Part shown: positions 1-64,000 of the stretch, one piece after another
How positions within the stretch are numbered: position 1 is the first letter of the stretch
Layout: each line of letters opens with the position of its first letter
DNA from: Gammaproteobacteria bacterium RIFOXYD12_FULL_61_37
GTDB taxonomy: Bacteria > Pseudomonadota > Gammaproteobacteria > Chromatiales > Chromatiaceae
DNA: 64,000 nucleotides
Reading direction: 5' to 3'
NCBI GenBank assembly: GCA_001801995.1
Contig: MGZB01000041.1
Coordinates: 1-64,000, forward strand
Made by a program: the position numbers and the translations under genes
Notes under the pieces: generated by a model
Database searches by the model: none
What the model was told of the DNA's origin: nothing
The model's input: the letters and a program-made list of their open reading frames with translations, nothing else

Positions 1-98
1 GACGACATTCCACCATCGGTTATCAGTCACCCGCAAGATTCGAGCAAAGTGTTCAACATGCCGCGTGATTTTGTGTCCGGAATAGGCTTGCCAGATCA
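1..98 (+). mobile_element. 3' end of an IS3-family insertion sequence (partial)
   Basis: Frame 3 from the window edge to a TGA at 66-68 encodes a short C-terminal tail containing HSTIGYQSPARFEQ. This matches the end of IS3-family OrfB integrase-type transposases, which typically finish with an 'LGYxSPxxFE' motif. It is followed by a terminal-repeat-like sequence (about 72-98, ending in TCA), after which mqsR sequence begins at once. The rest of the element lies outside the window. The family call rests on about 20 residues plus the position of the element end; the exact IS cannot be named. Confidence 0.6.
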
Positions 99-232
99 AC
101 AAGTCGATGACCACCTATGCCGATCATCGGGTTTGGCAAGACGTGTACCGCCCAAACACGGCGGTTGGGAATCCGTCTCTGAAACTCATGGTCATCGATG
201 ATGCGCTGATCGTCTCCTTCAAGGAGCTATGA
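99..232 (+). pseudogene. mqsR: mqsR toxin gene, 5'-truncated by the IS element
   Basis: The frame starting NKSMTTYADHRVWQDVYRP and ending FKEL matches the C-terminal half of the MqsR mRNA interferase (E. coli MqsR has KSMTTYSDH...WQDVYRP...VSFKEK). The N-terminal half is missing because the IS end lies immediately upstream, and an in-frame TAG occurs at 83-85 inside the IS. An ATG at 107 could still start a 41-residue peptide, but without the N-terminal part of the RelE-like fold it is unlikely to be an active ribonuclease. The stop overlaps the mqsA start (ATGA), so the original toxin-antitoxin coupling is preserved. Confidence 0.8.
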
Positions 233-636
233 ACATGAAATGTCCTGTTTGCGGTGCGTCGGAACGGATCCATGACAGCCGCGATGTGCCATTTAACTAC
301 AAAGGGGAAACTACGATCATTCCCTCCGTGACGGGTGATTTCTGCCCCGCCTGCGCTGAATCCGTCCTGGACATGGCGGAATCACGCCGTTTTGGCGAAT
401 ATGTAGGCGACTTCATCAAGCAGGTGAACGCCTCGATTGTCGATCCCAACTTCATTGCCAGCGTTCGCAAGAAGCTCGCGCTCGATCAACGCGAGGCGGG
501 CGAGATTTTCGGCGGTGGTGTCAATGCGTTTTCGCGATACGAAAACGGCAAGACCAAGCCGCCCCTGTCGCTGGTGAGGCTGCTCAAATTGCTCGACCGC
601 CATCCCGATCTGCTCAACGAGGTCAGGGCTGCGTAG
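229..636 (+). CDS. mqsA: MqsA-type antitoxin / transcriptional regulator
   Basis: This 135-residue protein has the MqsA layout: an N-terminal zinc-binding domain with two CxxC pairs (CPVC at 5-8, CPAC near 39-42) and a C-terminal XRE-type helix-turn-helix (about 70-128, including AGEIFGGGVNAFSRYENG). In the MqsRA system MqsA binds and neutralises the MqsR ribonuclease and represses its own promoter. The start overlaps the stop of the truncated mqsR (ATGA). The neighbouring toxin is broken, so this is an orphan antitoxin, and its native promoter upstream of mqsR has been displaced by the IS. It may now depend on transcription out of the IS. Confidence 0.9.
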   Translation: MNMKCPVCGASERIHDSRDVPFNYKGETTIIPSVTGDFCPACAESVLDMAESRRFGEYVGDFIKQVNASIVDPNFIASVRKKLALDQREAGEIFGGGVNAFSRYENGKTKPPLSLVRLLKLLDRHPDLLNEVRAA

Positions 637-697
637 CTGTGGCATCAGTCTTGATCGATTGACGCTGTTCTTCGGTCAGGCACATAACCCACTGTTT

Positions 698-1945
698 TTA
701 CGAAACCCCGGCCAACTCACTCCAGCAAGTCGTATAGCGCGGCGAGCGGTACTCGTTTTGCGTGCGCCAGGGCCGTTGGACGCCTTGGGCGGCGAAGAAG
801 ATCTCGCCGGTGCCCAGGCGGGCGTTGATGGTGTCGAGGGCCTGCATCAGGCGGGGGTTGTCGGTCTTGGGGATGAAGAGGTCGTCTTGAATGCGCTGGG
901 TGTCGATCAGGTCCAGCAGGATTACGCCCACCTTCTGGTAGCGGTAGCCCTCGATGAACAGCCGTTGCGCCAGGGCCTTGGCGGTCTGGATGAGCGGGCG
1001 GCTGTCGGCGGTGGGGGCGGGAAACCCGGCGGAGAGGGCGTTGCTGTAGACCTTGGCGTCGTGGCGGCCGGTCTGGAGGAAGACGTGGATGTGGCGGCAG
1101 CAGAGTCCTTGCCGGCGCAGTCGTTCGCCGGCGCGGGCGGCGTAGTTGCTGACCGCTTCAAGGATGGGGGGCAGCGTGGTGACGCGCTGACCGAAGGACT
1201 TGGAGCAGAGGATCTGCTGGTTGGGCTGGGTCTCTTCCAGGCCGAGGCAGGGGGTGCCGTTCAGCTCGCGGACGATGCGTTCGCCCACCACCGAGAGATG
1301 GCTCCGGATCAGCTTCGGATCGGCACGGCGCAACTGCTCCACAGTCTCGATGCCGAGGGACCTCAACCGGTCCGCCGAGCGGCGGCCGATGCCCCAGACC
1401 TCGCGCGCCGGCAGCCGCGCCAGGAGGCCACGAAGCTGTTCCGGGCGTTCGATCTGGTAGACGCCCTCGCCGCTCTTTTTGGCGATCAGGTTGGCCAGCT
1501 TGGCCAGGGTCTTGGTCGGCCCCAGGCCGACGGAGAGGGGGATGCCGGTCCATTGCCGCACCCGGTCGCGCATCTCACGCGCCAATTCCAGGGGCGGTTG
1601 CGGCAGGCGGTCCAGGCGCAGGAAGGCCTCGTCAATGGAGTAGATCTCCATATCGGGCGAGAAGCCGGCCAGCACCGCCATCACCCGCTGCGACAGGTCG
1701 CCGTAGAGGCTGTAGTTGGAGGAGAAAACCGCCACGCCATGGCGCCGGGCCAGCTCGCGCACCTGGAAGAAAGGGACGCCCATGCCGATGCCCAGCGCCT
1801 TGGCCTCGTTGGAACGGGCCACCACGCAGCCGTCGTTGTTGGAGAGCACGATCAGCGGCCGGCCGATGAGGGCAGGGTTGAACAGCCGCTCGCAGGAGGC
1901 GTAGAAGTTGTTGCAGTCCGCCAGGGCGAAGAGGGGGGCGGTCAT
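698..1945 (-). CDS. umuC: UmuC, catalytic subunit of error-prone DNA polymerase V
   Basis: A 415-residue Y-family polymerase, close to the usual 422 residues of UmuC. The N-terminal palm carries the metal-binding Asp10 in ALADCNNFYASCE and the catalytic pair Asp105-Glu106 in YSIDEAFLRL. The helix-hairpin-helix part of the thumb follows (WGIGRRSADRLRSLGI), and the C-terminal UmuC-specific region ends near WSELAGVS. With UmuD' it replicates across DNA lesions during the SOS response. The start overlaps the end of umuD by 4 nt (ATGA), the classical umuDC arrangement. Confidence 0.95.
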   Translation of the reverse strand: MTAPLFALADCNNFYASCERLFNPALIGRPLIVLSNNDGCVVARSNEAKALGIGMGVPFFQVRELARRHGVAVFSSNYSLYGDLSQRVMAVLAGFSPDMEIYSIDEAFLRLDRLPQPPLELAREMRDRVRQWTGIPLSVGLGPTKTLAKLANLIAKKSGEGVYQIERPEQLRGLLARLPAREVWGIGRRSADRLRSLGIETVEQLRRADPKLIRSHLSVVGERIVRELNGTPCLGLEETQPNQQILCSKSFGQRVTTLPPILEAVSNYAARAGERLRRQGLCCRHIHVFLQTGRHDAKVYSNALSAGFPAPTADSRPLIQTAKALAQRLFIEGYRYQKVGVILLDLIDTQRIQDDLFIPKTDNPRLMQALDTINARLGTGEIFFAAQGVQRPWRTQNEYRSPRYTTCWSELAGVS

Positions 1946-2457
1946 ACCGGATGGATGACGTTGGTGACCACGCCCCAGATATGCAGCTCGTTGCCGTCCT
2001 GGATCTCGATGGGGGCGTAGGCCGGATTCTCCGCCAGCAGCCGGGTGCGGCCGTTGCGCTGGTCGAAGCGTTTCACGGTCAGTTCGCCGTCGAGGGCGGC
2101 GATGACGATGCGGCCGGAGACGGGCGTCAGACTGCGGTCCACCACCAGGATGTCGCCGGGGTGGATGCCGGCGTTGAGCATGGAATCGCCCGAGACCCGC
2201 ACGAAGAAGGTGGCGGCCGGGTGCTTCACCAGGTGCTCGTTCAGGTCCAGCGTCCCTTCCAGGTAGTCGTCGGCGGGGGAGGGGAAACCGGCGGAGACCC
2301 TGCTTGCATAAAGCGGCAGGGCCTGGCTGCGGTTTTCGAGAAAGCCGCGCACGGCCTCGATCCGGCTGACCGGGACTCGTAACGGCTGGGTCGGTTCGCC
2401 AAATTTGCCTTGGCCCGGCGGCCGTCCGGCGCCGGGCCGCTTTCCGCCTCGCGGCAT
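1942..2457 (-). CDS. umuD: UmuD, self-cleaving S24 peptidase subunit of polymerase V
   Basis: A LexA/UmuD-fold S24 peptidase of 171 residues. The self-cleavage site is Ala56-Gly57 (VSAGFPSP), the nucleophile is Ser92 (SGDSML) and the general base is Lys129 (ELTVKRF). Cleavage, stimulated by RecA filaments, produces UmuD', which activates UmuC. The start at 2457 is preferred over an upstream in-frame ATG at 2517 because a GGAG ribosome-binding site precedes it. The N-terminus is longer than in E. coli UmuD and begins with a basic Gly/Pro/Arg tract (MPRGGKRPGAGRPPG), as in many chromosomal UmuDs. I could not find a canonical CTGT-N8-ACAG LexA box upstream, so SOS control is assumed, not seen. 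Confidence 0.92.
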   Translation of the reverse strand: MPRGGKRPGAGRPPGQGKFGEPTQPLRVPVSRIEAVRGFLENRSQALPLYASRVSAGFPSPADDYLEGTLDLNEHLVKHPAATFFVRVSGDSMLNAGIHPGDILVVDRSLTPVSGRIVIAALDGELTVKRFDQRNGRTRLLAENPAYAPIEIQDGNELHIWGVVTNVIHPV

Positions 2458-2533
2458 GGGATTCTCCGTAAAAGGGGCGTTGATCTGGGACCCTCGCGGG
2501 GTGGCTCTGTTACGCATGCTTCAATCCGGGATG

Positions 2534-2698
2534 TTAGGGCTCCGGCAAAAATAAATCGCCCCGTCTTGCTTGTCCTGTTGTCCGGCTTCTGTGTTGCGGC
2601 AAGCGTTACATAGGCCCGCTATGCGCCGCTTGCCGCGCCTTGAATCCGGACAACAATCCGGCGCAATACGGGGCGATTTATTTTTGCCGAAGCCCTTA
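2534..2698. repeat. MITE-like long palindrome (element A)
   Basis: The two halves are nearly perfect inverted copies: the 30-bp outer arms 2535-2564 and 2668-2698 match almost completely (TTAGGGCTCCGGCAAAAATA against its complement), and the similarity continues inward with both halves sharing the CGGCAAGCG core. The right end (TTA at 2696-2698) is the stop codon of ubiX. The termini TTAGGGCTC resemble those of the elements at 25055 and 38412. No coding capacity; probably a non-autonomous transposable element whose hairpin could also end transcription. Confidence 0.75.
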
Positions 2699-3313
2699 AT
2701 TTCCGGCAATCGCCTCGTTTCCCCACCTTGGCATGAGTTCGTGCCCGATCCCCAGGTGGTCCAGCACACGGGCGACCATGAAATCGGCTAGGTCGTCGAG
2801 GGTCTGGGGATGGTGGTAGAAGCCGGGGTTGGCGGGCATGACGACGGCCCCCATGCGGGTCAGTTTGAGCATATTCTCCAGGTGGATCTCGGAGAAGGGG
2901 GTCTCGCGCACTACCAAGATGAGCTTGCGCCGTTCCTTGAGGGCCACGTCGGCGGCGCGGTCGATGAGGTCGTTGCTGATCCCGGCGGCGATGCTGGCCA
3001 GGGTGCCGGTGGTGCAGGGGCAGACCACCATGGCCTCGGGCGGGTTGGAGCCGCTGGCCACGGGGGCGGTCCACTGCTGGCGGCCGAAGACGCGGATCTG
3101 TCCCGGCACTGCGTCGTAGCGTTCGCTGAACCAGCGGGTCGCCGCCTCGGGGGTGGCGGGGACCTCGATCCCCTGCTCCATGCGCAAAACAATCTGTCCG
3201 GCCTGGGAGACCATCAAATAGACCGGCCGTCCTGATTGCACCAGCCATTGCAACAGCCGCAGGCCGTAGATGCTGCCGGAGGCGCCGGTAATGGCGAGGG
3301 CGATGGGGTTCAT
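2696..3313 (-). CDS. ubiX: UbiX flavin prenyltransferase
   Basis: A 205-residue flavoprotein of the UbiX/Pad1 family. UbiX attaches a dimethylallyl group to FMN to make the prenylated flavin cofactor used by the UbiD decarboxylase in ubiquinone synthesis. The N-terminal Rossmann motif ALAITGASGSIYGLRLL, the central VVCPCTTGTLASIAAGISN and the VRETPFSEIHLENMLKL segment are diagnostic. The start at 3313 is chosen because GGGGAG lies about 10 nt upstream; the alternative start at 3334 would add seven residues overlapping mpl. It lies 4 nt downstream of mpl, presumably co-transcribed. Its stop codon is part of the adjacent palindromic element. Confidence 0.95.
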   Translation of the reverse strand: MNPIALAITGASGSIYGLRLLQWLVQSGRPVYLMVSQAGQIVLRMEQGIEVPATPEAATRWFSERYDAVPGQIRVFGRQQWTAPVASGSNPPEAMVVCPCTTGTLASIAAGISNDLIDRAADVALKERRKLILVVRETPFSEIHLENMLKLTRMGAVVMPANPGFYHHPQTLDDLADFMVARVLDHLGIGHELMPRWGNEAIAGN

Positions 3314-3317
3314 CGAC

Positions 3318-4676
3318 CTAACTCCCCAGGGCATTCAGCAGCCGCTGGTGTATCCCTTCGAAGCCGCCGTTGCTCATGACCAGGACGCAGTCCCCCGGCC
3401 GGGCCTCGGCCTTGACCTGTTGGACGATGGCCTCGACCTGGCCGAAGAGGGCCGCCTTGCCGCCCAGGGGGCTGAAGACCTGGCTCGCGTCCCAGCCCAG
3501 ATTGGCGGGGGTATGGACCAGCACCCGGTCGGCCAGCTTGAGGGAACCGGGCAACTGCTCGGCGTGGACGCCCATGCGCATGGTGTTGGAGCGGGGTTCC
3601 AGGATGGCGATCAGCCGGCCTGTTTGCATCTTCGCCCGCAGCCCGTGGAGGGTGGTCTCGATGGCGGTGGGATGGTGGGCGAAGTCGTCGTAGACCTTGA
3701 CCCCCTTTACCTCGCCCCGCAGCTCCATGCGGCGCTTGACGTTCTTGAAGCGGCCCAGGGCCTCGACCGCCACGGCGGGCGGCACCCCGGCATGACGGGC
3801 GGCGGCGATGGCGGCCAGGGCATTGCTGACGTTGTGGCGGCCACCCAATTCCCACTCGACCCGGCCAAGGGCCTCGTCCCCGAAACACACATCGAATTGG
3901 CCCCCGTCCGGGGTCATATGGGCCACGCGCCAGCCGCCCTCCGTTTCCAGATCGAACCACTCCACCGGGGTCCAGCAGCCTTTGTCGAGCACCTGCCGCA
4001 GGTTGCCGTCCCTGCCCGGCGCGACGATCAGGCCGGTGCCGGGGATGGTCCGCACCAAATGGTGGAACTGGCGCTGGATGGCGGCCAGGTCGTCGAAGAT
4101 GTCGGCGTGGTCGAATTCCAGGTTGTTCATGACCAGGGTGCGCGGCTGGTAGTGGACGAACTTGGAACGTTTGTCGAAAAAGGCGGTGTCGTACTCGTCC
4201 GCCTCCACCACGAAGAAGGGCTCGGCCCCCAGGCGGGCGGAGCAGCCGAAGTTCTCCGGCACGCCGCCGATGAGGAAACCGGGGTTCAGTCCCGCGTCCT
4301 CCAGAATCCAGGCCAGCATGCTGGAGGTGGTGGTCTTGCCGTGGGTCCCGGCCACGCCCAGCACCCAGCGGCCGTGCAGCACATGTTCGGCCAGCCACTG
4401 AGGCCCCGAGGTGTAGCGCAGGCCCTGGTCCAGGACATATTCCACCGCCGGATTGCCCCGGCTCATGGCGTTGCCGATCACCACCCAGTCGGGGGCGGGT
4501 TGCAGGTGATCGGGCGAGAAGCCCTGCATCACCTCGATGCCCGCCTGCTCCAGTTGGGTGCTCATGGGCGGATAGACGTTGGCGTCCGAGCCGGAGACCC
4601 GATGCCCCATGGCCTTCGCCAGTTGAGCGATGCCACCCATGAAGGTGCCGCAGACTCCTAAGATATGAATGTGCAT
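3318..4676 (-). CDS. mpl: Mpl, UDP-MurNAc:tripeptide ligase (murein recycling)
   Basis: A 452-residue Mur-ligase family enzyme that reattaches recycled L-Ala-gamma-D-Glu-meso-DAP to UDP-N-acetylmuramic acid in the cytoplasm. The N-terminal MHIHILGVCGTFMGGIAQ and the central ATP loop VAGTHGKTTTSSML are typical of Mpl rather than MurC. The C-terminal Mur-ligase domain contains the arginine-bearing EPRSNTMRMG motif. The ATG at 4676 overlaps the stop of the upstream membrane-protein gene (TAATG). A longer open frame extends upstream, but the conserved N-terminus begins here. Length is normal for the family. Confidence 0.95.
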   Translation of the reverse strand: MHIHILGVCGTFMGGIAQLAKAMGHRVSGSDANVYPPMSTQLEQAGIEVMQGFSPDHLQPAPDWVVIGNAMSRGNPAVEYVLDQGLRYTSGPQWLAEHVLHGRWVLGVAGTHGKTTTSSMLAWILEDAGLNPGFLIGGVPENFGCSARLGAEPFFVVEADEYDTAFFDKRSKFVHYQPRTLVMNNLEFDHADIFDDLAAIQRQFHHLVRTIPGTGLIVAPGRDGNLRQVLDKGCWTPVEWFDLETEGGWRVAHMTPDGGQFDVCFGDEALGRVEWELGGRHNVSNALAAIAAARHAGVPPAVAVEALGRFKNVKRRMELRGEVKGVKVYDDFAHHPTAIETTLHGLRAKMQTGRLIAILEPRSNTMRMGVHAEQLPGSLKLADRVLVHTPANLGWDASQVFSPLGGKAALFGQVEAIVQQVKAEARPGDCVLVMSNGGFEGIHQRLLNALGS

Positions 4677-5185
4677 TATCCCCCTCCGATTTTGGGGAAA
4701 AAGAAGTTGATGACAAAGGAGATAAGAATCGAATAAGTCAGCGCCAGGCCCATGGCCAGTCCCATACCCACCTCCAAGGCGTTGCGCAGGATATGGGCCA
4801 CCACCACGACCGACCAGACCAGCACGAAAAACAGCGATAACGCGGCCAGGGGAGCACCGCCGCCCGCCGCCGCCATTTGTAGGGGCAGACCCAAAGTCCC
4901 CAGCAGGGCGCCGCAACCCAGCAGGGCCGTGGTGGTCTGGAGGAAACGGGCCGGGCGGCCTTTGAACGACAGCAGCAGCCAGACCCAGGAGAGCATCAGG
5001 ACCAGATCCAGCAAGGCTGCGACGAAACCCTTGTCCAGACCGCCCACATCGGAACGCACCAGCAGGGTGCTGACCGTCAGGCTCAGTGGCAGGAGCAGCC
5101 AGAACAGCAACCAGACCCCCGGCAGATCCTGCGGTCCGGCCCGGAGCAGGCAGAGGTTGATGAAGTAGCTAAAAAGACGTTTCAC
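4676..5185 (-). CDS. small integral membrane protein, function unknown
   Basis: A predicted inner-membrane protein of about 169 residues with four to five hydrophobic helices (WLLFWLLLPLSLTV, LVLMLSWVWLLL, a Leu/Ala/Gly-rich stretch, FFVLVWSVVVVAHIL, YSILISFVINFFF). I do not recognise a family; the layout resembles Yip1-like or uncharacterised YIP-type proteins, which is only a guess. A GTG at 5185 is the likely start, because the first residues of the longer frame (to 5236) overlap the leader of the divergent rnd gene. The stop overlaps the start of mpl, which indicates translational coupling. Confidence 0.65.
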   Translation of the reverse strand: MKRLFSYFINLCLLRAGPQDLPGVWLLFWLLLPLSLTVSTLLVRSDVGGLDKGFVAALLDLVLMLSWVWLLLSFKGRPARFLQTTTALLGCGALLGTLGLPLQMAAAGGGAPLAALSLFFVLVWSVVVVAHILRNALEVGMGLAMGLALTYSILISFVINFFFPKIGGG

Positions 5186-5294
5186 CCGGCTTCCCGATAA
5201 AATCAGGGTGCATCTTAACCAATCATGGCGATTCAAGCCGCCCCTGATGGTGAAAAAGGTACTCAGTGCCCATTCCTGTTATCCTCCCTTCCCC

Positions 5295-6440
5295 ATGGAA
5301 ACCCTCTACATCGATACCCCGGCCAAGCTCACCGGCCTCTGCCGCCGTCTCCAGGGCAAGCCCTGGCTCGCCCTGGACACCGAATTCCTGCGCGAGACGA
5401 CCTATTACCCCAAGCTCTGTCTGCTGCAACTGGCCAGCGACGAGCTGGCCGCCTGCGTCGATCCCCTGGCCCTGGATGACCTCTCGCCCCTGCTGGAGCT
5501 GCTGCACGAACCGTCGATCGTCAAGGTCTTCCACGCCGCCCGGCAGGATCTGGAGATCTTCCTGCACCGCTGGGGGCGTATCCCCACGCCCCTGTTCGAC
5601 ACCCAGCCGGCCGCAGCCCTCATGGGCATCGGCGATCAGGTGGGCTACGGCGCCCTGGTGGAACATCTGCTGGACATCAAATTGGAGAAGGGCCATGCCC
5701 GCACCGATTGGACCCGGCGCCCGCTCGATCCCCAGCAACTGGAGTACGCCTATAACGACGTGATCCATCTGGGAGATGTCTACCTGAAACTGCATGCCGC
5801 GCTGAATCATCTCGGCCGCCTGGACTGGCTGGAGAGCGATTTCGCCGAGTTGGCTGACCCCGCCACCTATATCGTCGAACCGCCCGAGGCCTGGAAGAAG
5901 GTCAAGGGACGGCAGGTCCTGCGCGGGGTGCAATACGCCGTGCTGCAACGGCTGGCGGAATGGCGCGAGCGTGAGGCCGTCACCAATGACCGTCCGCGCC
6001 GGAGGCTGCTCAGCGACGAACTCATGGTCGATCTGGCGCGTCGCATGCCCCAAGGGCAGGAGCAGATCGAACGCCTGCGCGGCATGGACGAGCGCGATGC
6101 CCGGCGCTGGGGTAGACAGTGGCTGGCCCTGATCGAGGAGGGACGCCAGATGCCCAGGGAGATCTGGCCGCGCGAGCATATCCCGCCCAAGCTATCGCCC
6201 CAGCAGGAGGCACTGACCGATGTCCTCTCCGCCGCCCTGCGCCTGATCGCCAGCGAGCGAAAACTCACCCCCGCCGCCATCGCCGGCCGCAAGGAGATCG
6301 AACGCCTGGTCGCCGGGGACCCCAAATCGGAACTGCTGCACGGCTGGCGTGCCGCCGTGGCCGGACGCCAGCTCCAGGCCCTGCTGAATGGGCAGGCCCG
6401 CCTGGAACTGACCGGCGGCGAGCTGCATTTCTGTTCCTGA
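5295..6440 (+). CDS. rnd: ribonuclease D
   Basis: A 381-residue DEDD-family 3'-5' exoribonuclease involved in maturation of tRNA and other structured RNA 3' ends. Catalytic acidic residues are visible: Asp28 and Glu30 in LALDTEFLRETTY, an Asp in HAARQDLEIF and the final Tyr-x3-Asp in YAYNDVIHL. An HRDC domain follows (about residues 205-285) with a second helical domain at the C-terminus. Length matches E. coli RNase D (375). The ATG at 5295 begins METLYIDTPAKL; the frame is open further upstream, but that part is not conserved. It is divergent from the mpl operon. Confidence 0.95.
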   Translation: METLYIDTPAKLTGLCRRLQGKPWLALDTEFLRETTYYPKLCLLQLASDELAACVDPLALDDLSPLLELLHEPSIVKVFHAARQDLEIFLHRWGRIPTPLFDTQPAAALMGIGDQVGYGALVEHLLDIKLEKGHARTDWTRRPLDPQQLEYAYNDVIHLGDVYLKLHAALNHLGRLDWLESDFAELADPATYIVEPPEAWKKVKGRQVLRGVQYAVLQRLAEWREREAVTNDRPRRRLLSDELMVDLARRMPQGQEQIERLRGMDERDARRWGRQWLALIEEGRQMPREIWPREHIPPKLSPQQEALTDVLSAALRLIASERKLTPAAIAGRKEIERLVAGDPKSELLHGWRAAVAGRQLQALLNGQARLELTGGELHFCS

Positions 6441-6455
6441 AAACCCCTGTCTTTG

Positions 6456-7325
6456 CTACGGCGCCCGGAAACGATTGGTGAACCAGAGGTACTGATCGGG
6501 ACTGGTCCGTGCCACCCTCTCGATGTGGTCGTTGATGGCCTGCGCCCGCGGCAATAAATCCGCCGGGAGCTGTTCCGTTATGTCCGTCAACCGGACCCTG
6601 TACCTGTTGAACCCCTGGTAACATTCGAAAAATATGACTCGAACACGGGGGCGCAGGCTCAATCGCGCGGCCAGGGTCATGGTGTAGGACTTTCTTCCGA
6701 AGAAATCCAACCAGTCTCCCGAGCCCCTGGGCGGCCTCATGTCGGTGTACATCAAGGCGGCGCCATTATTTTTGAGTGTGTCGAGCAGGAAGCGGATCGA
6801 ACCCGGATCGCTGGATGGCAGGGCCGTGAAGCGAGGGGGCTGGTGGCGTAGCGACAGGATGAAAGAGGCAATCCGGCTTTTTGAGTTTTGATAGATGTAA
6901 CAGAGGGGGGCATGGCGCCCGATGCAACGAACCAACGGTTCCGGCGAACTCAAATGCCCGCCGACGAAGAGGGTTGGATTCCGGCCGAGGCCGTCGAGAA
7001 TCTCTTGCCCTGATTCAACGCTGACATGGCGGGAGACGACAGAATCTCTGTTCAGCCACCACCAGGGATAATCCAGAACGACGCGCGAAATAACGACCAG
7101 GTAGCGCCGGAATTGCGCCTCCGGGTTGTCGATGCCGAGGGAGCGCATCAAGGCAATGACCCGTTCACGCTTCCGTTTTACGAGATACCAGGCCGATTTT
7201 CCGAGCAAATAACCCAAGACGTGCAGCCACCACAGCGGCATTCTGCTCCATAGCCACAGAAACGCCCTGCCGGTGTTGTGTGCGGCCGATGGGGGATTGA
7301 TAGGGGGTGAATGATTTCCTGACAT
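6456..7325 (-). CDS. LpxL/HtrB-like lysophospholipid acyltransferase
   Basis: A 289-residue protein of the LpxL/LpxM (HtrB) branch of the LPLAT superfamily, which transfers acyl chains to lipid A or related lipids at the inner membrane. The catalytic HX4D/E motif is present as HLSSPE within LFVGGHLSSPEP, and a hydrophobic N-terminal segment (WWLHVLGYLLGKSAWYLV) would anchor the enzyme. Conserved downstream regions include ALMYTDMRPPRG and FTNRFRAP at the end. In this family the neighbouring genes are often unrelated, as here. It could act on an ornithine- or aryl-lipid rather than lipid A. Convergent with rnd, 15 nt apart. Confidence 0.8.
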   Translation of the reverse strand: MSGNHSPPINPPSAAHNTGRAFLWLWSRMPLWWLHVLGYLLGKSAWYLVKRKRERVIALMRSLGIDNPEAQFRRYLVVISRVVLDYPWWWLNRDSVVSRHVSVESGQEILDGLGRNPTLFVGGHLSSPEPLVRCIGRHAPLCYIYQNSKSRIASFILSLRHQPPRFTALPSSDPGSIRFLLDTLKNNGAALMYTDMRPPRGSGDWLDFFGRKSYTMTLAARLSLRPRVRVIFFECYQGFNRYRVRLTDITEQLPADLLPRAQAINDHIERVARTSPDQYLWFTNRFRAP

Positions 7326-7388
7326 CCTGTTGGAACGTTCTCGGTTGCCGTCTTGTAGGGGTAAAGGTCAGCGGCCGTGAAAAGACAC

Positions 7389-7418
7389 CCCCTCTCCCCT
7401 GAGCAGGGGAGAGGGGGA
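7389..7418. terminator. perfect 12-bp GC-rich hairpin
   Basis: Arms 7389-7400 (CCCCCTCTCCCC) and 7407-7418 are perfectly complementary around a 6-nt loop. It lies 38 nt past the stop of the GDSL esterase gene and 64 nt upstream of the acyltransferase start. There is no U-run, so it may be a factor-assisted terminator or a dispersed REP-like hairpin. Confidence 0.45.
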
Positions 7419-7455
7419 TACTTCACAACCGCTCAGCGGCGCAGGTTGCCTGCGA

Positions 7456-8400
7456 TTATTGCGCGGGTGGATGCGAGGCGGGTCCCTTTGCCCCTTCGGG
7501 GGGTACGGGTTCCAGGGACGGCTCCGGCGTGATATCGGTGGCTGCGTCGTTTGCCTTGCCGGGGGCGTCTTCGGGATCGACGTCGGCGTCGGGGACGGGA
7601 TCGCGAATCGCGGGGGGCGTGGTTGGGGCAGGCGTGTTGGGGGTGGCGCTGGCGACGGCCTGGTGCCAGATATCGGCGATCTGGTCATAGCCGGCCCCGT
7701 TGGGGTGGTTGCCGTCACGGTCGAGGGTGGCCCGGTTCTGGAGCAAGGTCGTGGTGGAGAAATCGACAAGGGTCACGCCCAGACGGGCGGCGGTCTTGCG
7801 GATGATGTCGTTGTATTTGGCGATCTGCGCCGCCATCCTCGGCACCTCTTCGGCGGTGAAGCGGTCGAAGCTGCTTTGCCGGAGGAGTTGGTCGGTCATG
7901 ACCGGGCGTTTCGACTGGTCGTCCAGCAGTGCGATGTAGACGCTCGCCCCGCCGCTCTGAAGGGACGCCAGGATGGTGTTGATGTTGTCGGAGAAGATGG
8001 CCGACGACTCGCGCTCGCAGCTCTCATAGTCGTTGGGATACTGCTCGTCGCAGACGAAGTTGTAGAGGCCGAAGAGATCGTTGCTGCCGATCCAGACCAG
8101 GGCCACCTTGGCGTTCCCTGGGGGGGCCTTGCCAAGCTGTTCCAGCGCCGGTTCCAGTTGGGCGTCGATCAGGTCGTCCGTGGTCATGCCCGACTGCGCC
8201 AGATTCATCAGTCTGGTGCTCGGATAGGCCGCCTCCAGCTTCTTCTGGAGCCGTGCCGGATAGCCGCCTCCGCCCTCGGCATCCCCATCGCCCTTGGTCA
8301 GGCTGTCACCCAGGGTCACCAGGGTGATGGGCTGTGCAAAGGCCTGTGATGCGCCGAATAGCAGTAACAGTGAAATGCAGAAGTAACGAAGCTGGCTCAT
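7456..8400 (-). CDS. exported GDSL/SGNH-family esterase (TesA-like)
   Basis: A secreted SGNH hydrolase of about 314 residues. A signal peptide (MSQLRYFCISLLLLFGASQAFA) precedes block I with the nucleophile Ser (TLGDSLTKG). Block III is WIGSNDLF and block V contains the catalytic Asp/His (DGNHPNGAGYDQIAD). The fold corresponds to TesA/lysophospholipase L1 enzymes, which hydrolyse acyl esters in the periplasm. Unlike TesA it has a C-terminal extension of about 70 residues rich in Pro, Ala, Asp and Glu that looks disordered. The start at 8400 has GGGAGG just upstream; a longer frame to 8439 lacks support. Confidence 0.85.
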   Translation of the reverse strand: MSQLRYFCISLLLLFGASQAFAQPITLVTLGDSLTKGDGDAEGGGGYPARLQKKLEAAYPSTRLMNLAQSGMTTDDLIDAQLEPALEQLGKAPPGNAKVALVWIGSNDLFGLYNFVCDEQYPNDYESCERESSAIFSDNINTILASLQSGGASVYIALLDDQSKRPVMTDQLLRQSSFDRFTAEEVPRMAAQIAKYNDIIRKTAARLGVTLVDFSTTTLLQNRATLDRDGNHPNGAGYDQIADIWHQAVASATPNTPAPTTPPAIRDPVPDADVDPEDAPGKANDAATDITPEPSLEPVPPEGAKGPASHPPAQ

Positions 8401-8458
8401 GGGTCCTCCCGTTCCTGGAAATGGATCGGTCTCGCGCAAATATTATCTGATTTGTCGC

Positions 8459-9415
8459 TCAATCGGGCTGGCAGATCAAGCCTTTTCGTGCGGCCTGGAT
8501 GGTGCGGTAGAGCAAATAGGCCACCATTAGGCTCAATAGCGTCAAGAGGCCCATGCCGATAGTTTGGAAAAGCACGATGCCGGTATCCTGGAACATGACG
8601 AAAGTGGCGATGGTGATGGCGGCGATGGGGAAGGAATAGGCCCACCAGGTCAGGGAAAAGGGCAGCTTCAGGAAGCGCGGCGCCTGGGCGAGGAGCAGCA
8701 GGGTCAGGAAGAGGCCGCTGTAGTACAGCACACGGGCGAAGTTATCGATGTCGCCGTTGAGCTTTTCGTAGGCGATGAAGCCCACCGCCGGCGGCGCGAT
8801 CAGGATAAAGAAGGTCGGCATCAATTTGTCGGAAAGCGGGTTATGGAACAGGACCCGGTAGAAGATGATGACGAACAGCACCAGCCAGAAGACGATGCCG
8901 ATGCTGAAGAAGAACCAGGAGATCTCCCCATAGCCCAGGGGAACGCCGACGATAGGGACCATGGCGTTGCCCACCACGGGGATGAACCAGGCCGGGTTGA
9001 TGTGATGAATTTCATAGTGCTCGTGGTGCAGCCAGGAATACATCACATAGTGCGTCAGCAACAGGTGCAGGATGACGCCCAGAGTCCACAGAAAATTTGC
9101 CAGGGCAAAGCTGAACTGGAAGGCGATTACGGAGAGCAGGATCAGGCTGATGGAGATGGTGGGGAAGAAATTCAGCTTCACCGGATGGCGCAGCTCGGCC
9201 AGGACGGCGGCCCGGTGCTGGCCGATCTTGATCAGATAGAGCAGGGACAGGGTCAGAAAGACCCCGCCGGAGAGGATGCCCAGCACGGCGTCCAGGCCCC
9301 AATCCACTTGCAGAATGTCCTGCATCTTGCGCCAAGCGATGGTCAGGCCGGCCAGCCCCATCACCATGGAGAAGAAGGAGACGGGGAGAAACTGTAGCTT
9401 GTTCGATTCGGACAT
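8459..9415 (-). CDS. SLAC1/TehA-family anion channel-like membrane protein
   Basis: A 318-residue integral membrane protein with about ten hydrophobic helices. The start MSESNKLQFLPVSFFSMVMG, with FxxxMGxxGL-type first-helix residues, and the final YxLYRTIQAARKGLICQ resemble the C4-dicarboxylate/malic-acid transporter-like superfamily that includes TehA and plant SLAC1. TehA proteins were named for tellurite resistance, but the fold is an anion channel. The substrate cannot be inferred. An AGGAG lies about 6 nt before the ATG. Same strand as the GDSL esterase, 58 nt upstream; co-transcription is possible. Confidence 0.8.
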   Translation of the reverse strand: MSESNKLQFLPVSFFSMVMGLAGLTIAWRKMQDILQVDWGLDAVLGILSGGVFLTLSLLYLIKIGQHRAAVLAELRHPVKLNFFPTISISLILLSVIAFQFSFALANFLWTLGVILHLLLTHYVMYSWLHHEHYEIHHINPAWFIPVVGNAMVPIVGVPLGYGEISWFFFSIGIVFWLVLFVIIFYRVLFHNPLSDKLMPTFFILIAPPAVGFIAYEKLNGDIDNFARVLYYSGLFLTLLLLAQAPRFLKLPFSLTWWAYSFPIAAITIATFVMFQDTGIVLFQTIGMGLLTLLSLMVAYLLYRTIQAARKGLICQPD

Positions 9416-9517
9416 GGGTGGCTCCTGGAAAGCGATGACGCCTATTTTATAACGATCATGGGGCGGAAGACCCCTCCCGGGAAAATTGGCTGATAGAGAA
9501 TCCTGGCGGCTCGACCT

Positions 9518-10744
9518 TCAGGGTAACGCCGTCAGCCCCATCTTGATTGCCCCTAGCCTTCCCTTGCGGATGGCGTCCCTCAGCGCCTCGCCCTTGAGCC
9601 CTTCCCGGACCGGACCGGCCGGGTCGAAGGTGCGGGTGGCGCTGAGGCAGCGGCGGAACAACCCGGCCTGGGGATAGGGGCGTTCCTCGAAGCCCTTGCG
9701 GCCACGGGCATCGGCCTCGCAGGCAATCAGTAGATGTTCGAATCGTTCCGGGCGGCGGAAGGCGTCGCAGGCTTCCAGGACCTTGAGGGCGGTTTCCGGC
9801 CGGAGCTGTCCGGCCCGGTGGATATGGCCGTGGTAACGGGCGGTGAGCAGGGCCAGGTCGCGGTAGTCGTTGGGGGCCTTCAGCCGCCGGCAGAGTTGTT
9901 CGGCCAGGACCGCACCCCGATCCTCGTGGCCGTGGTGGGAGGGCAGGATCTCCGCCGAGGTCAGGCCCTTGCCCAGGTCGTGGGTCAGGGCGGCAAAACG
10001 GACCCTGGGGTCTGGGCTGAGCCGCGCGGCCTGGTCCAGTACCATGAGGCTGTGGACGCCGGTGTCGATCTCCGGGTGGTGGACCTCGGGCTGGGGTACG
10101 CCGAAGAGGCGGCCGATCTCGGGGAAAATAATCCCCAGGGCATTGCAGTCGCGCAGGGCCTCAAAGAAGCGGGAGGGAGTCTCTTCGGCCAGGGCCTTGA
10201 CCAGCTCCTGCCAGACCCGCTCCGGCACCAGGGCATCCACCTCGCCGGCGGCGGCCATGGCCTGCATCAGGGCGTTGGTCTCCGGAGCGATGCGGAAGCC
10301 GAGGTGGGTATAGCGGGCGGCAAAGCGGGCCGTGCGCAGGATGCGGACCGGGTCTTCGGCGAAGGCGTTCGAGACATGGCGCAGCAGGCGGTTTTCCAGG
10401 TCTTGCAGCCCGCCGTAGGGGTCGATGATATGGCCTGTGTCGTCCCTGGCCAGGGCATTGATGGTCAGGTCGCGGCGCAGCAGGTCCTGTTCCAGGCTGA
10501 CATCGGGCGCCGCATGGACCGCGAAACCCCGGTAGCCCGGTGAGGTCTTGCGTTCGGTGCGGGCCAGGGCGTATTCCTCGCCCGTTCGCGGGTGGAGAAA
10601 AACGGGAAAGTCCTTGCCCACCTGTTTGAAGCCCTGGGCCTGCATCGCCTCCGGCGTGGCGCCCACCACCACCCAGTCGCGCTCCTTGACCGGACGGCCC
10701 AGGAGTTCGTCACGCACGGCGCCGCCGACGAGGTAGATCTTCAT
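9518..10744 (-). CDS. cca: CCA-adding enzyme (multifunctional CCA tRNA nucleotidyltransferase)
   Basis: A 408-residue class-II CCA-adding enzyme with C-terminal HD domain, as in E. coli (412 residues). The N-terminal [10 protein letters not shown] and RDWVVVGA motifs form the nucleotidyltransferase site; [10 protein letters not shown] and [11 protein letters not shown] follow. The HD phosphohydrolase domain is at about residues 225-330 ([15 protein letters not shown]). It builds or repairs the 3' CCA end of tRNAs. The first catalytic carboxylate of the usual DxD is Glu21 here (KERDW), a conservative change. The ATG is the conserved [12 protein letters not shown] start, although no clear Shine-Dalgarno precedes it. 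Confidence 0.95.
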
Positions 10745-10803
10745 GGTTTATTACCCTAACCGCCCATGGGGCGAGACAACCCGTCCCGGAACGATGAAAA
10801 AGA

Positions 10804-10862
10804 GGTAGGTCGGCCTTCAGGCCGTCCATCAGCGCCGCAGTCGGCCTGAAGGCCGACCTACC
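10804..10862. repeat. REP-like hairpin, 21-bp perfect arms
   Basis: Arms 10804-10824 (GGTAGGTCGGCCTTCAGGCC plus G) and 10842-10862 are exact reverse complements around a 17-nt loop. A related copy with the same GGCCTTCA...TGAAGGCC core lies at 26720-26768. It is between the divergent starts of cca and the NarX-like kinase, so it is not a terminator for either. Confidence 0.7.
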
Positions 10863-10940
10863 CAGCAACGTCCGATTCGCTATATTCGCTAAATCCTGTC
10901 CCTAAATAAGCCAACGAGAACCGCCGAATCCGCGATTTTC

Positions 10941-12602
10941 ATGGCGACCCTGTTGGCATTATATCCCCCAGAGGCGAGAATCCCCGTTTTACCTCCCCCG
11001 GAACCTCCCTTGACGCGGATCGACGACGAACAGAACACTACCCTAACCCAACTGTTACGATCGGCGCGGCTGGGGATTCCGCTCCTGGCCCTGGTCCTCG
11101 GCCTCCTGGCTGCCTGGACCGCCGGTGCCGGCGGCCATTTCTTTCCCTCCTGGCTCCATTTCTCCGCCTGGATCTTGATGACCCTGGGTCTGGCGGTCAC
11201 CCTCAACCGTCTCCACCGCTATCTGTTCCGGCCCCTGATTTCCATGCAGAACGCCCTCTACCACTTCAACCAGGGGGAGCCGGGGGTGCGCGTGGGGGAT
11301 GGCCGGGTCGGCGTCCTTGATGGCATGGCCAAGGATATTAATAGCCTGATCGAGGAACTGGCCGATCTCTACGACGACATGGACAACCGGGTAGCCAGCC
11401 AGACCCGGCGCCTGGCACAAAAGACGGCCTCGCTGCACATCCTCTACGATGTGGCCAACAGCATCAACGAGGCGCGTAGTCTGGACGAGCTGCTGACCCG
11501 ATTCCTGCGGGTATTGAAGGAGATGGTCGGCGGCCTGGCCGCCACGGTGCAACTGACCATGCCGGAGGGCCGGATGCGCGCCGTTGCCTGCCTGGGCCTG
11601 GACAACCAGGTCACGCGGGGCGCCGAGATCCTGCCGATCCGCCTCTGCCGGTGCGGGATCGCCCTGACCCCTGGCGACATCCTCTGCGAGCACGACCCCG
11701 AACACTGCTCCCTGTTGCAGGGGCGGCGGATGTTCGGCACCGATGAGATCGAGGTGATCGAGGTCCCTCTCCGTTATCACGAAGAGATAATGGGCCTCTA
11801 CCGGCTCTATGCCCCCAAGAGTGTGACCGCCGAACGCGAGGAGCTGATGGAGATGCTGCTCACGGTCGGCCGCCACCTGGGCATGGCGGTGGCCAAGCAG
11901 CGTTCCGACGAGGAGGCCCGGCGCCTCTCCATCATCGAGGAACGGACCGCCCTGGCCCACGAACTTCATGATTCCCTGGCCCAAACCATCGCCAGCCTTC
12001 GCTTCCAGATACGGATGCTGAGCGAAACCCTGGAAGAGGCGGGGACCTGCGACCAGGCCCGCCAGGAATCGCGCCGGATACAGAACAGCGTGGAGGAGGC
12101 CCACACCGAGCTGCGCGAGCTGCTCAACAGCTTCCGTGCCCCGCTGGACCAGCGTGGCCTGATGCCGGCGCTGCTGCACATGATCGAACGCTTCCGCGAG
12201 GAGACAGGCACCCCGGTCTTCTTGCAGTTGGAATGCCGCCCTCCCCCTTTTTCCGGCAACGAGGAGATGCAGTTACTGCGCATCGTGCAGGAGTCCCTGG
12301 CCAATATCCGCAAGCATGCCAAAGCCCATACAGTTCGCGTTTTACTGCGCTGCGCCAGCCCCAAGGGTTATATTCTGCTGGTGGAGGACGACGGGATCGG
12401 CTTCGAGAATGCCGCCCGCCTCGGCAAACCGGGCGAGCACATCGGACTCTCCATACTTGAAGAACGGGCGCGACGCCTCAATGGTTCGATCAAGATCGAA
12501 AGCGAACCTGGCGAAGGGACGCGCGTCGAGCTGATCTTCCAACCCAGCGGCCGACCCGGCCGAGCGACGAGGAATAGCGCACTTGCGTGTACTCTTGATT
12601 GA
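10941..12602 (+). CDS. NarX-like membrane sensor histidine kinase
   Basis: A 553-residue kinase resembling the NarX/NarQ/LiaS type. Two transmembrane helices (about 43-65 and 73-92) enclose almost no periplasmic sensing domain. A HAMP-like region follows (to about 150), then a GAF-like cytoplasmic domain (about 165-320) containing several cysteines (RLCRCGIAL, CEHDPEHCSLL), as in the central module of NarX. The HisKA_3 box has the phospho-acceptor His343 in AHELHDSLAQ, and the HATPase_c domain (about 435-540) shows VEDDGIGF and HIGLSILEERA. The usual NarX nitrate-binding P-box was not found, so nitrate is not a safe ligand. Its 3' end overlaps the regulator gene by 20 nt. Confidence 0.85.
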   Translation: MATLLALYPPEARIPVLPPPEPPLTRIDDEQNTTLTQLLRSARLGIPLLALVLGLLAAWTAGAGGHFFPSWLHFSAWILMTLGLAVTLNRLHRYLFRPLISMQNALYHFNQGEPGVRVGDGRVGVLDGMAKDINSLIEELADLYDDMDNRVASQTRRLAQKTASLHILYDVANSINEARSLDELLTRFLRVLKEMVGGLAATVQLTMPEGRMRAVACLGLDNQVTRGAEILPIRLCRCGIALTPGDILCEHDPEHCSLLQGRRMFGTDEIEVIEVPLRYHEEIMGLYRLYAPKSVTAEREELMEMLLTVGRHLGMAVAKQRSDEEARRLSIIEERTALAHELHDSLAQTIASLRFQIRMLSETLEEAGTCDQARQESRRIQNSVEEAHTELRELLNSFRAPLDQRGLMPALLHMIERFREETGTPVFLQLECRPPPFSGNEEMQLLRIVQESLANIRKHAKAHTVRVLLRCASPKGYILLVEDDGIGFENAARLGKPGEHIGLSILEERARRLNGSIKIESEPGEGTRVELIFQPSGRPGRATRNSALACTLD

Positions 12603-13269
12603 CGATCATGCCCTGTTTCGAATGGGGCTCCGCGAACTGCTGGAGCGGCGGGAAATCGAGGTGGTCGATGCCGTCGGCGATGGCGAGGAAGGCATCGCCC
12701 TGGTGGCCCAACGCCAGCCGGACGTGGTGCTGCTCGACATGCGCATGCCGGGCCTGAACGGCTTGGATGTGCTGATACGCCTGCGGGCGGCCCATCCCCG
12801 CATGCCCATCGTCATGCTCACCACCAGCCGCGAGGAGCGGGATGTCATCGACAGCCTGCAAAAGGGCGCCCAAGGCTACCTGCTCAAGGACATGGAACCG
12901 GCCGAGCTGATCGACGCCCTCAATCGCATCGTCGGCAAGGGCGAGACCCTGGTGGCGAGCGAGCTTACGGCCGTGCTGGCCAGAGCGGTGCAGGGCGGTG
13001 AGAAGGAAGAAACGATAGAGGCCGGGGATGCCATCTTCTCGGAACTCACCCCCCGCGAACGGGAGATCCTCTGCCACCTGGCCGAGGGCCAGAGCAACAA
13101 GGTCATCGCCCGCAACCTGGGGATTTCAGACGGGACGGTGAAATTGCATGTGAAGGCCATTCTGCGCAAATTGAATGTCCATTCCCGCGTCGAGGCAGCG
13201 GTGATCGCCGTGGAGAGAAACCTCTGTGGGCGGCCCAGCGCTGAACCGGGCCGCTGGATTGAAAATTGA
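12583..13269 (+). CDS. NarL/FixJ-family response regulator
   Basis: A 228-residue regulator with an N-terminal receiver domain (phospho-acceptor Asp52 in VVLLDMRMPG) and a C-terminal LuxR-type helix-turn-helix (about 155-215, LTPREREILCHLAEGQSNKVIARNLG). The start is a TTG at 12583 overlapping the kinase gene by 20 nt, with GAGGAA upstream. It is the obvious partner of the kinase. In NarL-type systems the output is usually respiratory gene control; no target is visible except possibly the rhodanese gene 22 nt downstream. Confidence 0.9.
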   Translation: MRVLLIDDHALFRMGLRELLERREIEVVDAVGDGEEGIALVAQRQPDVVLLDMRMPGLNGLDVLIRLRAAHPRMPIVMLTTSREERDVIDSLQKGAQGYLLKDMEPAELIDALNRIVGKGETLVASELTAVLARAVQGGEKEETIEAGDAIFSELTPREREILCHLAEGQSNKVIARNLGISDGTVKLHVKAILRKLNVHSRVEAAVIAVERNLCGRPSAEPGRWIEN

Positions 13270-13291
13270 GAATTGAGGATTTGGGAGAGAG

Positions 13292-13768
13292 ATGAACAGA
13301 TTTCTGGAATTGATCAGGCATAACCTGTCGGATGTCCGCGAACTGATGCCCTGGGATGTGGAAGAGCGTATCCGGGCCAATCCCGGCCTGATGATCCTCG
13401 ACGTGCGCGAGCCGGCGGAATTCGATGCCATGCACATCGCGGGATCGCTCAACGTCCCGCGCGGCATCCTCGAATCGGCCTGCGAATGGGAATACGAAGA
13501 GACCGAACCGGAACTGGTCCGCGCCCGCGAGCGGGAGATCATCGTCGTCTGCCGTTCCGGCTACCGCAGCATCCTGGCGGCCCATTCGTTACAGGTGCTC
13601 GGCTTCAAGGACGTGGTTTCCATGCAGACCGGCCTGCGCGGCTGGAAGGACTACGATCAACCCCTGCTGGACAAAGACGGCAATGATGTTGACCTGGACC
13701 TCGCCGACGACTACTTCACCGCCAAACTCAAGGCCGATCAGATGCGCCCGGCGGATTGGGTGGATTGA
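13292..13768 (+). CDS. rhodanese-domain sulfurtransferase
   Basis: A single-domain rhodanese-like protein of 158 residues without a signal peptide, so cytoplasmic. The domain spans about 22-127 and contains LDVREPAEFDAMHIAGSLNVP and the active-site loop VVCRSGYRS, with Cys87 as the sulfane-sulfur carrier. A 30-residue acidic tail follows. It lies 22 nt after the NarL-like gene, so it is likely the third gene of that operon and links the regulator to sulfur or thiol metabolism. A degraded fragment of the same sequence occurs near 16513-16571. Confidence 0.9.
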   Translation: MNRFLELIRHNLSDVRELMPWDVEERIRANPGLMILDVREPAEFDAMHIAGSLNVPRGILESACEWEYEETEPELVRAREREIIVVCRSGYRSILAAHSLQVLGFKDVVSMQTGLRGWKDYDQPLLDKDGNDVDLDLADDYFTAKLKADQMRPADWVD

Positions 13769-13775
13769 TCTGGTC

Positions 13776-13815
13776 GCGGTAGGGACAGGGGTCACTACCC
13801 CCCGCCCCCTACCGC
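13776..13815. terminator. possible terminator hairpin after the rhodanese gene
   Basis: GCGGTAGGG at 13776-13784 is complementary to CCCTACCGC at 13807-13815, with a 22-nt loop. It begins 8 nt after the rhodanese stop. There is no U-run, so this is a weak call. Confidence 0.3.
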
Positions 13816-13816
13816 A

Positions 13817-14032
13817 ACCGAATCTTTCTCCGTGCGCCAAGCCTGCTTCCTCGGCACCAACGATCCCTACAAGGCGCCGAAGACCACGCCGAAAGCCGAG
13901 ATCAACGAAGAAGCCTGGGCCACGCTCAACAGCGACACCTCACGGCCATTCGACAAACCGAAGTCCGGGCGGATCGCGGTGAAGGTTATCAATCATCTTG
14001 GGGATGAGGTGATGAAGGTGTTTAGGTTGTGA
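13817..14032 (+). pseudogene. C-terminal remnant of an adenine-specific DNA methyltransferase
   Basis: The open frame carries FLGTNDPYKA, EINEEAWATLNSDTSRPFD and the end GRIAVKVINHLGDEVMKVF. This is the characteristic C-terminus of large site-specific adenine methyltransferases of the type III/Mod-like group, where it follows the catalytic domain. Here only about 70 residues remain, with no catalytic motifs (no DPPY or FxGxG) and no in-frame continuation upstream. A GTG at 13832 could start a 66-residue peptide, but I read it as the scar of a lost restriction-modification locus. It marks the left side of the small island that continues to about 17863. Confidence 0.65.
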
Positions 14033-14083
14033 TTAGCGAAGAGATCGGCCTGATATTCTGTAGAGTTATAGGGGGAGAGTGCC

Positions 14084-15580
14084 ATGCTGACGCGCCTAAA
14101 AATCAATGGTTTCAAGAATCTTGCGGATGTGGATATCCGTTTCGGGCCATTCACATGTATCGCAGGCGCCAACGGGGTTGGTAAATCTAACCTGTTCGAC
14201 GCTATTCGATTTCTTAGTGCTCTTGCCGATATGCCGTTCCTGGCGGCTGCACAAATCGTTCGAGATGAGGAAGGGCTGTCGGGTGATATTCGTGGCCTTT
14301 TCCATCGCATCGGTGATGCTGCACCTGACCCGATGACATTCGAGGCCGAGATGATCGTGCCTCGCCAAGGGCAGGATAATCTTGGGCAGCCTGCCGAGGC
14401 TACTACTACGTTTCTACGCTATAAGTTGGAATTGGCGTATCAGCCGGATGGTGCATCCAGTACGAGAGGCACTTTAAAATTGGTGCATGAATCGTTGGAC
14501 TACTACAAGAAAGGGGAGGCGCATCAACATCTCCTATTCAAGCATGTTGTAAAGACTTGGCGTGATTCGTTGGGGTTTGGTAAGCGTACATCGCCTTTTA
14601 TTTCCACGGACGTCGAGGGTGGTAAGAGGAGAATAAAGCTGCACCAAGATCGACAAGATGACAAGGGAGGTGGGAGGGCTCGATTGTTGCTCGCGGATAG
14701 TTTGCCCCGTACCGTGTTATCGGATACTAACGCTTCAGAGAGTCCAACAGCCCTTCTTGCACGACTGGAGATGCGCTCATGGCGGCTATTGCAATTGGAA
14801 CCAACGGCATTGAGGAAGCCCGATGGATTCAATGCCCCTAACCGACTTGGCGTGGATGGCGCCCATCTGGCGAAATCGCTCTACACCCAAGCAAACGCAG
14901 ATACTATTCACGAAGGCACTCAGATTGGAGCTAACAGTAATAAAGTTTACTCTCAGATCACGAATCGCCTAAGCCAACTGCTCGACGATGTTCGGACCGT
15001 AAGGGTTGATCGAGATGAAAAGCGGGAGCTCCTGACACTGGAGGTAGCAGGCCGGGACGGGACATTCCATCCGGCACGTTCGCTGTCTGATGGAACACTG
15101 CGTTTTTTAGCTTTAGCTGTGCTGGAGCTTGAACATATCCCTGGTGTGCTCTGTTTTGAAGAGCCTGAAAACGGAATTCATCCACAACGTATCACTGCAA
15201 TATTGGAATTATTGCAGGATATTGCGGTTGACACGACAGAAAAGGTGAGTATTGATAACCCGTTGCGGCAGGTGATTATCAATACTCACTCACCCGGAGT
15301 TGTCTCCCTTGTGCCTACTGATAGCTTGGTAGTAGCAGACTTACAAGAGGGTGTCGACCCAGTTACAAAAATACGGTTTCAGCACACACGGTTCAGTGCT
15401 CTTTCAGGCACATGGAGAACAAACAGTCCTTCGAATTTTAGAGAAGTGAGCCTGGGTAAACTACTCTCCTATCTTAATCCCGCAGCGGATGAGAAATCAG
15501 ATTTAAAATCGATGCCAGCAAAGCCTCGTCTAGTTAAAGAGTACGTTGCAGAGCAAATCGATTTGGAGTTCCCAGAATGA
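14084..15580 (+). CDS. AAA-family (ABC-like, AAA_15/21) ATPase of a putative two-gene defence module
   Basis: A 498-residue SMC/OLD-like ATPase. The N-terminus MLTRLKINGFKNLADVDI leads into Walker A GANGVGKSN (about 30-38). After a long variable middle region come the ABC signature-like SLSDGTLRFLALAVL, the Walker B motif VLCFEEPENGIHP and the H-switch NTHSPGVV. There is no C-terminal TOPRIM domain; the protein ends soon after the ATPase core. The next gene overlaps by 4 nt (ATGA) and supplies a TOPRIM-like protein. The layout resembles PARIS (AriA ATPase + AriB TOPRIM) or a split OLD nuclease. A good GGGGGAG site precedes the ATG. Its AT-richer composition than the neighbours suggests acquisition. 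Confidence 0.8.
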   Translation: MLTRLKINGFKNLADVDIRFGPFTCIAGANGVGKSNLFDAIRFLSALADMPFLAAAQIVRDEEGLSGDIRGLFHRIGDAAPDPMTFEAEMIVPRQGQDNLGQPAEATTTFLRYKLELAYQPDGASSTRGTLKLVHESLDYYKKGEAHQHLLFKHVVKTWRDSLGFGKRTSPFISTDVEGGKRRIKLHQDRQDDKGGGRARLLLADSLPRTVLSDTNASESPTALLARLEMRSWRLLQLEPTALRKPDGFNAPNRLGVDGAHLAKSLYTQANADTIHEGTQIGANSNKVYSQITNRLSQLLDDVRTVRVDRDEKRELLTLEVAGRDGTFHPARSLSDGTLRFLALAVLELEHIPGVLCFEEPENGIHPQRITAILELLQDIAVDTTEKVSIDNPLRQVIINTHSPGVVSLVPTDSLVVADLQEGVDPVTKIRFQHTRFSALSGTWRTNSPSNFREVSLGKLLSYLNPAADEKSDLKSMPAKPRLVKEYVAEQIDLEFPE

Positions 15581-16236
15581 ATCGACTGCGTTTTACTTTG
15601 GTCACGGAGGGTAGTTCCGATAGGGTGCTGCTGCCCATCTTGCGCTGGTTATTGAGTCAGCACAATGAGGACTTGCCGATAGATGGCGAATGGGCCGATC
15701 TGGCAAGATTACCTTCCCCACCGCGCTCGTTAGCGGAGAAGATCGCCAAAGGGATACAGCTTTATCCTTGCGACCTGCTTTTTGTCCATAGAGATGCCGA
15801 CAGGATGACAAGGGAGCAGCGCATACAGGAGATCGATGAGGCTATCGAGGGAGCACAAAAGGCATTAGCTAAAAAGTCGGTTAAAGATCCCATGCCTCAT
15901 CATATTTGCGTAATTCCCGTGCGCATGTCGGAGGCATGGCTATTGTTCGACATCGACGCCATTAAATATGCCGCATCAAATCCAAATGGGACGATGGACC
16001 TGCAGTTACCCGCTTTGAAGAGTGTGGAGAACCTGCCCGATCCTAAAGATGTTCTCTATGAACTGTTGAATTCCGCCAGTGGGCTGAGTGGACGTGCACT
16101 AAAAAAATTCAAACCACAAGTCGGTGTTCATCGTCTTGTTGACTACATTCAGGACTTCGCTCCTTTGCATCAGCTGCACGCGTTCGAAGTATTGAACAGC
16201 GATGTAGATAAGTACTGTGCAGCTCATGCTGGATAA
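15577..16236 (+). CDS. TOPRIM/DUF4276-like protein, putative effector partner of the ATPase
   Basis: A 219-residue protein beginning RFTLVTEGSSDRVLLPIL, which fits the TOPRIM pattern of a conserved Glu after the first strand (VTEGSSD). The second acidic motif is LLFVHRDAD (DxD) at about residues 66-74. The segment VIPVRMSEAWLLFD is typical of DUF4276-type proteins found beside AAA ATPases. TOPRIM folds in this context are usually metal-dependent nucleases. Translation is coupled to the ATPase by an ATGA overlap. The family assignment is from motif memory only. If PARIS-like, the ATPase would hold the effector inactive until a phage trigger is sensed. Confidence 0.6.
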   Translation: MNRLRFTLVTEGSSDRVLLPILRWLLSQHNEDLPIDGEWADLARLPSPPRSLAEKIAKGIQLYPCDLLFVHRDADRMTREQRIQEIDEAIEGAQKALAKKSVKDPMPHHICVIPVRMSEAWLLFDIDAIKYAASNPNGTMDLQLPALKSVENLPDPKDVLYELLNSASGLSGRALKKFKPQVGVHRLVDYIQDFAPLHQLHAFEVLNSDVDKYCAAHAG

Positions 16237-16256
16237 AGAGAATACATAGGCGGTTT

Positions 16257-16428
16257 CACTACTGTCCGGTTAAATGAAAGGGCGAATCGCTGAAAGCCTG
16301 ATCTGGCAAGGGATTCAAGGCGTTCAGCGGTGGCGTCGATTTGAATTCACGCGCGGAACACGGGCCCTTATAGATCAATGTGTTACGTAGCAGAAATGGG
16401 CGTTTTTCAATTTAACCGGACAGCAGTG
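16257..16428. mobile_element. 172-bp MITE with 9-bp target-site duplication
   Basis: Terminal inverted repeats of 23-24 bp: 16257-16279 (CACTACTGTCCGGTTAAA...) and 16405-16428 differ by one substitution and one 1-nt gap. They are immediately flanked by identical 9-bp direct repeats AGGCGGTTT at 16248-16256 and 16429-16437. The inside has no transposase and only a short meaningless open frame. This is the signature of a non-autonomous element moved in trans by a transposase making 9-bp duplications (common in the IS4 family). The exact parent is not identifiable here. Confidence 0.85.
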
Positions 16429-16438
16429 AGGCGGTTTA

Positions 16439-16590
16439 TGATCGCCTATACCTTTGCCAATAGCCTCTCCAATCTCACCGGTGAGGAGCAGAGGTCCATC
16501 AAGATCACGACCTTCGATGCTATGCACATCACGGTGTCGCTCAAGTCTCGCGCGGCGTCCTCAAATCGGCGGACATTTTTTAGGACATGA
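16439..16590 (+). pseudogene. chimeric scar: helicase/nuclease-like N-terminus joined to a rhodanese fragment
   Basis: An ATG at 16439 opens a frame beginning MIAYTFANSLSNLTGEEQ and reading RSIKITTFD. This resembles the start of UvrD-like helicases that carry an N-terminal RelE-like segment (DTF..SL..LTGEEQK.VK.TAFD). At about 16513 the DNA switches to a degraded copy of the upstream rhodanese gene: 16513-16571 aligns with 13421-13480 at about 86% identity with one deletion. The product would be a meaningless 50-residue peptide. Not functional; a record of deletion or recombination. Confidence 0.6.
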
Positions 16591-16665
16591 ACCGCCGTAT
16601 TCCGTGATTAAATGGTTGGAAATCACAATGTTATTCAAGTCATAGCAAGGACATTTTTCAGGACA
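16571..16665 (+). repeat. two direct copies of a 17-bp motif before the Fic gene
   Basis: GGACATTTTTTAGGACA (16571-16587) and GGACATTTTTCAGGACA (16649-16665) differ at one base and start 78 bp apart. The second contains the AGGA that serves as ribosome-binding site for the Fic gene; the first also runs into an ATG. This could be a duplicated leader, or ends of a lost element. Confidence 0.5.
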
Positions 16666-16666
16666 A

Positions 16667-17863
16667 ATGGCGCTCGCATCCATCTCTGACCTGAGGCTAC
16701 GGATCGAAACCGACCGCTTCGGTCCTTTCGTCTTCCAGCCTGGCATTATGGGGGCGGAGATCGGGATGGCGCTACAGCGGGTCGAGGATGCCCACGAACG
16801 CTTCGTCGCTTCGCCACTCTCCCAGGTGGCTAACCGCCTGGAGCAGGAAGTGGTGGTCGGCAGCGTGTTCGGCACCAACACCATCGAGGGCGGCACACTG
16901 ACCGAGGACGAGACCGCCAGTGCCCTGGCCCTTGACCCGGCCACGGTGCAAGGGGTCGAGCAGCAACGTGCCATCAACATCAAGGCGGCCTACGATCTGT
17001 CGCAAACCCTGGCCGTTACGCCCGGCTGGACCCTGAACACGTCGTTCATCGTCGAACTGCATCGACTGATCACCCAGAAACTTCCCCATCCCGACAACCG
17101 GCCCGGCCAGTTACGTGACAACCCCAAAACACGCATTACCTTCGTCGGCGACGAGGCCCATGGCGGGCGCTATAAACCGCCGCAATATGGCAGGGACATC
17201 GAGCGCCTGCTGGATGCCCTGGTCGCCTGGCACGGGGAATTGGCGACGGCCGGCATCCCGGCCACGATTCGCGCGCCGCTCGTGCATCTCTACTACGAGC
17301 AGATCCATCCCTTCTGGGACGGCAACGGCCGCGTTGGTCGCGTCATCGAGGCCACGTTGCTCCAGGCTGCCGGATACCGCTACGCGCCCTTTGCGCTGGC
17401 CCGCTATTACCTGACGAACATCGACGCCTACTTCAGTCTCTTCAACACCTGCCGCAAGGCCGCCGAAAAAGGGCAACCTGCGCCCAACCAGGCGTTTATC
17501 GCCTTCCACCTCGAAGGCATGCGCCTGACGATCAACGGCCTGCAAGATCGCGTCAATCGCCTGGTCGCCATGCTGCTTTACGAGAGCAACATCCGCCGTG
17601 CCCTGGATGAAAAGCGGATCAATGCCCGGCAGTACACCATCCTTTCCCAACTGCTCGACCGGGGGCGACCGCTGCCCCTCGACGAGGTCCGCCGGGCGCC
17701 CTGGTATACCAGTCTCTACCTCAAACGCAACGACAAGACACGGAGCCGCGATTTGCACCGTCTGCGGGAAATGGAACTGGCCTTCCTCGACACCGACAAC
17801 GCGCTTTGGCCCAGCTTCACCCCACCCAAAAACATCAAGCCGCTGGGAAAAAAGGAATCATGA
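16667..17863 (+). CDS. Fic-domain protein (putative AMPylase) with N-terminal inhibitory helix
   Basis: A 398-residue class-II Fic protein. The catalytic motif is HPFWDGNGRVGR with His214, a full match to HxFx(D/E)GNGRxxR, so AMP transfer to a target hydroxyl is plausible. The auto-inhibitory motif (S/T)xxxE(G/N) is present as TNTIEG (Thr70, Glu74, Gly75), which places the inhibitory helix in the same chain. A C-terminal winged-helix-like region (about 310-390) ends in a basic tail. No separate antitoxin gene is needed. The ATG at 16667 follows AGGA; MGAEIGMAL at 16748 is a later alternative. It sits at the edge of a defence-like island; such Fic proteins can act as regulators or toxins. Confidence 0.88.
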   Translation: MALASISDLRLRIETDRFGPFVFQPGIMGAEIGMALQRVEDAHERFVASPLSQVANRLEQEVVVGSVFGTNTIEGGTLTEDETASALALDPATVQGVEQQRAINIKAAYDLSQTLAVTPGWTLNTSFIVELHRLITQKLPHPDNRPGQLRDNPKTRITFVGDEAHGGRYKPPQYGRDIERLLDALVAWHGELATAGIPATIRAPLVHLYYEQIHPFWDGNGRVGRVIEATLLQAAGYRYAPFALARYYLTNIDAYFSLFNTCRKAAEKGQPAPNQAFIAFHLEGMRLTINGLQDRVNRLVAMLLYESNIRRALDEKRINARQYTILSQLLDRGRPLPLDEVRRAPWYTSLYLKRNDKTRSRDLHRLREMELAFLDTDNALWPSFTPPKNIKPLGKKES

Positions 17864-17942
17864 ACAAAAAAATTAAAGTGGCCCCCTGAGTCATGACAAA
17901 AAGAAATATAACGAAGTCGAACTAAAGCCCAAGCTTTCCCCC

Positions 17943-18677
17943 ATGCTCGAATCCCTCTCCCTTTTGCAACTCGTCCTGATGGCGCTGGTGCTGATCCTGG
18001 CCTATCTAGTCCGGGGCATCACCGGCTTCGGCTCCGGGTTGATCGCCATCCCCTTGCTGGCGCAGATGCTGCCCCTATCGCTGGTGGTGCCCATGGTCGG
18101 GCTGCTCGATTACTTCGCCGCCGCTTCCCATGGGGTCAAGCACCGGGAGGCCATCGCTTGGCGCGAGATCCTGCCGCTCATGCCCTTCACCCTGGTCGGG
18201 GTGGTCACGGCGCTCTATCTCTTCAAGACAATCCATGCGGAGCTGCTGCTTCGGTTTCTGGGCGGCTTCGTCCTGCTCTATGCCCTCTACTCCCTCTTCG
18301 GACGGGAGCCCGAGGGCGGCGGCACACGCCGCTGGGCGATCCCCGCCGGGGGGCTCGGCGGGCTGGTCGGCACCCTCTTCGGCACCGGCGGCCCTTTCTA
18401 CGTCATCTATCTCCACCTTCGCGGCCTGACCAAGACCCCCTTCCGCGCCACGGTGGCGACCATCTTCCTGCTCGACGGGGCGAGTCGCATCCTCGGCTAC
18501 TTCCTGTCGGGCTTCTACAGCCGCGACACCTTGATGCTGGCGGGAGCGGCCCTGCCCGTCATGGCGGTCTCGCTCTACGCGGGCGGCCACATCCATACCA
18601 ACATCAGCCAGGAAAGCTTCCGCCGCGCTATTGCCTTCACCCTCGCCGGCTCGGGGATGGCCCTGTTGTTGCGCTGA
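17943..18677 (+). CDS. TauE/SafE-family membrane exporter
   Basis: A 244-residue protein with about eight transmembrane helices and the family's glycine-rich motifs in each half (YLVRGITGFGSGLIAIPLLA at about 21-40 and GGLGGLVGTLFGTGGPFYVI near 136-155). The family exports sulfite, sulfoacetate and related organosulfur anions or other small anions. Given the rhodanese gene 4 kb upstream a sulfur anion is possible, but there is no direct evidence. It stands alone on the plus strand and is convergent with the glutathionylspermidine-synthase-like gene. Confidence 0.85.
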   Translation: MLESLSLLQLVLMALVLILAYLVRGITGFGSGLIAIPLLAQMLPLSLVVPMVGLLDYFAAASHGVKHREAIAWREILPLMPFTLVGVVTALYLFKTIHAELLLRFLGGFVLLYALYSLFGREPEGGGTRRWAIPAGGLGGLVGTLFGTGGPFYVIYLHLRGLTKTPFRATVATIFLLDGASRILGYFLSGFYSRDTLMLAGAALPVMAVSLYAGGHIHTNISQESFRRAIAFTLAGSGMALLLR

Positions 18678-18688
18678 ATAGCGTCGAT

Positions 18689-18714
18689 GATAGGCAGGCT
18701 TCGCTTTGCCTATC
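18689..18714. terminator. hairpin between convergent genes
   Basis: GATAGGCA (18689-18696) pairs with TGCCTATC (18707-18714) between the stops of the TauE-like and GspS-like genes. It is suited to a bidirectional terminator, but no U-run is present. Confidence 0.4.
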
Positions 18715-18727
18715 CGGATCGAATCGA

Positions 18728-19906
18728 TTAAACCACCCGGTGCCCCACGAACTTGCTGCCGTTGTCCAGGATGGCGCCGCCACGGCGGAAGCCGAGGCCG
18801 CAGGCCTCCCAGACGTAGAAGACCCCGGCCTGATAGTTGCGCCCGGCCGCGTCCTGGGGGAAGGACGCGAGTTCCTGGTAGACGGATTTGTGGTGCTGGT
18901 AGGGGCCATCGGTGCTTTGGATGACCCGGCCGCTGGCATCGCGCAGGGCCATGTTGGCCCCTTCGCGGCCGAAGAGTTTCTTTTCGGCCTGGGCCAGGCC
19001 CGGCAGGGGTTTGAAATCGGTTCTCAGCAGATAGGGTGAATCGGGGAACAGGTCCCAAAGGATCTTCAGCATGCCTTTGCTCTGGAAGAGCAGGGTATAG
19101 GCGGGGTTGAGGAAGCGAGTCATCTTGTTTTTGGCGATCTGTTCCAGGATGCGGGTGAGTTCCAACTCATCGGCGGCGATGTCTTCCCAGGGATAGAGCT
19201 TGAACCAGAAGTCCGCCCGCTGCTGGTCCTTGTTGAAGACCCCCTCCTGCTCCAGGAATCCCGCCTCGTCCAGGTAGCAGAAATCGCTGAAGAAACCGGC
19301 CTCATGGGCGATGTTCTCCAGATAGCGCACCGTCCGCTCCTCTTCCGGCAGGTCGCGGACGCTGGAGAAGAGCATCTTCTCCCCGGCATAGCGGGACTTG
19401 AAATCGGCCCCGTAGTCCGCGTCCGTGATCAGACGGCGGAAGTTGTCCATCAGCATCTCGTGCAGATTGTTGAACTGATGGGTCTCGTCCATGCCGTTGG
19501 CCTTGAGCAGCGCCCACTGGATGATGGAGGTCTCGAACAGGCCGGTGGGGGTGTCGGCGTTGAATTCGATCAGCTTGATGGGCAGTCCGTCCAAGCCGCC
19601 GGCCAGGTCGAAACGGCCGTAGAGGTGGAGGTGCTCTTCCTTCCAGCTCTGTTCGATCAGATTGACCAGGTTGGAGGGGATGCCCAGCTCGTAATAGAGC
19701 CGGTTGTCGATGACATGGTCGGCGGCCTCCAGGTACATGTCGTAGAGGCGGTTGGCCGCGTCGTAGTAGGCCTCCGCCTCGTCCTCGCTGACCTGAATCA
19801 GCTCGGGGACGATGTAATCTGTGCCGTCCTTGTCCGTATGCCAGGCCATGCCGATCTCCTCCATGAGGGCCTTGGTCAGGGGTTTGACGGCAAGTGTCTC
19901 GATCAT
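18728..19906 (-). CDS. glutathionylspermidine synthase-like ATP-grasp ligase (YgiC/YjfC family)
   Basis: A 392-residue protein of the GSP_synth family: ATP-grasp enzymes related to the synthetase half of E. coli Gss but lacking the amidase half. Recognisable segments are LIEFNADTPTGLFET, FKLYPWEDIAADE, LLRTDFKPLPG and the C-terminal QAGVFYVWEACGLGFRRGG. The E. coli homologues YgiC and YjfC have no proven reaction; formation of a peptide bond to a polyamine or similar amine is assumed. It follows a lipoprotein gene by 4 nt with a GGAGG site, the same pairing as ygiB-ygiC. Confidence 0.88.
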   Translation of the reverse strand: MIETLAVKPLTKALMEEIGMAWHTDKDGTDYIVPELIQVSEDEAEAYYDAANRLYDMYLEAADHVIDNRLYYELGIPSNLVNLIEQSWKEEHLHLYGRFDLAGGLDGLPIKLIEFNADTPTGLFETSIIQWALLKANGMDETHQFNNLHEMLMDNFRRLITDADYGADFKSRYAGEKMLFSSVRDLPEEERTVRYLENIAHEAGFFSDFCYLDEAGFLEQEGVFNKDQQRADFWFKLYPWEDIAADELELTRILEQIAKNKMTRFLNPAYTLLFQSKGMLKILWDLFPDSPYLLRTDFKPLPGLAQAEKKLFGREGANMALRDASGRVIQSTDGPYQHHKSVYQELASFPQDAAGRNYQAGVFYVWEACGLGFRRGGAILDNGSKFVGHRVV

Positions 19907-19910
19907 GGCC

Positions 19911-20531
19911 TCAGCCTCCGAAAGAACTGCTGCCGGCGCTGGAGGACCGGTCGGGGGAACTGCCGCCGAAGAAGCCCGTGCGGGGCTTGCTGGCGCCGGT
20001 CGCGGCGCCGCTGGCGGGGCGGGAAATGGTGGAAGCGGGACGGCCGCCGCCGTAGCGCTGCTGGTTCTGCTGGTAGTTGGGGTTGCCCATCAGCTTATTG
20101 GCCAGCATGCCGCCGATCAGGGAACCGGCCGCCGCAGCCAGGATGGTCTCGCCCAGGGATAGGCCGCCGGAGTGCATGGAAGGGTTCTGGGTCAGGCGCG
20201 AGGAACCGGCCTCGACCTTGGCAGCCTCCTGTTCGGCGATCTTCTTCAGCTCTTCCTGGGTCAGGAAGCGCTCGGTGCCGTTCATGTCCCGCAGGATGGC
20301 GCGGGTGGGGCCTTCGGTGGGGTGCTTCTCCACCAATTCGTAGGTGTCCGGCGAGGCGCCGGTCTGCTTTATGACCAGAAAGAGGTTCTGTTGTTGCTGC
20401 TCGGCATTCAGCTCCGCGATGGAGCCCTGGGGCGGCTGGCTCGGCTTGCCGCAGCCGTTCAAGGCGGCGATGACCGTCAGTCCAAGGCTGCCGGCGATGG
20501 AGTAGGAAAGCGCCTTCTTGATGTGTCGCAT
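19911..20531 (-). CDS. lipoprotein of the YgiB/UPF0323 type
   Basis: A 206-residue exported protein. The first 27 residues form a lipoprotein-like signal ending LTVIAALNGCGK, with Cys27 as probable lipidated residue. The middle is charged and helical (EELKKIAEQEAAKVEAG); a short hydrophobic Gly/Ala segment follows (LGETILAAAAGSLIGGMLANKLMG), then a low-complexity tail rich in Gly, Ser, Arg and Pro. This resembles UPF0323/YgiB proteins. Consistent with that, the next gene is a YgiC-like ATP-grasp ligase, so the two proteins probably work together, the tail perhaps being a ligase substrate. Function unknown. Confidence 0.7.
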   Translation of the reverse strand: MRHIKKALSYSIAGSLGLTVIAALNGCGKPSQPPQGSIAELNAEQQQQNLFLVIKQTGASPDTYELVEKHPTEGPTRAILRDMNGTERFLTQEELKKIAEQEAAKVEAGSSRLTQNPSMHSGGLSLGETILAAAAGSLIGGMLANKLMGNPNYQQNQQRYGGGRPASTISRPASGAATGASKPRTGFFGGSSPDRSSSAGSSSFGG

Positions 20532-20670
20532 GGAGTTGGTCTCGGGGCATTGGGTTGAGGCCGGTCATTCTAGCGGACATGGGGGGCGGCGCCATCCTGG
20601 AATATGAAATGTTGGACGGGTAAATTGGTGTAAAATTCGCCCCGATTCCCTCTTCAAGACCCCCGCTCGA

Positions 20671-22008
20671 ATGCCCCCCAAGCTGTATATCAAGACCTTC
20701 GGTTGCCAGATGAACGAGTACGATTCCGCCAAGATGCTGGATCTGCTGCGGGAGTCCCACGGGTTGGAGCCGACGGAGAACGCCGAGGAGGCGGAGGTGC
20801 TGCTGCTGAATACCTGCTCGGTGCGGGAGCGGGCGCAGGAGAAGGTCTTTTCCCAACTGGGGCGCTGGCGGCCCTGGAAGAAGCGCAATCCCAACCTGAT
20901 CATCGGTGTCGGCGGTTGCGTGGCGAGCCAGGAGGGCGGGATGATCCTGGAGCGCGCGCCCTTCGTCGATCTGGTGTTCGGTCCCCAGACCCTGCACCGC
21001 CTGCCCCAGATGATCGACCAGGCGCGGGCCGAACGACGGCCGGTGGTGGATGTCTCCTTCCCCGAGATCGAGAAGTTCGACGCCCTGCCGGAGCCCCGCG
21101 CGGAGGGGCCGAGCGCCTTCGTCTCGGTGATGGAGGGCTGTTCCAAGTACTGTACCTATTGCATCGTCCCCTTCACGCGCGGGGAGGAGATCAGCCGCCC
21201 CTTCGATGACGTGATCGCCGAGGTGGCGAGCCTGGCGGGGCAGGGGGTGCGCGAGGTCAACCTGCTGGGGCAGAACGTCAACGCCTATCGCGGCCTGACC
21301 CATGAGGGCGGCACCGCCGATCTGGCCAGCCTGATCCGCACCCTGGCGGCCATCGAGGGCATCGGCCGCATCCGCTTCACCACCTCCCACCCCCTGGAAT
21401 TCAGCGACAGCCTGATCGAGGTCTACCGGGAGGTCCCGGCCCTGGTCAGCCACCTCCATCTGCCGGTGCAGAGCGGTTCCGACCGCATGTTGATGCTGAT
21501 GAAGCGCGGCCACAGCGCCTACGAATACAAGGCCAAGGTCCGGCGATTGCGCGAGATCCGGCCCGACATCAGCCTGTCGTCGGACTTCATCATCGGCTTT
21601 CCCGGCGAGACGGAGCAGGACTTCGAATATACGATGGGGTTGATCGAGGAGATCGGCTTCGACCACTCCTTCAGCTTCATCTACAGCCGCCGCCCCGGCA
21701 CCCCGGCCGCCGAGTACCCAGACGATGTTCTCCTGGAGGTCAAGCAGCAGCGGCTCCAGCGCCTGCAACAGGCCATCAACGGCAACGCCCAGCGTATCAG
21801 CCGTCAGATGGTGGGGACGGTGCAACGGGTATTGGTGGACCGATTCGCCCGCAGGGATTCAAGCCAGCTCTCCGGCCGCACCGAAAACAACCGGGTGGTT
21901 AACTTCGATGGCGCCCCGGCCCTGATCGGCCAGTTTGTCGATGTCCGCATCCTTGAGGCCCTGCCCAATTCCCTGCGGGGGGCGATCAGCGTCAGTCCGG
22001 GTTTGTAG
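20671..22008 (+). CDS. miaB: MiaB tRNA methylthiotransferase
   Basis: A 445-residue radical-SAM enzyme that converts i6A37 to ms2i6A37 in tRNAs reading UNN codons. The N-terminal UPF0004 domain begins [16 protein letters not shown] and has further cluster cysteines in LLNTCSVRE and GGCVASQEG. The radical-SAM motif is [26 protein letters not shown]-binding domain ends the protein (about 375-440, [19 protein letters not shown]). Length matches E. coli MiaB (474) within family range. It is divergent from the lipoprotein gene. Confidence 0.96.
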
Positions 22009-22016
22009 GAGTGACT

Positions 22017-22030
22017 ATTGTGACTACAAT
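22017..22030. promoter_or_regulatory. candidate operator of the toxin-antitoxin pair
   Basis: ATTGTGACTACAAT is an inverted repeat (ATTGT/ACAAT) located 34 nt upstream of the antitoxin ATG, between miaB and the pair. Phd/YefM antitoxins usually bind such short palindromes to repress their own operon. Proposed from position and symmetry only. Confidence 0.35.
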
Positions 22031-22063
22031 GAACACATCAATCCCTTCGTTCAAGGCCAGTGC

Positions 22064-22372
22064 ATGAAAACAATGACGGCCCGTGATGCAAAGATCCATT
22101 TCGGCGAGTTCCTAGATACGATGCAGCGTGAACCCGTGCTCGTGACCAAGAACAATCGCCCCGTCGGCATCATGATTTCCATCGAAGACGCCGCCGATAC
22201 CCTGATCCCGGAAATGTTCATGGAAAAGGAAGAGGGCTACGACGCCTGGTTTCAGGCCAAGGTGGCGAGCACCCTTGATGCCTTGCATAGTGGCAAGACA
22301 GCCACCTCTTCCCACGATGAGGTTATGGAGCGCCTGCGGCAAAAACTGCAACTGAAACCGGATGCCCTCTGA
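22064..22372 (+). CDS. Phd/YefM-family antitoxin
   Basis: A 102-residue protein starting MKTMTARDAKIHFGEFLD, the typical N-terminal DNA-binding domain of Phd/YefM antitoxins (ARDAK...FGEFLD..Q..PV.VTKN.RPVGI). The C-terminal half is an extended, charged toxin-binding region. It neutralises the downstream ParE/RelE-type toxin and probably represses the operon. The chosen ATG has AAGG about 10 nt upstream; ATG 22073 is also possible. 9 nt separate it from the toxin gene. Confidence 0.88.
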   Translation: MKTMTARDAKIHFGEFLDTMQREPVLVTKNNRPVGIMISIEDAADTLIPEMFMEKEEGYDAWFQAKVASTLDALHSGKTATSSHDEVMERLRQKLQLKPDAL

Positions 22373-22381
22373 CCCTCGCCC

Positions 22382-22669
22382 ATGTTCGAACTCAGATGGA
22401 CGAATGAGGCAGAGCGGGACCTGGAAAGCATCTTGGCTTACTACCTTGATCAAGGAGGATCGCGGGTTGCCGAAGCTGTCTGCGCCAGGATCATGGCCCA
22501 TGTCGGCTCGTTGGCCCTGTTTCCAGAGCGGTGCCGTCCGGGGCGAGTTCCCGGCACCAAGGAATATGTCATCCACCGCTTGCCCTACATTGCGGTGGTG
22601 GAGATCGGCGAGGAGTCGGTTTCTATTTTGAACCTCATCCACTCGGCGAGGAGATACCCTCCGGGTTGA
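22382..22669 (+). CDS. ParE/RelE-superfamily toxin
   Basis: A 95-residue protein with the ParE/RelE pattern: WTNEAERDLESILAYYLDQG at the N-terminus, a central LALFPERCRPGRVPGTKEYVI and the C-terminal strand SVSILNLIHSARRYPPG. ParE members inhibit gyrase and RelE members cut mRNA on ribosomes. The VIHRLPYIAVVEI / ILNLIHSARRYP ending is closer to the ParE/YafQ-like plasmid stabilisation group. It is complete, so the module looks functional. Confidence 0.88.
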   Translation: MFELRWTNEAERDLESILAYYLDQGGSRVAEAVCARIMAHVGSLALFPERCRPGRVPGTKEYVIHRLPYIAVVEIGEESVSILNLIHSARRYPPG

Positions 22670-22701
22670 TCTCCCTACCCCCTTGCAAATAAACATACCC
22701 C

Positions 22702-23733
22702 ATGACCGACCAACCCATCAGCCTTGAACTGGAACTGGACCCCTTCGACAACGCCCGGCTGGCGAATCTGTGCGGCCGGCTGGACGAGCATCTGCGTCTG
22801 GTCGAGCGGCGGCTGGGGATCGAGATCAATAACCGGGGCGGGCGCTTTCAACTGATCGGCGACGAGGCGGGGGTGCGCACCGGGGAGAGGGTATTGAGCG
22901 AGCTTTACGGCGAGACGGGGGCGGAGGTTCTGACCCCGGCGCGGGTGCACCTGTTTCTACAGGATTCAGGCCTGGACGCGGCCCAGGAGGAGGTGGCGCC
23001 CGAGGTTCAGGATGTCAGCATCAAGACCCGCCGGGGGCTGGTCAAGCCGCGTGGTCCCAATCAGCGCGAGTACCTGCATCGCATCCTGACCCACGACATC
23101 AATTTCGGCGTCGGCCCGGCGGGGACCGGCAAGACCTATTTGGCCGTCGCCTGCGCGGTGGATGCCCTGGAACGGGATCTGGTGCGCCGCATCATCCTGG
23201 TGCGGCCGGCGGTGGAGGCGGGGGAGCGGCTTGGTTTCCTGCCCGGCGACCTGGCCCAGAAGATCGATCCCTATCTGCGCCCGCTTTACGACGCCCTCTA
23301 CGAGATGCTGGGTTTCGAGCGGGTGGCCAAGCTCATCGAGCGCAGTGTGATCGAGGTGGCGCCCCTGGCCTACATGCGCGGCCGCACCCTGAACGAGTCC
23401 TTCATCATCCTGGACGAGGCCCAGAACACCACGCCGGAACAGATGAAGATGTTCCTCACCCGGCTGGGTTTCGGCGCCACTGCCGTCATCACCGGCGACG
23501 TGACCCAGATCGACCTGCCGCGCGGCCAGCAGTCGGGCCTGCGCCAGGCCATCGAGGTCCTGCGCGAGGTGGAGGGGATCGCCTTCACCTTCTTCAACGC
23601 CCGCGACGTGGTGCGTCACCCCCTGGTGCAGCGGGTGGTCAATGCCTATGAGGCGTTTGATGAGCAGGGAGGGTCGGATGTCGCGGGAGGCAGGAGGCCG
23701 GGAGCGACCGGCAAGCAAGAGGGGAAGAAGTAG
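22702..23733 (+). CDS. ybeZ: PhoH-like ATPase YbeZ
   Basis: A 343-residue PhoH-family ATPase. An N-terminal KH-like region (about 1-105) precedes the ATPase domain with Walker [13 protein letters not shown], Walker [12 protein letters not shown] and the sensor region [13 protein letters not shown]. YbeZ associates with YbeY in ribosome quality control and rRNA processing. The stop overlaps the GTG start of ybeY by one nucleotide. First gene of the conserved ybeZ-ybeY-corC-lnt cluster. Confidence 0.95.
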
Positions 23734-24191
23734 TGGATATCGAGATACAGCGCGCTTCGGAAGCTCCCTCTCAGCCCTCGGACGGGCAATTGACCGCCTG
23801 GGCCATGGCCACCCCCCTGGCCGGAATGGACGCCGCCGAGCTGGTCATCCGCATCGTCGATGAGGCGGAGAGCCGGGAACTGAACCGCCAATACCGCGGC
23901 AAGGACAGGCCGACCAATGTCCTCTCCTTCCCCTTCGAGGCCCCTCCCGGTTTTCCCTGCCATCACCTGGGCGATCTGGCGATCTGCGCCCCGGTGGTGG
24001 CGAGCGAGGCCCTGGAGCAGGGCAAGTCCCCCGAGGCCCACTGGGCCCACATGCTGGTCCACGGCGTCTTGCATTTGCTGGGGTATGACCATCAAAATGA
24101 TGCCGAAGCCGATGAGATGGAGGGCCTCGAAGTCAGGATACTGGCCCGGCTCGGTTTTCCAGACCCTTATCAGGAAATCATGACCCAATGA
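23733..24191 (+). CDS. ybeY: YbeY endoribonuclease / rRNA maturation factor
   Basis: A 152-residue zinc-dependent endoribonuclease needed for 16S rRNA 3'-end maturation and ribosome quality control. The three metal-binding histidines are in [11 protein letters not shown], and the upstream region [19 protein letters not shown] is typical. It starts with GTG overlapping the ybeZ stop and ends with an ATGA overlap into corC, so the three genes are translationally coupled. Confidence 0.95.
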
Positions 24192-25057
24192 CTGATGACC
24201 CCAGTAGTAGCCAGGCGCCGATAGGCTGGTTGGAGCGTTTGTTCCTGGCCTTCGGCGCCGAACCCAAAGATAGGGAGCAGTTGCTCGGGCTGCTTCGCGA
24301 CGCCAAGCGGCGGTCCCTGCTCGATACCGACGCCCTCAGCATGATCGAGGGGGTGTTGGAGGTCGCGGAGCTTCAGGTCCGCGACATCATGATCCCTCGC
24401 GCCCAGATGGTGGTGGTGAGCCGGGACGACCCCCTGGAGGAGATCCTGCCGGTGGCGGTCGAGTCCGCCCACTCCCGTTTCCCCGTCATCGGCGACGACA
24501 AGGGCGAGGTGGTCGGCATCCTGCTGGCCAAGGACCTCCTGAAATACTGCGGCCTGAGCGCGCCCCGCTTCAATATGCGGGATCTGCTGCGTTCCGCCGT
24601 CTTCGTGCCCGAAAGTAAACGCCTGAACGTATTGCTCAAGGAATTCCGCGCCAGCCACAACCATATGGCCATTGTGGTGGACGAATACGGCGACGCAGCA
24701 GGTCTTGTGACCATCGAGGACGTGCTGGAGCAGATCGTCGGAGAGATCGAGGACGAATACGATTTCGACGAAGGCGCCTCCATCCTCAAGCGCAGTGAAA
24801 ACGCCTACACCGTCAAGGCCCACACCAGCATCGAGGATTTCAACGACTACTTCGGCGCCGATTTCCCCGACGGGGATTTCGATACCATCGGCGGCTTGGT
24901 GATCAACACCATGGGCCATCTGCCCAAGCGCGGCGAGTCGGTGAGGCGTGGCCGGTTTCACTTCAAGGTGCTGCGTTCCGACAGCCGCCGCACCCATCTG
25001 CTGGACGTGCGTGTCGATGCCGGGGAACAGACGGGAAGGGACGATGGCGGTGACTGA
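24188..25057 (+). CDS. corC: CorC/YbeX CBS-domain protein
   Basis: A 289-residue cytosolic protein with a tandem CBS pair (about 68-195, beginning [14 protein letters not shown]; second CBS in [29 protein letters not shown]) and a C-terminal CorC_HlyC domain (about 210-280). E. coli YbeX/CorC has been linked to Mg2+/Co2+ efflux and ribosome metabolism. No transmembrane part is present. The start overlaps ybeY (ATGA). The stop codon TGA at 25055-25057 is the first trinucleotide of a palindromic element, so the last residues may have been altered by its insertion. Confidence 0.93.
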
Positions 25058-25238
25058 GGGCCTGTCCGTGAATAACATGAACATCTTGCATCTCATCTTC
25101 GGGCCATTTTTGAATGCAGCTCCATCGCAAAATCCTCGACGTAGCCCTGCTACGCCTGCGGTTTTGCTCAGTCGCCGCATCCAAACCTGACCCAAATCTG
25201 AGCGCAGTATGTCCATGTTATTCCCAGACAGACCCTGA
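25055..25238. repeat. MITE-like palindromic element B
   Basis: About 184 bp whose halves are inverted copies (GAATAACATG at 25069-25078 pairs with CATGTTATTC at 25214-25223). On the minus strand it is roughly 85% identical along its length to element C at 38412-38596. Termini TGAGGGCCTGTC and GACAGACCCTGA. The left end provides the corC stop; the right end is 9 nt before lnt. No coding capacity. Confidence 0.85.
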
Positions 25239-25247
25239 TTACCCTCG

Positions 25248-26756
25248 ATGATCCGGCCTTTCACAAGCTCCCCTCTCCGATACCTGTCCTTCCTGCTCTG
25301 CGGCGCCCTGGGGGTGCTTTCCTTCGCCCCCTTCGAATGGCGGACCCTGCTGCCCCTGGGGCTGGCCTATCTCTTTTTCCACCTCGTCCAAATGAAGCCC
25401 CGCGCCGGTTTCTTCGCGGGTTATGCCTTTGGGCTGGGCCTGATGGGGGCGGGGGTCTCCTGGCTGCAAATCAGCCTGGAGCTGTTCGCCGGGGTCGGCT
25501 TTCTGGCCTCGATTCTCTTCACCCTGGGGTTTGTCGCCTTCATGGCCCTCTACTTCGGCCTGGCTGGCGGGCTGATTGCCCGGATGGCGGGAGGACGGCG
25601 GGCCTTTGATCTATTGCTGGTTGCCCCGGCGGTCTGGGTCCTGGTGGAGTGGCTGCGGGGCTGGCTGCTGACTGGTTTTCCCTGGCTGGAATTGGGTTAT
25701 GCCGGTCTTGATACCCCCCTGGGGGGCTACGCGCCGCTGGCCGGGGTCTATGGCCTCGGCTGGCTGGCGGCCCTGCTGGCCGGGGCGCTGGCCCTGACGG
25801 TCTCTGCATCTCTTGCCCTTCGCGCGGCCTTGGCGGCGATGGCCGCGCTCATCTTCCTGGGGGGCTGGGCGCTTCAATCCCTGAGCTGGAGCGAGCCCGC
25901 CGGGGAGGCGATCCGGGTCAGCCTGGTGCAGGCCAATATCGCCCAGGAGTTCAAGTGGAACCCGGAACAGTTCGGGCTCTCCATGAAGAAGCACCTGGAG
26001 CTGACCAGTGCCCATTGGGACAGCGACCTGATCATCTGGCCCGAGACGGCGGTAAGCGCCTTCGAGCATACGGTCCGCCCCTTTCTGCTGGACCCCCTGG
26101 AGTCGGACGCGCGGGAACACGGCAGCGAAGTGCTGCTGGGCGTCCCCATCATGGATTTCAAGAGTGATCGCTATTACAACGCCATGCTCAGCCTGGGCAA
26201 GGAGGTGGGGACCTATTACAAGCGACACCTGGTCCCTATCGGCGAATATGCCCCCTTCCGTTCCGTCCTGAAGCCCCTGGTCGATTCCCTGGGCATCCCC
26301 ATGTCGGATTTCATATCGGGTAGCGCCGCGAAGCCTCTGCTCAAGGTGGCCGGCCATCTGGCCGGGATCTCCATCTGCTACGAGGACGCCTTCGGCGCGG
26401 AACTGATCCAGGCCCTGCCCGAGGCCGCCTTTCTCATCAACGCCAGCAACGACGGCTGGTTCGGCGACTCCATCGCCCCCCATCAACACCTGGAGATCGC
26501 CCGCATGCGGGCGCTTGAGACAGGCCGCACCCTGCTGAAATCGACCAACACCGGCATCTCGGCGGTTATCGGCCCGGATGGCCGGGTCCTGGAACGCTCG
26601 CCTCTGCTCAAGGAATATGTGCTCACCCGCCGGGTCATTCCCCTCAAAGGTATTACCCCCTATGCCAGGTACGGAAATTGGCCAGTCATCGGCATCTTAG
26701 GGCTGGTCCTGCTGTCGTGGGCAGGCCGGCCTTCAAGCCCGCTGCTGTCGGTCTGA
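25248..26756 (+). CDS. lnt: apolipoprotein N-acyltransferase
   Basis: A 502-residue inner-membrane enzyme that adds the third acyl chain to the N-terminal Cys of lipoproteins. About six N-terminal transmembrane helices (to residue 215) precede the periplasmic nitrilase-like domain. Its catalytic Glu is in IWPETAVSAFE, the Lys in YYKRHLVPIGEYAPF and the nucleophile Cys in GISICYEDAFG. A final helix follows (NWPVIGILGLVLLSW). The last dozen residues are encoded by a REP-like hairpin (26720-26768), and the stop TGA at 26754 lies within it. Confidence 0.95.
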   Translation: MIRPFTSSPLRYLSFLLCGALGVLSFAPFEWRTLLPLGLAYLFFHLVQMKPRAGFFAGYAFGLGLMGAGVSWLQISLELFAGVGFLASILFTLGFVAFMALYFGLAGGLIARMAGGRRAFDLLLVAPAVWVLVEWLRGWLLTGFPWLELGYAGLDTPLGGYAPLAGVYGLGWLAALLAGALALTVSASLALRAALAAMAALIFLGGWALQSLSWSEPAGEAIRVSLVQANIAQEFKWNPEQFGLSMKKHLELTSAHWDSDLIIWPETAVSAFEHTVRPFLLDPLESDAREHGSEVLLGVPIMDFKSDRYYNAMLSLGKEVGTYYKRHLVPIGEYAPFRSVLKPLVDSLGIPMSDFISGSAAKPLLKVAGHLAGISICYEDAFGAELIQALPEAAFLINASNDGWFGDSIAPHQHLEIARMRALETGRTLLKSTNTGISAVIGPDGRVLERSPLLKEYVLTRRVIPLKGITPYARYGNWPVIGILGLVLLSWAGRPSSPLLSV

Positions 26757-26768
26757 AGGCCGGACTAC
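26720..26768. repeat. REP-like hairpin overlapping the 3' end of lnt
   Basis: Imperfect inverted arms (GGCAGGCCGGCCTTCAAGCC and GGTCTGAAGGCCGGACTAC) share the GGCCTTCA/TGAAGGCC core with the perfect hairpin at 10804-10862. It contains the lnt stop codon and is followed by an 84-bp gap before modA, so it could also act as a terminator. Confidence 0.65.
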
Positions 26769-26852
26769 AATATCCAGATCTGGGTCAAGGAACTGGCACG
26801 GGGATTGGATAGGGTTAATTCCCCATATCCTGTTGTACGAAAGGAGACAAAG

Positions 26853-27623
26853 ATGAGACGCCTTTCCCGGCTTCTGGTGGCCCTGATCTCTTTGCTGTCG
26901 GCGCCGCTGGTGGACGCGGGGGTGCTGCGGTTGGCGGTGGCCTCCAATTTCACCGATGTGGTGCGCGAACTGGTGCCCCTGTTTGTGAAGGAGACTGGAC
27001 ACAACCTTCTGATTAGCTCCGGTTCCTCCGGCAAGCTCTATTCCCAGATCGAAAACGGTGCCCCTTTCGAGGTCCTGCTTTCGGCCGATACCCGTATTCC
27101 GGCCAAGGTGGAGGCGTCCGGCCTGGCGGTGGCGGGCAGCCGCTTCGTCTATGCCAAGGGACGGCTGGCACTTTGGAGCGCCAAGCCCGGCCTGTTCGGG
27201 GACGGGAAGGCCTATCTCCGCGCCGCCGCCTTCAACCACCTGGCCATCGCCAATCCCAAGACCGCCCCCTATGGCCTGGCGGCGCAACAGACGCTCGAAA
27301 GGCTGGGGTTTTGGCAGCCCCTGCAAGGCAAGCTGGTGCAGGGCGAATCCATCGCCCAGGCCTTCCAGTTCGCCGCCACCGGCAATGCCGAGGCAGGCTT
27401 GATCGCCCTGTCCCAGGTCAGGGCCTGGAAGGGGACTCCCGGCAGCGTCTGGGAGGTCCCGGCTGAATTCCATGCCCCCATCGAACAGGCGGCTGTGCTG
27501 CTCAAGAAGGGCGAGGCCAATCCCGCAGCGGCGGCCTTTCTCCAATTCCTCAAGGGCGAGACGGCACGCCAGGTGATCCGGGCCTATGGCTACGACGACT
27601 CCAGGGGGATTGATGCCCTTTGA
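26853..27623 (+). CDS. modA: ModA molybdate-binding protein
   Basis: A 256-residue periplasmic binding protein. A signal peptide ([23 protein letters not shown]) is followed by [20 protein letters not shown] and the oxyanion loop [27 protein letters not shown], characteristic of ModA. It delivers molybdate (or tungstate) to ModBC. The ATG at 26853 has AAGGAG 7 nt upstream. The gene overlaps the start of modB by 11 nt. Confidence 0.93.
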
Positions 27624-28287
27624 CTGGCAACCGGTCTGGCTGACCCTGAAATTGGCCACGGTCACCACCCTGGTCCTGCTGCTGCTCGGCACGCCTCTGG
27701 CCTGGTGGCTGGCCCGCTCCCGCGCCTGGTGGAAGGAGGCGGTGGGGAGTCTGGTGGCGCTGCCCTTGGTATTGCCGCCCACCGTGCTCGGTTTCTATCT
27801 TCTGCTGCTGCTCGGCCCGGAAGGCCCCGGCGGGCGCTTGAGCCAGGCCCTGGGGCTGGGAACGCTGCCCTTTACCTTCGCCGGGCTGGTGGTGGGCTCC
27901 GTGGTCTACTCGCTTCCCTTTGTGGTGCAACCGATCCGCAACGCCTTCGAGGCCATGGGTGAACGCCCCCTGGAGGTGGCAGCCACCCTCCGCGCCGGTC
28001 CCCTGGACCGTTTTCTCGGCGTCGCTTTGCCCCTGGCCCGGCCGGGTTTTCTGACCGGCGCGGTGCTGGGCTTTGCCCACACCGTCGGCGAGTTCGGCGT
28101 AGTGCTGATGATCGGCGGCAATATTCCGGGCGAGACCAAGGTATTGTCGGTAGCCATCTACGATCATGTGGAGGCGCTGGAGTGGCCCCAGGCTCACTGG
28201 TACGCAGGCGGCATGGTGCTCTTTTCTTTCGCCGTGGTGTTGGCCATGTATCTGCTGGAACGCCGTCTACGGAGGGTTGGGTCTTGA
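27613..28287 (+). CDS. modB: ModB molybdate ABC transporter permease
   Basis: A 224-residue inner-membrane permease with about five helices and the ABC-permease EAA motif (about 118-137, [20 protein letters not shown]). It begins [19 protein letters not shown] and includes [13 protein letters not shown], both typical of ModB. A GGGGG ribosome-binding site lies in the end of modA. The stop overlaps the modC start. Confidence 0.93.
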
Positions 28288-29357
28288 GCGGTCTGCGGGT
28301 GGAGCTTAAAACGCGCCTGGGCGGCTTCGAGCTGGATGTCGCCTTCACCGCCCCGGCGACAGGGGTGACGGCCCTTTTCGGCCGTTCCGGCTCGGGCAAG
28401 ACCAGCGTCCTGCGCGCCGTCGCCGGACTGGCGCGGGCGGAGCTGGGCCTGGTGCAGTTGAACGGCGATACCTGGCAGGACGAGGGCCGGTTCGTCCCCG
28501 TCCACCAGCGGCCCATCGGCTATGTCTTCCAGGAGGCGAGCCTCTTTCCCCACCTCTCGGTCCGGCGCAATCTGGAGTACGGCCTGCGGCGGATCGCCCC
28601 GGCGGACCGCCGGATCGGCCTCGACGAAGCCGCCGGACTGCTGGGGCTGGCGCCGCTGCTTCAACGGGACCCGCGCCTGCTCTCCGGGGGCGAACGCCAG
28701 CGGGTGGCCATCGGCCGGGCACTGCTCACCAGTCCGAGGTTGCTGCTGATGGACGAACCCCTCTCGGCACTGGATCATGGCGCCAAACAGACCATCCTCC
28801 CTTACCTGGAACGGCTGCATGACGAGATGGCGATCCCCTCGCTCTATGTCTCCCACGACCCCGGTGAGGTGGCCCGGCTGGCCGACCATATGGTGGTCCT
28901 GGAGCAGGGGCGGGTGATCGCGGCGGGGGAGGCGGCCGATCTGATGACCCGCCTCGACCTGCCCTTGGCGGCCTTCGACGGCGCCTCTGCGGTGCTCGAA
29001 GGCCGGGTCAGCGCCCACGACGAGACCTATCACCTGACCTGGATCGGCACCGGCGGCGGCCGCTTCGCCGTCCCCCGCGAGGACCTGCCGGCCGGCCGCC
29101 ATGCACGGGTTCAGATCCATGCCCGCGATGTCAGCCTCTCCCTCTCCAGCCATCACGACACCAGCATCCTCAACATCGTCCCGGTGGAGATCATCGACAC
29201 CCAGGAGATCAATCCCACCCAGCTCCTGGTGCGCCTGCGAATGCTCGACGGCCAGACCCTGCTGGCCCGCATCACCCGCCGCTCGGGCGTGGCCCTGGGT
29301 CTGCGCGAGGGGATGCATCTCTATGCCCAGGTGAAAAGCGTGGCGCTATTGGGGTGA
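28284..29357 (+). CDS. modC: ModC molybdate ABC transporter ATPase
   Basis: A 357-residue ABC ATPase with Walker [10 protein letters not shown], signature [16 protein letters not shown], Walker [13 protein letters not shown] and a C-terminal MOP/TOBE regulatory domain (about 290-357) that binds molybdate. The start is probably the TTG at 28284, overlapping the modB stop, with GGAGGG 8 nt upstream; no ATG is well placed. modABC form an operon. Molybdenum supply suggests molybdoenzymes elsewhere. No ModE operator was recognised upstream. Confidence 0.93.
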
Positions 29358-29576
29358 AATAACCGCCCCGGCAAGGATTTACAGATATTTCCATTGCGTT
29401 TCCTTGGGCAACGAGATACTGTGACCTCGCTGCAATTTCCTTGACCTGTTTCTATCGCCTCTTTTCGTTGTTTCCCTCCAGTGACATCTGAATCGATCTT
29501 CGTAGTTCTCGCCCTGGATTCGCAGTGTTGGTCCGTTTGACGGACTGGTGTAAGTCATTTTTCGAGGTTGATATAG
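29358..29576 (+). promoter_or_regulatory. leader of the cold-shock gene
   Basis: A 219-bp non-coding stretch ahead of the csp gene. It contains a short perfect hairpin (GTCCGTTTGACGGAC at 29531-29545). Long structured leaders that change fold with temperature are usual for cspA-type genes, so this is probably mainly 5' untranslated region. No terminator for modC was seen in it. Confidence 0.35.
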
Positions 29577-29786
29577 ATGTCTGATAGACAAACTGGAACC
29601 GTGAAGTGGTTCGATAACGGCAAAGGCTATGGATTCATACAGCGCGAGGGCGGTAAGGATCTTTTCGTCCATTTCCGTTCCATTGTTGGCGAGGGCCATC
29701 GCACTCTCGCGGACGGTCAGCGGGTCGAGTTTACCGAAACCCAAGGCAAGAAGGGTCCCCAGGCTGAGAACGTGACTCCCCTGTAA
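29577..29786 (+). CDS. CspA-family cold-shock protein
   Basis: A 69-residue single cold-shock domain. The RNA-binding motifs RNP1 (KGYGFIQ) and RNP2 (DLFVHF) are intact, and the protein ends [10 protein letters not shown] as usual. It acts as an RNA chaperone binding single-stranded nucleic acid. Cold induction cannot be concluded from the protein, as several Csp paralogues are constitutive. The ATG is preceded by CGAGG about 11 nt upstream. Confidence 0.95.
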
Positions 29787-29799
29787 GGCTCTGCTGTTT

Positions 29800-29824
29800 G
29801 GAAGCACCGGTCCCCGGTGCTTCC
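29800..29824. terminator. 11-bp hairpin after the cold-shock gene
   Basis: GGAAGCACCGG (29800-29810) and CCGGTGCTTCC (29814-29824) pair perfectly around a 3-nt loop, 14 nt after the csp stop. There is no U-run; a stronger terminator follows. Confidence 0.4.
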
Positions 29825-29855
29825 TGAGGCACAGGGAAACGCCTCTCGGGAAATA

Positions 29856-29897
29856 GACTGGATGGAACGGGTAAAGCCGTTCCATCCGGTCTTTTTT
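29856..29897 (+). terminator. strong rho-independent terminator
   Basis: A 15-bp stem, 29856-29870 paired with 29877-29891 with one mismatch, has a 6-nt loop and is followed directly by TTTTTT (29892-29897). This is the canonical intrinsic terminator of the csp transcript and lies just past the stop of the convergent LTA-synthase-like gene. Confidence 0.9.
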
Positions 29898-32069
29898 CTA
29901 TCCCTCGCGGTTATCGACCGTGACGTTGAACTCTTCCAGTTGCACAGCGGCATCCTTGCCCTCGCCCAGGAGATGGAACGAGAGGTATTGCCTGGGTCTG
30001 GGATTGTCGAAGGCGAATTCGAGCCGGCCCTCTTCCATGGCGTGGAGGATGGGGAAGTTGTCGTGTTGGATCTCGTCGATGGCGCCTTCCCACTGCTTGA
30101 TCGCCAGCTTGAGCTGTACCCCCTCCGTCGGCGCCTTTATCACCTTTACCTTGATCGACACGCTCACCCTGGAGCGGGCCGGGAAGTCGAGGTACTGGGC
30201 GCCCACCAGGTTGTCGGACCATTCGTTGGTGATCTTTTCCGGTAGCTTGCGGATCTCCCCATTGGCAAATTTCAATACCTTCAGCCCCCGTTGCGGGGTG
30301 AGTTTCTGGTCCAGTTTCGCCGTGACGAGGAAGACCTGGGCGCCGCCGCCTTCCTTGTCGCGGGCGAAATCGGCCGGGGGCGGGCCTATGAGGCTGCCGG
30401 ACTTGCCTACCCGGCAACGGCCGTCGTCGGAGCATTCATAACGGAGGTTTTGCGCCGTGTGCCAACGGCGTTTGGAAGTGGTGTAGGAGACCATCTCGCG
30501 GGGTTCGCCGTAGTCGCGGAAGAAGCTTCTGCCGATCAGGGAGGGCGGCATCGGCAGACCCAGGTAATCCAGGATGGATGCCTCCATATCCACCAGACCA
30601 TAGCCGCCACCCTTGAGCCGGGGGAGCTGCCTGGCCTCCGGGGCCAGGACGACCCCCATCCCCCAACTGCTGACCCAATCGGCCTTGTCGGAGCCGTGGG
30701 ACTCGTCCGAGGTGATGATGACCAGGGTGTCCTTCAGCACCCCATCCTTGCGCAGATCCGTAATGAACCTGGCCACCGCCTGGTCCAGCAGGTCCACGGT
30801 CGCGGCCCTTCGGTCGGGATACTTGGCGGCGATCTCGCCGGGCACCGCGTAGGGCTGGTGCGTACCCACGGTCAGCAGGGTCAGCATCCAGGGACGGTGC
30901 TTCTTGCGCAGACCCGCGATGTAGTTGCGCGCGCCGCGAAAGAAGACCGAGTCGATCACCCCCCATTCAAAGGGATAGGGATTGGCTTCCTTAAACCATT
31001 CGGTGCCGTGAACCTTCTGGAATCCGACCAGGGGCATGAAACGGTCCTTGCCCATGAAGCCCAGACCGGCCCCTTGCAGAAAATGGGTGTCCCAGCCGTT
31101 CTTGGCCATCTGGGCGGGGAGGCAATTCGCGGCGCGCTCCGGGAGACTCTGTAGCTCGATGGCCTTGGGTGTGTCCCAGGAGAGTTTGTCGAAATCGCCG
31201 CACAGCAGGGAGTAGAGCCCGCGGATGGTCTGGTGGCTATGGTCCACGAAGTCGGGGATCAGCATGGCATCCTGCGTGACCGCCGCCAGCTTGGTCATGG
31301 AGACATCCGGATAATCGACCCCCATGGCCTTGCGGATCTCGGGATGATAGAGGCCCGGCATGCCCTCCAGGGTGATGATGAGGACATTCTTGGCCGCCCC
31401 CTTGGGCAGGATGGCACTGCCGTCCAGATCCAGCCGGTTCAGACCCTGGGGCAAGGTGAAGTTGGCCAGTGCCTCCGGAGACCAGCGCGGCGGCGAGACG
31501 ATGGCATCCAGGATGAACCAATGAAGGGCGTTGTGGCGCGAGGCCACGCTCTGATCGTCATGGTTGATGCTCAGATAGCCCTGGACCGACAGAAGAGCGG
31601 CCCCGGCCGCCAGCCCGGCTGGAAGCAGATATTTCACCCTGGGCCTGGCGGCGGGCAACAGGCAGACCAGCCCCGCCGACAGCAATAACGACCAGACCAG
31701 GCCCGGTGAAGAGACATTGAAGCTGGCCGTGCTGTTTCTTACAAAGGCGGGATCGGCCAGATAGTGAAGGTCCTCCCAGGAAGGCAGCCGCTGCATCGCC
31801 GCCAAAAGTTCGCTGGCGCCGGTCTGAAAGGCGGCCCAGGAGAGGGCCAGGATCATGCGCAGCCAATGGGGGCTGTAAAGGAGCAGGAGCAGCAGCAGGA
31901 GCCCGGCTCCGCCATCGGAGAGCAAACCGATGGGCTCCCCGCCGCCCCTCTGGGCAAGGCGCCAGAGCATCGGGGTCAAGGCCAAGGCGCCAAGGGAGGC
32001 GAGGGCGATTTTCTGTTTAAGTCCCCGGATTCTCAAAGTGAGCGAAACGGTTGAGTCAACTGTGGGCAC
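29898..32069 (-). CDS. LTA synthase-like membrane sulfatase-fold transferase
   Basis: A 723-residue alkaline-phosphatase-superfamily protein. Five hydrophobic N-terminal helices (to about 190) are followed by a periplasmic sulfatase domain (about 225-545). Metal and catalytic residues are visible: Glu in LIITLEGMPG, the Thr nucleophile in DHSHQTIRGLYSLLCG, and Asp/His in ITSDESHGSDK. Proteins of this class transfer phosphoglycerol or phosphoethanolamine to glycans (LtaS, OpgB, EptA relatives). A C-terminal beta-rich region of about 150 residues ends the protein. It heads toward the terminator at 29856 and lies downstream of polysaccharide genes, so it probably decorates the glycan made there. 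The upstream start is uncertain. Confidence 0.8.
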   Translation of the reverse strand: MPTVDSTVSLTLRIRGLKQKIALASLGALALTPMLWRLAQRGGGEPIGLLSDGGAGLLLLLLLLYSPHWLRMILALSWAAFQTGASELLAAMQRLPSWEDLHYLADPAFVRNSTASFNVSSPGLVWSLLLSAGLVCLLPAARPRVKYLLPAGLAAGAALLSVQGYLSINHDDQSVASRHNALHWFILDAIVSPPRWSPEALANFTLPQGLNRLDLDGSAILPKGAAKNVLIITLEGMPGLYHPEIRKAMGVDYPDVSMTKLAAVTQDAMLIPDFVDHSHQTIRGLYSLLCGDFDKLSWDTPKAIELQSLPERAANCLPAQMAKNGWDTHFLQGAGLGFMGKDRFMPLVGFQKVHGTEWFKEANPYPFEWGVIDSVFFRGARNYIAGLRKKHRPWMLTLLTVGTHQPYAVPGEIAAKYPDRRAATVDLLDQAVARFITDLRKDGVLKDTLVIITSDESHGSDKADWVSSWGMGVVLAPEARQLPRLKGGGYGLVDMEASILDYLGLPMPPSLIGRSFFRDYGEPREMVSYTTSKRRWHTAQNLRYECSDDGRCRVGKSGSLIGPPPADFARDKEGGGAQVFLVTAKLDQKLTPQRGLKVLKFANGEIRKLPEKITNEWSDNLVGAQYLDFPARSRVSVSIKVKVIKAPTEGVQLKLAIKQWEGAIDEIQHDNFPILHAMEEGRLEFAFDNPRPRQYLSFHLLGEGKDAAVQLEEFNVTVDNREG

Positions 32070-32217
32070 CCTGTTAAACCTCGGGAGAAGAAGAGTGGTT
32101 GTTTCTTCGAACCCATTTCAACGACATCAAACCTTTCCTGTTCCCAGAGAGCGGGTCACGGCAGTTTTCCGAGGATTGAAGATGGATTCCAGAGAGAGTT
32201 GGCTGGATTTTAAGCAG

Positions 32218-33297
32218 CTACTCCAGCCCCTGCGGGCGGGCAATCCAGAATGGGCTGGCGACAGCGTTCCGGTAGGCATTGAGGGAACCCATGGAGGATT
32301 GCACGCGGATGTTGCTGTAACTGAGGTCGGCGTTCTGCCAGCGTTCCTGCCAATAGACCGCCGCCTTCAGGCGCGGGTAGCTTTGCGCCATCCGCTGAAA
32401 CCCCTCGGCGATGAAGGCTCCCTTGTCGCCGTCATCGGGAAACTCGCCCACACCCCACTCCGCCAGGATGAAGGGTTTGGCGGGGGCCAGCTTTGTCAGC
32501 TTGGCGTAGGCATCGTCAAAGATTGATTCGAAGTTATACCAGCTTTGCTGGGGGAACTGTTTTCCATAGGCCGAGATGCCGACCCAATCCACGTAGTCGT
32601 CGCCCGGATAATATTGGGTGACATCGTTCCAGGCATCGCCCGGTCCTGCCGGTTCCGACCCATTGTTGCCGTGAAACACCCACTCGACATTGAAGGCCCC
32701 CTGCTGCCGCACCCTGTCCACCACATAGCGGTAGGCGCGCTTGTAGGTCTCGGGTCCCTGGTAGAGCGGCGGATCGGAACCGGGCACCGGGGTGCCGGCG
32801 CCGAAGAATAGGCCAGACCAAGGGAACCAGTTACCGTTCATCTCCATGCCCCAGGACACCAGCAGCGGCCGTCCCCACGCCTTGGCCTCCCTCGCCCAGT
32901 CGTCGATATAGCCATCGGCCTGGCCGTCGAGAATTTTATCGAGCGTGAAACGGCCACCCATGTTCAGGTAGTAGGGCGGCTCCCAGGGGGACCAGTAGAT
33001 CAGGGGAGCGGCCCCATAGGCCTGGATGATCTTGAGTTGCCGTGTGGGGAAATGGCCCTCGCCCCAGAAATTGGAGAAGGCGACGAGGGCCTGGTGCTTG
33101 CCCACCATCTCCCCGAAGGCCTCCATGGCATCGAAGGACAACTGATCCTCGGCATCGCCCGCGCCCAGATAGGCCCCCGTATAGGCCCCTTGCGCCGGCA
33201 CCGCCAGACGCGGCGCGCGGTCCGTTTCCGCAGCCCCCGCCGGGAGGGAGAGGAGACCGATCAGGCCGGCCAGTCCAAGGATGCGCCAATGTTTCAA
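32218..33297 (-). CDS. exported GH26-like glycoside hydrolase
   Basis: A secreted protein of about 359 residues with a signal peptide (HWRILGLAGLIGLLSLPAGAA) and a TIM-barrel domain resembling GH26 beta-mannanases. The general acid/base Glu is in SWGMEMNGNWFPW and the nucleophile Glu in FILAEWGVGEF. The segment YYPGDDYVDWVGISAYGK is also typical. The start is probably the TTG at 33297, since the longer frame to 33369 runs into the repeat element and adds an unlikely N-terminus. The neighbouring LTA-synthase-like and GT2 genes suggest a role in trimming an envelope or exported polysaccharide. Confidence 0.75.
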   Translation of the reverse strand: MKHWRILGLAGLIGLLSLPAGAAETDRAPRLAVPAQGAYTGAYLGAGDAEDQLSFDAMEAFGEMVGKHQALVAFSNFWGEGHFPTRQLKIIQAYGAAPLIYWSPWEPPYYLNMGGRFTLDKILDGQADGYIDDWAREAKAWGRPLLVSWGMEMNGNWFPWSGLFFGAGTPVPGSDPPLYQGPETYKRAYRYVVDRVRQQGAFNVEWVFHGNNGSEPAGPGDAWNDVTQYYPGDDYVDWVGISAYGKQFPQQSWYNFESIFDDAYAKLTKLAPAKPFILAEWGVGEFPDDGDKGAFIAEGFQRMAQSYPRLKAAVYWQERWQNADLSYSNIRVQSSMGSLNAYRNAVASPFWIARPQGLE

Positions 33298-33755
33298 CCT
33301 ATAAACCTCTTTTAAACCGCAAAGGACGCCAAGAACGCTAAGAACGCTAAGGAAACCCATCCGATGCATTTGTTCGGCGCATCCCTGCGCCTCACCCCTT
33401 CGGGGCTGGCGCGAAAACCCGCTCCCGACGGATTTTTGTTCGGCGCATCCCTGCGCCTCACCCCTCCGGGGCTGGCGCGAAAATCCGCTCCCGGCGGTTT
33501 TTTGTTCGGCGCATCCCTGCGCCTCACCCCTCCGGGGCTGGCGCGAAAATCCGCTCCCGGCGGTTTTTTGTTCGGCGCATCCCTGCGCCTCACCCCTCCG
33601 GGGCTGGCGCGAAAATCCGCTCCCGACGGTTTTTTGTCTGTGCGCTCACCTTCCTGGTCAGGGGCAAAACCTAGACAAGCCAATGAATTCCTTCGCGTTC
33701 CTTCGCGTTCCTTCGCGTTCTTTGCGGTTAAACGAGGAAATTAGGTTCAATGGAC
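33298..33755. other. intergenic repeat region between polysaccharide genes
   Basis: 458 bp with no gene. Almost all of it is one repeat element (33312-33732). Open frames run through it on both strands only because the 66-bp period is a multiple of three and free of stops. Confidence 0.7.
33312..33732. repeat. 66-bp tandem array with inverted CGCGAAGG-type flanks
   Basis: Four consecutive 66-bp copies run from 33369 to 33632, each beginning TTGTTCGGCGCATCCCTGCG. The inner copies are nearly identical and the first is the most divergent. The array is flanked by inverted low-complexity arms: 33314-33354 reads AAACCGCAAAGG with GAACGCTAAG units, and 33686-33732 is its complement with three CCTTCGCGTT units ending TTTGCGGTTAAA. 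The AACCGCAAAGG/AACGC pattern is a common extragenic repeat in proteobacterial genomes. Not CRISPR: no spacers. Confidence 0.85.
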
Positions 33756-36700
33756 TCATGCGGATTCCCGCCCCTTGCCGATCAATACCGTGCCCCGTCG
33801 TTCCAACTTGCTCCAGCCGCCCCATTTGCCGCGCAGGGTGCGGAAGATGGAACGCCATACCGCGTAGGCCAACAGCGGCCGATAGACCAATCGCATCAGC
33901 AGGATATAGCCCGCCTGCCAGACCGATTCTTTCTCCATGACGCAGGCCAGAACCGCCAGGACCAGATCCACCAGCAGGAAGATCACCGCGTAGTTGACGA
34001 TGGCCAGGCCGAAGCCCCAGATCAAGGAAAGAATCAGCAGGGCATCCACCAGCGGGATGACCGCCACCAGGAACATCTGGAACAGGGCGATGCTGGGCAA
34101 GCTGAAGAACGCCAAGGCGCCATATTTGGGGTTGAAGACCATGTCGCGGTGTTTCCACAGGCATTGCAGGGTGCCGAAGGACCAGCGCACCCGTTGCTTC
34201 GCCAGGGCGGTGACGCTGTCCGGGGCCTCGGTCCAGGCCACGGCCTCCGGGTTGTAGCGCACCCGGTAACCGGCCCGGTGCAGGGCTAGGGTCAGATCGG
34301 TATCCTCCGCCAGGGTATCGTCGGAGATGCCGCCGACCGCGCCGATGGCGCTTCTTGACATGGCACAGGCCGCACCCGGTACCACGGTGACGCAGTTCCA
34401 CTCGTCGTAGGCGCGGCGGTCCAGGTTGAAGCCGCAGGTGTATTCCAGGGACTGGAAGCGTCCCAGCCAGCCGCGGCGATTGCCCACCTTGACGTGACCC
34501 GACACGGCGCCCACACCCGGCGGAACCAGATAGCGCACCAGTTCCTGGATTGTGTCCGGCTGGAACTGGGTGTCGGCGTCCAGCATCACCAGGATTTCGT
34601 GATGGGACGCCTGGAGGGCGTTTTGCAGGGCCTTGGCCTTGCCCTGATTGGGCTGGCGGATCAACCGCACACGCGGGTCGGCGGCGGCCACGGCATCGAC
34701 GATATCGGCAGTGTGATCGCGCGAGCCATCGTCCACTACCACCACCTCCACCTCACCCTTGTAGCGGGTGTTCAGGACCGAGCGCAGGGTGGCCTCGATC
34801 ACCTTGGTCTCGTTGTAGGCGGCGATCAGCACCGACACCGGCGGCGCTTCATCCAACAGCGGCGGCGGATGGCGCCGCAGCCGCCGCTCGTGGCGAATCG
34901 CCAGCCAGAGCACCACCAGGGTGCGCAGGAGCACCAGGATCGTGGCGAGTATCATGAAGGCCCAGAAGAAGCGTTCCAGGAAGCGGATGACATCGAAGCC
35001 GGCGCGGGTCACCCACTGTTTCTCGACCGAGACCACCGGCATCAGGGCGTTGCGGTCGGCACCCACCAGTTGCGCCAGGCTGACGACGTGGTCGCCACGA
35101 TCCTGGAGGTAATCGATGAGCCGAGGCAGTGCCTTGATGGTCTGGGTACGGTCGCCGCCGCTGTCATGCATGAGGATGACATTGCCCCCCTGGGACTCGG
35201 AGCGGCTGGACTTCACCCGCTGCACGATCTCATCCACGCCGGGCCTGTCCCAGTCGGTGGTGTCGATGCTTTGGGTAACGGTGACGTAACCCAATTCCTG
35301 GACGCTCAGCAGCGGCTCCACCTCCGCGATGGTGCTGGGTTGGCTGTCCACGTTGTAGGGTGGCCGGAACAGCACCGTTGACCGGCCCACCAGCCCCTCC
35401 AGCAGGTGCTGGGTCGCGTTCAGCTCCAGATTCAGGCGCCGGCGCGACACCAGCGAGAGATTGGGATGGGTGTAGGTGCACCCCCAGCTCGTGGCCCTCA
35501 TCGACGATGCGCCGCACCAGGTCGGGGTAGAGGGCGGCCTGGGAGCCGATCACGAAGAAGCTCGCCTTGACCCCCTTTTCCTTGAGGACATCCAGGATGT
35601 CCGGGGTCCACTGGGGATCGGGGCCATCATCGAAACTGATGGCCACTGCGTCGGGATCACCGGCCCCGGCGTGATAGACGGTGGGGAGGACCGGAAATTG
35701 CTCATACTCGGTGCTCCACAGCTCCCCGTCATCGGCCTGCACCTTGCGCCGGCCGGGGCTGTGGGCATTTTCCACCCGTAGAAAATCACCCTCGCCGATA
35801 TGCGTGAAACGGTCTGGGCTCTCCAGTACCGATAACGTCTGCGGGGTCTGGTTCGGGGCCAGTGCCCCGAGGGCCTTGGGGTCCTCGGTACCCAGCCGGT
35901 AGAGGGCAATGCCGGCAACGCCGTACTGGCGAGCCAGCTCGACCTGGTTGCGGAAGCTGATGGCGTCGAGGAACCAGACCTGATGGTTCTTGCCCCGGTC
36001 GTTATAAGAGAAGTGGGGGCTGTAGCTCGGGGCGCGGGTAAAGACCGCTGTCCCCGGTTGATTCTGGGCCCGGGCCATGGCGTCGAGGAAACCGATGGTC
36101 TCGGGCGTACCCTTTTCCGGCCAGTCGTAGCCGTAACTGCCGATGCCGATCACCCATTGCTTGGGGTCGCCGTAGCCCAGCAGCACTTCGAGCCATTGGT
36201 TGAACCAGGGCTGGGAGGCCAGAGGGCCGGGCGGGTCGTCCTCGCCGTTTTCGTCATAGAGCATGGCGAGGAAGTGGTCCACCGTCTCCGCCAGGGTATC
36301 GAGATCGAGGAGCTTCACGTCCAGCCCAACCGGAACCGCCAGCCAAAGCTCCAGCTTGTGTGCGTGCAGAACGGAGGCAAGCATGGCCATCAGGGTGGAA
36401 TATTGCGGCCGGTAGACCGGGTCCACCTGTTGCCAGTCGATCAAAACGCCCGAGTAATCTCCATTGCTCAGACGATTGGCCAGATCCTCCGCGAAGCTCC
36501 GTTGTCCCTCGGGTTTCTCGCGCAGCAGCGTCTCTACCGCTTCCGGTTGCCAGACGCCTTCCATATTGTTGTTGAGCAAGGCGATGGATTTCAGACCACT
36601 GGCCTTTACCACTTCGATCAGATCGGGGTTCTGAGGGGCGGTAACAAGTCGCGGGGGCATGTCACCCAGGTAAAAGGCTTCAGGGATCACATGGCTCAAC

Positions 36701-37053
36701 CGGGTAGCATTTTCCTTGAGAGAGTGCAGGCTGTTGGGATCTTGGCCCACATAGAAGGCGGCACGCACATCCATGCCACCGTTGGGCAGGGTAGGGCGCA
36801 GGGTGCGACGGGATTTTTCCAGCCAGGATGGTGGGCTCATGCCCGGATGCGACTGCTCGGTGGCGATGAGGGCGTGCAGTGCCCGTTCAGGATTGGTGCG
36901 TTGGTCAAGGAGGGCGAGGCGGGGGGTGACCATCAGCACCTGGATGAAACCGATGCCCAAGGACAGCGCAACCAGGCTGGTCAGGATCGCCCATAACCAG
37001 AATCGGCCCCAGCGCTTACAGGTCAGATCGGAAAAAACACCCTTGCCACTCAT
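33756..37053 (-). pseudogene. frameshifted three-domain protein: GH18-like + polysaccharide deacetylase + GT2
   Basis: Two overlapping frames (35230-37053 and 33756-35501) encode one protein of about 1,100 residues. The N-terminus has a membrane helix, then a GH18-like domain (GVLIDWQQVD, GIGSYGYDWPEKG). A NodB-type deacetylase domain follows (AISFDDGPDPQ, LFRPPYN, LMHDSGG). Last come a membrane helix and a processive GT2 domain (SVLIAAYNE, VVVDDGS, MLDADTQF, LAEDTDL, QRVRW) with C-terminal helices. The frame breaks at about 35477-35482: loss of 2 nt (AC) from CACAC destroys the metal-binding HTYTHP motif. Intact, it would polymerise and de-N-acetylate a GlcNAc polymer. It may be a sequencing error or a real mutation; the GT2 half could still be made from an internal start. 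Confidence 0.8.
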
Positions 37054-37136
37054 CGGTAATTCATCGGCTCAGTCGAGTCTGGGACGTTATCGGTTCGATT
37101 GCGTTGTAACTATTCCGCTCAATGCGCAAGGTAGGA

Positions 37137-38372
37137 TCAAGGCTCGCCGAAAAGGTTCCGCAGGGTCGCCGGGATCTCCCCCTTGGGAATCAGCCGGTTA
37201 TCCTCGCCGATTTCGTAGATGCCGAACCACTCCTCGGGGTCGGCTGGTTCGTGCTGGTTCTCGTCGCCTGGTACCCAGCCGATCTTCCACCACTCGTCCT
37301 GGAACTCGAAGAAGACCAAGCCGCCGAAGCGCTCCCGGTCCCTCGCCGTGCGGATGTCCCGCCAGACCGATTCGAACACCGCCGGTATCTTCGCCACGTC
37401 CCGGCCGCCGTAATCGACCACCTCGGGCTTGGGCATGATGGGCGAGGTGGAGAGCCCCACCTGGGTCACCAGGATGGGCTTGGCCGAGCCGGCGGCCAGC
37501 TCTTCAAGATAGCCCTGGAAGGGAGTCCCTGTGACCGATCCCGGCGGCGAACTCATGACGCCGTGGGCATAGGTGTAGATGTTCATGCAGTAGAGATCGC
37601 CCATATCCGGCACCAGGACATGCTCGCGCGGGATATCCAGGTCGGGGCGGTCGGCCAGGGGGCCGATATGGGTCCAACTGGTGTGGCAATAGAGGTGGCG
37701 CTGGCCGTAGCGGGTCAGCTCGTAGTCCATGGCCTCGTCGATGAGGCGGGCAAGGGCGACCTCGCTGGCGGTGCGTCCCGTCACGGAGAGGTGCTTGCCC
37801 CGGTAGTCGCGGACCTCCGGGTGGCGCTTGTTGGTGTTCTCCACCGTGGCGGCCTGCAATTCGTCACCGACGGAGAAGAGCACCAGACGACCGGGGCGGC
37901 CCGTTGCGTAGGTATGGTCGATGACCTGCTTGATGCTGGCGAGGGTGTCGGACTGGTACTTCTCGTCCAGGATGTCGGGGCTGAAGGGATCGATCCAGAT
38001 GTCCTGGCCATAGACCAGGTCCGTGCCGTCGAGGGCGGCGAAGAAATTGGCCGGCATGCGCAGGGGGAAGACATGAAGGTAATTCACCCCCATCCCTTTG
38101 AGCAGGTCGAGATGCCCCGGATAACGCCCGTCGTTGCCCGGCCCCGCCCCCTGCTGCGGGGTCTCGCCCTTCAGATAGGGCGAATAGCCCATGCCACGGA
38201 AGAAGACCGGCTTGCCGCTGGCATTGTCCAGGAGCCGGGTCTCCTGGACGACGAACCGGCGCGGCTGGGGCGTGTCGGCATGGATCTGGGCCGTCTTGCC
38301 GGATGCCTCCACAGCGGCGGCAGGCAGCAAAAGGGAGCAAGCAAGGAGTAGGAGCGGAAATCGGTTGTTCAT
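37137..38372 (-). CDS. exported TIM-barrel glycoside hydrolase-like protein
   Basis: A 411-residue secreted protein with signal peptide MNNRFPLLLLACSLLLPAAA. The N-terminal QETRLLDNASGKPVFFRGMGYSP is typical of GH2/GH5-type clan A TIM barrels. Later segments such as FSVGDEL, LVTQVGLST and FFEFQDEWWK could hold the catalytic acids, but neither can be assigned with certainty because the usual NEP motif is not obvious. It lies upstream of the GT2 fusion and in the same direction, so it likely belongs to the same polysaccharide cluster. A new family member or a non-catalytic binding protein is possible. Confidence 0.65.
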   Translation of the reverse strand: MNNRFPLLLLACSLLLPAAAVEASGKTAQIHADTPQPRRFVVQETRLLDNASGKPVFFRGMGYSPYLKGETPQQGAGPGNDGRYPGHLDLLKGMGVNYLHVFPLRMPANFFAALDGTDLVYGQDIWIDPFSPDILDEKYQSDTLASIKQVIDHTYATGRPGRLVLFSVGDELQAATVENTNKRHPEVRDYRGKHLSVTGRTASEVALARLIDEAMDYELTRYGQRHLYCHTSWTHIGPLADRPDLDIPREHVLVPDMGDLYCMNIYTYAHGVMSSPPGSVTGTPFQGYLEELAAGSAKPILVTQVGLSTSPIMPKPEVVDYGGRDVAKIPAVFESVWRDIRTARDRERFGGLVFFEFQDEWWKIGWVPGDENQHEPADPEEWFGIYEIGEDNRLIPKGEIPATLRNLFGEP

Positions 38373-38411
38373 GATGGGGTGGGGCGAATTAACAGATGGA
38401 TGGAAAAGGGG

Positions 38412-38596
38412 TTAGGGCTCGTAAAGGAATAACTTGGGCAATATTGCGCTCGGATTTGGGTCAGATTTGGATGCGGCGATTGAGCAAAACCGCAGGCGTA
38501 GCAGCGCTACGCTGAGGATTTTGCGATTGAGGCGCATCCGAAGATGGCCCGAAGACGAGATGCAAGATGTTCAAGTTGTTCCTTTACGAGCCCTTA
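38412..38596. repeat. MITE-like palindromic element C
   Basis: 185 bp with inverted ends TTAGGGCTCGTAAAGGAATA (38412-38431) and its near-perfect complement (38577-38596). It is homologous over its whole length to the minus strand of element B (25055-25238). The right terminal TTA is the stop codon (TAA) of the M48 protease gene. Non-coding. Confidence 0.85.
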
Positions 38597-39835
38597 GCCC
38601 AACGACCGTAAATGGGCGATGCGGATCGGCGCCGGGGGGTGCGAATCGTAGAAGGCCGAGTAGAGCGGGTCTGGCGTCAATGTAGCGGCGTTGTCCCGGT
38701 ACATGTTGACCAGCGCCCGGATCAGGGCCTTGGCCTCGGCCTGTTGGGCGGCGTAGGCGTCCGCCTGGAACTCGTGGCGGCGCGACAGGGCGGCCATGAG
38801 GGGGCCGAGCAGGAAGCTGAAGACCGGCCCCGCCAGCATGAAGAGCAGCAGGGCCATGTAGGTCGAGGGAGCCGTCACCCCCAGGCCGCTGTAGAAGGCC
38901 GGTTGCGCCATCAGCCAGCCCAGCAGGGCGAGGCCCGCCAGGGAGATGCTCAGGGAAAGGGCCAGCCGCACGCGGATATGGCGGTGGCGGAAATGGCCCA
39001 GCTCGTGGGCCAGCACCGCTTCCACCTCGTCGATGCTGAGCCCTTGCAGCAAGGTGTCGAAGAAGACGATGCGCTTGTTGTTGCCGAAGCCGGTGAAGTA
39101 GGCGTTGCCGTGGCTGGAGCGGCGGGAGCCGTCCATCACGAACAGCCCCTTGCTGGCGAAGCCGCAGCGGTGGAGCAGGGCCTCGATCCGCTCGCGCAGG
39201 GCGGCATCCTCCAGCGGGGTGAACTTGTTGAACAGGGGCGCGATGAAGGCCGGAAAGGCCCACATCATCAACAACAGAAAGCCGGACCAGACCAGCCAGA
39301 CATAGAGCCACCAGTTGGCCCCGGCGTTTTCCATCAGCGTCAGTACCACCCACAACAGCGGCAGGCCCAGGGCGGCCAGCAACAGCATCCCCTTGAGCTT
39401 GTCCAGCAGCCAGGTCCGGGGCGTGGTGCGATTGAAACCGAAACGCGCCTCCAGCACGAAGGTGCGATGCAGCTCGAAGGGCAGGTCCAGCAGGGCGCCG
39501 AGCAGCATGAAGCTGAAAAAGACCGCCGCCCCGGTCCACTCGGGCGACCAGTCCCAGCCGCGCCAGAAGCGGTCCAGCAGATCCAGCCCGCCGCCCAGGG
39601 TCCAGAGCAGCAGCAGGGCCGTGCCCCAGACCAGCTCCAGCCGCCCGATCCGGCCCTTCGCCAGGCTGTAGTCCGCCGCCTTCTGGTGGGCCTCCAGGGG
39701 AATCCGGTCGGCGAAATCGGCCGGGACCGCCCCGCGATGGCGGGCCACATGGCGGGCATTGCGCAGGGAAAGCCACAACTGCACCCAAAAGGCCAGGGTA
39801 AGGAAAAGCAGAAAGAGGGCGGTGAAGTTGTTCAA
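38594..39835 (-). CDS. M48-family membrane metalloprotease (Ste24-like)
   Basis: A 413-residue integral-membrane zinc protease of the Ste24/CAAX-protease 1 type. Several helices precede the catalytic HELGH (in VLAHELGHFRHRH); the third zinc ligand is the Glu in HEFQADAYA. Upstream, GNAYFTGFGNNKRIVFFDTL is the conserved substrate-groove segment. Bacterial members take part in membrane-protein quality control. The stop codon is supplied by the adjacent palindromic element. It lies 36 nt downstream of the GGDEF/EAL gene and may share its transcript. Confidence 0.92.
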   Translation of the reverse strand: MNNFTALFLLFLTLAFWVQLWLSLRNARHVARHRGAVPADFADRIPLEAHQKAADYSLAKGRIGRLELVWGTALLLLWTLGGGLDLLDRFWRGWDWSPEWTGAAVFFSFMLLGALLDLPFELHRTFVLEARFGFNRTTPRTWLLDKLKGMLLLAALGLPLLWVVLTLMENAGANWWLYVWLVWSGFLLLMMWAFPAFIAPLFNKFTPLEDAALRERIEALLHRCGFASKGLFVMDGSRRSSHGNAYFTGFGNNKRIVFFDTLLQGLSIDEVEAVLAHELGHFRHRHIRVRLALSLSISLAGLALLGWLMAQPAFYSGLGVTAPSTYMALLLFMLAGPVFSFLLGPLMAALSRRHEFQADAYAAQQAEAKALIRALVNMYRDNAATLTPDPLYSAFYDSHPPAPIRIAHLRSLG

Positions 39836-39871
39836 TCTATAGACCTTCGGGGATAGGGGCGTCGCGGGGGA

Positions 39872-42800
39872 TTATCCACTATCAGAGGACAGGAATCCCC
39901 TGTGGAAATCGGCCTGAATCGCGCCCACCCGTTCCAAAAGACTTTCCTGGACAACGGGTTCGCTGAAGAGAAAGCCCTGGATGTAGCGGCACCCCAGTTG
40001 GCGCAGTACCCCGAGTTGTTCCTGGGTCTCGACTCCTTCGGCGATGACCTCCAGGCCCAGGCTGGCGGCCATGGCCATGATGGTCTGCACCAGGGAGTTG
40101 TCTCCCTGATGCCTGGAGAGGCCGGAGACGAAGGAGCGGTCGATCTTGAGGATATCCATCTGGAATCGCTTGAGGTAGCTCAGGGAGGAGTAGCCCGTGC
40201 CGAAGTCGTCCAGGGAGAGACCCACGCCCAGTTCCCGGAGGTCATCGACCCAATCCAGGGTGGTATCCGCTTGCAGCATCAGGCTTTCGGTGATTTCCAG
40301 CTTGAGCGCGGCGGCGGGAAGCCCGGTCTCCGCCAGAATCTCTTTGATCTGATCGACCCTCAGGCCGGCCGTGAGCTGCCGGGGCGAGACGTTGACGCTG
40401 ATGGCAAGCTCGATCCCCTGGCGGCGCCAGCCGGCCGCTTGGGCGCAGGCCTGGCGCAGGACCCAAAGCCCGATGCCGGCGATGACCCCGGTCTCTTCCG
40501 CCAGAGAGATGAACCGGTCGGGGTCGATCACCCCCTCATCTGGATGCCGCCACCGCAGCAGGGCCTCGACCGAGACCACCCGCTCGTTTTGTAGATCGAC
40601 GATGGGCTGGTAGCAAAGGAAGAGTTCATCCCGGTCCACCGCCGTGCGCAGATTCCGCTCCATCTCCATCCGTTGGTAGACCTGCTCGTTCATGGCGAAG
40701 GTGAAGAACTGGTAACGGTTTCTGCCGGTCTCCTTGGCCCGGTACATGGCCATGTCGGCGTTGCGCAGCAGCACGGCGGTCTCCTGGGTGTCCTCGGGAT
40801 AGAGGGAGATACCGATACTGGCGCCGACGAAAAGTTCCCGTCCGCCCAGCACAAAGGGCTTCGACATGGCGTCGATGATTTTTTTGGCGACCTCCGCTGC
40901 ATCCTCGGCCTGCCGGACATCATCCAGCAGAATCACGAACTCGTCCCCGCCGAAGCGGGCCAGGGTATCGGCCTCGCGCAGACAGACCCTCATCCGTCCG
41001 GTGGCCTGCTGGAGCAGCTCGTCCCCTACCACATGGCCCAGGGTGTCATTAACCGTCTTGAAATGATCCAGATCCACGAACAGCAGGGCCAGCTTGGACC
41101 TCTCGCGACGGGCGCCGGCCACAGCGCGGTCGAGCCGGTCCTCCAGCAGGGAGCGGTTGGGCAGGCCGGTGAGGGCATCGTAATTGGCCTGGTAGCGGAT
41201 CTGTTCCTCGTCGGCCTTGCGCTGGGTGATGTCTGAAAAGACCCCCACATGCTCGGTCACGTTGCCCTTCTCGTCGAGGATCAGGGCCAGGGAGAGCCAT
41301 TCGGGATAGACGGCCCCGTCCTTGCGGCGGTTCCAGATCTCGCCGCTCCAGTAGCCCCGCTTGTAGAGCTGCCGCCACAGCTCCTCATAGAACTGGGTGT
41401 CTTGGCGCCCCGAGCTGAGCATCCTCGGACTGCGGCCGATGACCTCTTCCGCCAAGTAGCCGGTGATTCGCGTGAAGGAGGGGTTGACCGATTTGATGCG
41501 GTTGTCCGCGTCGGTCACCATGATCCCTTCCGTGGTGGTGTCGAATACCGTGGCGTTCAGGCGTAACTGATCCTCGGCCCGCTTTTGCGCCGTGATGTCC
41601 TCCTTCACCGCGATGAAATGGGTGATGACGCCGTCGTAGTCGCGCACCGGGGAGATGGAGGCCGATTCCCAGTAGATGGTGCCGTCCTTGCGCCTGTTGT
41701 GGAACTGACCGCGCCAGACCTTGCCCGAGGTGATGGTGCTCCAGAGTTCCTGGTATTCCTTTTCGGATTTGTCGCCGGATTTGAGCAGGCGGGGGTTCTG
41801 GCCCAGGACCTCCTCGGCGGCGTAGCCGGTGGTCTCCTCGAACTTGGGGTTGACGTATTCGATCCGGCCCTGGGTGTCCGTAATCACTACCGAGGCCGGG
41901 CTCTGCTCCACCGCCCGGTAGAGCTTGCGCAACTCCTGTTCGGTCTTCTTGCCTTGGCTGATGTCGAACCGGACGCAGGCGATCTCGCCGGACGAGGTGC
42001 GGGTATCGCTGGCCAGATACCAGCGGTTGTCTTCGTACTGCTCCAGGTAGGTCTGGGTGCCGCCCTTGGCCAGCTCCGGAAAATAGACGGGGAGCTTGGA
42101 GCCTTCGTAGCCGGTCAGGCGCAGCCGGGCGAAGAGGGTGTTCTGGCGGAAGATCTCGTCGAGGGTGGCGTCCCCTTGCAGCAGCTCGGACAGCCAGGGG
42201 TAGAACTCCAGGTAACGTTTGTTGCACAGCACCATCCGGCCCTCGGACGAAAAGAGGGCGAAGGCCTCCGACAGGCTTTCGACGGCGTCATGCAACTGTT
42301 CCCAGGAGTGCTCGGCCGCCGCCCTGGACCGGGCGTTCTTGCGCAAGGCCAGACCCAGGCCGGTGAACAGGGCCACCGTCAGCGCCAGCAGGAGCAGGCT
42401 GTAAAGTTCCGAACGCTGGGTCAGGTGGGCGTAGGCCCCGGCATAGGCGTGTTGCAGGCTATTGAAACGCTCCCGGCTGGGCACCGCCGTGTAGCTGTCG
42501 CGCAATTCCGCCAGCTCGCCCATGAGCCGGAGGTTGGCCCGCATGTGGAACAGGGCGTTGTTGAAGGCGTCAAGGCCGGTCCCGGTGGTGGCGGCTGGCG
42601 GCTTGGCCTTGTCGATCAGGTTGTGGAGGTTGTGCAGATTCGCGTCGGTCGGGAAGAGGGTGCAATAGAGCAGTTCGTTCAGGAGGGGGGAGAGGGCGTC
42701 CGTCTCCTTCACCGCCAGGGGCAGGTAATGGAGGCCGTTGCGCACCAGCGCCGTCTTCGACTTGATCTGCTCCAGCAGGCGCAGTTTTTCCCGCATGGCG

Positions 42801-43123
42801 TCCAGATACTCCGCCAGGTCGGCGCGGAAGCGGATGCCTACCTCGCCCTTCAGCTCCGCGCCGGTCTTCTCGATCTCGGCGAAGAGTTGCCGGACCCTCT
42901 GCGTCTTGTCCACGAAGGGGTCGTATTGGTTGAGGCGGAAAAAGGTGGTCAGCAGGACCAGACGGTCCAGCGCCCCTTCCGACTCCGTCAGATGAAGAAG
43001 CAGGTCCAGCCGCCGGTTGTGTTGCTCCACGTCGATGGCGCGGTTCTGGAAGAAAAGCATGACGACGAGCACCGTCGCCGCCAGCAACAGATATTGCATC
43101 CAGCCCGCGAACCGGAACTTCAT
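39872..43123 (-). CDS. membrane receptor with PAS, GGDEF and EAL domains
   Basis: A 1083-residue c-di-GMP enzyme. An N-terminal helix (about 9-26) and a second one (about 240-258) enclose a helical periplasmic sensor (DAHL-like). A degenerate PAS-like region (about 275-390) and two clear PAS domains (about 400-520 and 525-645) follow. The GGDEF domain is intact: RFGGDEF, with an RxxD inhibitory site (READ) five residues before. The EAL domain keeps its metal residues (VEALLRW, NVSPRQL, EITESL, DDFGTGYSSL, EGVET). Both synthesis and breakdown of c-di-GMP are therefore possible. Its ATG overlaps the stop of the upstream cytochrome peroxidase gene (ATGA). Confidence 0.93.
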   Translation of the reverse strand: MKFRFAGWMQYLLLAATVLVVMLFFQNRAIDVEQHNRRLDLLLHLTESEGALDRLVLLTTFFRLNQYDPFVDKTQRVRQLFAEIEKTGAELKGEVGIRFRADLAEYLDAMREKLRLLEQIKSKTALVRNGLHYLPLAVKETDALSPLLNELLYCTLFPTDANLHNLHNLIDKAKPPAATTGTGLDAFNNALFHMRANLRLMGELAELRDSYTAVPSRERFNSLQHAYAGAYAHLTQRSELYSLLLLALTVALFTGLGLALRKNARSRAAAEHSWEQLHDAVESLSEAFALFSSEGRMVLCNKRYLEFYPWLSELLQGDATLDEIFRQNTLFARLRLTGYEGSKLPVYFPELAKGGTQTYLEQYEDNRWYLASDTRTSSGEIACVRFDISQGKKTEQELRKLYRAVEQSPASVVITDTQGRIEYVNPKFEETTGYAAEEVLGQNPRLLKSGDKSEKEYQELWSTITSGKVWRGQFHNRRKDGTIYWESASISPVRDYDGVITHFIAVKEDITAQKRAEDQLRLNATVFDTTTEGIMVTDADNRIKSVNPSFTRITGYLAEEVIGRSPRMLSSGRQDTQFYEELWRQLYKRGYWSGEIWNRRKDGAVYPEWLSLALILDEKGNVTEHVGVFSDITQRKADEEQIRYQANYDALTGLPNRSLLEDRLDRAVAGARRERSKLALLFVDLDHFKTVNDTLGHVVGDELLQQATGRMRVCLREADTLARFGGDEFVILLDDVRQAEDAAEVAKKIIDAMSKPFVLGGRELFVGASIGISLYPEDTQETAVLLRNADMAMYRAKETGRNRYQFFTFAMNEQVYQRMEMERNLRTAVDRDELFLCYQPIVDLQNERVVSVEALLRWRHPDEGVIDPDRFISLAEETGVIAGIGLWVLRQACAQAAGWRRQGIELAISVNVSPRQLTAGLRVDQIKEILAETGLPAAALKLEITESLMLQADTTLDWVDDLRELGVGLSLDDFGTGYSSLSYLKRFQMDILKIDRSFVSGLSRHQGDNSLVQTIMAMAASLGLEVIAEGVETQEQLGVLRQLGCRYIQGFLFSEPVVQESLLERVGAIQADFHRGFLSSDSG

Positions 43124-44100
43124 TGGGAAAGCTCCTGGTGCTTGCCCGGAAGGGCCTTCAGGAAGGCGGCGATCTTTTCCACATGGGCGTCATTGATCTC
43201 TCGCCCCAGTTGGTAGCGGGCCATCACGCGGATCGCGTCGGGCAGGTTATCGACGCTGGCGTCGTGGAAATAGGGGGCCGTCAGTGCCGCCAGCCGCAGG
43301 CTCGGGACCTTGAAGTAATACCGGTCTTCCTCCCGCCCGGTGAAGTTGAAGCGGCCCTGGTCGGCCGGAGTGAGCCCGGTCTTGCGGTCGGCGAAGTAAT
43401 CGCCCATGGCCCCCATGCGCTGGAACATGTTGCCTCCGGCGTTGGCTCCCTGATGGCAGGCCACGCAGCCGTAGGACTTGAAGAGGGCGTAGCCCTCCTT
43501 CTCCGCCGCGCCCAGGGCGGTTTCATCGCCACGCAGCCAGCGGTCGAAGGGGGAATCGGCGGTAATCAGCGAACGCTCGAAGCAGGCGATGGCGTCCCGC
43601 GCGGCCTCGGCGGTCACGCGGGAAGCGTACAGCTCGCCGAACCGGCGGACATATTCCGGGTCAAGCTCCAGCTTGGGGATGATCGCCTCCCAGGTGGTAG
43701 CCATCTCCAGGGGGTTCTTGATGGGGCCGTTGATCTGCTCCTCCAGGTCCTGGGCCCGCCCGTCCCAGAACTGGGCCAGCAGGAGACCGGCGTTGTAAAC
43801 CGTGGGCGCGTTGATGGTTCCCTCGGCGCCGCCGACGCCGGCGCTACGGGCCTTTCCGTCCATGCCCCCCTTGGCGAGCGGGTGACAACCGGCGCAACTG
43901 AGCGAATCGTCCTTGGAGAGACGCTTGTCGTGAAACAGCATGCGACCCAGGGCGACCTTGCGTTCGTCCTGCTCGTGCCGGCTGGGCAGGGGCTGGATGG
44001 GCTCGTCCCGGACCGGCGCCCCAGCCATGACCGGGCGGGCGGCGGCAAGACAGACGCCCAGCAGGCAGAGCGCGGCCCACCCCGGTTTACCAATCGACAT
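43120..44100 (-). CDS. periplasmic di-haem cytochrome c peroxidase (CcpA/MauG family)
   Basis: A di-haem protein of about 326 residues with two CxxCH sites: CAGCH in the N-terminal domain and CVACH in the C-terminal domain. SRHEQDERKVALGRMLFHDKRLS and INAPTVYNAGL are typical of bacterial cytochrome c peroxidases, which reduce H2O2 in the periplasm with electrons from small c-type cytochromes. The start at 44100 gives a standard signal peptide (WAALCLLGVCLAAARPVMAG); ATGs at 44124, 44154 and 44172 are in frame too. The 3' end overlaps the GGDEF/EAL gene, suggesting that peroxide defence and c-di-GMP signalling are expressed together. Confidence 0.9.
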   Translation of the reverse strand: MSIGKPGWAALCLLGVCLAAARPVMAGAPVRDEPIQPLPSRHEQDERKVALGRMLFHDKRLSKDDSLSCAGCHPLAKGGMDGKARSAGVGGAEGTINAPTVYNAGLLLAQFWDGRAQDLEEQINGPIKNPLEMATTWEAIIPKLELDPEYVRRFGELYASRVTAEAARDAIACFERSLITADSPFDRWLRGDETALGAAEKEGYALFKSYGCVACHQGANAGGNMFQRMGAMGDYFADRKTGLTPADQGRFNFTGREEDRYYFKVPSLRLAALTAPYFHDASVDNLPDAIRVMARYQLGREINDAHVEKIAAFLKALPGKHQELSQ

Positions 44101-44260
44101 CTTGCGCAAAGGCTGGGTCTCCATGATCGAATACCGGAATTCTACGTTCCCCATTTTCCTAGAGTAGTGCATGGCGTCACGCCCAGTGACATTTTCAGGG
44201 GCTGCGGCTACGGTGCGGCCCCTGTCTTCTCATGGTATATACTGGGCCAAAACTGGAGAT

Positions 44261-44294
44261 GCCGGGTGGATAGGCTATCGCTTATCCACCCGGC
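44261..44294. repeat. 12-bp perfect hairpin upstream of lpxD
   Basis: GCCGGGTGGATA (44261-44272) and TATCCACCCGGC (44283-44294) are exact complements around a 10-nt loop. It lies 40 nt before the lpxD start and between divergent genes, so it is not a terminator of either; a REP-like dispersed hairpin or a regulatory structure in the leader. Confidence 0.5.
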
Positions 44295-44334
44295 AAGTTC
44301 AAATAGCCGCCTCCGATGACGGGAGTGAAGCAGG

Positions 44335-45288
44335 GTGAAACTGAGCGAGTTGGCGAAAGAGATCGGTGTCGATTGTGCCGGCGATGGCCCGGAGATCAGG
44401 GGAATCAATACCCTGACCGATGCCAGGGGCGATGAACTCAGTTTCTTCCACAACGCCAAATACGCCAGGGAGCTGGAAACCACCCAGGCGGCGGCCGTGC
44501 TGGTGGAAGAGCGGATGGTCCCGCTGCTGCCGGCGGGGACCATTCCCCTGATCACCGATGAGCCTTACGTGAAACTGGCCCTGGCCAGCAAGCACTTCGC
44601 CAGGCCCCCCCTGCGGCCGGAGGGGGCAGACCCCATCCTGGGCGCCGGTTGTCTCCTTGCCCCCAACGTCAGCCTGGGCCGGGATGTGGTGATCGGCGGC
44701 AACGTCACCCTCATGAGCGGCGTCTGCATCGGCGACAATGTCCATATCGGCGACGGCTGCCTGCTCCATCCCAATGTCGTCGTCTACCCGGACTCCATCA
44801 TCGGCTCGCGTTGCATCCTCCAGGCGGGTGCCGTCATCGGCAGCGACGGCTTCGGATTCGCCACTACCCGTGAGGGGCGTCACATCAAGATCCACCAGCT
44901 CGGCAACGTCGTCATCGGCGATGATGTGGAGATCGGCGCCAACACCACCATAGACCGGGCCGCCTTCGGCTCCACCCTCATCAAGGAAGGCTGCAAGATC
45001 GACAACCTGGTCCAGATCGGCCACAACAGCGTCATCGGCGAACACGCCATCCTGGTCTCGCAGGTCGGGATATCCGGCTCCACCACCCTCGGGCGGAACG
45101 TCGTCATGGGCGGACAGAGCGCCACCATAGGCCATCTGGAGATCGGCGAATTCGCAATCATCTATGGGCGTGGCGTAGTGACGAAATCGCTTGAAGGCCG
45201 CAGACACTACGCCGGCTTTCCCCTGGTCGAACACCAAGCCTGGCTGAAGCTGCAAGGGAAGATAGCCCGGTTCTTCAAGGGCAAATAA
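44335..45288 (+). CDS. lpxD: LpxD, UDP-3-O-acylglucosamine N-acyltransferase
   Basis: A 317-residue left-handed beta-helix acyltransferase with hexapeptide repeats (about 105-270). The N-terminal uridine-binding domain is [20 protein letters not shown], and the catalytic His is in [12 protein letters not shown]. LpxD adds the second acyl chain in lipid A synthesis. It starts with GTG, with GGGAG about 15 nt and AGG directly upstream. It is not beside bamA, fabZ or lpxA as usual, so it is either a relocated gene or a second copy. It reads somewhat like the epsilonproteobacterial version ([23 protein letters not shown] spans the usual core). Confidence 0.93.
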
Positions 45289-45321
45289 CGCTGTTGTCTC
45301 CGGAAGGCGGGAGCTGAATGC

Positions 45322-45717
45322 TCAGCGCCTGATCAGCCATCCGGCAATGGCCCCCGCCACGGCGCATTCCACCAGTGTCCCCAGGAACCAGCTCCAGGCC
45401 AGCGATACCGGTATGGGCATGTAGCTGTAGGAACCGAAGCCCATGGAGATGCCCGTGGCGAGGCCGAACAGGAGGCCCAGGCGGATGCCGGTTCCCAGTG
45501 ATTTTGGCTCGACCAGCCAGAGATAGATGGCCACAAAGGCCGCCGCGACCAGCAGGGTGACCAGGTACATCAGCGGCATGTTCATGGCGTCCATGGGGCG
45601 CCAGAGATGGGCGGTGGCCGCGTAGGTGGATTGCAGCAACAGTCCGTGCAGGAGGAAATCCAGCAGGGACCAGGCGATGAAAATGGCGGCGACGGCCAGG
45701 ATTGCGCGTTTGGTCAT
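45322..45717 (-). CDS. small four-helix membrane protein, function unknown
   Basis: A 131-residue inner-membrane protein with four hydrophobic helices (ILAVAAIFIAWSLLDFLLHG, PLMYLVTLLVAAAFVAIYLW, LGLLFGLATGISMGFG, LVECAVAGAIAGWLI). The first helix contains an Asp and a His (LDFLLHG), a pattern seen in small DUF1761-like proteins; I cannot name a family. It is convergent with lpxD and 44 nt downstream of the VWA gene on the same strand. Confidence 0.65.
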   Translation of the reverse strand: MTKRAILAVAAIFIAWSLLDFLLHGLLLQSTYAATAHLWRPMDAMNMPLMYLVTLLVAAAFVAIYLWLVEPKSLGTGIRLGLLFGLATGISMGFGSYSYMPIPVSLAWSWFLGTLVECAVAGAIAGWLIRR

Positions 45718-45761
45718 GGTTTGACTCTCATATGAATCATTCTTCTACGGTCGAGATGCGG

Positions 45762-47261
45762 CTATAACCCCGAATTGAAGCTCAACAGCTCCCCGGCCTT
45801 GATCTCCAGCTCCTCGGCCACCGGCAGGGGTTCCGGCATGCCTTGGACATGGGCGATCAGGCGGTACTTGCCGGGGGGGACCAGGTAGGGCGCCCAGAGG
45901 GCATCCTTGTTGCCCGATCCCGGTCTGGCCTGAAGCAGGGGTTCGACTGCGGCGGCCTGGTCCCCATCCTCTTCGCTGTCCGCCCTCCGGGCGGCGGCGA
46001 GCGGAACAAGATCCCATCCAATGATGCCGCTGTCCTTCACCTTCGCAAACCGCAGGCCCGAATCCAGGGTGACAGCCGTCTCCCCGCCGGCCTGGACCGA
46101 TACGTCCCTGGCGGCAATCGCGGGCTTGGGGCTGTTGGCGTACTGGATCAGGATGTCGTATTTCCCGGCCAGGACCGCCTTGGGCACGAAGTTGTAATAA
46201 CCGTTGCCGTTGTCTTTCACGGTGACGACGGGATTGCCGGAGGCGGCGTCGGCGACGATGACCTGGCCGACCAGCGGCCTTTCGACGGCCGGTCCCTCCT
46301 TCAGCGAATCGGGCAGATTGAAGACGATGGCGCCCAGGGCGATCCCGCTGGTCTCTCCGGGGGAGACGCGGACCTTGCCCAGCCGGGTGATGGTCGGTTC
46401 GCCGTAGTTGGGGGTGGCGATGCGCAGATCGGCCTCATATTCACCGGGCATCAGCGGATGGAGGCTTTCCGCCGTCAGGCCCTCGGTGGTCTTGACCACC
46501 TTGCCGTCCCGCGTGAGGGTCAGCCCGGCGATTCCCTTGGTGGCGCTTTCCGGCAGATTGAGCTTGATCTTGCCCAGGCCGGTCTTGGCCTGGACCTGGG
46601 TGGTTCTGGCCTTCTCCACCTCGACCTTTTTCGTCACTTCCTGGGTGACCTGGGTCAGGGCGTTGAGCAGGGTAGGGGCGTCGCTGGCCGCCAGGTATTG
46701 CCCGCCGCCAGCCTTGGCGATGCAGCTCAGTTGTTCCGCCCCCTGGCCGGCCACGCCGAACCCGACCACATGCATGACGAACTTGATGCCGCTGGCCATG
46801 AGGTCCCCCACCATCTTGCAGGGATCGGCGGCGCAGGTCTCGATGCCGTCGCTCACCAGCACGATGGTGGTCTCGTTCTCCCTGGTCTTGAGCTGCTCCA
46901 CCACCGAGCCGACGGCGGCGGTGATGGGGGTCTTGCCCATGGGTTGCAGGGCGTTGACCCTGTCCATCAGGCCGGCGCGGTCCGCGCTGCCGGCGGGGAT
47001 CAGCACCTCGATATCGGTGCAGTCACCCTTGCGCCGATGGCCATAGGCCACCAGTCCTACCCGTGCCTCCGGCGCCAGCCCCGGCACGACCTGGGCCATG
47101 ACCTCCTTGGCCGCCGCCATCTTGGTCTTGTCCCCGGCCATGCCCAGCATGCTGCCGGAGGCGTCGAGGATGAAACTCACCTCCGGATAGGAGGCGGCCA
47201 CCGCCAGTAACGGCAGACAGAGCCCGGCAACCATCCCGAGAAGCTGTGTCAGTCTCTTCAT
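45762..47261 (-). CDS. secreted VWA-domain protein
   Basis: A 499-residue exported protein. After the signal peptide (LLGMVAGLCLPLLAVAA) comes a von Willebrand A domain (about 25-205) with an intact metal-ion adhesion site: DASGS, a Thr in GKTPIT and Asp in VLVSDGIETC. Two Cys pairs in this domain (DC and CAADPC) could form disulfides. The rest (about 235-499) consists of beta-sandwich/carboxypeptidase-regulatory-like repeats (GLGKIKLNLPES, GEYEADLRI, GKYDILIQY, GKYRLIAHV). The role is probably binding in the periplasm or at the surface. It follows the M15 peptidase gene by 12 nt. Confidence 0.8.
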   Translation of the reverse strand: MKRLTQLLGMVAGLCLPLLAVAASYPEVSFILDASGSMLGMAGDKTKMAAAKEVMAQVVPGLAPEARVGLVAYGHRRKGDCTDIEVLIPAGSADRAGLMDRVNALQPMGKTPITAAVGSVVEQLKTRENETTIVLVSDGIETCAADPCKMVGDLMASGIKFVMHVVGFGVAGQGAEQLSCIAKAGGGQYLAASDAPTLLNALTQVTQEVTKKVEVEKARTTQVQAKTGLGKIKLNLPESATKGIAGLTLTRDGKVVKTTEGLTAESLHPLMPGEYEADLRIATPNYGEPTITRLGKVRVSPGETSGIALGAIVFNLPDSLKEGPAVERPLVGQVIVADAASGNPVVTVKDNGNGYYNFVPKAVLAGKYDILIQYANSPKPAIAARDVSVQAGGETAVTLDSGLRFAKVKDSGIIGWDLVPLAAARRADSEEDGDQAAAVEPLLQARPGSGNKDALWAPYLVPPGKYRLIAHVQGMPEPLPVAEELEIKAGELLSFNSGL

Positions 47262-47273
47262 CGTTTCTCTCCT

Positions 47274-48056
47274 CTATTGCCCCTTCTGGCCCAGCAGCTC
47301 GGGCCGGTACTCGAAATGCATGGTGTCGTAGTGATACCACTTGCCGCCCCAGATGAAGCCGTGCTTCTCGAAGATCTCCACGATCTCTTTGGGTATCTGG
47401 TTCTTATAGGCCATCTTCTTGTCCCACTTCCAATAGTCGGTGTACTGGGTGTTCAGGTCGATGGCGGTGCCGAAGGAGTGGGTACTCAGGCGCTGGGTGC
47501 CCGCAATGGGCCGCCAGTTGAAGGTGCCAGCGGTGGGGTAGGCGTACTTCTTCAGCTCCGGCGGCAGCTCGTCCAGTTCCTTCGACACCGCAGCCAGCCG
47601 CTTGTCCACGTCGTTGACGCGGCTGATCATCACCCTGGCGTTGACCGTCTTGGGCAGCCACTTCACAGGGACCAGGTTGCGCTGGACCGCCCCCGCGTCG
47701 GTGCCATACATCTTCTTGAACAGCGGCTCGTAACGCACCCGGCCGGGGTCGTAATTAAAGGCGGGCGGGGCGTAGGAGGCGGAACCGGTGGGATAGCGCC
47801 AGGTAAATTGATCCTGGATGTCCGGCTCGTCCAGCAACTGATCGAAGCTCTTGGTCCGGCCATCCTCGATGGGCATCTTGGTCCCATCGCCCCAAACCAG
47901 ATCATTCCCCTGCTGACCCTTGATAAAACCGGGATAGGCCTTGGCCAGAAGCCCGGCCGGATCATCCCCCGCCTGGGCCAGGACCGGGAGCAACAGCAGA
48001 AGAAACAGGGAAAGGCGCAGAATCGGGGGCAGAGCGGGGGACGGGAAGGGCTTCAT
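47274..48056 (-). CDS. exported M15-type D-Ala-D-Ala carboxypeptidase-like peptidase
   Basis: A 260-residue secreted peptidase with signal peptide (LPPILRLSLFLLLLLPVLAQA). Zinc ligands of the M15/VanY fold are seen in RLSTHSFGTAIDLN (His and Asp) and in WYHYDTMHFEYRPEL (final His), so it probably cuts peptidoglycan stem peptides or crosslinks. The start at 48056 is selected because the signal peptide begins there; the longer frame to 48131 reaches into the 45-bp repeat. It is likely in operon with the VWA gene. Confidence 0.82.
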   Translation of the reverse strand: MKPFPSPALPPILRLSLFLLLLLPVLAQAGDDPAGLLAKAYPGFIKGQQGNDLVWGDGTKMPIEDGRTKSFDQLLDEPDIQDQFTWRYPTGSASYAPPAFNYDPGRVRYEPLFKKMYGTDAGAVQRNLVPVKWLPKTVNARVMISRVNDVDKRLAAVSKELDELPPELKKYAYPTAGTFNWRPIAGTQRLSTHSFGTAIDLNTQYTDYWKWDKKMAYKNQIPKEIVEIFEKHGFIWGGKWYHYDTMHFEYRPELLGQKGQ

Positions 48057-48128
48057 GACAGCTCTCTCGGGTGTTGAAAGGTTATTTCGAACAGCTACAG
48101 CATAGCAGAGCCTGCCGGGGCTAAAGGC

Positions 48129-48173
48129 CATGCGTTAATGGTATTGGCTCTATACTGACCTCCAAAGCCACCC
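48129..48173. repeat. left copy of a 45-bp direct repeat
   Basis: This 45-bp sequence (starting CATGCGTTAATGGTATTGGC, ending AAAGCCACCC) recurs at 63065-63109 in the same orientation with a single mismatch, and similarity stops abruptly at both ends. The two copies bracket regBA and the whole tonB-to-macB block. It may be a recombination/attachment site or a shared control element: read on the minus strand it lies upstream of the M15 gene here and of tonB at the other copy. Confidence 0.8.
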
Positions 48174-48210
48174 TACAACCAAATGGGTCTGTTTGTAGTT
48201 TCCCGCTCCC

Positions 48211-48753
48211 TTAATTTGCTGGCGGCCGTTTGGCCAGCTTTCGTTGCAGGGTGCGCCGATGCATCTTGAGGGCGCTTGCGGCGGTGCTGATGTTGCCGCC
48301 GTGATCGGTTAGAACCCGCTGAATATATTCCCACTCCAGACGTTGCACCGACATAAGCGAGCCGGCGGTGTCAGGTTGGGAAATATCCTCCGCCTCATCC
48401 ATCAACGCCTTGATCACCCCATCTACCGAGGCTGGCTTTGTCAGATACTGCTTGGCGCCGAGTTTGATGGCGCCCACTGTGGTGGGGATGCTGGCGTAGC
48501 CGGTCAGGACCAGGATATTGGCCCTGGGGCACTGCTCCAGCAGGGGCTTGATGAGGTCGAGCCCCGATTCGCCGGCCAGGTTGAGATCTAACACCACGTA
48601 ATCGGGTGCCTGGAGTCTGGCGAATACCAGCGCCTCGTCCGGGGTATGGGCGCTGTGAACGGCAAAGCCGCGCCGCGCCAGTGCACGGGAAAGCACATGG
48701 TTGTAGCTCACATCGTCATCGACCACCAGCCAGCAAGGCGCGCCCGGATTCAT
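48211..48753 (-). CDS. regA: RegA/PrrA/ActR-family response regulator
   Basis: A 180-residue redox response regulator. The receiver domain has phospho-acceptor Asp56 (VVLDLNLAGESGLDLI). The short C-terminal Fis-type helix-turn-helix is nearly the family signature (TAASALKMHRRTLQRKLAKR). RegA proteins control photosynthesis, carbon and nitrogen fixation, hydrogenase or respiration genes according to quinone redox state. It overlaps regB by 4 nt (ATGA). Candidate binding sites are present at 50651 and 63017. Confidence 0.93.
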   Translation of the reverse strand: MNPGAPCWLVVDDDVSYNHVLSRALARRGFAVHSAHTPDEALVFARLQAPDYVVLDLNLAGESGLDLIKPLLEQCPRANILVLTGYASIPTTVGAIKLGAKQYLTKPASVDGVIKALMDEAEDISQPDTAGSLMSVQRLEWEYIQRVLTDHGGNISTAASALKMHRRTLQRKLAKRPPAN

Positions 48754-50051
48754 GGTATCTCGATGCGCGCCAGTGGCAGCCGGACCACCGCCTCGGTACC
48801 GCCTTGCGGGCGCTGACTGAAGCCGATGCTGCCGGCATAGCGTTCGATGGCCCCCTTGCTGAGGGCGAGGCCGATACCGAGACCATTGGCCGAATGCAAC
48901 GGGGCTCGTTGATCGAGCCCCACGAGGATGCCGATGGCGATGCCTGGACCTTGGTCGGAGACGCGGATCTCCAGGTGTCCTTCCTGGCGGGTTGCCGACA
49001 ATCGGGTCCCTTTGGGGTCGGCCGAGATGGCGTTATCCACCAGACAGCGCAAGGCCTGCTCCAGGGAGGCGTCGGGTGCGAGCCGCACCTCGGCTAACTC
49101 CGGCGCCAGGGCCAGACCGATATGGGCGGCGGGATGCAGCGCCCGCCAGGCTTGGGCGAGTCCTCGCAGCCACTCTTCGGCCGTACAGACATGGCGCTGC
49201 CCGGCGCGAACATGACCGGCGCGGGCTGTGAGCAGGGTCAGCGAGTGTTTGCAGGCCTCGATCTGGGTCTGCATCAATTCAAGATCCCCGCGCAGGCCGG
49301 GTGCCAAAGCTGGCGTGGCCAGCAACTCCTCCACCAATGTCCCGATGGTGCCCAGCGGGGTGCTCAATTCATGTGCGGCACCGGCCGCCAGGCTCCCCAG
49401 GGAGACGACCCAGTTGTTGCGCAGGGCCTCCTCCCGTGCCATCGCCAGGGCCAGGTCGCGATCGCGCAGGGCGGCCGTCATGCGCGTGATGAACCATACG
49501 CTGACCCCAGCCGAGACGGCAAAGGTCAGCCACATCCCCGCCAAGTGCAGATGTATAGCCAGTTCGGCGTCGAGGGCGACGAGCGGCCAATAGAATTGCC
49601 ACAGCAAGGAATAGGCGAAGACGGACAGCAGGCCAAGCCCCCAGGCTTGGCGCACGGGCAGCACAGCGGCGCCAATGGCCACCAGGGGGAGGAGAATGGA
49701 GATGAGCGGGTTGGTGGCGCCGCCGGAAAGGGCAATGAACAGGCCCCAGGCCAGGATATCTAAGCCCAGCTCCAAGGCCAGGGGAAATGGCGCCCAGGGC
49801 GTACCGGCGTCCCTCATACTGAGAGAAGCCAGATTGAAGGCGGCCGTGGCGGCCGCCACCGCGACGAGGGGTAAGGTAGGCAGGTCGATATGGAGTAACC
49901 CTGGACCGGGCAGGGCGAGCAGGCACATGGCCGCGACGCTGAACCAGCGCAGGGTATTGAGCCGACACCGGTTGCGGACGGAAGTCTCCCCGGCCGCTGT
50001 CCCGCTGCTATTCAATAATCGGGCAAACATGGGCGCTACGTCGTCCAACAA
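48750..50051 (-). CDS. regB: RegB/PrrB-family redox sensor kinase
   Basis: A 433-residue membrane kinase with about six N-terminal helices. The fully conserved RegB quinone-binding heptad is present (GGATNP at 110-115). The H-box is LAAGAAHELSTPLGTI with His227, and the ATPase region ends with DQGPGIAI and ANGLGIGLALSKGAI. I did not find an obvious equivalent of the redox-active Cys near the H-box of Rhodobacter RegB. Start: TTG at 50051 or ATG at 50030. It senses the ubiquinone pool in known cases and phosphorylates RegA. It lies downstream of a SEL1-like gene. Confidence 0.9.
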   Translation of the reverse strand: MLDDVAPMFARLLNSSGTAAGETSVRNRCRLNTLRWFSVAAMCLLALPGPGLLHIDLPTLPLVAVAAATAAFNLASLSMRDAGTPWAPFPLALELGLDILAWGLFIALSGGATNPLISILLPLVAIGAAVLPVRQAWGLGLLSVFAYSLLWQFYWPLVALDAELAIHLHLAGMWLTFAVSAGVSVWFITRMTAALRDRDLALAMAREEALRNNWVVSLGSLAAGAAHELSTPLGTIGTLVEELLATPALAPGLRGDLELMQTQIEACKHSLTLLTARAGHVRAGQRHVCTAEEWLRGLAQAWRALHPAAHIGLALAPELAEVRLAPDASLEQALRCLVDNAISADPKGTRLSATRQEGHLEIRVSDQGPGIAIGILVGLDQRAPLHSANGLGIGLALSKGAIERYAGSIGFSQRPQGGTEAVVRLPLARIEIP

Positions 50052-50106
50052 CCTGTCCGGCCCGGATTATCGCCGCCATGCGGCGGCCTGCCGCGCGGAA
50101 ATTGGG

Positions 50107-50588
50107 TCACTTGCTGGCTATTGGCTGCACCGTCAATATTTCCGGGCGATTAGCCACGGGTGATTGCGTGAATTCACCCGAAGCGCAATGGCTCTGGCGG
50201 TTCATGGCGAACCACTTGTGGGCCTCTGCTTCGTTGGCGGCCACGCCTTCACCGCGCAAATACATCAGCCCCAGATAATATTGGGACTCCTTGTCGCCCT
50301 GTTCCGCCGCCTTGCGGAACCACGCAGCCGCCTCACTGGGGTTTTTCGCTGCCCCGTCGCCGTCTTGCAGCATGCGGGCGATGTTGTACTGCGCATCCAC
50401 ATTGCCATTTTCGGCCAGGGCAGCCAGATCTTGAACGCGGCAGGGTAGTCGCGTTGTCGGTGAGCCATGGCGCCCCGGTCGAATTCGTTTTCCGGCCCGC
50501 CGGGGTCCGCCACGGCGTTGAAGGCGATGGCGAGAAAAAGGGGGGCAAACAGGGTGGTAAGGTACCGGGGGATTATCAATCGAAACAT
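50107..50588 (-). pseudogene. SEL1-repeat exported protein, frameshifted
   Basis: The start (ATG 50588, signal peptide MFRLIIPRYLTTLFAPLFLA) and the repeats lie in two different frames. The first frame reads to AFKIW; then one base (a C in the CCC of CTGCCCTGGCC, near 50425) is missing and the continuation LAENGNVDAQYNIARMLQDG, with a second repeat (AAAWFRKAAEQGDKESQYYLG), is in the next frame. Restored, it is a protein of about 160 residues with two to three SEL1/TPR-like repeats and a signal peptide, probably a periplasmic interaction partner. A sequencing error is a real possibility. It lies 55 nt before regB and just downstream of a RegA-type site. Confidence 0.7.
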
Positions 50589-50650
50589 GGCTTGCTCCTT
50601 CGTGGGGAAACATCATCTTTCATAGTGGCCGGACCGGGCCGGGAAAGAAA

Positions 50651-50667
50651 TGCGACAAAATGCCGCA
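50651..50667. promoter_or_regulatory. putative RegA/PrrA-type binding site upstream of sel1-regB-regA
   Basis: TGCGACAAAATGCCGCA has half sites TGCGAC and GCCGCA, fitting the published RegA/PrrA-type consensus as I recall it (YGCGRCR-N4-GNCGC). It is 63 nt upstream of the SEL1-like start, which suggests autoregulation of regBA. The closely similar site at 63017 strengthens the call. Confidence 0.55.
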
Positions 50668-50677
50668 CCAAGAGCGG

Positions 50678-51895
50678 TCACTGATACCGTAGCGATTCGA
50701 TGGGGTCGAGACGCGCCGCCTTGCGCGCCGGGTAGTAGCCGAAAAACACCCCCACGCCCGCCGCGACGAGAAAAGAGACCAACAGGGAACTGCCGGAGAT
50801 GATGATCGCCGTGCCGGTGAGCGCATTGGTCAGCAGCGCGCCGCCGATGCCGAGCACGACGCCGATGCAGCAGCCGGCCACGGAGATGATGATCGCCTCA
50901 AGCAGGAACTGGAGCAGGATGTCCTGTTCGCGGGCGCCGATCGCCAGCCGGATGCCGATTTCCCGCGTCCGCTCGGTGACCGAGACCAGCATGATGTTCA
51001 TGATGCCGATACCGCCCACCAGCAGCGAGATGGAGGCGATGGCGCCAAGCAGCAGGGACATGATGCGGGTGGTCTCGGCCGCGGATTCCGCCACGGCCGT
51101 GAGGTTGCGGATGCTGAAGTCGTCGGCAACCCCCTCGCGCAGCCTGTGGCGTTGGCGCAGCAGGGCAGCGATGGACTTCTCGACGCCCGGCATGGCCTCT
51201 GAAGAAGCGGCCTTGACCATCATCAGTTGCACCGAGCCACGGAAGGATTCGCCGAACAGCTTGCGCTGGTAGGTGGTCAAGGGGATCACGAGGGTATCGT
51301 CCTGATCCCGCCCATCCAGGCTCTGCCCCTTGGGCGCGAGCACGCCGAGCACGGTAAAGGCCACCCCCTGGATGCGAATGATCTTATCGACCGGGTCCAT
51401 GTCGCCGAACAGCTTCTGTGCCACTGTCCATCCCAGCAAGGCAACCGTGGTGGCCGAACGCACGTCGGAATCGGAGAACGGCCGCCCGGCGACCGTGTTC
51501 CAGACGCGGCAATCCAGATATCCAGGCACGGTCGGCACGACCGAACTCTTCCAATTGTTGGCGCCGAATTGAACCTGCGCCGGGGCGGGATGGTGGTAGG
51601 GGGCCACCACCTCCACATGGTCGAGTTCCTCGATCGCTTCCGCATCGGCCATCTTCAGCGTGAAGAGAGTGCTTCCCTTGACGCCGCCGCTGACGGACGG
51701 TCCGGAACCCAGGATGAACAGGTTGCTGCCCATGGTGCTGATGGTCTGGTTGACCGCGTAACGGGCGCCCTGGCCTACCGAGATCATCAGAACCACCGCG
51801 CCGACACCGATGACCATGCCCAGCATGGTCAGAAAGGTGCGCAGGCGGTTGGCCCCCATGGCCTGCCAGGCCTCCTCCAGCATGGCCTTCAGCAT
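50678..51895 (-). CDS. MacB-like ABC transporter permease (FtsX fold)
   Basis: A 405-residue permease of the MacB/FtsX type: helix 1 (RTFLTMLGMVIGVGAVVLMI), a large periplasmic domain (about 45-275), and three C-terminal helices beginning ISLLVGGIGIMNIMLVSVTERTREIGIR. Here the ATPase is a separate protein rather than fused as in E. coli MacB. It overlaps the ATPase gene by 7 nt. With the adaptor gene it forms an exporter of the kind that moves substrates from the periplasm outward through a TolC-like channel. Confidence 0.9.
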   Translation of the reverse strand: MLKAMLEEAWQAMGANRLRTFLTMLGMVIGVGAVVLMISVGQGARYAVNQTISTMGSNLFILGSGPSVSGGVKGSTLFTLKMADAEAIEELDHVEVVAPYHHPAPAQVQFGANNWKSSVVPTVPGYLDCRVWNTVAGRPFSDSDVRSATTVALLGWTVAQKLFGDMDPVDKIIRIQGVAFTVLGVLAPKGQSLDGRDQDDTLVIPLTTYQRKLFGESFRGSVQLMMVKAASSEAMPGVEKSIAALLRQRHRLREGVADDFSIRNLTAVAESAAETTRIMSLLLGAIASISLLVGGIGIMNIMLVSVTERTREIGIRLAIGAREQDILLQFLLEAIIISVAGCCIGVVLGIGGALLTNALTGTAIIISGSSLLVSFLVAAGVGVFFGYYPARKAARLDPIESLRYQ

Positions 51896-52611
51896 AATCG
51901 CGGCCGAATGATCTGGTCGCTCAGTATGCGGCCGTCCAGAAAACGCACCTGACGCCGGGCGTGGGCGGCGATGTCCGGCTCGTGCGTCACCAGGACGATG
52001 GTGATTCCAGCGGCGTTCAACTGGCCGAACAGGGCCATGATCTCCTCGCCGGTGTGGCTGTCCAGGTTGCCGGTCGGCTCATCGGCCAGGATCAGCCGCG
52101 GCCGGTTTACCAGAGCGCGGGCGATGGCCACGCGCTGTTGCTGGCCACCGGAGATCCGGTTAGGCAGCGATTTGGCGTAACTGCCCAGGCCCACCTTTTC
52201 CAATATTTCCCGGCTGCGACGGCGCCGCTCCTCCTTGCCGATGCCGCAATAGACCAGCGGCAGGGCGACGTTATCCTCCAGATTCATCCGGGGCAGCAGA
52301 TTGAAGCCCTGAAAGACGAAGCCGATGGTACGGCCGCGCAGATGCGCCAATTGATCCTTTGCGAGTTGGGCGACCCGTTGCCCATCGAGCGCGTACTGAC
52401 CGGCTGTTGGCCGGTCCAGGCAGCCAAGGATATTCATGAAGGTCGATTTTCCCGAGCCGGAGTGCCCCATCACGGCCACATATTCGCCGGACTCGATGGT
52501 CAGGTTCACGTCCTTGAGCACGGGAAAGGGACCGGCGGGGGTAGCGTAGGACTTGAATAGACCCTCGACACGGATCAGCGGGGCTTCGGGTACCGGCGCT
52601 GACCGGGTCAT
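51889..52611 (-). CDS. MacB/LolD-type ABC transporter ATPase
   Basis: A 240-residue ABC ATPase: Walker [11 protein letters not shown]-loop [12 protein letters not shown], signature [16 protein letters not shown], Walker [14 protein letters not shown] and the H-loop VTHEPDIA. It resembles the nucleotide-binding part of MacB. Start ATG overlaps the stop of the adaptor gene by one nucleotide. Part of the tripartite exporter encoded by three coupled genes. Confidence 0.92.
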
Positions 52612-53789
52612 CAGAACATCCTCATGCCGACGGTCTTGGCGGCGCCAGGGGAGGATGCTGCCGCCGCTTCGCCGACGATCACCGTATCACCCGCCTTGAG
52701 ATCGCCAGCGACGATTTCCGTGTTCTTGTTATCGGTGATCCCCAATGTGACGGCCAGGGGTTTAAAGTCTCCAGCCTGAAGGAGATAGACCGTGCCGGAA
52801 CTACTGTCTTTCTTGGACTTTGCGGATTTACCATCGGCGCCCGCCTTGCCGGACGGGGCTGGCGTCCCGGCCGGCTTGAACCGGAGCGCGGCATTGGGGA
52901 CCAGCAGCGCCTCCGCCCGCTGGGCGATCCCGATATTCACATAGGCCGTCATCCCCGGCATGAGCGCCTGATCGGGGTTATCCACCGCGACCACCACGTT
53001 GTAGGTGACCACGTTCTGCTGGGTAGCCGGGTTGAGGCGAATCTGCCGCACCTTGCCATTGAAGGCTCGGCCGGGGAAGGCATCGACGGTGAAACGGGCA
53101 TCCATGCCGACCTTGACATTGCCGATATCCGCCTCGGGAAAACTCGTGTCGATCTGCATGGCCGACAAATCCTGGGCGATCTGGAACAGGGTCGGCGTCT
53201 GGAAGCTGGCGGCGACAGTCTGGCCCACATCCACGCTACGGGCGACCACGACGCCTGACACCGGCGAGCGGATCACCGTATAGGAAAGGGTGACGCGATC
53301 CTTGTCCGCCTGGGCGCGGGCCAGGTCGACGGCGGCGGTGGCGGCCCTCTTCGCCTGCACCACCTGATCCAATTCCTGGCGGGAAGCGTAATTTTTGGCG
53401 AACAGACTGCGGCTACGCGCCTCATTGGCATTGGCCAGATCAAGGCTGACCAGCGCGCTTTGCAAGCCCGCCGCGCTCAAGCGCGCCTGGGCCGACAACA
53501 GGGCATCGTCCAGATCCGCCAGCGCCTGCCCCCCCGTCACCCGGTCATTGAAATCCACATGGAGCCTTTTCACCGTGCCCGATACCTGGCTGCCGACATT
53601 GACCAGGATGACCGGATTGAGCGTGCCGTTGGCCGAAATGTTCTGCGTCAGCGGTCCTTTCTCGATGGTTTGGGTCTTGTAGGGTTCGCCCGCATTCAGC
53701 CCAGCGGCCTGCCGCCAGACGACGAGGCCGGCGGCGGCACAGGCTGCTAGAACAAGGAGGGTCCGATGTTTATTGAGCGTCAGTTGCAT
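52611..53789 (-). CDS. MacA-like periplasmic adaptor (HlyD family)
   Basis: A 392-residue membrane-fusion protein. A single N-terminal helix (TLLVLAACAAAGLVVW) anchors it; the biotinyl-lipoyl domain halves (GTVKRLHVDFNDRVTGGQAL and YTVIRSPVSGVVVARSVDVG) flank a helical hairpin (about 90-165). Beta-barrel and membrane-proximal domains follow. A Gly/Lys/Ser-rich insertion (about 305-330) interrupts the last domain. It links the MacB-like pair to an outer-membrane channel. It lies 100 nt after the UreH-like gene, the largest gap of the run. Confidence 0.9.
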   Translation of the reverse strand: MQLTLNKHRTLLVLAACAAAGLVVWRQAAGLNAGEPYKTQTIEKGPLTQNISANGTLNPVILVNVGSQVSGTVKRLHVDFNDRVTGGQALADLDDALLSAQARLSAAGLQSALVSLDLANANEARSRSLFAKNYASRQELDQVVQAKRAATAAVDLARAQADKDRVTLSYTVIRSPVSGVVVARSVDVGQTVAASFQTPTLFQIAQDLSAMQIDTSFPEADIGNVKVGMDARFTVDAFPGRAFNGKVRQIRLNPATQQNVVTYNVVVAVDNPDQALMPGMTAYVNIGIAQRAEALLVPNAALRFKPAGTPAPSGKAGADGKSAKSKKDSSSGTVYLLQAGDFKPLAVTLGITDNKNTEIVAGDLKAGDTVIVGEAAAASSPGAAKTVGMRMF

Positions 53790-53889
53790 GGTTCTGCCAC
53801 AGAAGGGGGCGTATTCGTCATCGCGCCGGAAGGCCGGTCCAGCACCGCCTGGACGGGTTGCTGGCGGGCGGAGAATAGGGAGGATTGCT

Positions 53890-54570
53890 TCATTTTAGAA
53901 TATTCGAAAGACCAACCAGAATCAGCAATCCGGCCGCGAGTCGCTCCATCGCCGGCCGCCAGCCTTTCAGCTCCTCACGGAGGCGACGCCCCAGATACGC
54001 CGCGCCGATGCCATAGACGATGCTGGGCACAACGATGGCCCCCAGGCCGAACGCCAACCCCAACGTCCAGCCTTGTAGGGCATTGGCGCTGGCGGCAGCG
54101 GAGAATAGCACCACGCCCAGCGGTGCGCAGGGTGTGAGCGCCATGCCGGCGCCCATCAGGAACAGACCGCCGGGAAGGAGCAGCCGTGGTTCGGCGGGAA
54201 GGCCCATCCTGTGCGAAGCCGACGCATCGCAGACTGCCGCGGCACAGGCCGGGCGCCGCCACAGCAAGGCCAGCCCCATCATCAGGGCAGCGGTGCCCAC
54301 CACAAGCCTTAGGGTGGGCGCCGCCGTTCCATCCTTGACGACTTGTCCGGCCAGACCCGCCGCCATGCCAAAGGCGCTGTAACCCAGAAGCCGCCCCAGG
54401 GAAAGCGGCAGCACCACGCGCCAGGAACGGCGCAGGCTGAAATCCCGCGCCAGGAACACCGGCCCCAGGTACGGCAGGCAACTGATGAGGCAAGGCCCCA
54501 TGCCATAGGCCAGCCCAAGCGCCAGCGCCATGGGCAGGCCCACCAGGGTTTCCATCGGCACGGCGGTCAT
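53890..54570 (-). CDS. UreH/DsbD-like six-helix membrane protein
   Basis: A 226-residue inner-membrane protein of the cytochrome-c-biogenesis transmembrane/UreH (sulfite-exporter-like) group. The first helix carries GMGPCLISCLPYLGP and the fourth TPCAPLGVVLFSA, so each half has a Pro-Cys motif placed as in DsbD and CcdA. These are the positions where such proteins pass electrons or bind metal. A further pair (CAAAVC) is in a loop. Two functions are possible: moving reducing power across the membrane, or metal/anion transport. The start overlaps the activator stop by one nucleotide (TGATG), so it belongs to the same operon. Confidence 0.75.
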   Translation of the reverse strand: MTAVPMETLVGLPMALALGLAYGMGPCLISCLPYLGPVFLARDFSLRRSWRVVLPLSLGRLLGYSAFGMAAGLAGQVVKDGTAAPTLRLVVGTAALMMGLALLWRRPACAAAVCDASASHRMGLPAEPRLLLPGGLFLMGAGMALTPCAPLGVVLFSAAASANALQGWTLGLAFGLGAIVVPSIVYGIGAAYLGRRLREELKGWRPAMERLAAGLLILVGLSNILK

Positions 54571-55373
54571 CAGGCGTTCCCCGACAAAAATTCGCTCCGC
54601 GCCAGGATCGCCGCGCCGAAGGCTGTGGTGGTCTGCGGATGTTCCGGAACCACCAGCTCCCGTTGCAATTCATCCTGGATGGCCGCGACCAGGCCCTTGT
54701 TCAGCGCCGGGCCGCCGTCGAAATACACTCGGTCCTCGATGCCGACCCGCTTGGCCAGCCGCAGGGTGCGTTTGGCGATGGAGTAGTGGATGCCGGCGAC
54801 GATCTCCTCCTTGCCATGGCCATTGGCCAGCAGCCCGATGATCTCGGACTCGGCGAAGACGGTGCAGGTGCTGTTGATGGTTAGCGGCACGCCCTTGCCA
54901 TTGAAGTGGTAGTCGCCCAGTTCTTCCAGGTCGATGTCCAGGTTGCGGGCCGCCACGTCGAGAAAGCGTCCCGTGCCGGCGGCGCACTTGTCGTTCATGG
55001 CGAAGTTGGAGACGCTGCCGGTAGCGTCGATCTGGATGGCCTTGGAATCCTGGCCGCCGATGTTGATGATGGTGCGCACCCCGCCGAATGCCTTGCCAAC
55101 TTCAAAGGCCCCGATGGCATTGGCGGTGATCTCGCTGATGGAGTCGTCGGCCTCCTTGAACAGCTTGCGGCCGTAGCCGGTGGCGATCAGGTATTTCACC
55201 TGTTCGCGCACCAGGCCGTGCCGTTCCAGCAACAGCCCCAATGCCGCCTTGGCATTCTTGTGGAACAAGCTGCCGGAATCGGAGACATGCACCCCGGCAA
55301 GACCGCCCTCTTCATCGACCAGGGCCACCTTGATGGCGGTTGAACCTATATCCAGCCCGGCAAAATAGTTCAT
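54570..55373 (-). CDS. ATP-dependent activator of an Fe-S reductase (HgdC/BadF/YjiL family)
   Basis: A 267-residue ASKHA-fold ATPase. The N-terminal MNYFAGLDIGSTAIKVALVD and NIGGQDSKAI are nucleotide-binding motifs. The two cysteines that hold the subunit-bridging [4Fe-4S] cluster in this family are present: Cys130 (NDKCAAGTGRFLD) and Cys170 (NSTCTVFAESE). Such 'archerases' use ATP to push an electron at very low potential into a partner enzyme. The start overlaps the stop of that partner gene (ATGA). Close relatives include E. coli YjiL and the reductase of the double-cubane-cluster protein. Confidence 0.9.
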   Translation of the reverse strand: MNYFAGLDIGSTAIKVALVDEEGGLAGVHVSDSGSLFHKNAKAALGLLLERHGLVREQVKYLIATGYGRKLFKEADDSISEITANAIGAFEVGKAFGGVRTIINIGGQDSKAIQIDATGSVSNFAMNDKCAAGTGRFLDVAARNLDIDLEELGDYHFNGKGVPLTINSTCTVFAESEIIGLLANGHGKEEIVAGIHYSIAKRTLRLAKRVGIEDRVYFDGGPALNKGLVAAIQDELQRELVVPEHPQTTTAFGAAILARSEFLSGNA

Positions 55374-56650
55374 GTGGCCTTCCGTTTTCTGGTCTTGATG
55401 GATTCGAGGAAGGCCTCGATGCGGGTGGTCAACTGACCCAGATCGTCCGGGCTGTAGTCGGTTTCCACGGCGAGCATGACGATGCCCGCCTTGTTGAGGG
55501 CTTCGGCGACGCTTCGCTGCTCCATCTCGTAGACCTGGCAACCGGCGAAGGTTTGATAGACCACGCCATCGACGGCAAAGCTTTTGGCAAGATCCAGCAG
55601 CCGCCGGATACGGTCGTCGTTGTTGGGGAAGATCGGGCAGGTGCAGGGTTTGAGATACTTGTCCGCCAGACTGTCGACCATATTGTTGAGAAGCCATTCG
55701 TCGACTGAGGTCATGTCGTAGAGCATGCGGTTGGCGGAGCAGGTTTCGTCCGCCACTACGACACCGCCGGACTGTTCGATCACCAGCGGCAGTTTCAGGT
55801 TGGGAAAGACCGGCGGCGAACCGGTGAACAGGATGCGCGGAGCCTTCTTCTGGGCGGCGCAAAAGCCGTCCTTTTCGCGTTGCGCCAGTTCGGCGTTGAG
55901 CCTTTCCACCGCATCGGTCCAGCGGTCGATGTCGTCGAAAAAATAGGCGTTGGTCACCAGAAATACGTCTTTGCCGAGGATCAGCGACGGTGCCTTGCGG
56001 CGGAAGTTGTGCAAGGTACGGAAGGCGACCTGTGCCCGGCTGGTTTTGGCCATCGCCGCCATCAGATTCTTGCGGGTCAGTTTTTTGCCGGTGAGCTGGC
56101 GCAGCCGTACGGCGAACTCCCGCACCGAGCGCTGCCAATAGACCCGCGCCTGTTCGCTTTCCTTGGCCGGGGGCAGTTCCAGCTCATAGACGCTATGCCC
56201 CATGCCCGCCATCATGGCACTCGCCTTCTTCTTCTGATCGCAGGTAGTGGGGTTGACGATCAAATCCAATTTGCCGGTCTTCGGGATGGCGTTTTCCGAA
56301 CTCAACATGCCCAGCGTGGCCTTGACCAGAGAACAGGACTTGGCCGGCATGAAATCGGCGCCGATCTGGTCATAGTGATACGAGCCGTTGCACAGACGCA
56401 CCGGCGTAGCGCCGAAGGCGTAGATCAGCTCCTCGGGGGCGTGAATGCAGGTGGTCCCCACCCGCACACCTTCCCGTTCGATCGACTCTCCCCGGCAATA
56501 GGCTCGGCGGAACAGATCGTAGAAATAGGCCATCGACGGCGGGTTGTCGTCGAAGTCGTCAGTGATATGGTCAAGCATGGTCTCCGCCTCGCGCGCCTGG
56601 CGGCTACGGTTGTAGGGGAGCGCGGCGGTCTTAGCGTTTGGGTTGGTCAA
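55370..56650 (-). CDS. 2-hydroxyacyl-CoA dehydratase D-family / double-cubane-cluster-type protein (YjiM-like)
   Basis: A 426-residue protein of the HgdB/FldC superfamily. Characteristic segments are GTTCIHAPEELIYAFGATPV and NPTTCDQKKKA. Nine or more cysteines are available for Fe-S clusters (52, 68, 87, 106, 137, 304, 336, 338, 371). A single gene with one activator, rather than two dehydratase subunits plus CoA genes, is the layout of the homodimeric double-cubane-cluster proteins (YjiM type), which reduce small molecules in ATP-dependent fashion. No acyl-CoA genes are nearby. Start: TTG at 56650 (overlapping the upstream gene by 20 nt) or ATG at 56578 with GGAG upstream. Confidence 0.82.
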   Translation of the reverse strand: MTNPNAKTAALPYNRSRQAREAETMLDHITDDFDDNPPSMAYFYDLFRRAYCRGESIEREGVRVGTTCIHAPEELIYAFGATPVRLCNGSYHYDQIGADFMPAKSCSLVKATLGMLSSENAIPKTGKLDLIVNPTTCDQKKKASAMMAGMGHSVYELELPPAKESEQARVYWQRSVREFAVRLRQLTGKKLTRKNLMAAMAKTSRAQVAFRTLHNFRRKAPSLILGKDVFLVTNAYFFDDIDRWTDAVERLNAELAQREKDGFCAAQKKAPRILFTGSPPVFPNLKLPLVIEQSGGVVVADETCSANRMLYDMTSVDEWLLNNMVDSLADKYLKPCTCPIFPNNDDRIRRLLDLAKSFAVDGVVYQTFAGCQVYEMEQRSVAEALNKAGIVMLAVETDYSPDDLGQLTTRIEAFLESIKTRKRKAT

Positions 56651-57617
56651 GGCCTATTCCCTTCTGACAGCGTTTGATGAATCCGGCCTCGGTGGACTCG
56701 AAAATGGTGATGGTGGCAAAAGTCGCCTTGAGCGCGCCCGGTTCCGGGCAGGCGGCGACGCATTTGAGGCAGAGGATGCAGTCGTCGGCCATGATGTCGG
56801 CATTCTTGACATCGTCGGCGATGGCCTTGATCTCCATGTCACAGGCCCGGTAGCAGTCCCCGCAGCGTGTGCACTTGTCTCCGTCCTTCCTGAGCTTGAG
56901 CAGCGCGGGCCTGGAGATCAGGTAATGCAGCGCGCTCATGGGGCAGAAGAAGCAGAAGAAGCGCTTTTTGACGAAGGCCCCGGTCAGGAACAGGCCGGTG
57001 ATCAGCATGCCCAGCACCGTCATTGCCACGGCGGTCTTCGATGAGAAATCGACCGTCAGATGGGACAGATCGCCCGTGAACAGGGGCAGTACCATGCGCG
57101 CAGGGCAGATCAGGCAGAACGGCGTGCCCATGTCGCGGGAGAACCAGCCGCCGCCGATGCCGAGCGGGATCAGGATCATCAATGCCAGCAGGACATACTT
57201 CACCCGGCTGAGATGGCGGAACTGATCCTGCGTATAGCGGGCATAGCGCACACCGAGCCGACGGCGTAGCGCCGTGATCCAGTCCTGGATCGTCCCCAGC
57301 GGGCAGACGTAGCCGCACCAGCCCTTGTTGAGAAAGATGAACCAGAGCCAGAAAATGCCGAAGCCGGTGAGGACGCCGAGGCTCGCCATGCCGAAGAGCT
57401 GGGGCCAGGGCCGGGCCAACTGATGCTGGAGCGGCATTAAATAACAGATGCCTCCGCGCCCCTCCTGATTAAAACCACAGGCGAACATCGGCAGGTGATT
57501 GCCCAGGTTGATGGCCAGGTAGCCGCCATAGACCAGCAGCACAAACATCGCCAACTGGAACCAGATGCGGAAGCGGTTGAGGTCGACCCCGTCGATGGCG
57601 TCCTTAAGCCTTTTCAT
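56631..57617 (-). CDS. NapH-like membrane ferredoxin
   Basis: A 328-residue polyferredoxin-type membrane protein with four helices and the two CxxxCP motifs of NapH/NosR/RdxA proteins (GWCGYVCPLG, FFCFFCPMSA), plus an extra CLICP. Two [4Fe-4S] motifs end the protein on the cytoplasmic side (CTRCGDCYRACDM, CILCLKCVAACPEPGA). Such proteins move electrons between quinol and soluble Fe-S partners. Its position directly before the dehydratase-type gene (20-nt overlap) makes it the likely electron source for the activator. AGGAGG precedes the ATG. Confidence 0.88.
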   Translation of the reverse strand: MKRLKDAIDGVDLNRFRIWFQLAMFVLLVYGGYLAINLGNHLPMFACGFNQEGRGGICYLMPLQHQLARPWPQLFGMASLGVLTGFGIFWLWFIFLNKGWCGYVCPLGTIQDWITALRRRLGVRYARYTQDQFRHLSRVKYVLLALMILIPLGIGGGWFSRDMGTPFCLICPARMVLPLFTGDLSHLTVDFSSKTAVAMTVLGMLITGLFLTGAFVKKRFFCFFCPMSALHYLISRPALLKLRKDGDKCTRCGDCYRACDMEIKAIADDVKNADIMADDCILCLKCVAACPEPGALKATFATITIFESTEAGFIKRCQKGIGLDQPKR

Positions 57618-58638
57618 CGAGGCGTACCTCCTGAAAGGGCCTCAACCGGCGGCGGCGGTAGAGATAGGTGGCCACACCACTGAGCAGGGCCGCGAGTAGG
57701 CCCACCCCCAACCCCCAGGCATAGGAGCGATAATCTTCGGGCGAAGGGTAGTAGCTGCCAGACAGGGTGGCTTGGTAGCGCACACTGGTATAGGGCTGAT
57801 CCTTGTGGTTGCCCGCTTCGGTGGCGTCGAATTCGGCAATCACCAGATAGGTGGCCTTGAAGCGTTTCTGGAACTCGCCCCAGGGAGGGAAGTAGTCCCG
57901 GACCACCTGAAATCTGGCGCGCCCCTGCCCGTCGCTCGTTACCTCCTTGCTCCAGCCTTGATGGCTGACGAAGCGCACGCGCGCATCCGGCACCGGCAGG
58001 CCCTTCCGCAGGACGATGAAGGACTGTTCCGTACCCGACCTGACTTGGGAAAACGGCCCCTCCTTGGGCTGACGTTCACGGACGATCTCGATTGCCGCGT
58101 TCTCCAGCGCACGCGGCGCCGTCATGGCCCGATCGTGCTCCTCCTCATCGCCGTCATGGCCGAAGTTACCCACCTCGGCCTTCGCGACGTTGAGGTTTAG
58201 CATCCTCTCTTGCAGCGTGCGGGTGGTGACGTAAACACGGTAGAAACCCTGCGCCGGCATCTCGAACACAAGCCCCCTATGGCCCTCGCCCGGCGGCGGC
58301 ACGGACTCGCCCTCGGGTTTGCTGGGCGTGACTAGCAAGGTCTCCACCGAGGCATCCGCGTCGCCGCGGGCGAAGGCTGCTTTCTGGGGATCGGTGCCGG
58401 AAAGCAGCCAGAGGCGCTTCATCGGCGGGCCGGAATGCATACCACCGCCCATCGGCATTCCCCCCATACCCCCACCGCGCCGTGCGGGTGCGCCTTCTGC
58501 CCGCATGGGCGAAGTGTCTGAAATCCAGAGCACGCAGCCCCCTTCCAGCGCCGTGACGGGGCCGCTCGCCAACGACACCAGCAGCAGTACCGGCGCGAAC
58601 CGGTGTGTCATGCGACCCATGATGGGATCAAAATTCAT
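57604..58638 (-). CDS. exported Met/Gly-rich DUF4198-like protein with C-terminal anchor
   Basis: A protein of about 344 residues (in-frame ATGs at 58620 and 58611 are alternative starts) with a signal peptide (FAPVLLLVSLASGPVTA). A Gly/Met-rich stretch with one His follows (GGGMGGMPMGGGMHSGPPM), of a kind often linked to copper or other soft-metal binding. A DUF4198/NikM-like beta-sandwich region makes up the middle (VFEMPAQGFYRVYVTTRT, VRFVSHQGWSKEVTSDGQG). One C-terminal helix (LGVGLLAALLSGVATYLY) and a positive tail anchor it in the inner membrane. Related proteins accompany metal importers. It overlaps the receptor gene by 11 nt. Confidence 0.65.
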   Translation of the reverse strand: MNFDPIMGRMTHRFAPVLLLVSLASGPVTALEGGCVLWISDTSPMRAEGAPARRGGGMGGMPMGGGMHSGPPMKRLWLLSGTDPQKAAFARGDADASVETLLVTPSKPEGESVPPPGEGHRGLVFEMPAQGFYRVYVTTRTLQERMLNLNVAKAEVGNFGHDGDEEEHDRAMTAPRALENAAIEIVRERQPKEGPFSQVRSGTEQSFIVLRKGLPVPDARVRFVSHQGWSKEVTSDGQGRARFQVVRDYFPPWGEFQKRFKATYLVIAEFDATEAGNHKDQPYTSVRYQATLSGSYYPSPEDYRSYAWGLGVGLLAALLSGVATYLYRRRRLRPFQEVRLDEKA

Positions 58639-60931
58639 ATGAAAGCCCGGCGCGCAGGGTCAGCGGGGTATAGGTGCCGCTGTTGCCTTGCCCCGCCATG
58701 GCGGACAAGACACTGACGCCGGCGATTGTCGTGTAACTGGCGCGAGTGGCGTATTTCTCGTCGGTGAGGTTGATGGCGTGCATCCAGAACGACCAGTCCT
58801 TTTTGCGGTAACTGGCACGCAGACTGAACAAGTCGGGACGCGAATAGGTACTGTCGTTTTCGACGCGCGTGAAATATTTCGATATGTGGTCCCCTTCGAG
58901 TTCGACAAGCCAGCCCGGCGCGGGCTTTACCCCGATCCGCAGGTTCAGCCGCTCCCTTGGCATCGCGGCATAGGATTTACCGCTGTAATCGGCAGTCGTC
59001 GTCTTGTAGCTGTTGTAGTAGGCGCGTGCGTTGGTGTAGGTGGCGCCGAGATCGAGCCAGTCGTTCGCGTTCCAGGTGAACATCGACTCCAGTCCCTCGG
59101 CCGTCAGCCCACCGGCATTCTCATTGATCTTGCAGGCGGCGCCATTGTTCAGGGCGGTCGCCTCGGCGGCGGTGCAGTCCCGCGCCACGATGAAGCCCTG
59201 GTTGTAGCTGTGATACAGGGTAACGTCGTATTGCAGGCCGATATTCTCGAGACGGCCACGGAGGCCGATTTCCTTGGTCAGCGCCTCTTCCGGCTCCAGG
59301 CTCGTATTCCCTATCACGTTGCCGGCGGTGCCCTTCGTCGCCGTATCGAGCAGGGTGGAACTCGCGGGCGCATTGAAGGTTTCTGCCAGGTTTCCCCAGA
59401 TCAGATGGCCCTTGGCGAATTCATAGGTCGCCCCGGATTTCAAGATGTCCTTTTGAAAGGTCTTCTTGGTGTCCTTGTTCGATGCTGTCCGGTCATCGGT
59501 CGTATAGGTGATCTTGTCGAAGCGTTCGCCGATGTGCAGGCGCAACTTGTCGAGGGGCGAAAACTCGAAATGAGCGAAGGGGGTCGAGTTTTCCTCCCTG
59601 GCGACCGATCCCTGCCCGGTGGCGGTCATCGTGCCGACACCCCACATCCCCGTCTGCGCCTGTGCCGCCGTGAAGCTGTTGCTATAGGTCGCGGAGTCTG
59701 TCTCGACATCGATCAGCTCCATCCCCAGATACAAAGTCGATTTGGCCAGGTCGAACTCCTGGCGGTACATCGGACGGGCCGATTGCGTGACGACATCGTT
59801 CTTCTTGAGGGTGTTCGTCGATGCTGCGGATCCGGTGTTGTAGGTGTTACAGGTGACGGTGACGTTGTCGCAAATGACGCTTCTGGCCCCGCCGGAACCT
59901 GCCGCACCATAGGCGATCCCGTCATCGGTGCGTTGCTGATACGCCAGGCTGAATTCGCCGTGCGCCCCGATCTGTTGCTGGAGGTTTGCCGACCAGGTTT
60001 CATAGTCGTTGACGGAACGGCCATCGGTCCCCGGCACGGTCGGCTGCCAGTCATTCTCCCAATACACGCTACGCAGATTGGTGCCGTTGATGCTGGCATT
60101 CTTGAGTTTGGCGGCCTCGGTCGCGTTCAGCGGGATCGCGCCAGCGAGGTGATAGTCGTATTTCAAACGGTCGGCGCCCAGCGTCAGCTTGGTCGAGTCC
60201 GTAGGACGGATCGAGGTGCGAAAGGCCAAGCCGTCCTTGTGCTCTTCGGCGGCGTTGTTCTTTCCAGAGGCCAGGTTCTTTCGCCAGCCGTCGTTATCCA
60301 TGGTGCTGGCATTGACCAGAAAACCGAAGCGGCCGTCCTTCGTCGAGGTGCCGATGTTGCCCCGGGTCCGGCTAAACCCCCAACTGCCGGCTTCCTGTGA
60401 AAGCTTTCCCTGGAAGTCTTCCGGCGGCAGACGGGTCGTCACGCTCAATGTGCCGCCCAGCGCGCCGCTGCCGTAAAGTGCGGAACCGGGGCCGGTGATG
60501 ACGTCAATGCGATCGATATTACCCCCATCGACCTCGTCCAGCAGGGAGGTGTTCGAGGTCGCCGAGACGCGCAAGCCATCGACGCGGTTCTCGGTGTAGT
60601 TCTTCCCGCCGTCGGGAATGCGCATGTTGCGCACCATGCTGATGCCGGGCACCCGCTTGCCGAGTTCCAGCAGGTTGTTCACCAGATTCAGGTGCTCGAT
60701 TTCCTTGTGATCCACCACCGCGCCGGAGATTGGTGTGTATTTGGTCAATTTGCCCAGCGGAGTACGCTTCTGAACCGGCATTTCCGCATCCGTCGAAACG
60801 ATCATCTCCTGCAACAGGACATCCTTCTCTGCGGCAGCCGCGCTGCCGCAACAGATCATGCCGGACAGGGCGGCAACGGCGAAGGACAATGGGCGGCGGG
60901 CGCCCGCCGGAGCGCCGGGTTTGCGTGTCAT
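58628..60931 (-). CDS. TonB-dependent outer-membrane receptor
   Basis: A 767-residue TonB-dependent receptor with signal peptide (LSFAVAALSGMICCGSAAA). A TonB box-like segment is seen near QEMIVSTDA, then the plug domain (about 60-175, GKNYTENRVDGLRV and ITGPGSALYGSGALGG) and a 22-strand barrel ending in Phe (RAGLSYEF). One extracellular loop has a Cys pair (ICDNVTVTC) and another (RDC...AACK), possibly disulfides. The ligand cannot be read from the sequence; the metal-type neighbour suggests a metal complex or metallophore. First structural gene after exbD, 12 nt gap. Confidence 0.92.
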   Translation of the reverse strand: MTRKPGAPAGARRPLSFAVAALSGMICCGSAAAAEKDVLLQEMIVSTDAEMPVQKRTPLGKLTKYTPISGAVVDHKEIEHLNLVNNLLELGKRVPGISMVRNMRIPDGGKNYTENRVDGLRVSATSNTSLLDEVDGGNIDRIDVITGPGSALYGSGALGGTLSVTTRLPPEDFQGKLSQEAGSWGFSRTRGNIGTSTKDGRFGFLVNASTMDNDGWRKNLASGKNNAAEEHKDGLAFRTSIRPTDSTKLTLGADRLKYDYHLAGAIPLNATEAAKLKNASINGTNLRSVYWENDWQPTVPGTDGRSVNDYETWSANLQQQIGAHGEFSLAYQQRTDDGIAYGAAGSGGARSVICDNVTVTCNTYNTGSAASTNTLKKNDVVTQSARPMYRQEFDLAKSTLYLGMELIDVETDSATYSNSFTAAQAQTGMWGVGTMTATGQGSVAREENSTPFAHFEFSPLDKLRLHIGERFDKITYTTDDRTASNKDTKKTFQKDILKSGATYEFAKGHLIWGNLAETFNAPASSTLLDTATKGTAGNVIGNTSLEPEEALTKEIGLRGRLENIGLQYDVTLYHSYNQGFIVARDCTAAEATALNNGAACKINENAGGLTAEGLESMFTWNANDWLDLGATYTNARAYYNSYKTTTADYSGKSYAAMPRERLNLRIGVKPAPGWLVELEGDHISKYFTRVENDSTYSRPDLFSLRASYRKKDWSFWMHAINLTDEKYATRASYTTIAGVSVLSAMAGQGNSGTYTPLTLRAGLSYEF

Positions 60932-60943
60932 GGGGGCTCCCCC

Positions 60944-61401
60944 TTATGGGTTGGACGATGGAATATTCTGTTCAGTGGGCACCGGAAGCCCGTTATCTCT
61001 GGGTTCGGTGACGAAGGCGATCTTCGTCACCCCCGCCTTCTGCGCCACAGCGAGGATGTCGGCCACTTTTTCGTAAGGCGTGGCTCGCTCGGCGCGCAGG
61101 TGAAGTTCCGGCTGCTGCGGGGCCAGTCCGGCGAGGCGGGCATGGACCGCCTCGGGGCTCGCCGGGGCGCCGTCGAGAAACAGGGCGCCCTGGCCGTCGA
61201 GGGCCAGATCGACCACCAGGGGTTTGTCGTCGAGCTGGGTCGAATCGACACGCGGCAGGTTGATGGGCACGGCCTGATTGAGGAGCGGCGCGGTGATGAT
61301 GAAGATCACCAGCAGTACCAGCATCACGTCCACCAGGGGGGTGGTGTTGATCTCGGCCATGGGCGCCGCGTTCGCGCCCTCGTTGAAGGAACCGAGGGCC
61401 A

Positions 61402-61402
<1 letters not shown>
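60944..61402 (-). CDS. exbD: ExbD-like biopolymer transport protein
   Basis: A 152-residue ExbD/TolR-family protein. The single transmembrane helix contains the essential Asp (INTTPLVDVMLVLLVIFIIT), and a periplasmic domain follows. It powers TonB with ExbB by using the proton gradient. The start overlaps the exbB stop (TGATG). Confidence 0.9.
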
Positions 61403-62226
<824 letters not shown>

Positions 62227-62231
62227 GCAAA

Positions 62232-62882
62232 CTAGCCTTTGATGTTAAAGGTGATGGGCACGAGCACCCAGGAGGCGATGGCCTCGCCACCGCGCCGGGC
62301 GGGGGTGAAGCTCCAGCCCCGCACGGCATTCATGGCCGCTTGGTCGAGGCGCGGGTAACCGCTGCCGTGCGCGACTGCGACGCTTTCCACGCGGCCGCCG
62401 GCGCTGACGCGAACCCGCAGCAACACCCGGCCATGTTCGCCGAGCTGGCGGGAGGCCGAGGGATAGGCCGGTTTCGGGTTATGCAGGATATGTACGGAGT
62501 CGGCGTCGGAATGGCGGGCCGCACGGCTGGCCTTGGGCTTCTCCGGGGCCGGTGGCCTCGGTCTGGGCTTGGGCGCCTCGACGAGGGGGGCGGCCTGGGG
62601 CGTCGGTGCGGGTTCATTCACGGCCAGCACCGGCGGGAGGTCGGGCGGGACTTCTTCGGGCGGCGGAGGTGGCGGGGGGACCTCCGCTGTTGATTCATCC
62701 GACGCCAATTCGATCAAACGGGCGGTGAAGGGATGCAACAGTTCGGCCGGATGGTCCGGCGGCTCAGTGACGGCCACCAGGCCGAAAAAGGCTGCGTGCG
62801 CGGCCGTCACCCCCGCGAAAGAGAGCTTCCGGCCGACCGGTCTGCCAAACGCTATTCCGTGATCTGGAAAAAACAGGCCCAT
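62232..62882 (-). CDS. tonB: TonB-like energy transducer
   Basis: A 216-residue TonB. An N-terminal hydrophobic helix (SFAGVTAAHAAFFGLVAV) is followed by a Pro-rich spacer (PPPPPPPEEVPPDLPP) and a Pro/Lys stretch (APKPRPRPPAPEKPKAS). The C-terminal TonB domain (about 128-216) contains NPKPAYPSASRQLGEHG and AAMNAVRGWSFTPARRGG. It is the first gene of the long minus-strand run and probably energises the receptor encoded two genes downstream. A RegA-type site lies 135 nt upstream. Confidence 0.9.
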   Translation of the reverse strand: MGLFFPDHGIAFGRPVGRKLSFAGVTAAHAAFFGLVAVTEPPDHPAELLHPFTARLIELASDESTAEVPPPPPPPEEVPPDLPPVLAVNEPAPTPQAAPLVEAPKPRPRPPAPEKPKASRAARHSDADSVHILHNPKPAYPSASRQLGEHGRVLLRVRVSAGGRVESVAVAHGSGYPRLDQAAMNAVRGWSFTPARRGGEAIASWVLVPITFNIKG

Positions 62883-63016
62883 CGTTATCGCGCCAAATCG
62901 TCGAAGTAGCCCGCATCGGGAGACATTTGATTCGCAGGAGGGGGCAAACTCGATTTACCCACGTCAGTCCGTCCATACGAGGCGCCTATTCGACTTGTCA
63001 GGGCGGGTGTTGGCAA

Positions 63017-63033
63017 TGCGGCAAATTGCCGCA
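63017..63033. promoter_or_regulatory. putative RegA/PrrA-type binding site upstream of the tonB operon
   Basis: TGCGGCAAATTGCCGCA is a perfect palindrome (8-bp arms, 1-nt centre) and fits the RegA/PrrA-type pattern as I recall it (YGCGRCR-N4-GNCGC). It matches the site at 50651-50667 at 15 of 17 positions. It lies 135 nt before tonB and 194 nt before the FIST gene, so it could control either or both. Confidence 0.55.
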
Positions 63034-63064
63034 CCGGCAGGCGCCGGGGTTGCGCCTGAGGGAA

Positions 63065-63109
63065 CATGCGTTAATGGTATTGGGTCTATACTGACCTCCA
63101 AAGCCACCC
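63065..63109. repeat. right copy of the 45-bp direct repeat
   Basis: Same orientation as 48129-48173 and 44/45 identical. Contains TATACT, which resembles a -10 box for plus-strand transcription toward the FIST gene, although no good -35 is placed before it. Confidence 0.8.
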
Positions 63110-63226
63110 CACTTTATTCTGTTACTTCGTTGGGTTAGGTGCGCAAATTCAATGCTGATGAGGGTTCCGGTAAGGATGTTGTGCGCCGTAACCCAGGCGG
63201 GGCCGGTATTACAGGGGTATACGAAG

Positions 63227-64000
63227 ATGAACATTCAAACTATTCGTACCGCACAATCCTGCGCAGTGGAGGCGCGCCTGGCAGTCCAGGAATTTCATGC
63301 GGCGGTGGTGCAAGCAAACATGGCGTTGGTGATTTTCTTCTGCTCCAGCGAATACGATCTTGATGTGCTGGCTGCAGAAATGAACCGCTTGTTTGCCGGG
63401 GTGCAAGTGGCGGGTTGCACCACTGCCGGTGAGATCGGCCCCGCCGGTTATCGTTCACGTAGTCTTTCCGGGGCGAGTTTCGCTACGGATAGTTGCGTTG
63501 CCGTCGGCGGGCTGCTGAGAAATCTCAGCCAGTTCAATATCGCAGGTGGACGTGACTTCGCGCAAACCTTGTTGCAGCAATTCGAAAGCAAAGCACCGCA
63601 AGCCAACTCGGATAACAGCTTTGCATTACTGCTGATTGACGGTTTATCCATTCGGGAAGAGCCGGTGGCGCATGCCTTGCAGTATGCCTTGGGAGATATC
63701 GTGCTGTTCGGTGGTTCGGCGGGCGACGATCAGAAATTTATCAAGACCTTCGTGTTCAACGAAGGACGATTCTATTCAGATAGCGCCGTGTTGATTTTGG
63801 TAAACACGCCCTTGCCATTCACGATATTCAAAACCCAGCATTTTATTTCTACCGATGAGCGGCTGGTGGTCACGGAAGCCGATACTTCAAAACGCACTGT
63901 TAAGGAGATCAATGGGCTGCCGGCAGCTGCCGAATACGCGCGGCTGCTGGGTATCGATGTGCTTGATCTCAATCCCTTGCGTTTCGCCGATTCGCCCGTG
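63227..64000 (+). CDS. FIST-domain sensor protein (partial at window end)
   Basis: The frame from ATG 63227 stays open to the window edge (258 codons). It encodes a FIST N-domain: VIFFCSSEYDLDVLAAEMNR, then VAGCTTAGEIGPAGYRS, the central ALLLIDGLSIREEPVAHAL and LFGGSAGDDQKF, and the start of the FIST C-domain (EINGLPAAAEYARLLG). FIST domains are predicted small-ligand sensors, often fused to kinases, GGDEF or methyl-accepting modules. Any such output domain would lie beyond the window. GGGG lies about 9 nt before the ATG. Confidence 0.9.
   Translation, partial: MNIQTIRTAQSCAVEARLAVQEFHAAVVQANMALVIFFCSSEYDLDVLAAEMNRLFAGVQVAGCTTAGEIGPAGYRSRSLSGASFATDSCVAVGGLLRNLSQFNIAGGRDFAQTLLQQFESKAPQANSDNSFALLLIDGLSIREEPVAHALQYALGDIVLFGGSAGDDQKFIKTFVFNEGRFYSDSAVLILVNTPLPFTIFKTQHFISTDERLVVTEADTSKRTVKEINGLPAAAEYARLLGIDVLDLNPLRFADSPV

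Follow-up and report, generated by a model that had tools for sequence, protein, structure and literature searches.

A GH18-CE4-GT2 fusion and a GH26 gene form a conserved pair, lodged between two genes that are adjacent in a sister species

Four large genes follow each other on the minus strand of contig MGZB01000041.1 of the Chromatiaceae bacterium RIFOXYD12_FULL_61_37 (the window analysed here comprises the first 64,000 nucleotides of this contig). An earlier note had read them as a single envelope polysaccharide cluster, in which a GH18-deacetylase-GT2 fusion, two secreted TIM-barrel enzymes and a phosphoglycerol/phosphoethanolamine-type transferase make a decorated, partly deacetylated glycan. 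Do the four genes belong together, and if not, which of them do? We find that they do not form one unit. The fusion and its GH26 neighbour are a conserved two-gene module, which lies between two genes that in a sister species are adjacent without it.

Organisation of the locus

The four genes are separated by gaps of 83-386 bp. The first in the direction of transcription (37137..38372, minus strand) encodes P0005, a TIM-barrel-like protein of no named family which appears to be secreted (signal peptide judged by eye). At E 0.01 neither Pfam nor NCBIfam had a match for P0005, and a weak profile match (E 3.6e-7) pointed to structure 9fz9, labelled 'GH2 catalytic domain'. The Glu of the TEFG motif of 9fz9 is probably the catalytic nucleophile. 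P0005 has Gln (Q304) at this position, invariant in 6/6 rows including the window, and thus lacks the nucleophile expected of a GH2/GH5-type enzyme. A single-sequence structure model was unusable (pLDDT 36), and a literature search for the codes 9fz9, 9g5g and 9g4n found no paper.

Between the genes of P0005 and the GH26 protein the domains GH18, CE4 and GT2 occur in the order that had been proposed. The four minus-strand genes are present, except that the fusion is not a single open frame in the window. Its N-terminal frame (35230..37053, minus strand, 607 codons) encodes a membrane anchor (by eye), a GH18-like domain and the first half of a CE4 deacetylase; the C-terminal frame (33756..35501, minus strand, 581 codons) encodes the second CE4 half, a transmembrane stretch and a processive-type GT2. 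Alignment of the window to 43 intact relatives placed the frame switch inside the CE4 HxxxH motif, at approximately 35475..35480 on the minus strand, and a stop at 35550-35552 bounds the second frame on its upstream side. A single frame of more than 1,000 codons was found in 43 of the 48 relatives examined. Split or stop-bearing copies occur in relatives too (L032, L054, L055, G100 and G012).

As the break falls within the active site of CE4, the module has probably lost its function in this genome, and such a glycan is unlikely to be made from the locus in its assembled form, barring an assembly error at this point. That the break is nothing but an assembly or sequencing error, the synthase being intact and active, seems to us only a little short of an even chance. 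Both halves remain open, the tested motifs are kept in both apart from the break and a Gln at the GH18 acid position, a run of five G directly precedes the break, and several assemblies of relatives likewise show split frames. On the other side, no second copy of the fusion was found in the genome and the assembly is rated 100% complete in 57 contigs, although such a rating says nothing on single bases.

The GH18 domain of the window passes the cut-off of PF00704 (47.9 versus 29.6 bits); in the corresponding region of one relative (L077) this model gave no match at E 0.001. The catalytic pair of GH18 enzymes is a D-x-E motif. It is not kept in the window, which reads DWQ, and is intact in 24 of 43 relatives, and in one of eight within the family. 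It might be thought that the GH26 protein substitutes for a dead GH18 domain, but among Verrucomicrobiota the correlation goes the opposite way: the Glu was present in 19/21 aligned rows with GH26 seen and in 4/14 without, many of the latter being cut by contig ends. This explanation was rejected.

The CE4 residues tested and the DAD, ED and QxxRW motifs of GT2 are invariant in all 43 intact relatives, two of which have Asn for the first Asp of the GT2 DDG; DAD, ED and QxxRW are all present in the window. The GT2 half is nearest to PgaC/NodC. Its best NCBIfam match, PgaC_IcaA, misses the cut-off of TIGR03937 (202.3 versus 422.3 bits), so that the match does not prove the sugar. The CE4 halves match NodB, PgdA and chitin deacetylases as well. 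For the structure model of a relative (mean pLDDT 58) the top Foldseek matches in the PDB were the GH18 protein SleL, hyaluronan synthase and CE4 deacetylases, listed without aligned ranges. The highest CE4 entry, 7fbw (45% identity), is named an acetylxylan esterase. The 7fbw chain was deposited as 'predicted xylanase/chitin deacetylase'. Six matches to the GT2 half were found in the genome: the window's own, a GH17-GT2 protein and four others in open frames of 316-398 codons. A search for pgaA gave no match above the family cut-off (best 29 bits), which bears out its reported absence.

The third gene (32218..33369, minus strand) encodes P0002, a secreted GH26 protein matching PF02156 with 50.4 bits (cut-off 20.2). 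E176 and E304, presumably the two catalytic Glu of GH26, are invariant in 11 rows. Its nearest structure is endoglucanase H (E 7.6e-27), which we take to be the lichenase CtLic26A.

The last gene (29898..32069, minus strand) encodes P0001, which belongs to the alkaline phosphatase/sulfatase superfamily (PF00884, 92.7 bits) and is a membrane protein, its helices judged by eye. In this combination of domain and membrane anchor it is like the phosphoglycerol transferases LtaS and OpgB. It fails the curated equivalog cut-offs by far (69.2/572, 50.8/574 and 37.0/970 bits), the nearest NCBIfam model being phosphoglycerol transferase I with the first of these scores. Of the proposed alternatives phosphoglycerol is thus the nearest; no phosphoethanolamine model matched in Pfam or NCBIfam. 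An OPG pathway for P0001 was rejected because the genome gave no match to opgG.

Conservation of the inner pair

In the sister species G001 the genes of P0005 and P0001 are adjacent, and neither the fusion nor GH26 was found in its genome. Judged by whether neighbours are conserved together in relatives, the test set by the earlier note, the four-gene claim fails, while the inner pair passes. The fusion was found in 13 of 210 genomes of the family and a close GH26 in 11, all among these 13, i.e. in 11/13 genomes with the fusion versus 0/197 others, where 'close' means 52% identity or more, a line drawn after the hits were known. When all GH26 proteins at E up to 1e-20 are counted the figures are 11/13 versus 5/197, and at genus level a close GH26 occurs in 6/7 with the fusion versus 0/54 without. 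The two fusion genomes without a close GH26 are G100 and G012.

The association is also physical. Seven of ten fetched relatives of the same family have GH26 no more than 250 bp downstream of the fusion, and the pair also occurs in G528. Two of the remaining three (L036 and L042) have at least 9 kb of flank, and no GH26 was found near the fusion in these 9-10 kb; the third ends 674 bp on. In G057 and G553 the close GH26 is on a different contig from the fusion. Among 44 Verrucomicrobiota loci, fusion and GH26 occur together in 26; the distance between them is no more than 500 bp in 16 of these and 2.2-6.6 kb in ten. Four inspected plasmid records, whose gene table is incomplete, showed no annotated GH26 within 6 kb of the fusion (0/4). 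In phylogenetic trees GH26 of the family is separated from that of Verrucomicrobiota (100/99), and the position of the window in the fusion tree is weak (84/63, on a long branch); together the trees favour neither direction of transfer between the two phyla.

The outer genes behave differently. P0005 sequences were found in six of 210 family genomes, the window included. P0005 stands beside the fusion/GH26 module in the window and in G055 only, and in three other genera it occurs without the other three genes around it. Close P0001 proteins (E up to 1e-15) were found in two of 146 family genomes, both of the window's genus, in a search that excluded G557 and G573.

That all four genes serve one pathway, in which a synthase is joined by two hydrolases and an enzyme that adds phosphoglycerol, is accordingly improbable. 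They do share a strand and short gaps, and P0005 adjoins fusion and GH26 in both genomes that carry P0005 as well as the module. However, the pair of P0005 and P0001 exists without fusion or GH26 in G001, P0005 lacks the other three genes around it in the three other genera, close P0001 is restricted to the window's genus in the set searched, and the gene order is changed in G055. P0005 and the fusion are weakly associated (2/6, p 0.046), and more weakly still with the window left out (1/5, p 0.26) or at genus level (p 0.096). A four-gene operon was therefore rejected, on the evidence of the sister species and the other genera. A misleading four-gene cluster is thereby replaced by a testable two-gene module, nearly perfectly co-inherited within the family and also present in Verrucomicrobiota.

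Comparison with known systems

Synthases combining CE4 and GT2 and Gram-negative fusions of glycosyltransferase and deacetylase without pgaA/pgaD are already known; the comparisons that follow refer to excerpts of the cited papers. MatB of Streptomyces, acting with MatA, is a CE4-GT2 synthase for PNAG whose production was shown experimentally (PMC5972031). It resembles the fusion, as found in 43 of 48 relatives and broken in the window, in uniting both domains in one polypeptide, with a transmembrane helix joining CE4 to a PgaC-like GT2. It differs in its monoderm host and in having two domains, the excerpts describing no GH18-like domain (PMC5972031). In Gram-negative bacteria there are pgaB clades fused to GT domains and lacking pgaA/pgaD, for which PNAG was not shown (PMC7112194). 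Here too a deacetylase is fused to a GT, but the GT is N-terminal, whereas in our fusion it is C-terminal to CE4, and the excerpted description mentions neither a GH18 domain nor a GH26 neighbour (PMC7112194). PgaB of pgaABCD likewise couples a periplasmic deacetylase to a TIM-barrel hydrolase; however, its barrel belongs to a different family from the GH18-like one, and its GT2 is a separate protein, PgaC, working with PgaA and PgaD (PMC5933820). The GH17-GT2 'Orphan'/NdvB cyclic-glucan synthases join a periplasmic TIM barrel through membrane helices to GT2, but lack CE4 and make a glucan (PMC10237404). Literature searches, which reached the papers in part, found no published description of a GH18-CE4-GT2 triple fusion.

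A possible glycan pathway

The resulting picture of the locus is a composite: a core glycan module of synthase and GH26, a separate pair of P0005 and P0001, and a synthase which is broken here. We regard this as an evenly balanced proposition. The intact synthase would be a single inner-membrane chain of about 1,100 residues. Its cytoplasmic, processive GT2 would polymerise an N-acetylhexosamine chain, whose sugar we infer to be GlcNAc, and extrude it through its own membrane helices. The CE4 domain, with a presumed periplasmic topology, would partly de-N-acetylate the chain, and the N-terminal GH18-like barrel, with its often damaged catalytic motif, may hold or guide it. The secreted GH26 may then trim the product in trans, as the hydrolase domain of PgaB, which we take to belong to family GH153, does in cis. 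For relatives with an intact fusion it is reasonable, in line with the earlier note, that a minimal synthase makes such a partly deacetylated glycan and does so with no pgaA-type porin; the broken frame probably withdraws this from the window.

An endoglucanase as the nearest structure of GH26 fits a glucan more readily than a polymer of amino sugars. The polymer might instead be an O-acetylated, lichenan-like beta-glucan, which CE4 would O-deacetylate and GH26 trim in the manner of a lichenase. The endoglucanase match favours this, as does the name of the top CE4 entry, its deposited title notwithstanding. We consider it unlikely, since GT2 is nearest to PgaC/NodC, NodB, PgdA and chitin deacetylases are among the matches of the CE4 halves, and the GH18-like barrel points to GlcNAc. 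A bolder extension of the amino-sugar reading, which we advance as speculation, is that fusion and GH26 constitute an undescribed two-gene, porin-less system of this Gram-negative family and Verrucomicrobiota, in which the GH18 barrel has turned chain guide and GH26 has acquired a specificity for the partly deacetylated polymer. If so, the module would be a single-chain alternative to pgaABCD, and a familiar enzyme family would have gained a new activity, the trimming of an amino-sugar polymer.

P0005 and P0001 would form a separate pair that predates the module, or survives without it, in this genus. A phosphoglycerol decoration of the fusion's glycan is unsupported. A GH17-GT2 synthase is encoded in another part of the genome and is no less good a candidate for providing the acceptor, and P0001 more probably acts on a different glycan or on a lipid. 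Its target could be the NdvB-like cyclic glucan predicted for that synthase, a possible but doubtful assignment. The product of Pseudomonas aeruginosa ndvB is, according to the excerpts, glycerophosphorylated (PMC2997053, PMC10237404). G000 and G001 both carry the GH17-GT2 protein (88% identical) and P0001, and the lack of an opgG match fits as well. Two points speak against it: of 12 genomes checked, 11 have the GH17-GT2 gene, whereas close P0001 was seen in the window's genus only (G557 and G573 being outside that search), and the contig of P0001 is not that of the GH17-GT2 gene.

Other sequence elements

Directly after the P0001 gene and ahead of a cold-shock gene lies a terminator-like hairpin of 16 pairs with a T-run (29855..29892). 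The region contains 11 terminator-like sites versus 7.5 (sd 2.9) in shuffled sequences, so the excess is not large. Between fusion and GH26 a 66-bp tandem repeat of 4.1 copies occupies 33369..33637. It is a dispersed element with 23 matches spread over the genome, and was therefore rejected as part of the module. Since the array reaches the annotated GH26 start at 33369, this start is in doubt; the true one is perhaps the TTG at 33297, from which the signal peptide looks better by eye.

Organisation of the locus

Positions 29,898-38,372 of the window are occupied by minus-strand genes, transcribed in the order P0005, GH18-CE4-GT2 region, P0002 and P0001. P0005 (37137-38372, minus strand; 411 aa) is a TIM-barrel-like protein with a signal peptide recognised by eye, and no Pfam or NCBIfam model matched it. 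P0002 (32218-33369, minus strand) is a GH26 protein. P0001 (29898-32069, minus strand) belongs to the sulfatase superfamily and is closest to phosphoglycerol transferases and LtaS, which favours the phosphoglycerol side of the transferase proposed in the earlier note. A hairpin-rich 66-bp repeat stands in 4.1 tandem copies at 33369-33637 and has 23 matches, single or in short arrays, across the source genome (3.47 Mb, 57 contigs). Because an LpxD gene lies close by (44,335-45,288), a lipid A-bearing host cell is supported.

The fusion and GH26 form the conserved pair

In a survey of 210 family genomes, the fusion turned up in 13 (E up to 1e-80); 11 of these 13, and no other genome, also had a close GH26 (at least 52% identity; Fisher p ~1e-16, over genomes that are related to one another). 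Because of this relatedness the count by genus is fairer: 6/7 genera with the fusion have a close GH26 vs 0/54 without it (p ~1e-7). Five more family genomes possessed only a distant GH26 (34-40%) and no fusion at E up to 1e-80; with these included, the figures are 11/13 fusion genomes vs 5/197 others (p ~5e-13). Nine of the 11 genomes have the two genes side by side (window, G022, G120, G090, G141, G055, G032, G123 and G528), and in G057 and G553 they lie on separate contigs. Gene order is conserved for the inner pair but not for the four genes as a whole, which had been read as one envelope polysaccharide cluster.

The outer two genes appear to be a separate pair. In G001, a sister species rated 100% complete and the only same-genus genome seen in the comparison, P0005 (85-86% identical) adjoins P0001 (72%), with alignments ~160 bp apart; the G001 genome as a whole has no match to the GT2 half of the fusion at E 1e-30 or to GH26 at E 1e-20. 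P0005 occurs in 6/210 family genomes, and in a sample of 369 genomes from the class the window's genome alone had it. It comes after the fusion and GH26 in G055, and none of the other cluster proteins was found around it in G557, G573 and G020. P0001 had no close relative outside the window's genus among 146 family genomes, where the remaining two matches were 31-33% identical over partial length.

P0001 may serve some acceptor other than the glycan of the fusion. The window's genome encodes an NdvB-like GH17-GT2 synthase (L002/L106, G000:C53:3696-6320), of a type found in 11 of the 12 family genomes checked for it, and had no match to opgG. Such synthases are proposed makers of cyclic glucans in pseudomonads (PMC10237404), and the ndvB glucans of P. 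aeruginosa carry glycerophosphoryl groups (PMC2997053).

Across the P0005 family, the position that is Glu in the related structure 9fz9 is always Gln. This Glu is probably catalytic, judging from a second deposited sequence of the 9fz9 protein with Ala at that position. We infer that P0005 probably lacks the standard retaining mechanism; its family (window, L011, L012, L075, L096 and L097), to which no Pfam or NCBIfam model corresponds, is possibly one of pseudo-glycosidases.

The frame break in the window

All domains of the claimed GH18-PDA-GT2 fusion are present, but in two minus-strand frames instead of one: 35,230-37,053 (GH18 and the first CE4 half) and 33,756-35,501 (the second CE4 half and GT2). 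Frames were inspected in 48 loci of relatives, comprising ten same-family loci and 38 of 44 Verrucomicrobial ones (all save L026, L028, L035, L038, L042 and L051). A single frame of more than 1,000 codons was present in 43/48; L032, L054, L055, L079 and L080 had none and were excluded from motif counts. Alignment to the 43 intact relatives places the switch at the CE4 HxxxH motif, ~35,475-35,480. A stop at 35,550-35,552 limits upstream extension of the second frame, and as the sequence reads neither half holds a complete CE4 site. The window's copy is probably broken. The break may be genuine decay, or it may be an assembly error; a run of five G directly precedes it. In another relative, L066 (G100:C98:668-2311), the match contains four in-frame TAG codons, which may represent decay or read-through.

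Distribution beyond the family

Scanning genomes with the GT2 half as query gave 45 loci, of which one (L057, a 27% match) was left out and 44 are titled Verrucomicrobiota (50-59% identity), with finer titles of Spartobacteria, Chthoniobacterales, Udaeobacter and Chthoniobacter. Since the scan is based on short patterns from the query, its reach is limited to near relatives. Of the 44 Verrucomicrobial loci, 26 have a GH26, within 500 bp in 16 and at 2.2-6.6 kb in ten; 12 of the 18 loci without it have less than 1.5 kb of downstream sequence. The gap measures 2.3-3.2 kb in L018, L020, L021, L031, L033, L037 and L041, and in L020 it is filled by a 723-codon frame on the opposite strand.

In a GT2-half tree of 26 rows, which has several long branches flagged by the program's warning, a single group (support 100/100) unites the window and six further family rows (G022, G090, G141, G055, G032 and G123) with 13 Verrucomicrobial rows. 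Outside it fall G057 and G012, together with proteins encoded on plasmids of Sphingomonas, Sulfitobacter, Deinococcus and Prevotella. A plasmid search with the GT2 half yielded 27 matching records (E up to 1e-40), and in 21 of them the match covered 80% or more of the query. Four plasmid proteins were translated; GH18 passes Pfam in three and fails in that of Sulfitobacter. No GH26 was found among the annotated neighbours of these four in an incomplete gene table. In Sulfitobacter (L084:4609-10187) the gene for the CE4-GT2 relative (no GH18 at E 0.001) and an adjoining DUF3131 gene share four bases, and the DUF3131 protein is possibly another dedicated partner.

Conserved residues and proposed function

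The tested CE4 residues and the DAD, ED and QxxRW motifs of GT2 are invariant in all 43 intact relatives, and the first Asp of DDG is kept in 41. For this reason the intact fusions resemble functional processive synthases that carry a deacetylase in the periplasm. Of the 43 relatives, 24 retain the GH18 D-x-E pair, but only 1/8 family members does, and there the damage varies: the four genomes belonging to one genus carry Gln for Glu, and Val or Ala replaces Asp in three others. Such differing damage suggests that hydrolysis was lost more than once and that the domain has a binding role. Replacement of GH18 by GH26 was considered and does not fit, since in Verrucomicrobiota D-x-E is intact in 23/35, and 19 of those 23 come from loci where a GH26 is seen.

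Both Glu of GH26 are kept in 11/11 rows, and its nearest structure is an endoglucanase, which we take to be a lichenase. A model of a Spartobacterial fusion, of modest quality (mean pLDDT 58, 21 sequences), had GH18 SleL, hyaluronan synthase and CE4 deacetylases as top Foldseek matches. From these matches, the conserved CE4, GT2 and GH26 residues and the GH18 pattern, we infer that the fusion would polymerise a glycan, presumably of amino sugars, its CE4 would partially deacetylate it and GH26 would trim it, if this is indeed its substrate.

To our knowledge the nearest characterised protein is MatB (PMC5972031). Glycosyltransferase-fused deacetylases are on record in Gram-negatives without pgaA and pgaD, their product being unproven there (PMC7112194). 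No description of the triple fusion was found in the titles and abstract openings of the literature searched for it or for similar proteins, which included few subscription journals.

Elsewhere in the window, a low-GC pair at 14084-16236 encodes an AAA (AbiEii-like) ATPase and a DUF4276-like protein that is under the DUF4276 family cut-off. Its top PADLOC matches are HEC-01A (314 bits) and HEC-01B (74 bits), making it a candidate anti-phage pair. It is followed by a Fic protein (SoFic match) at 16667-17863.
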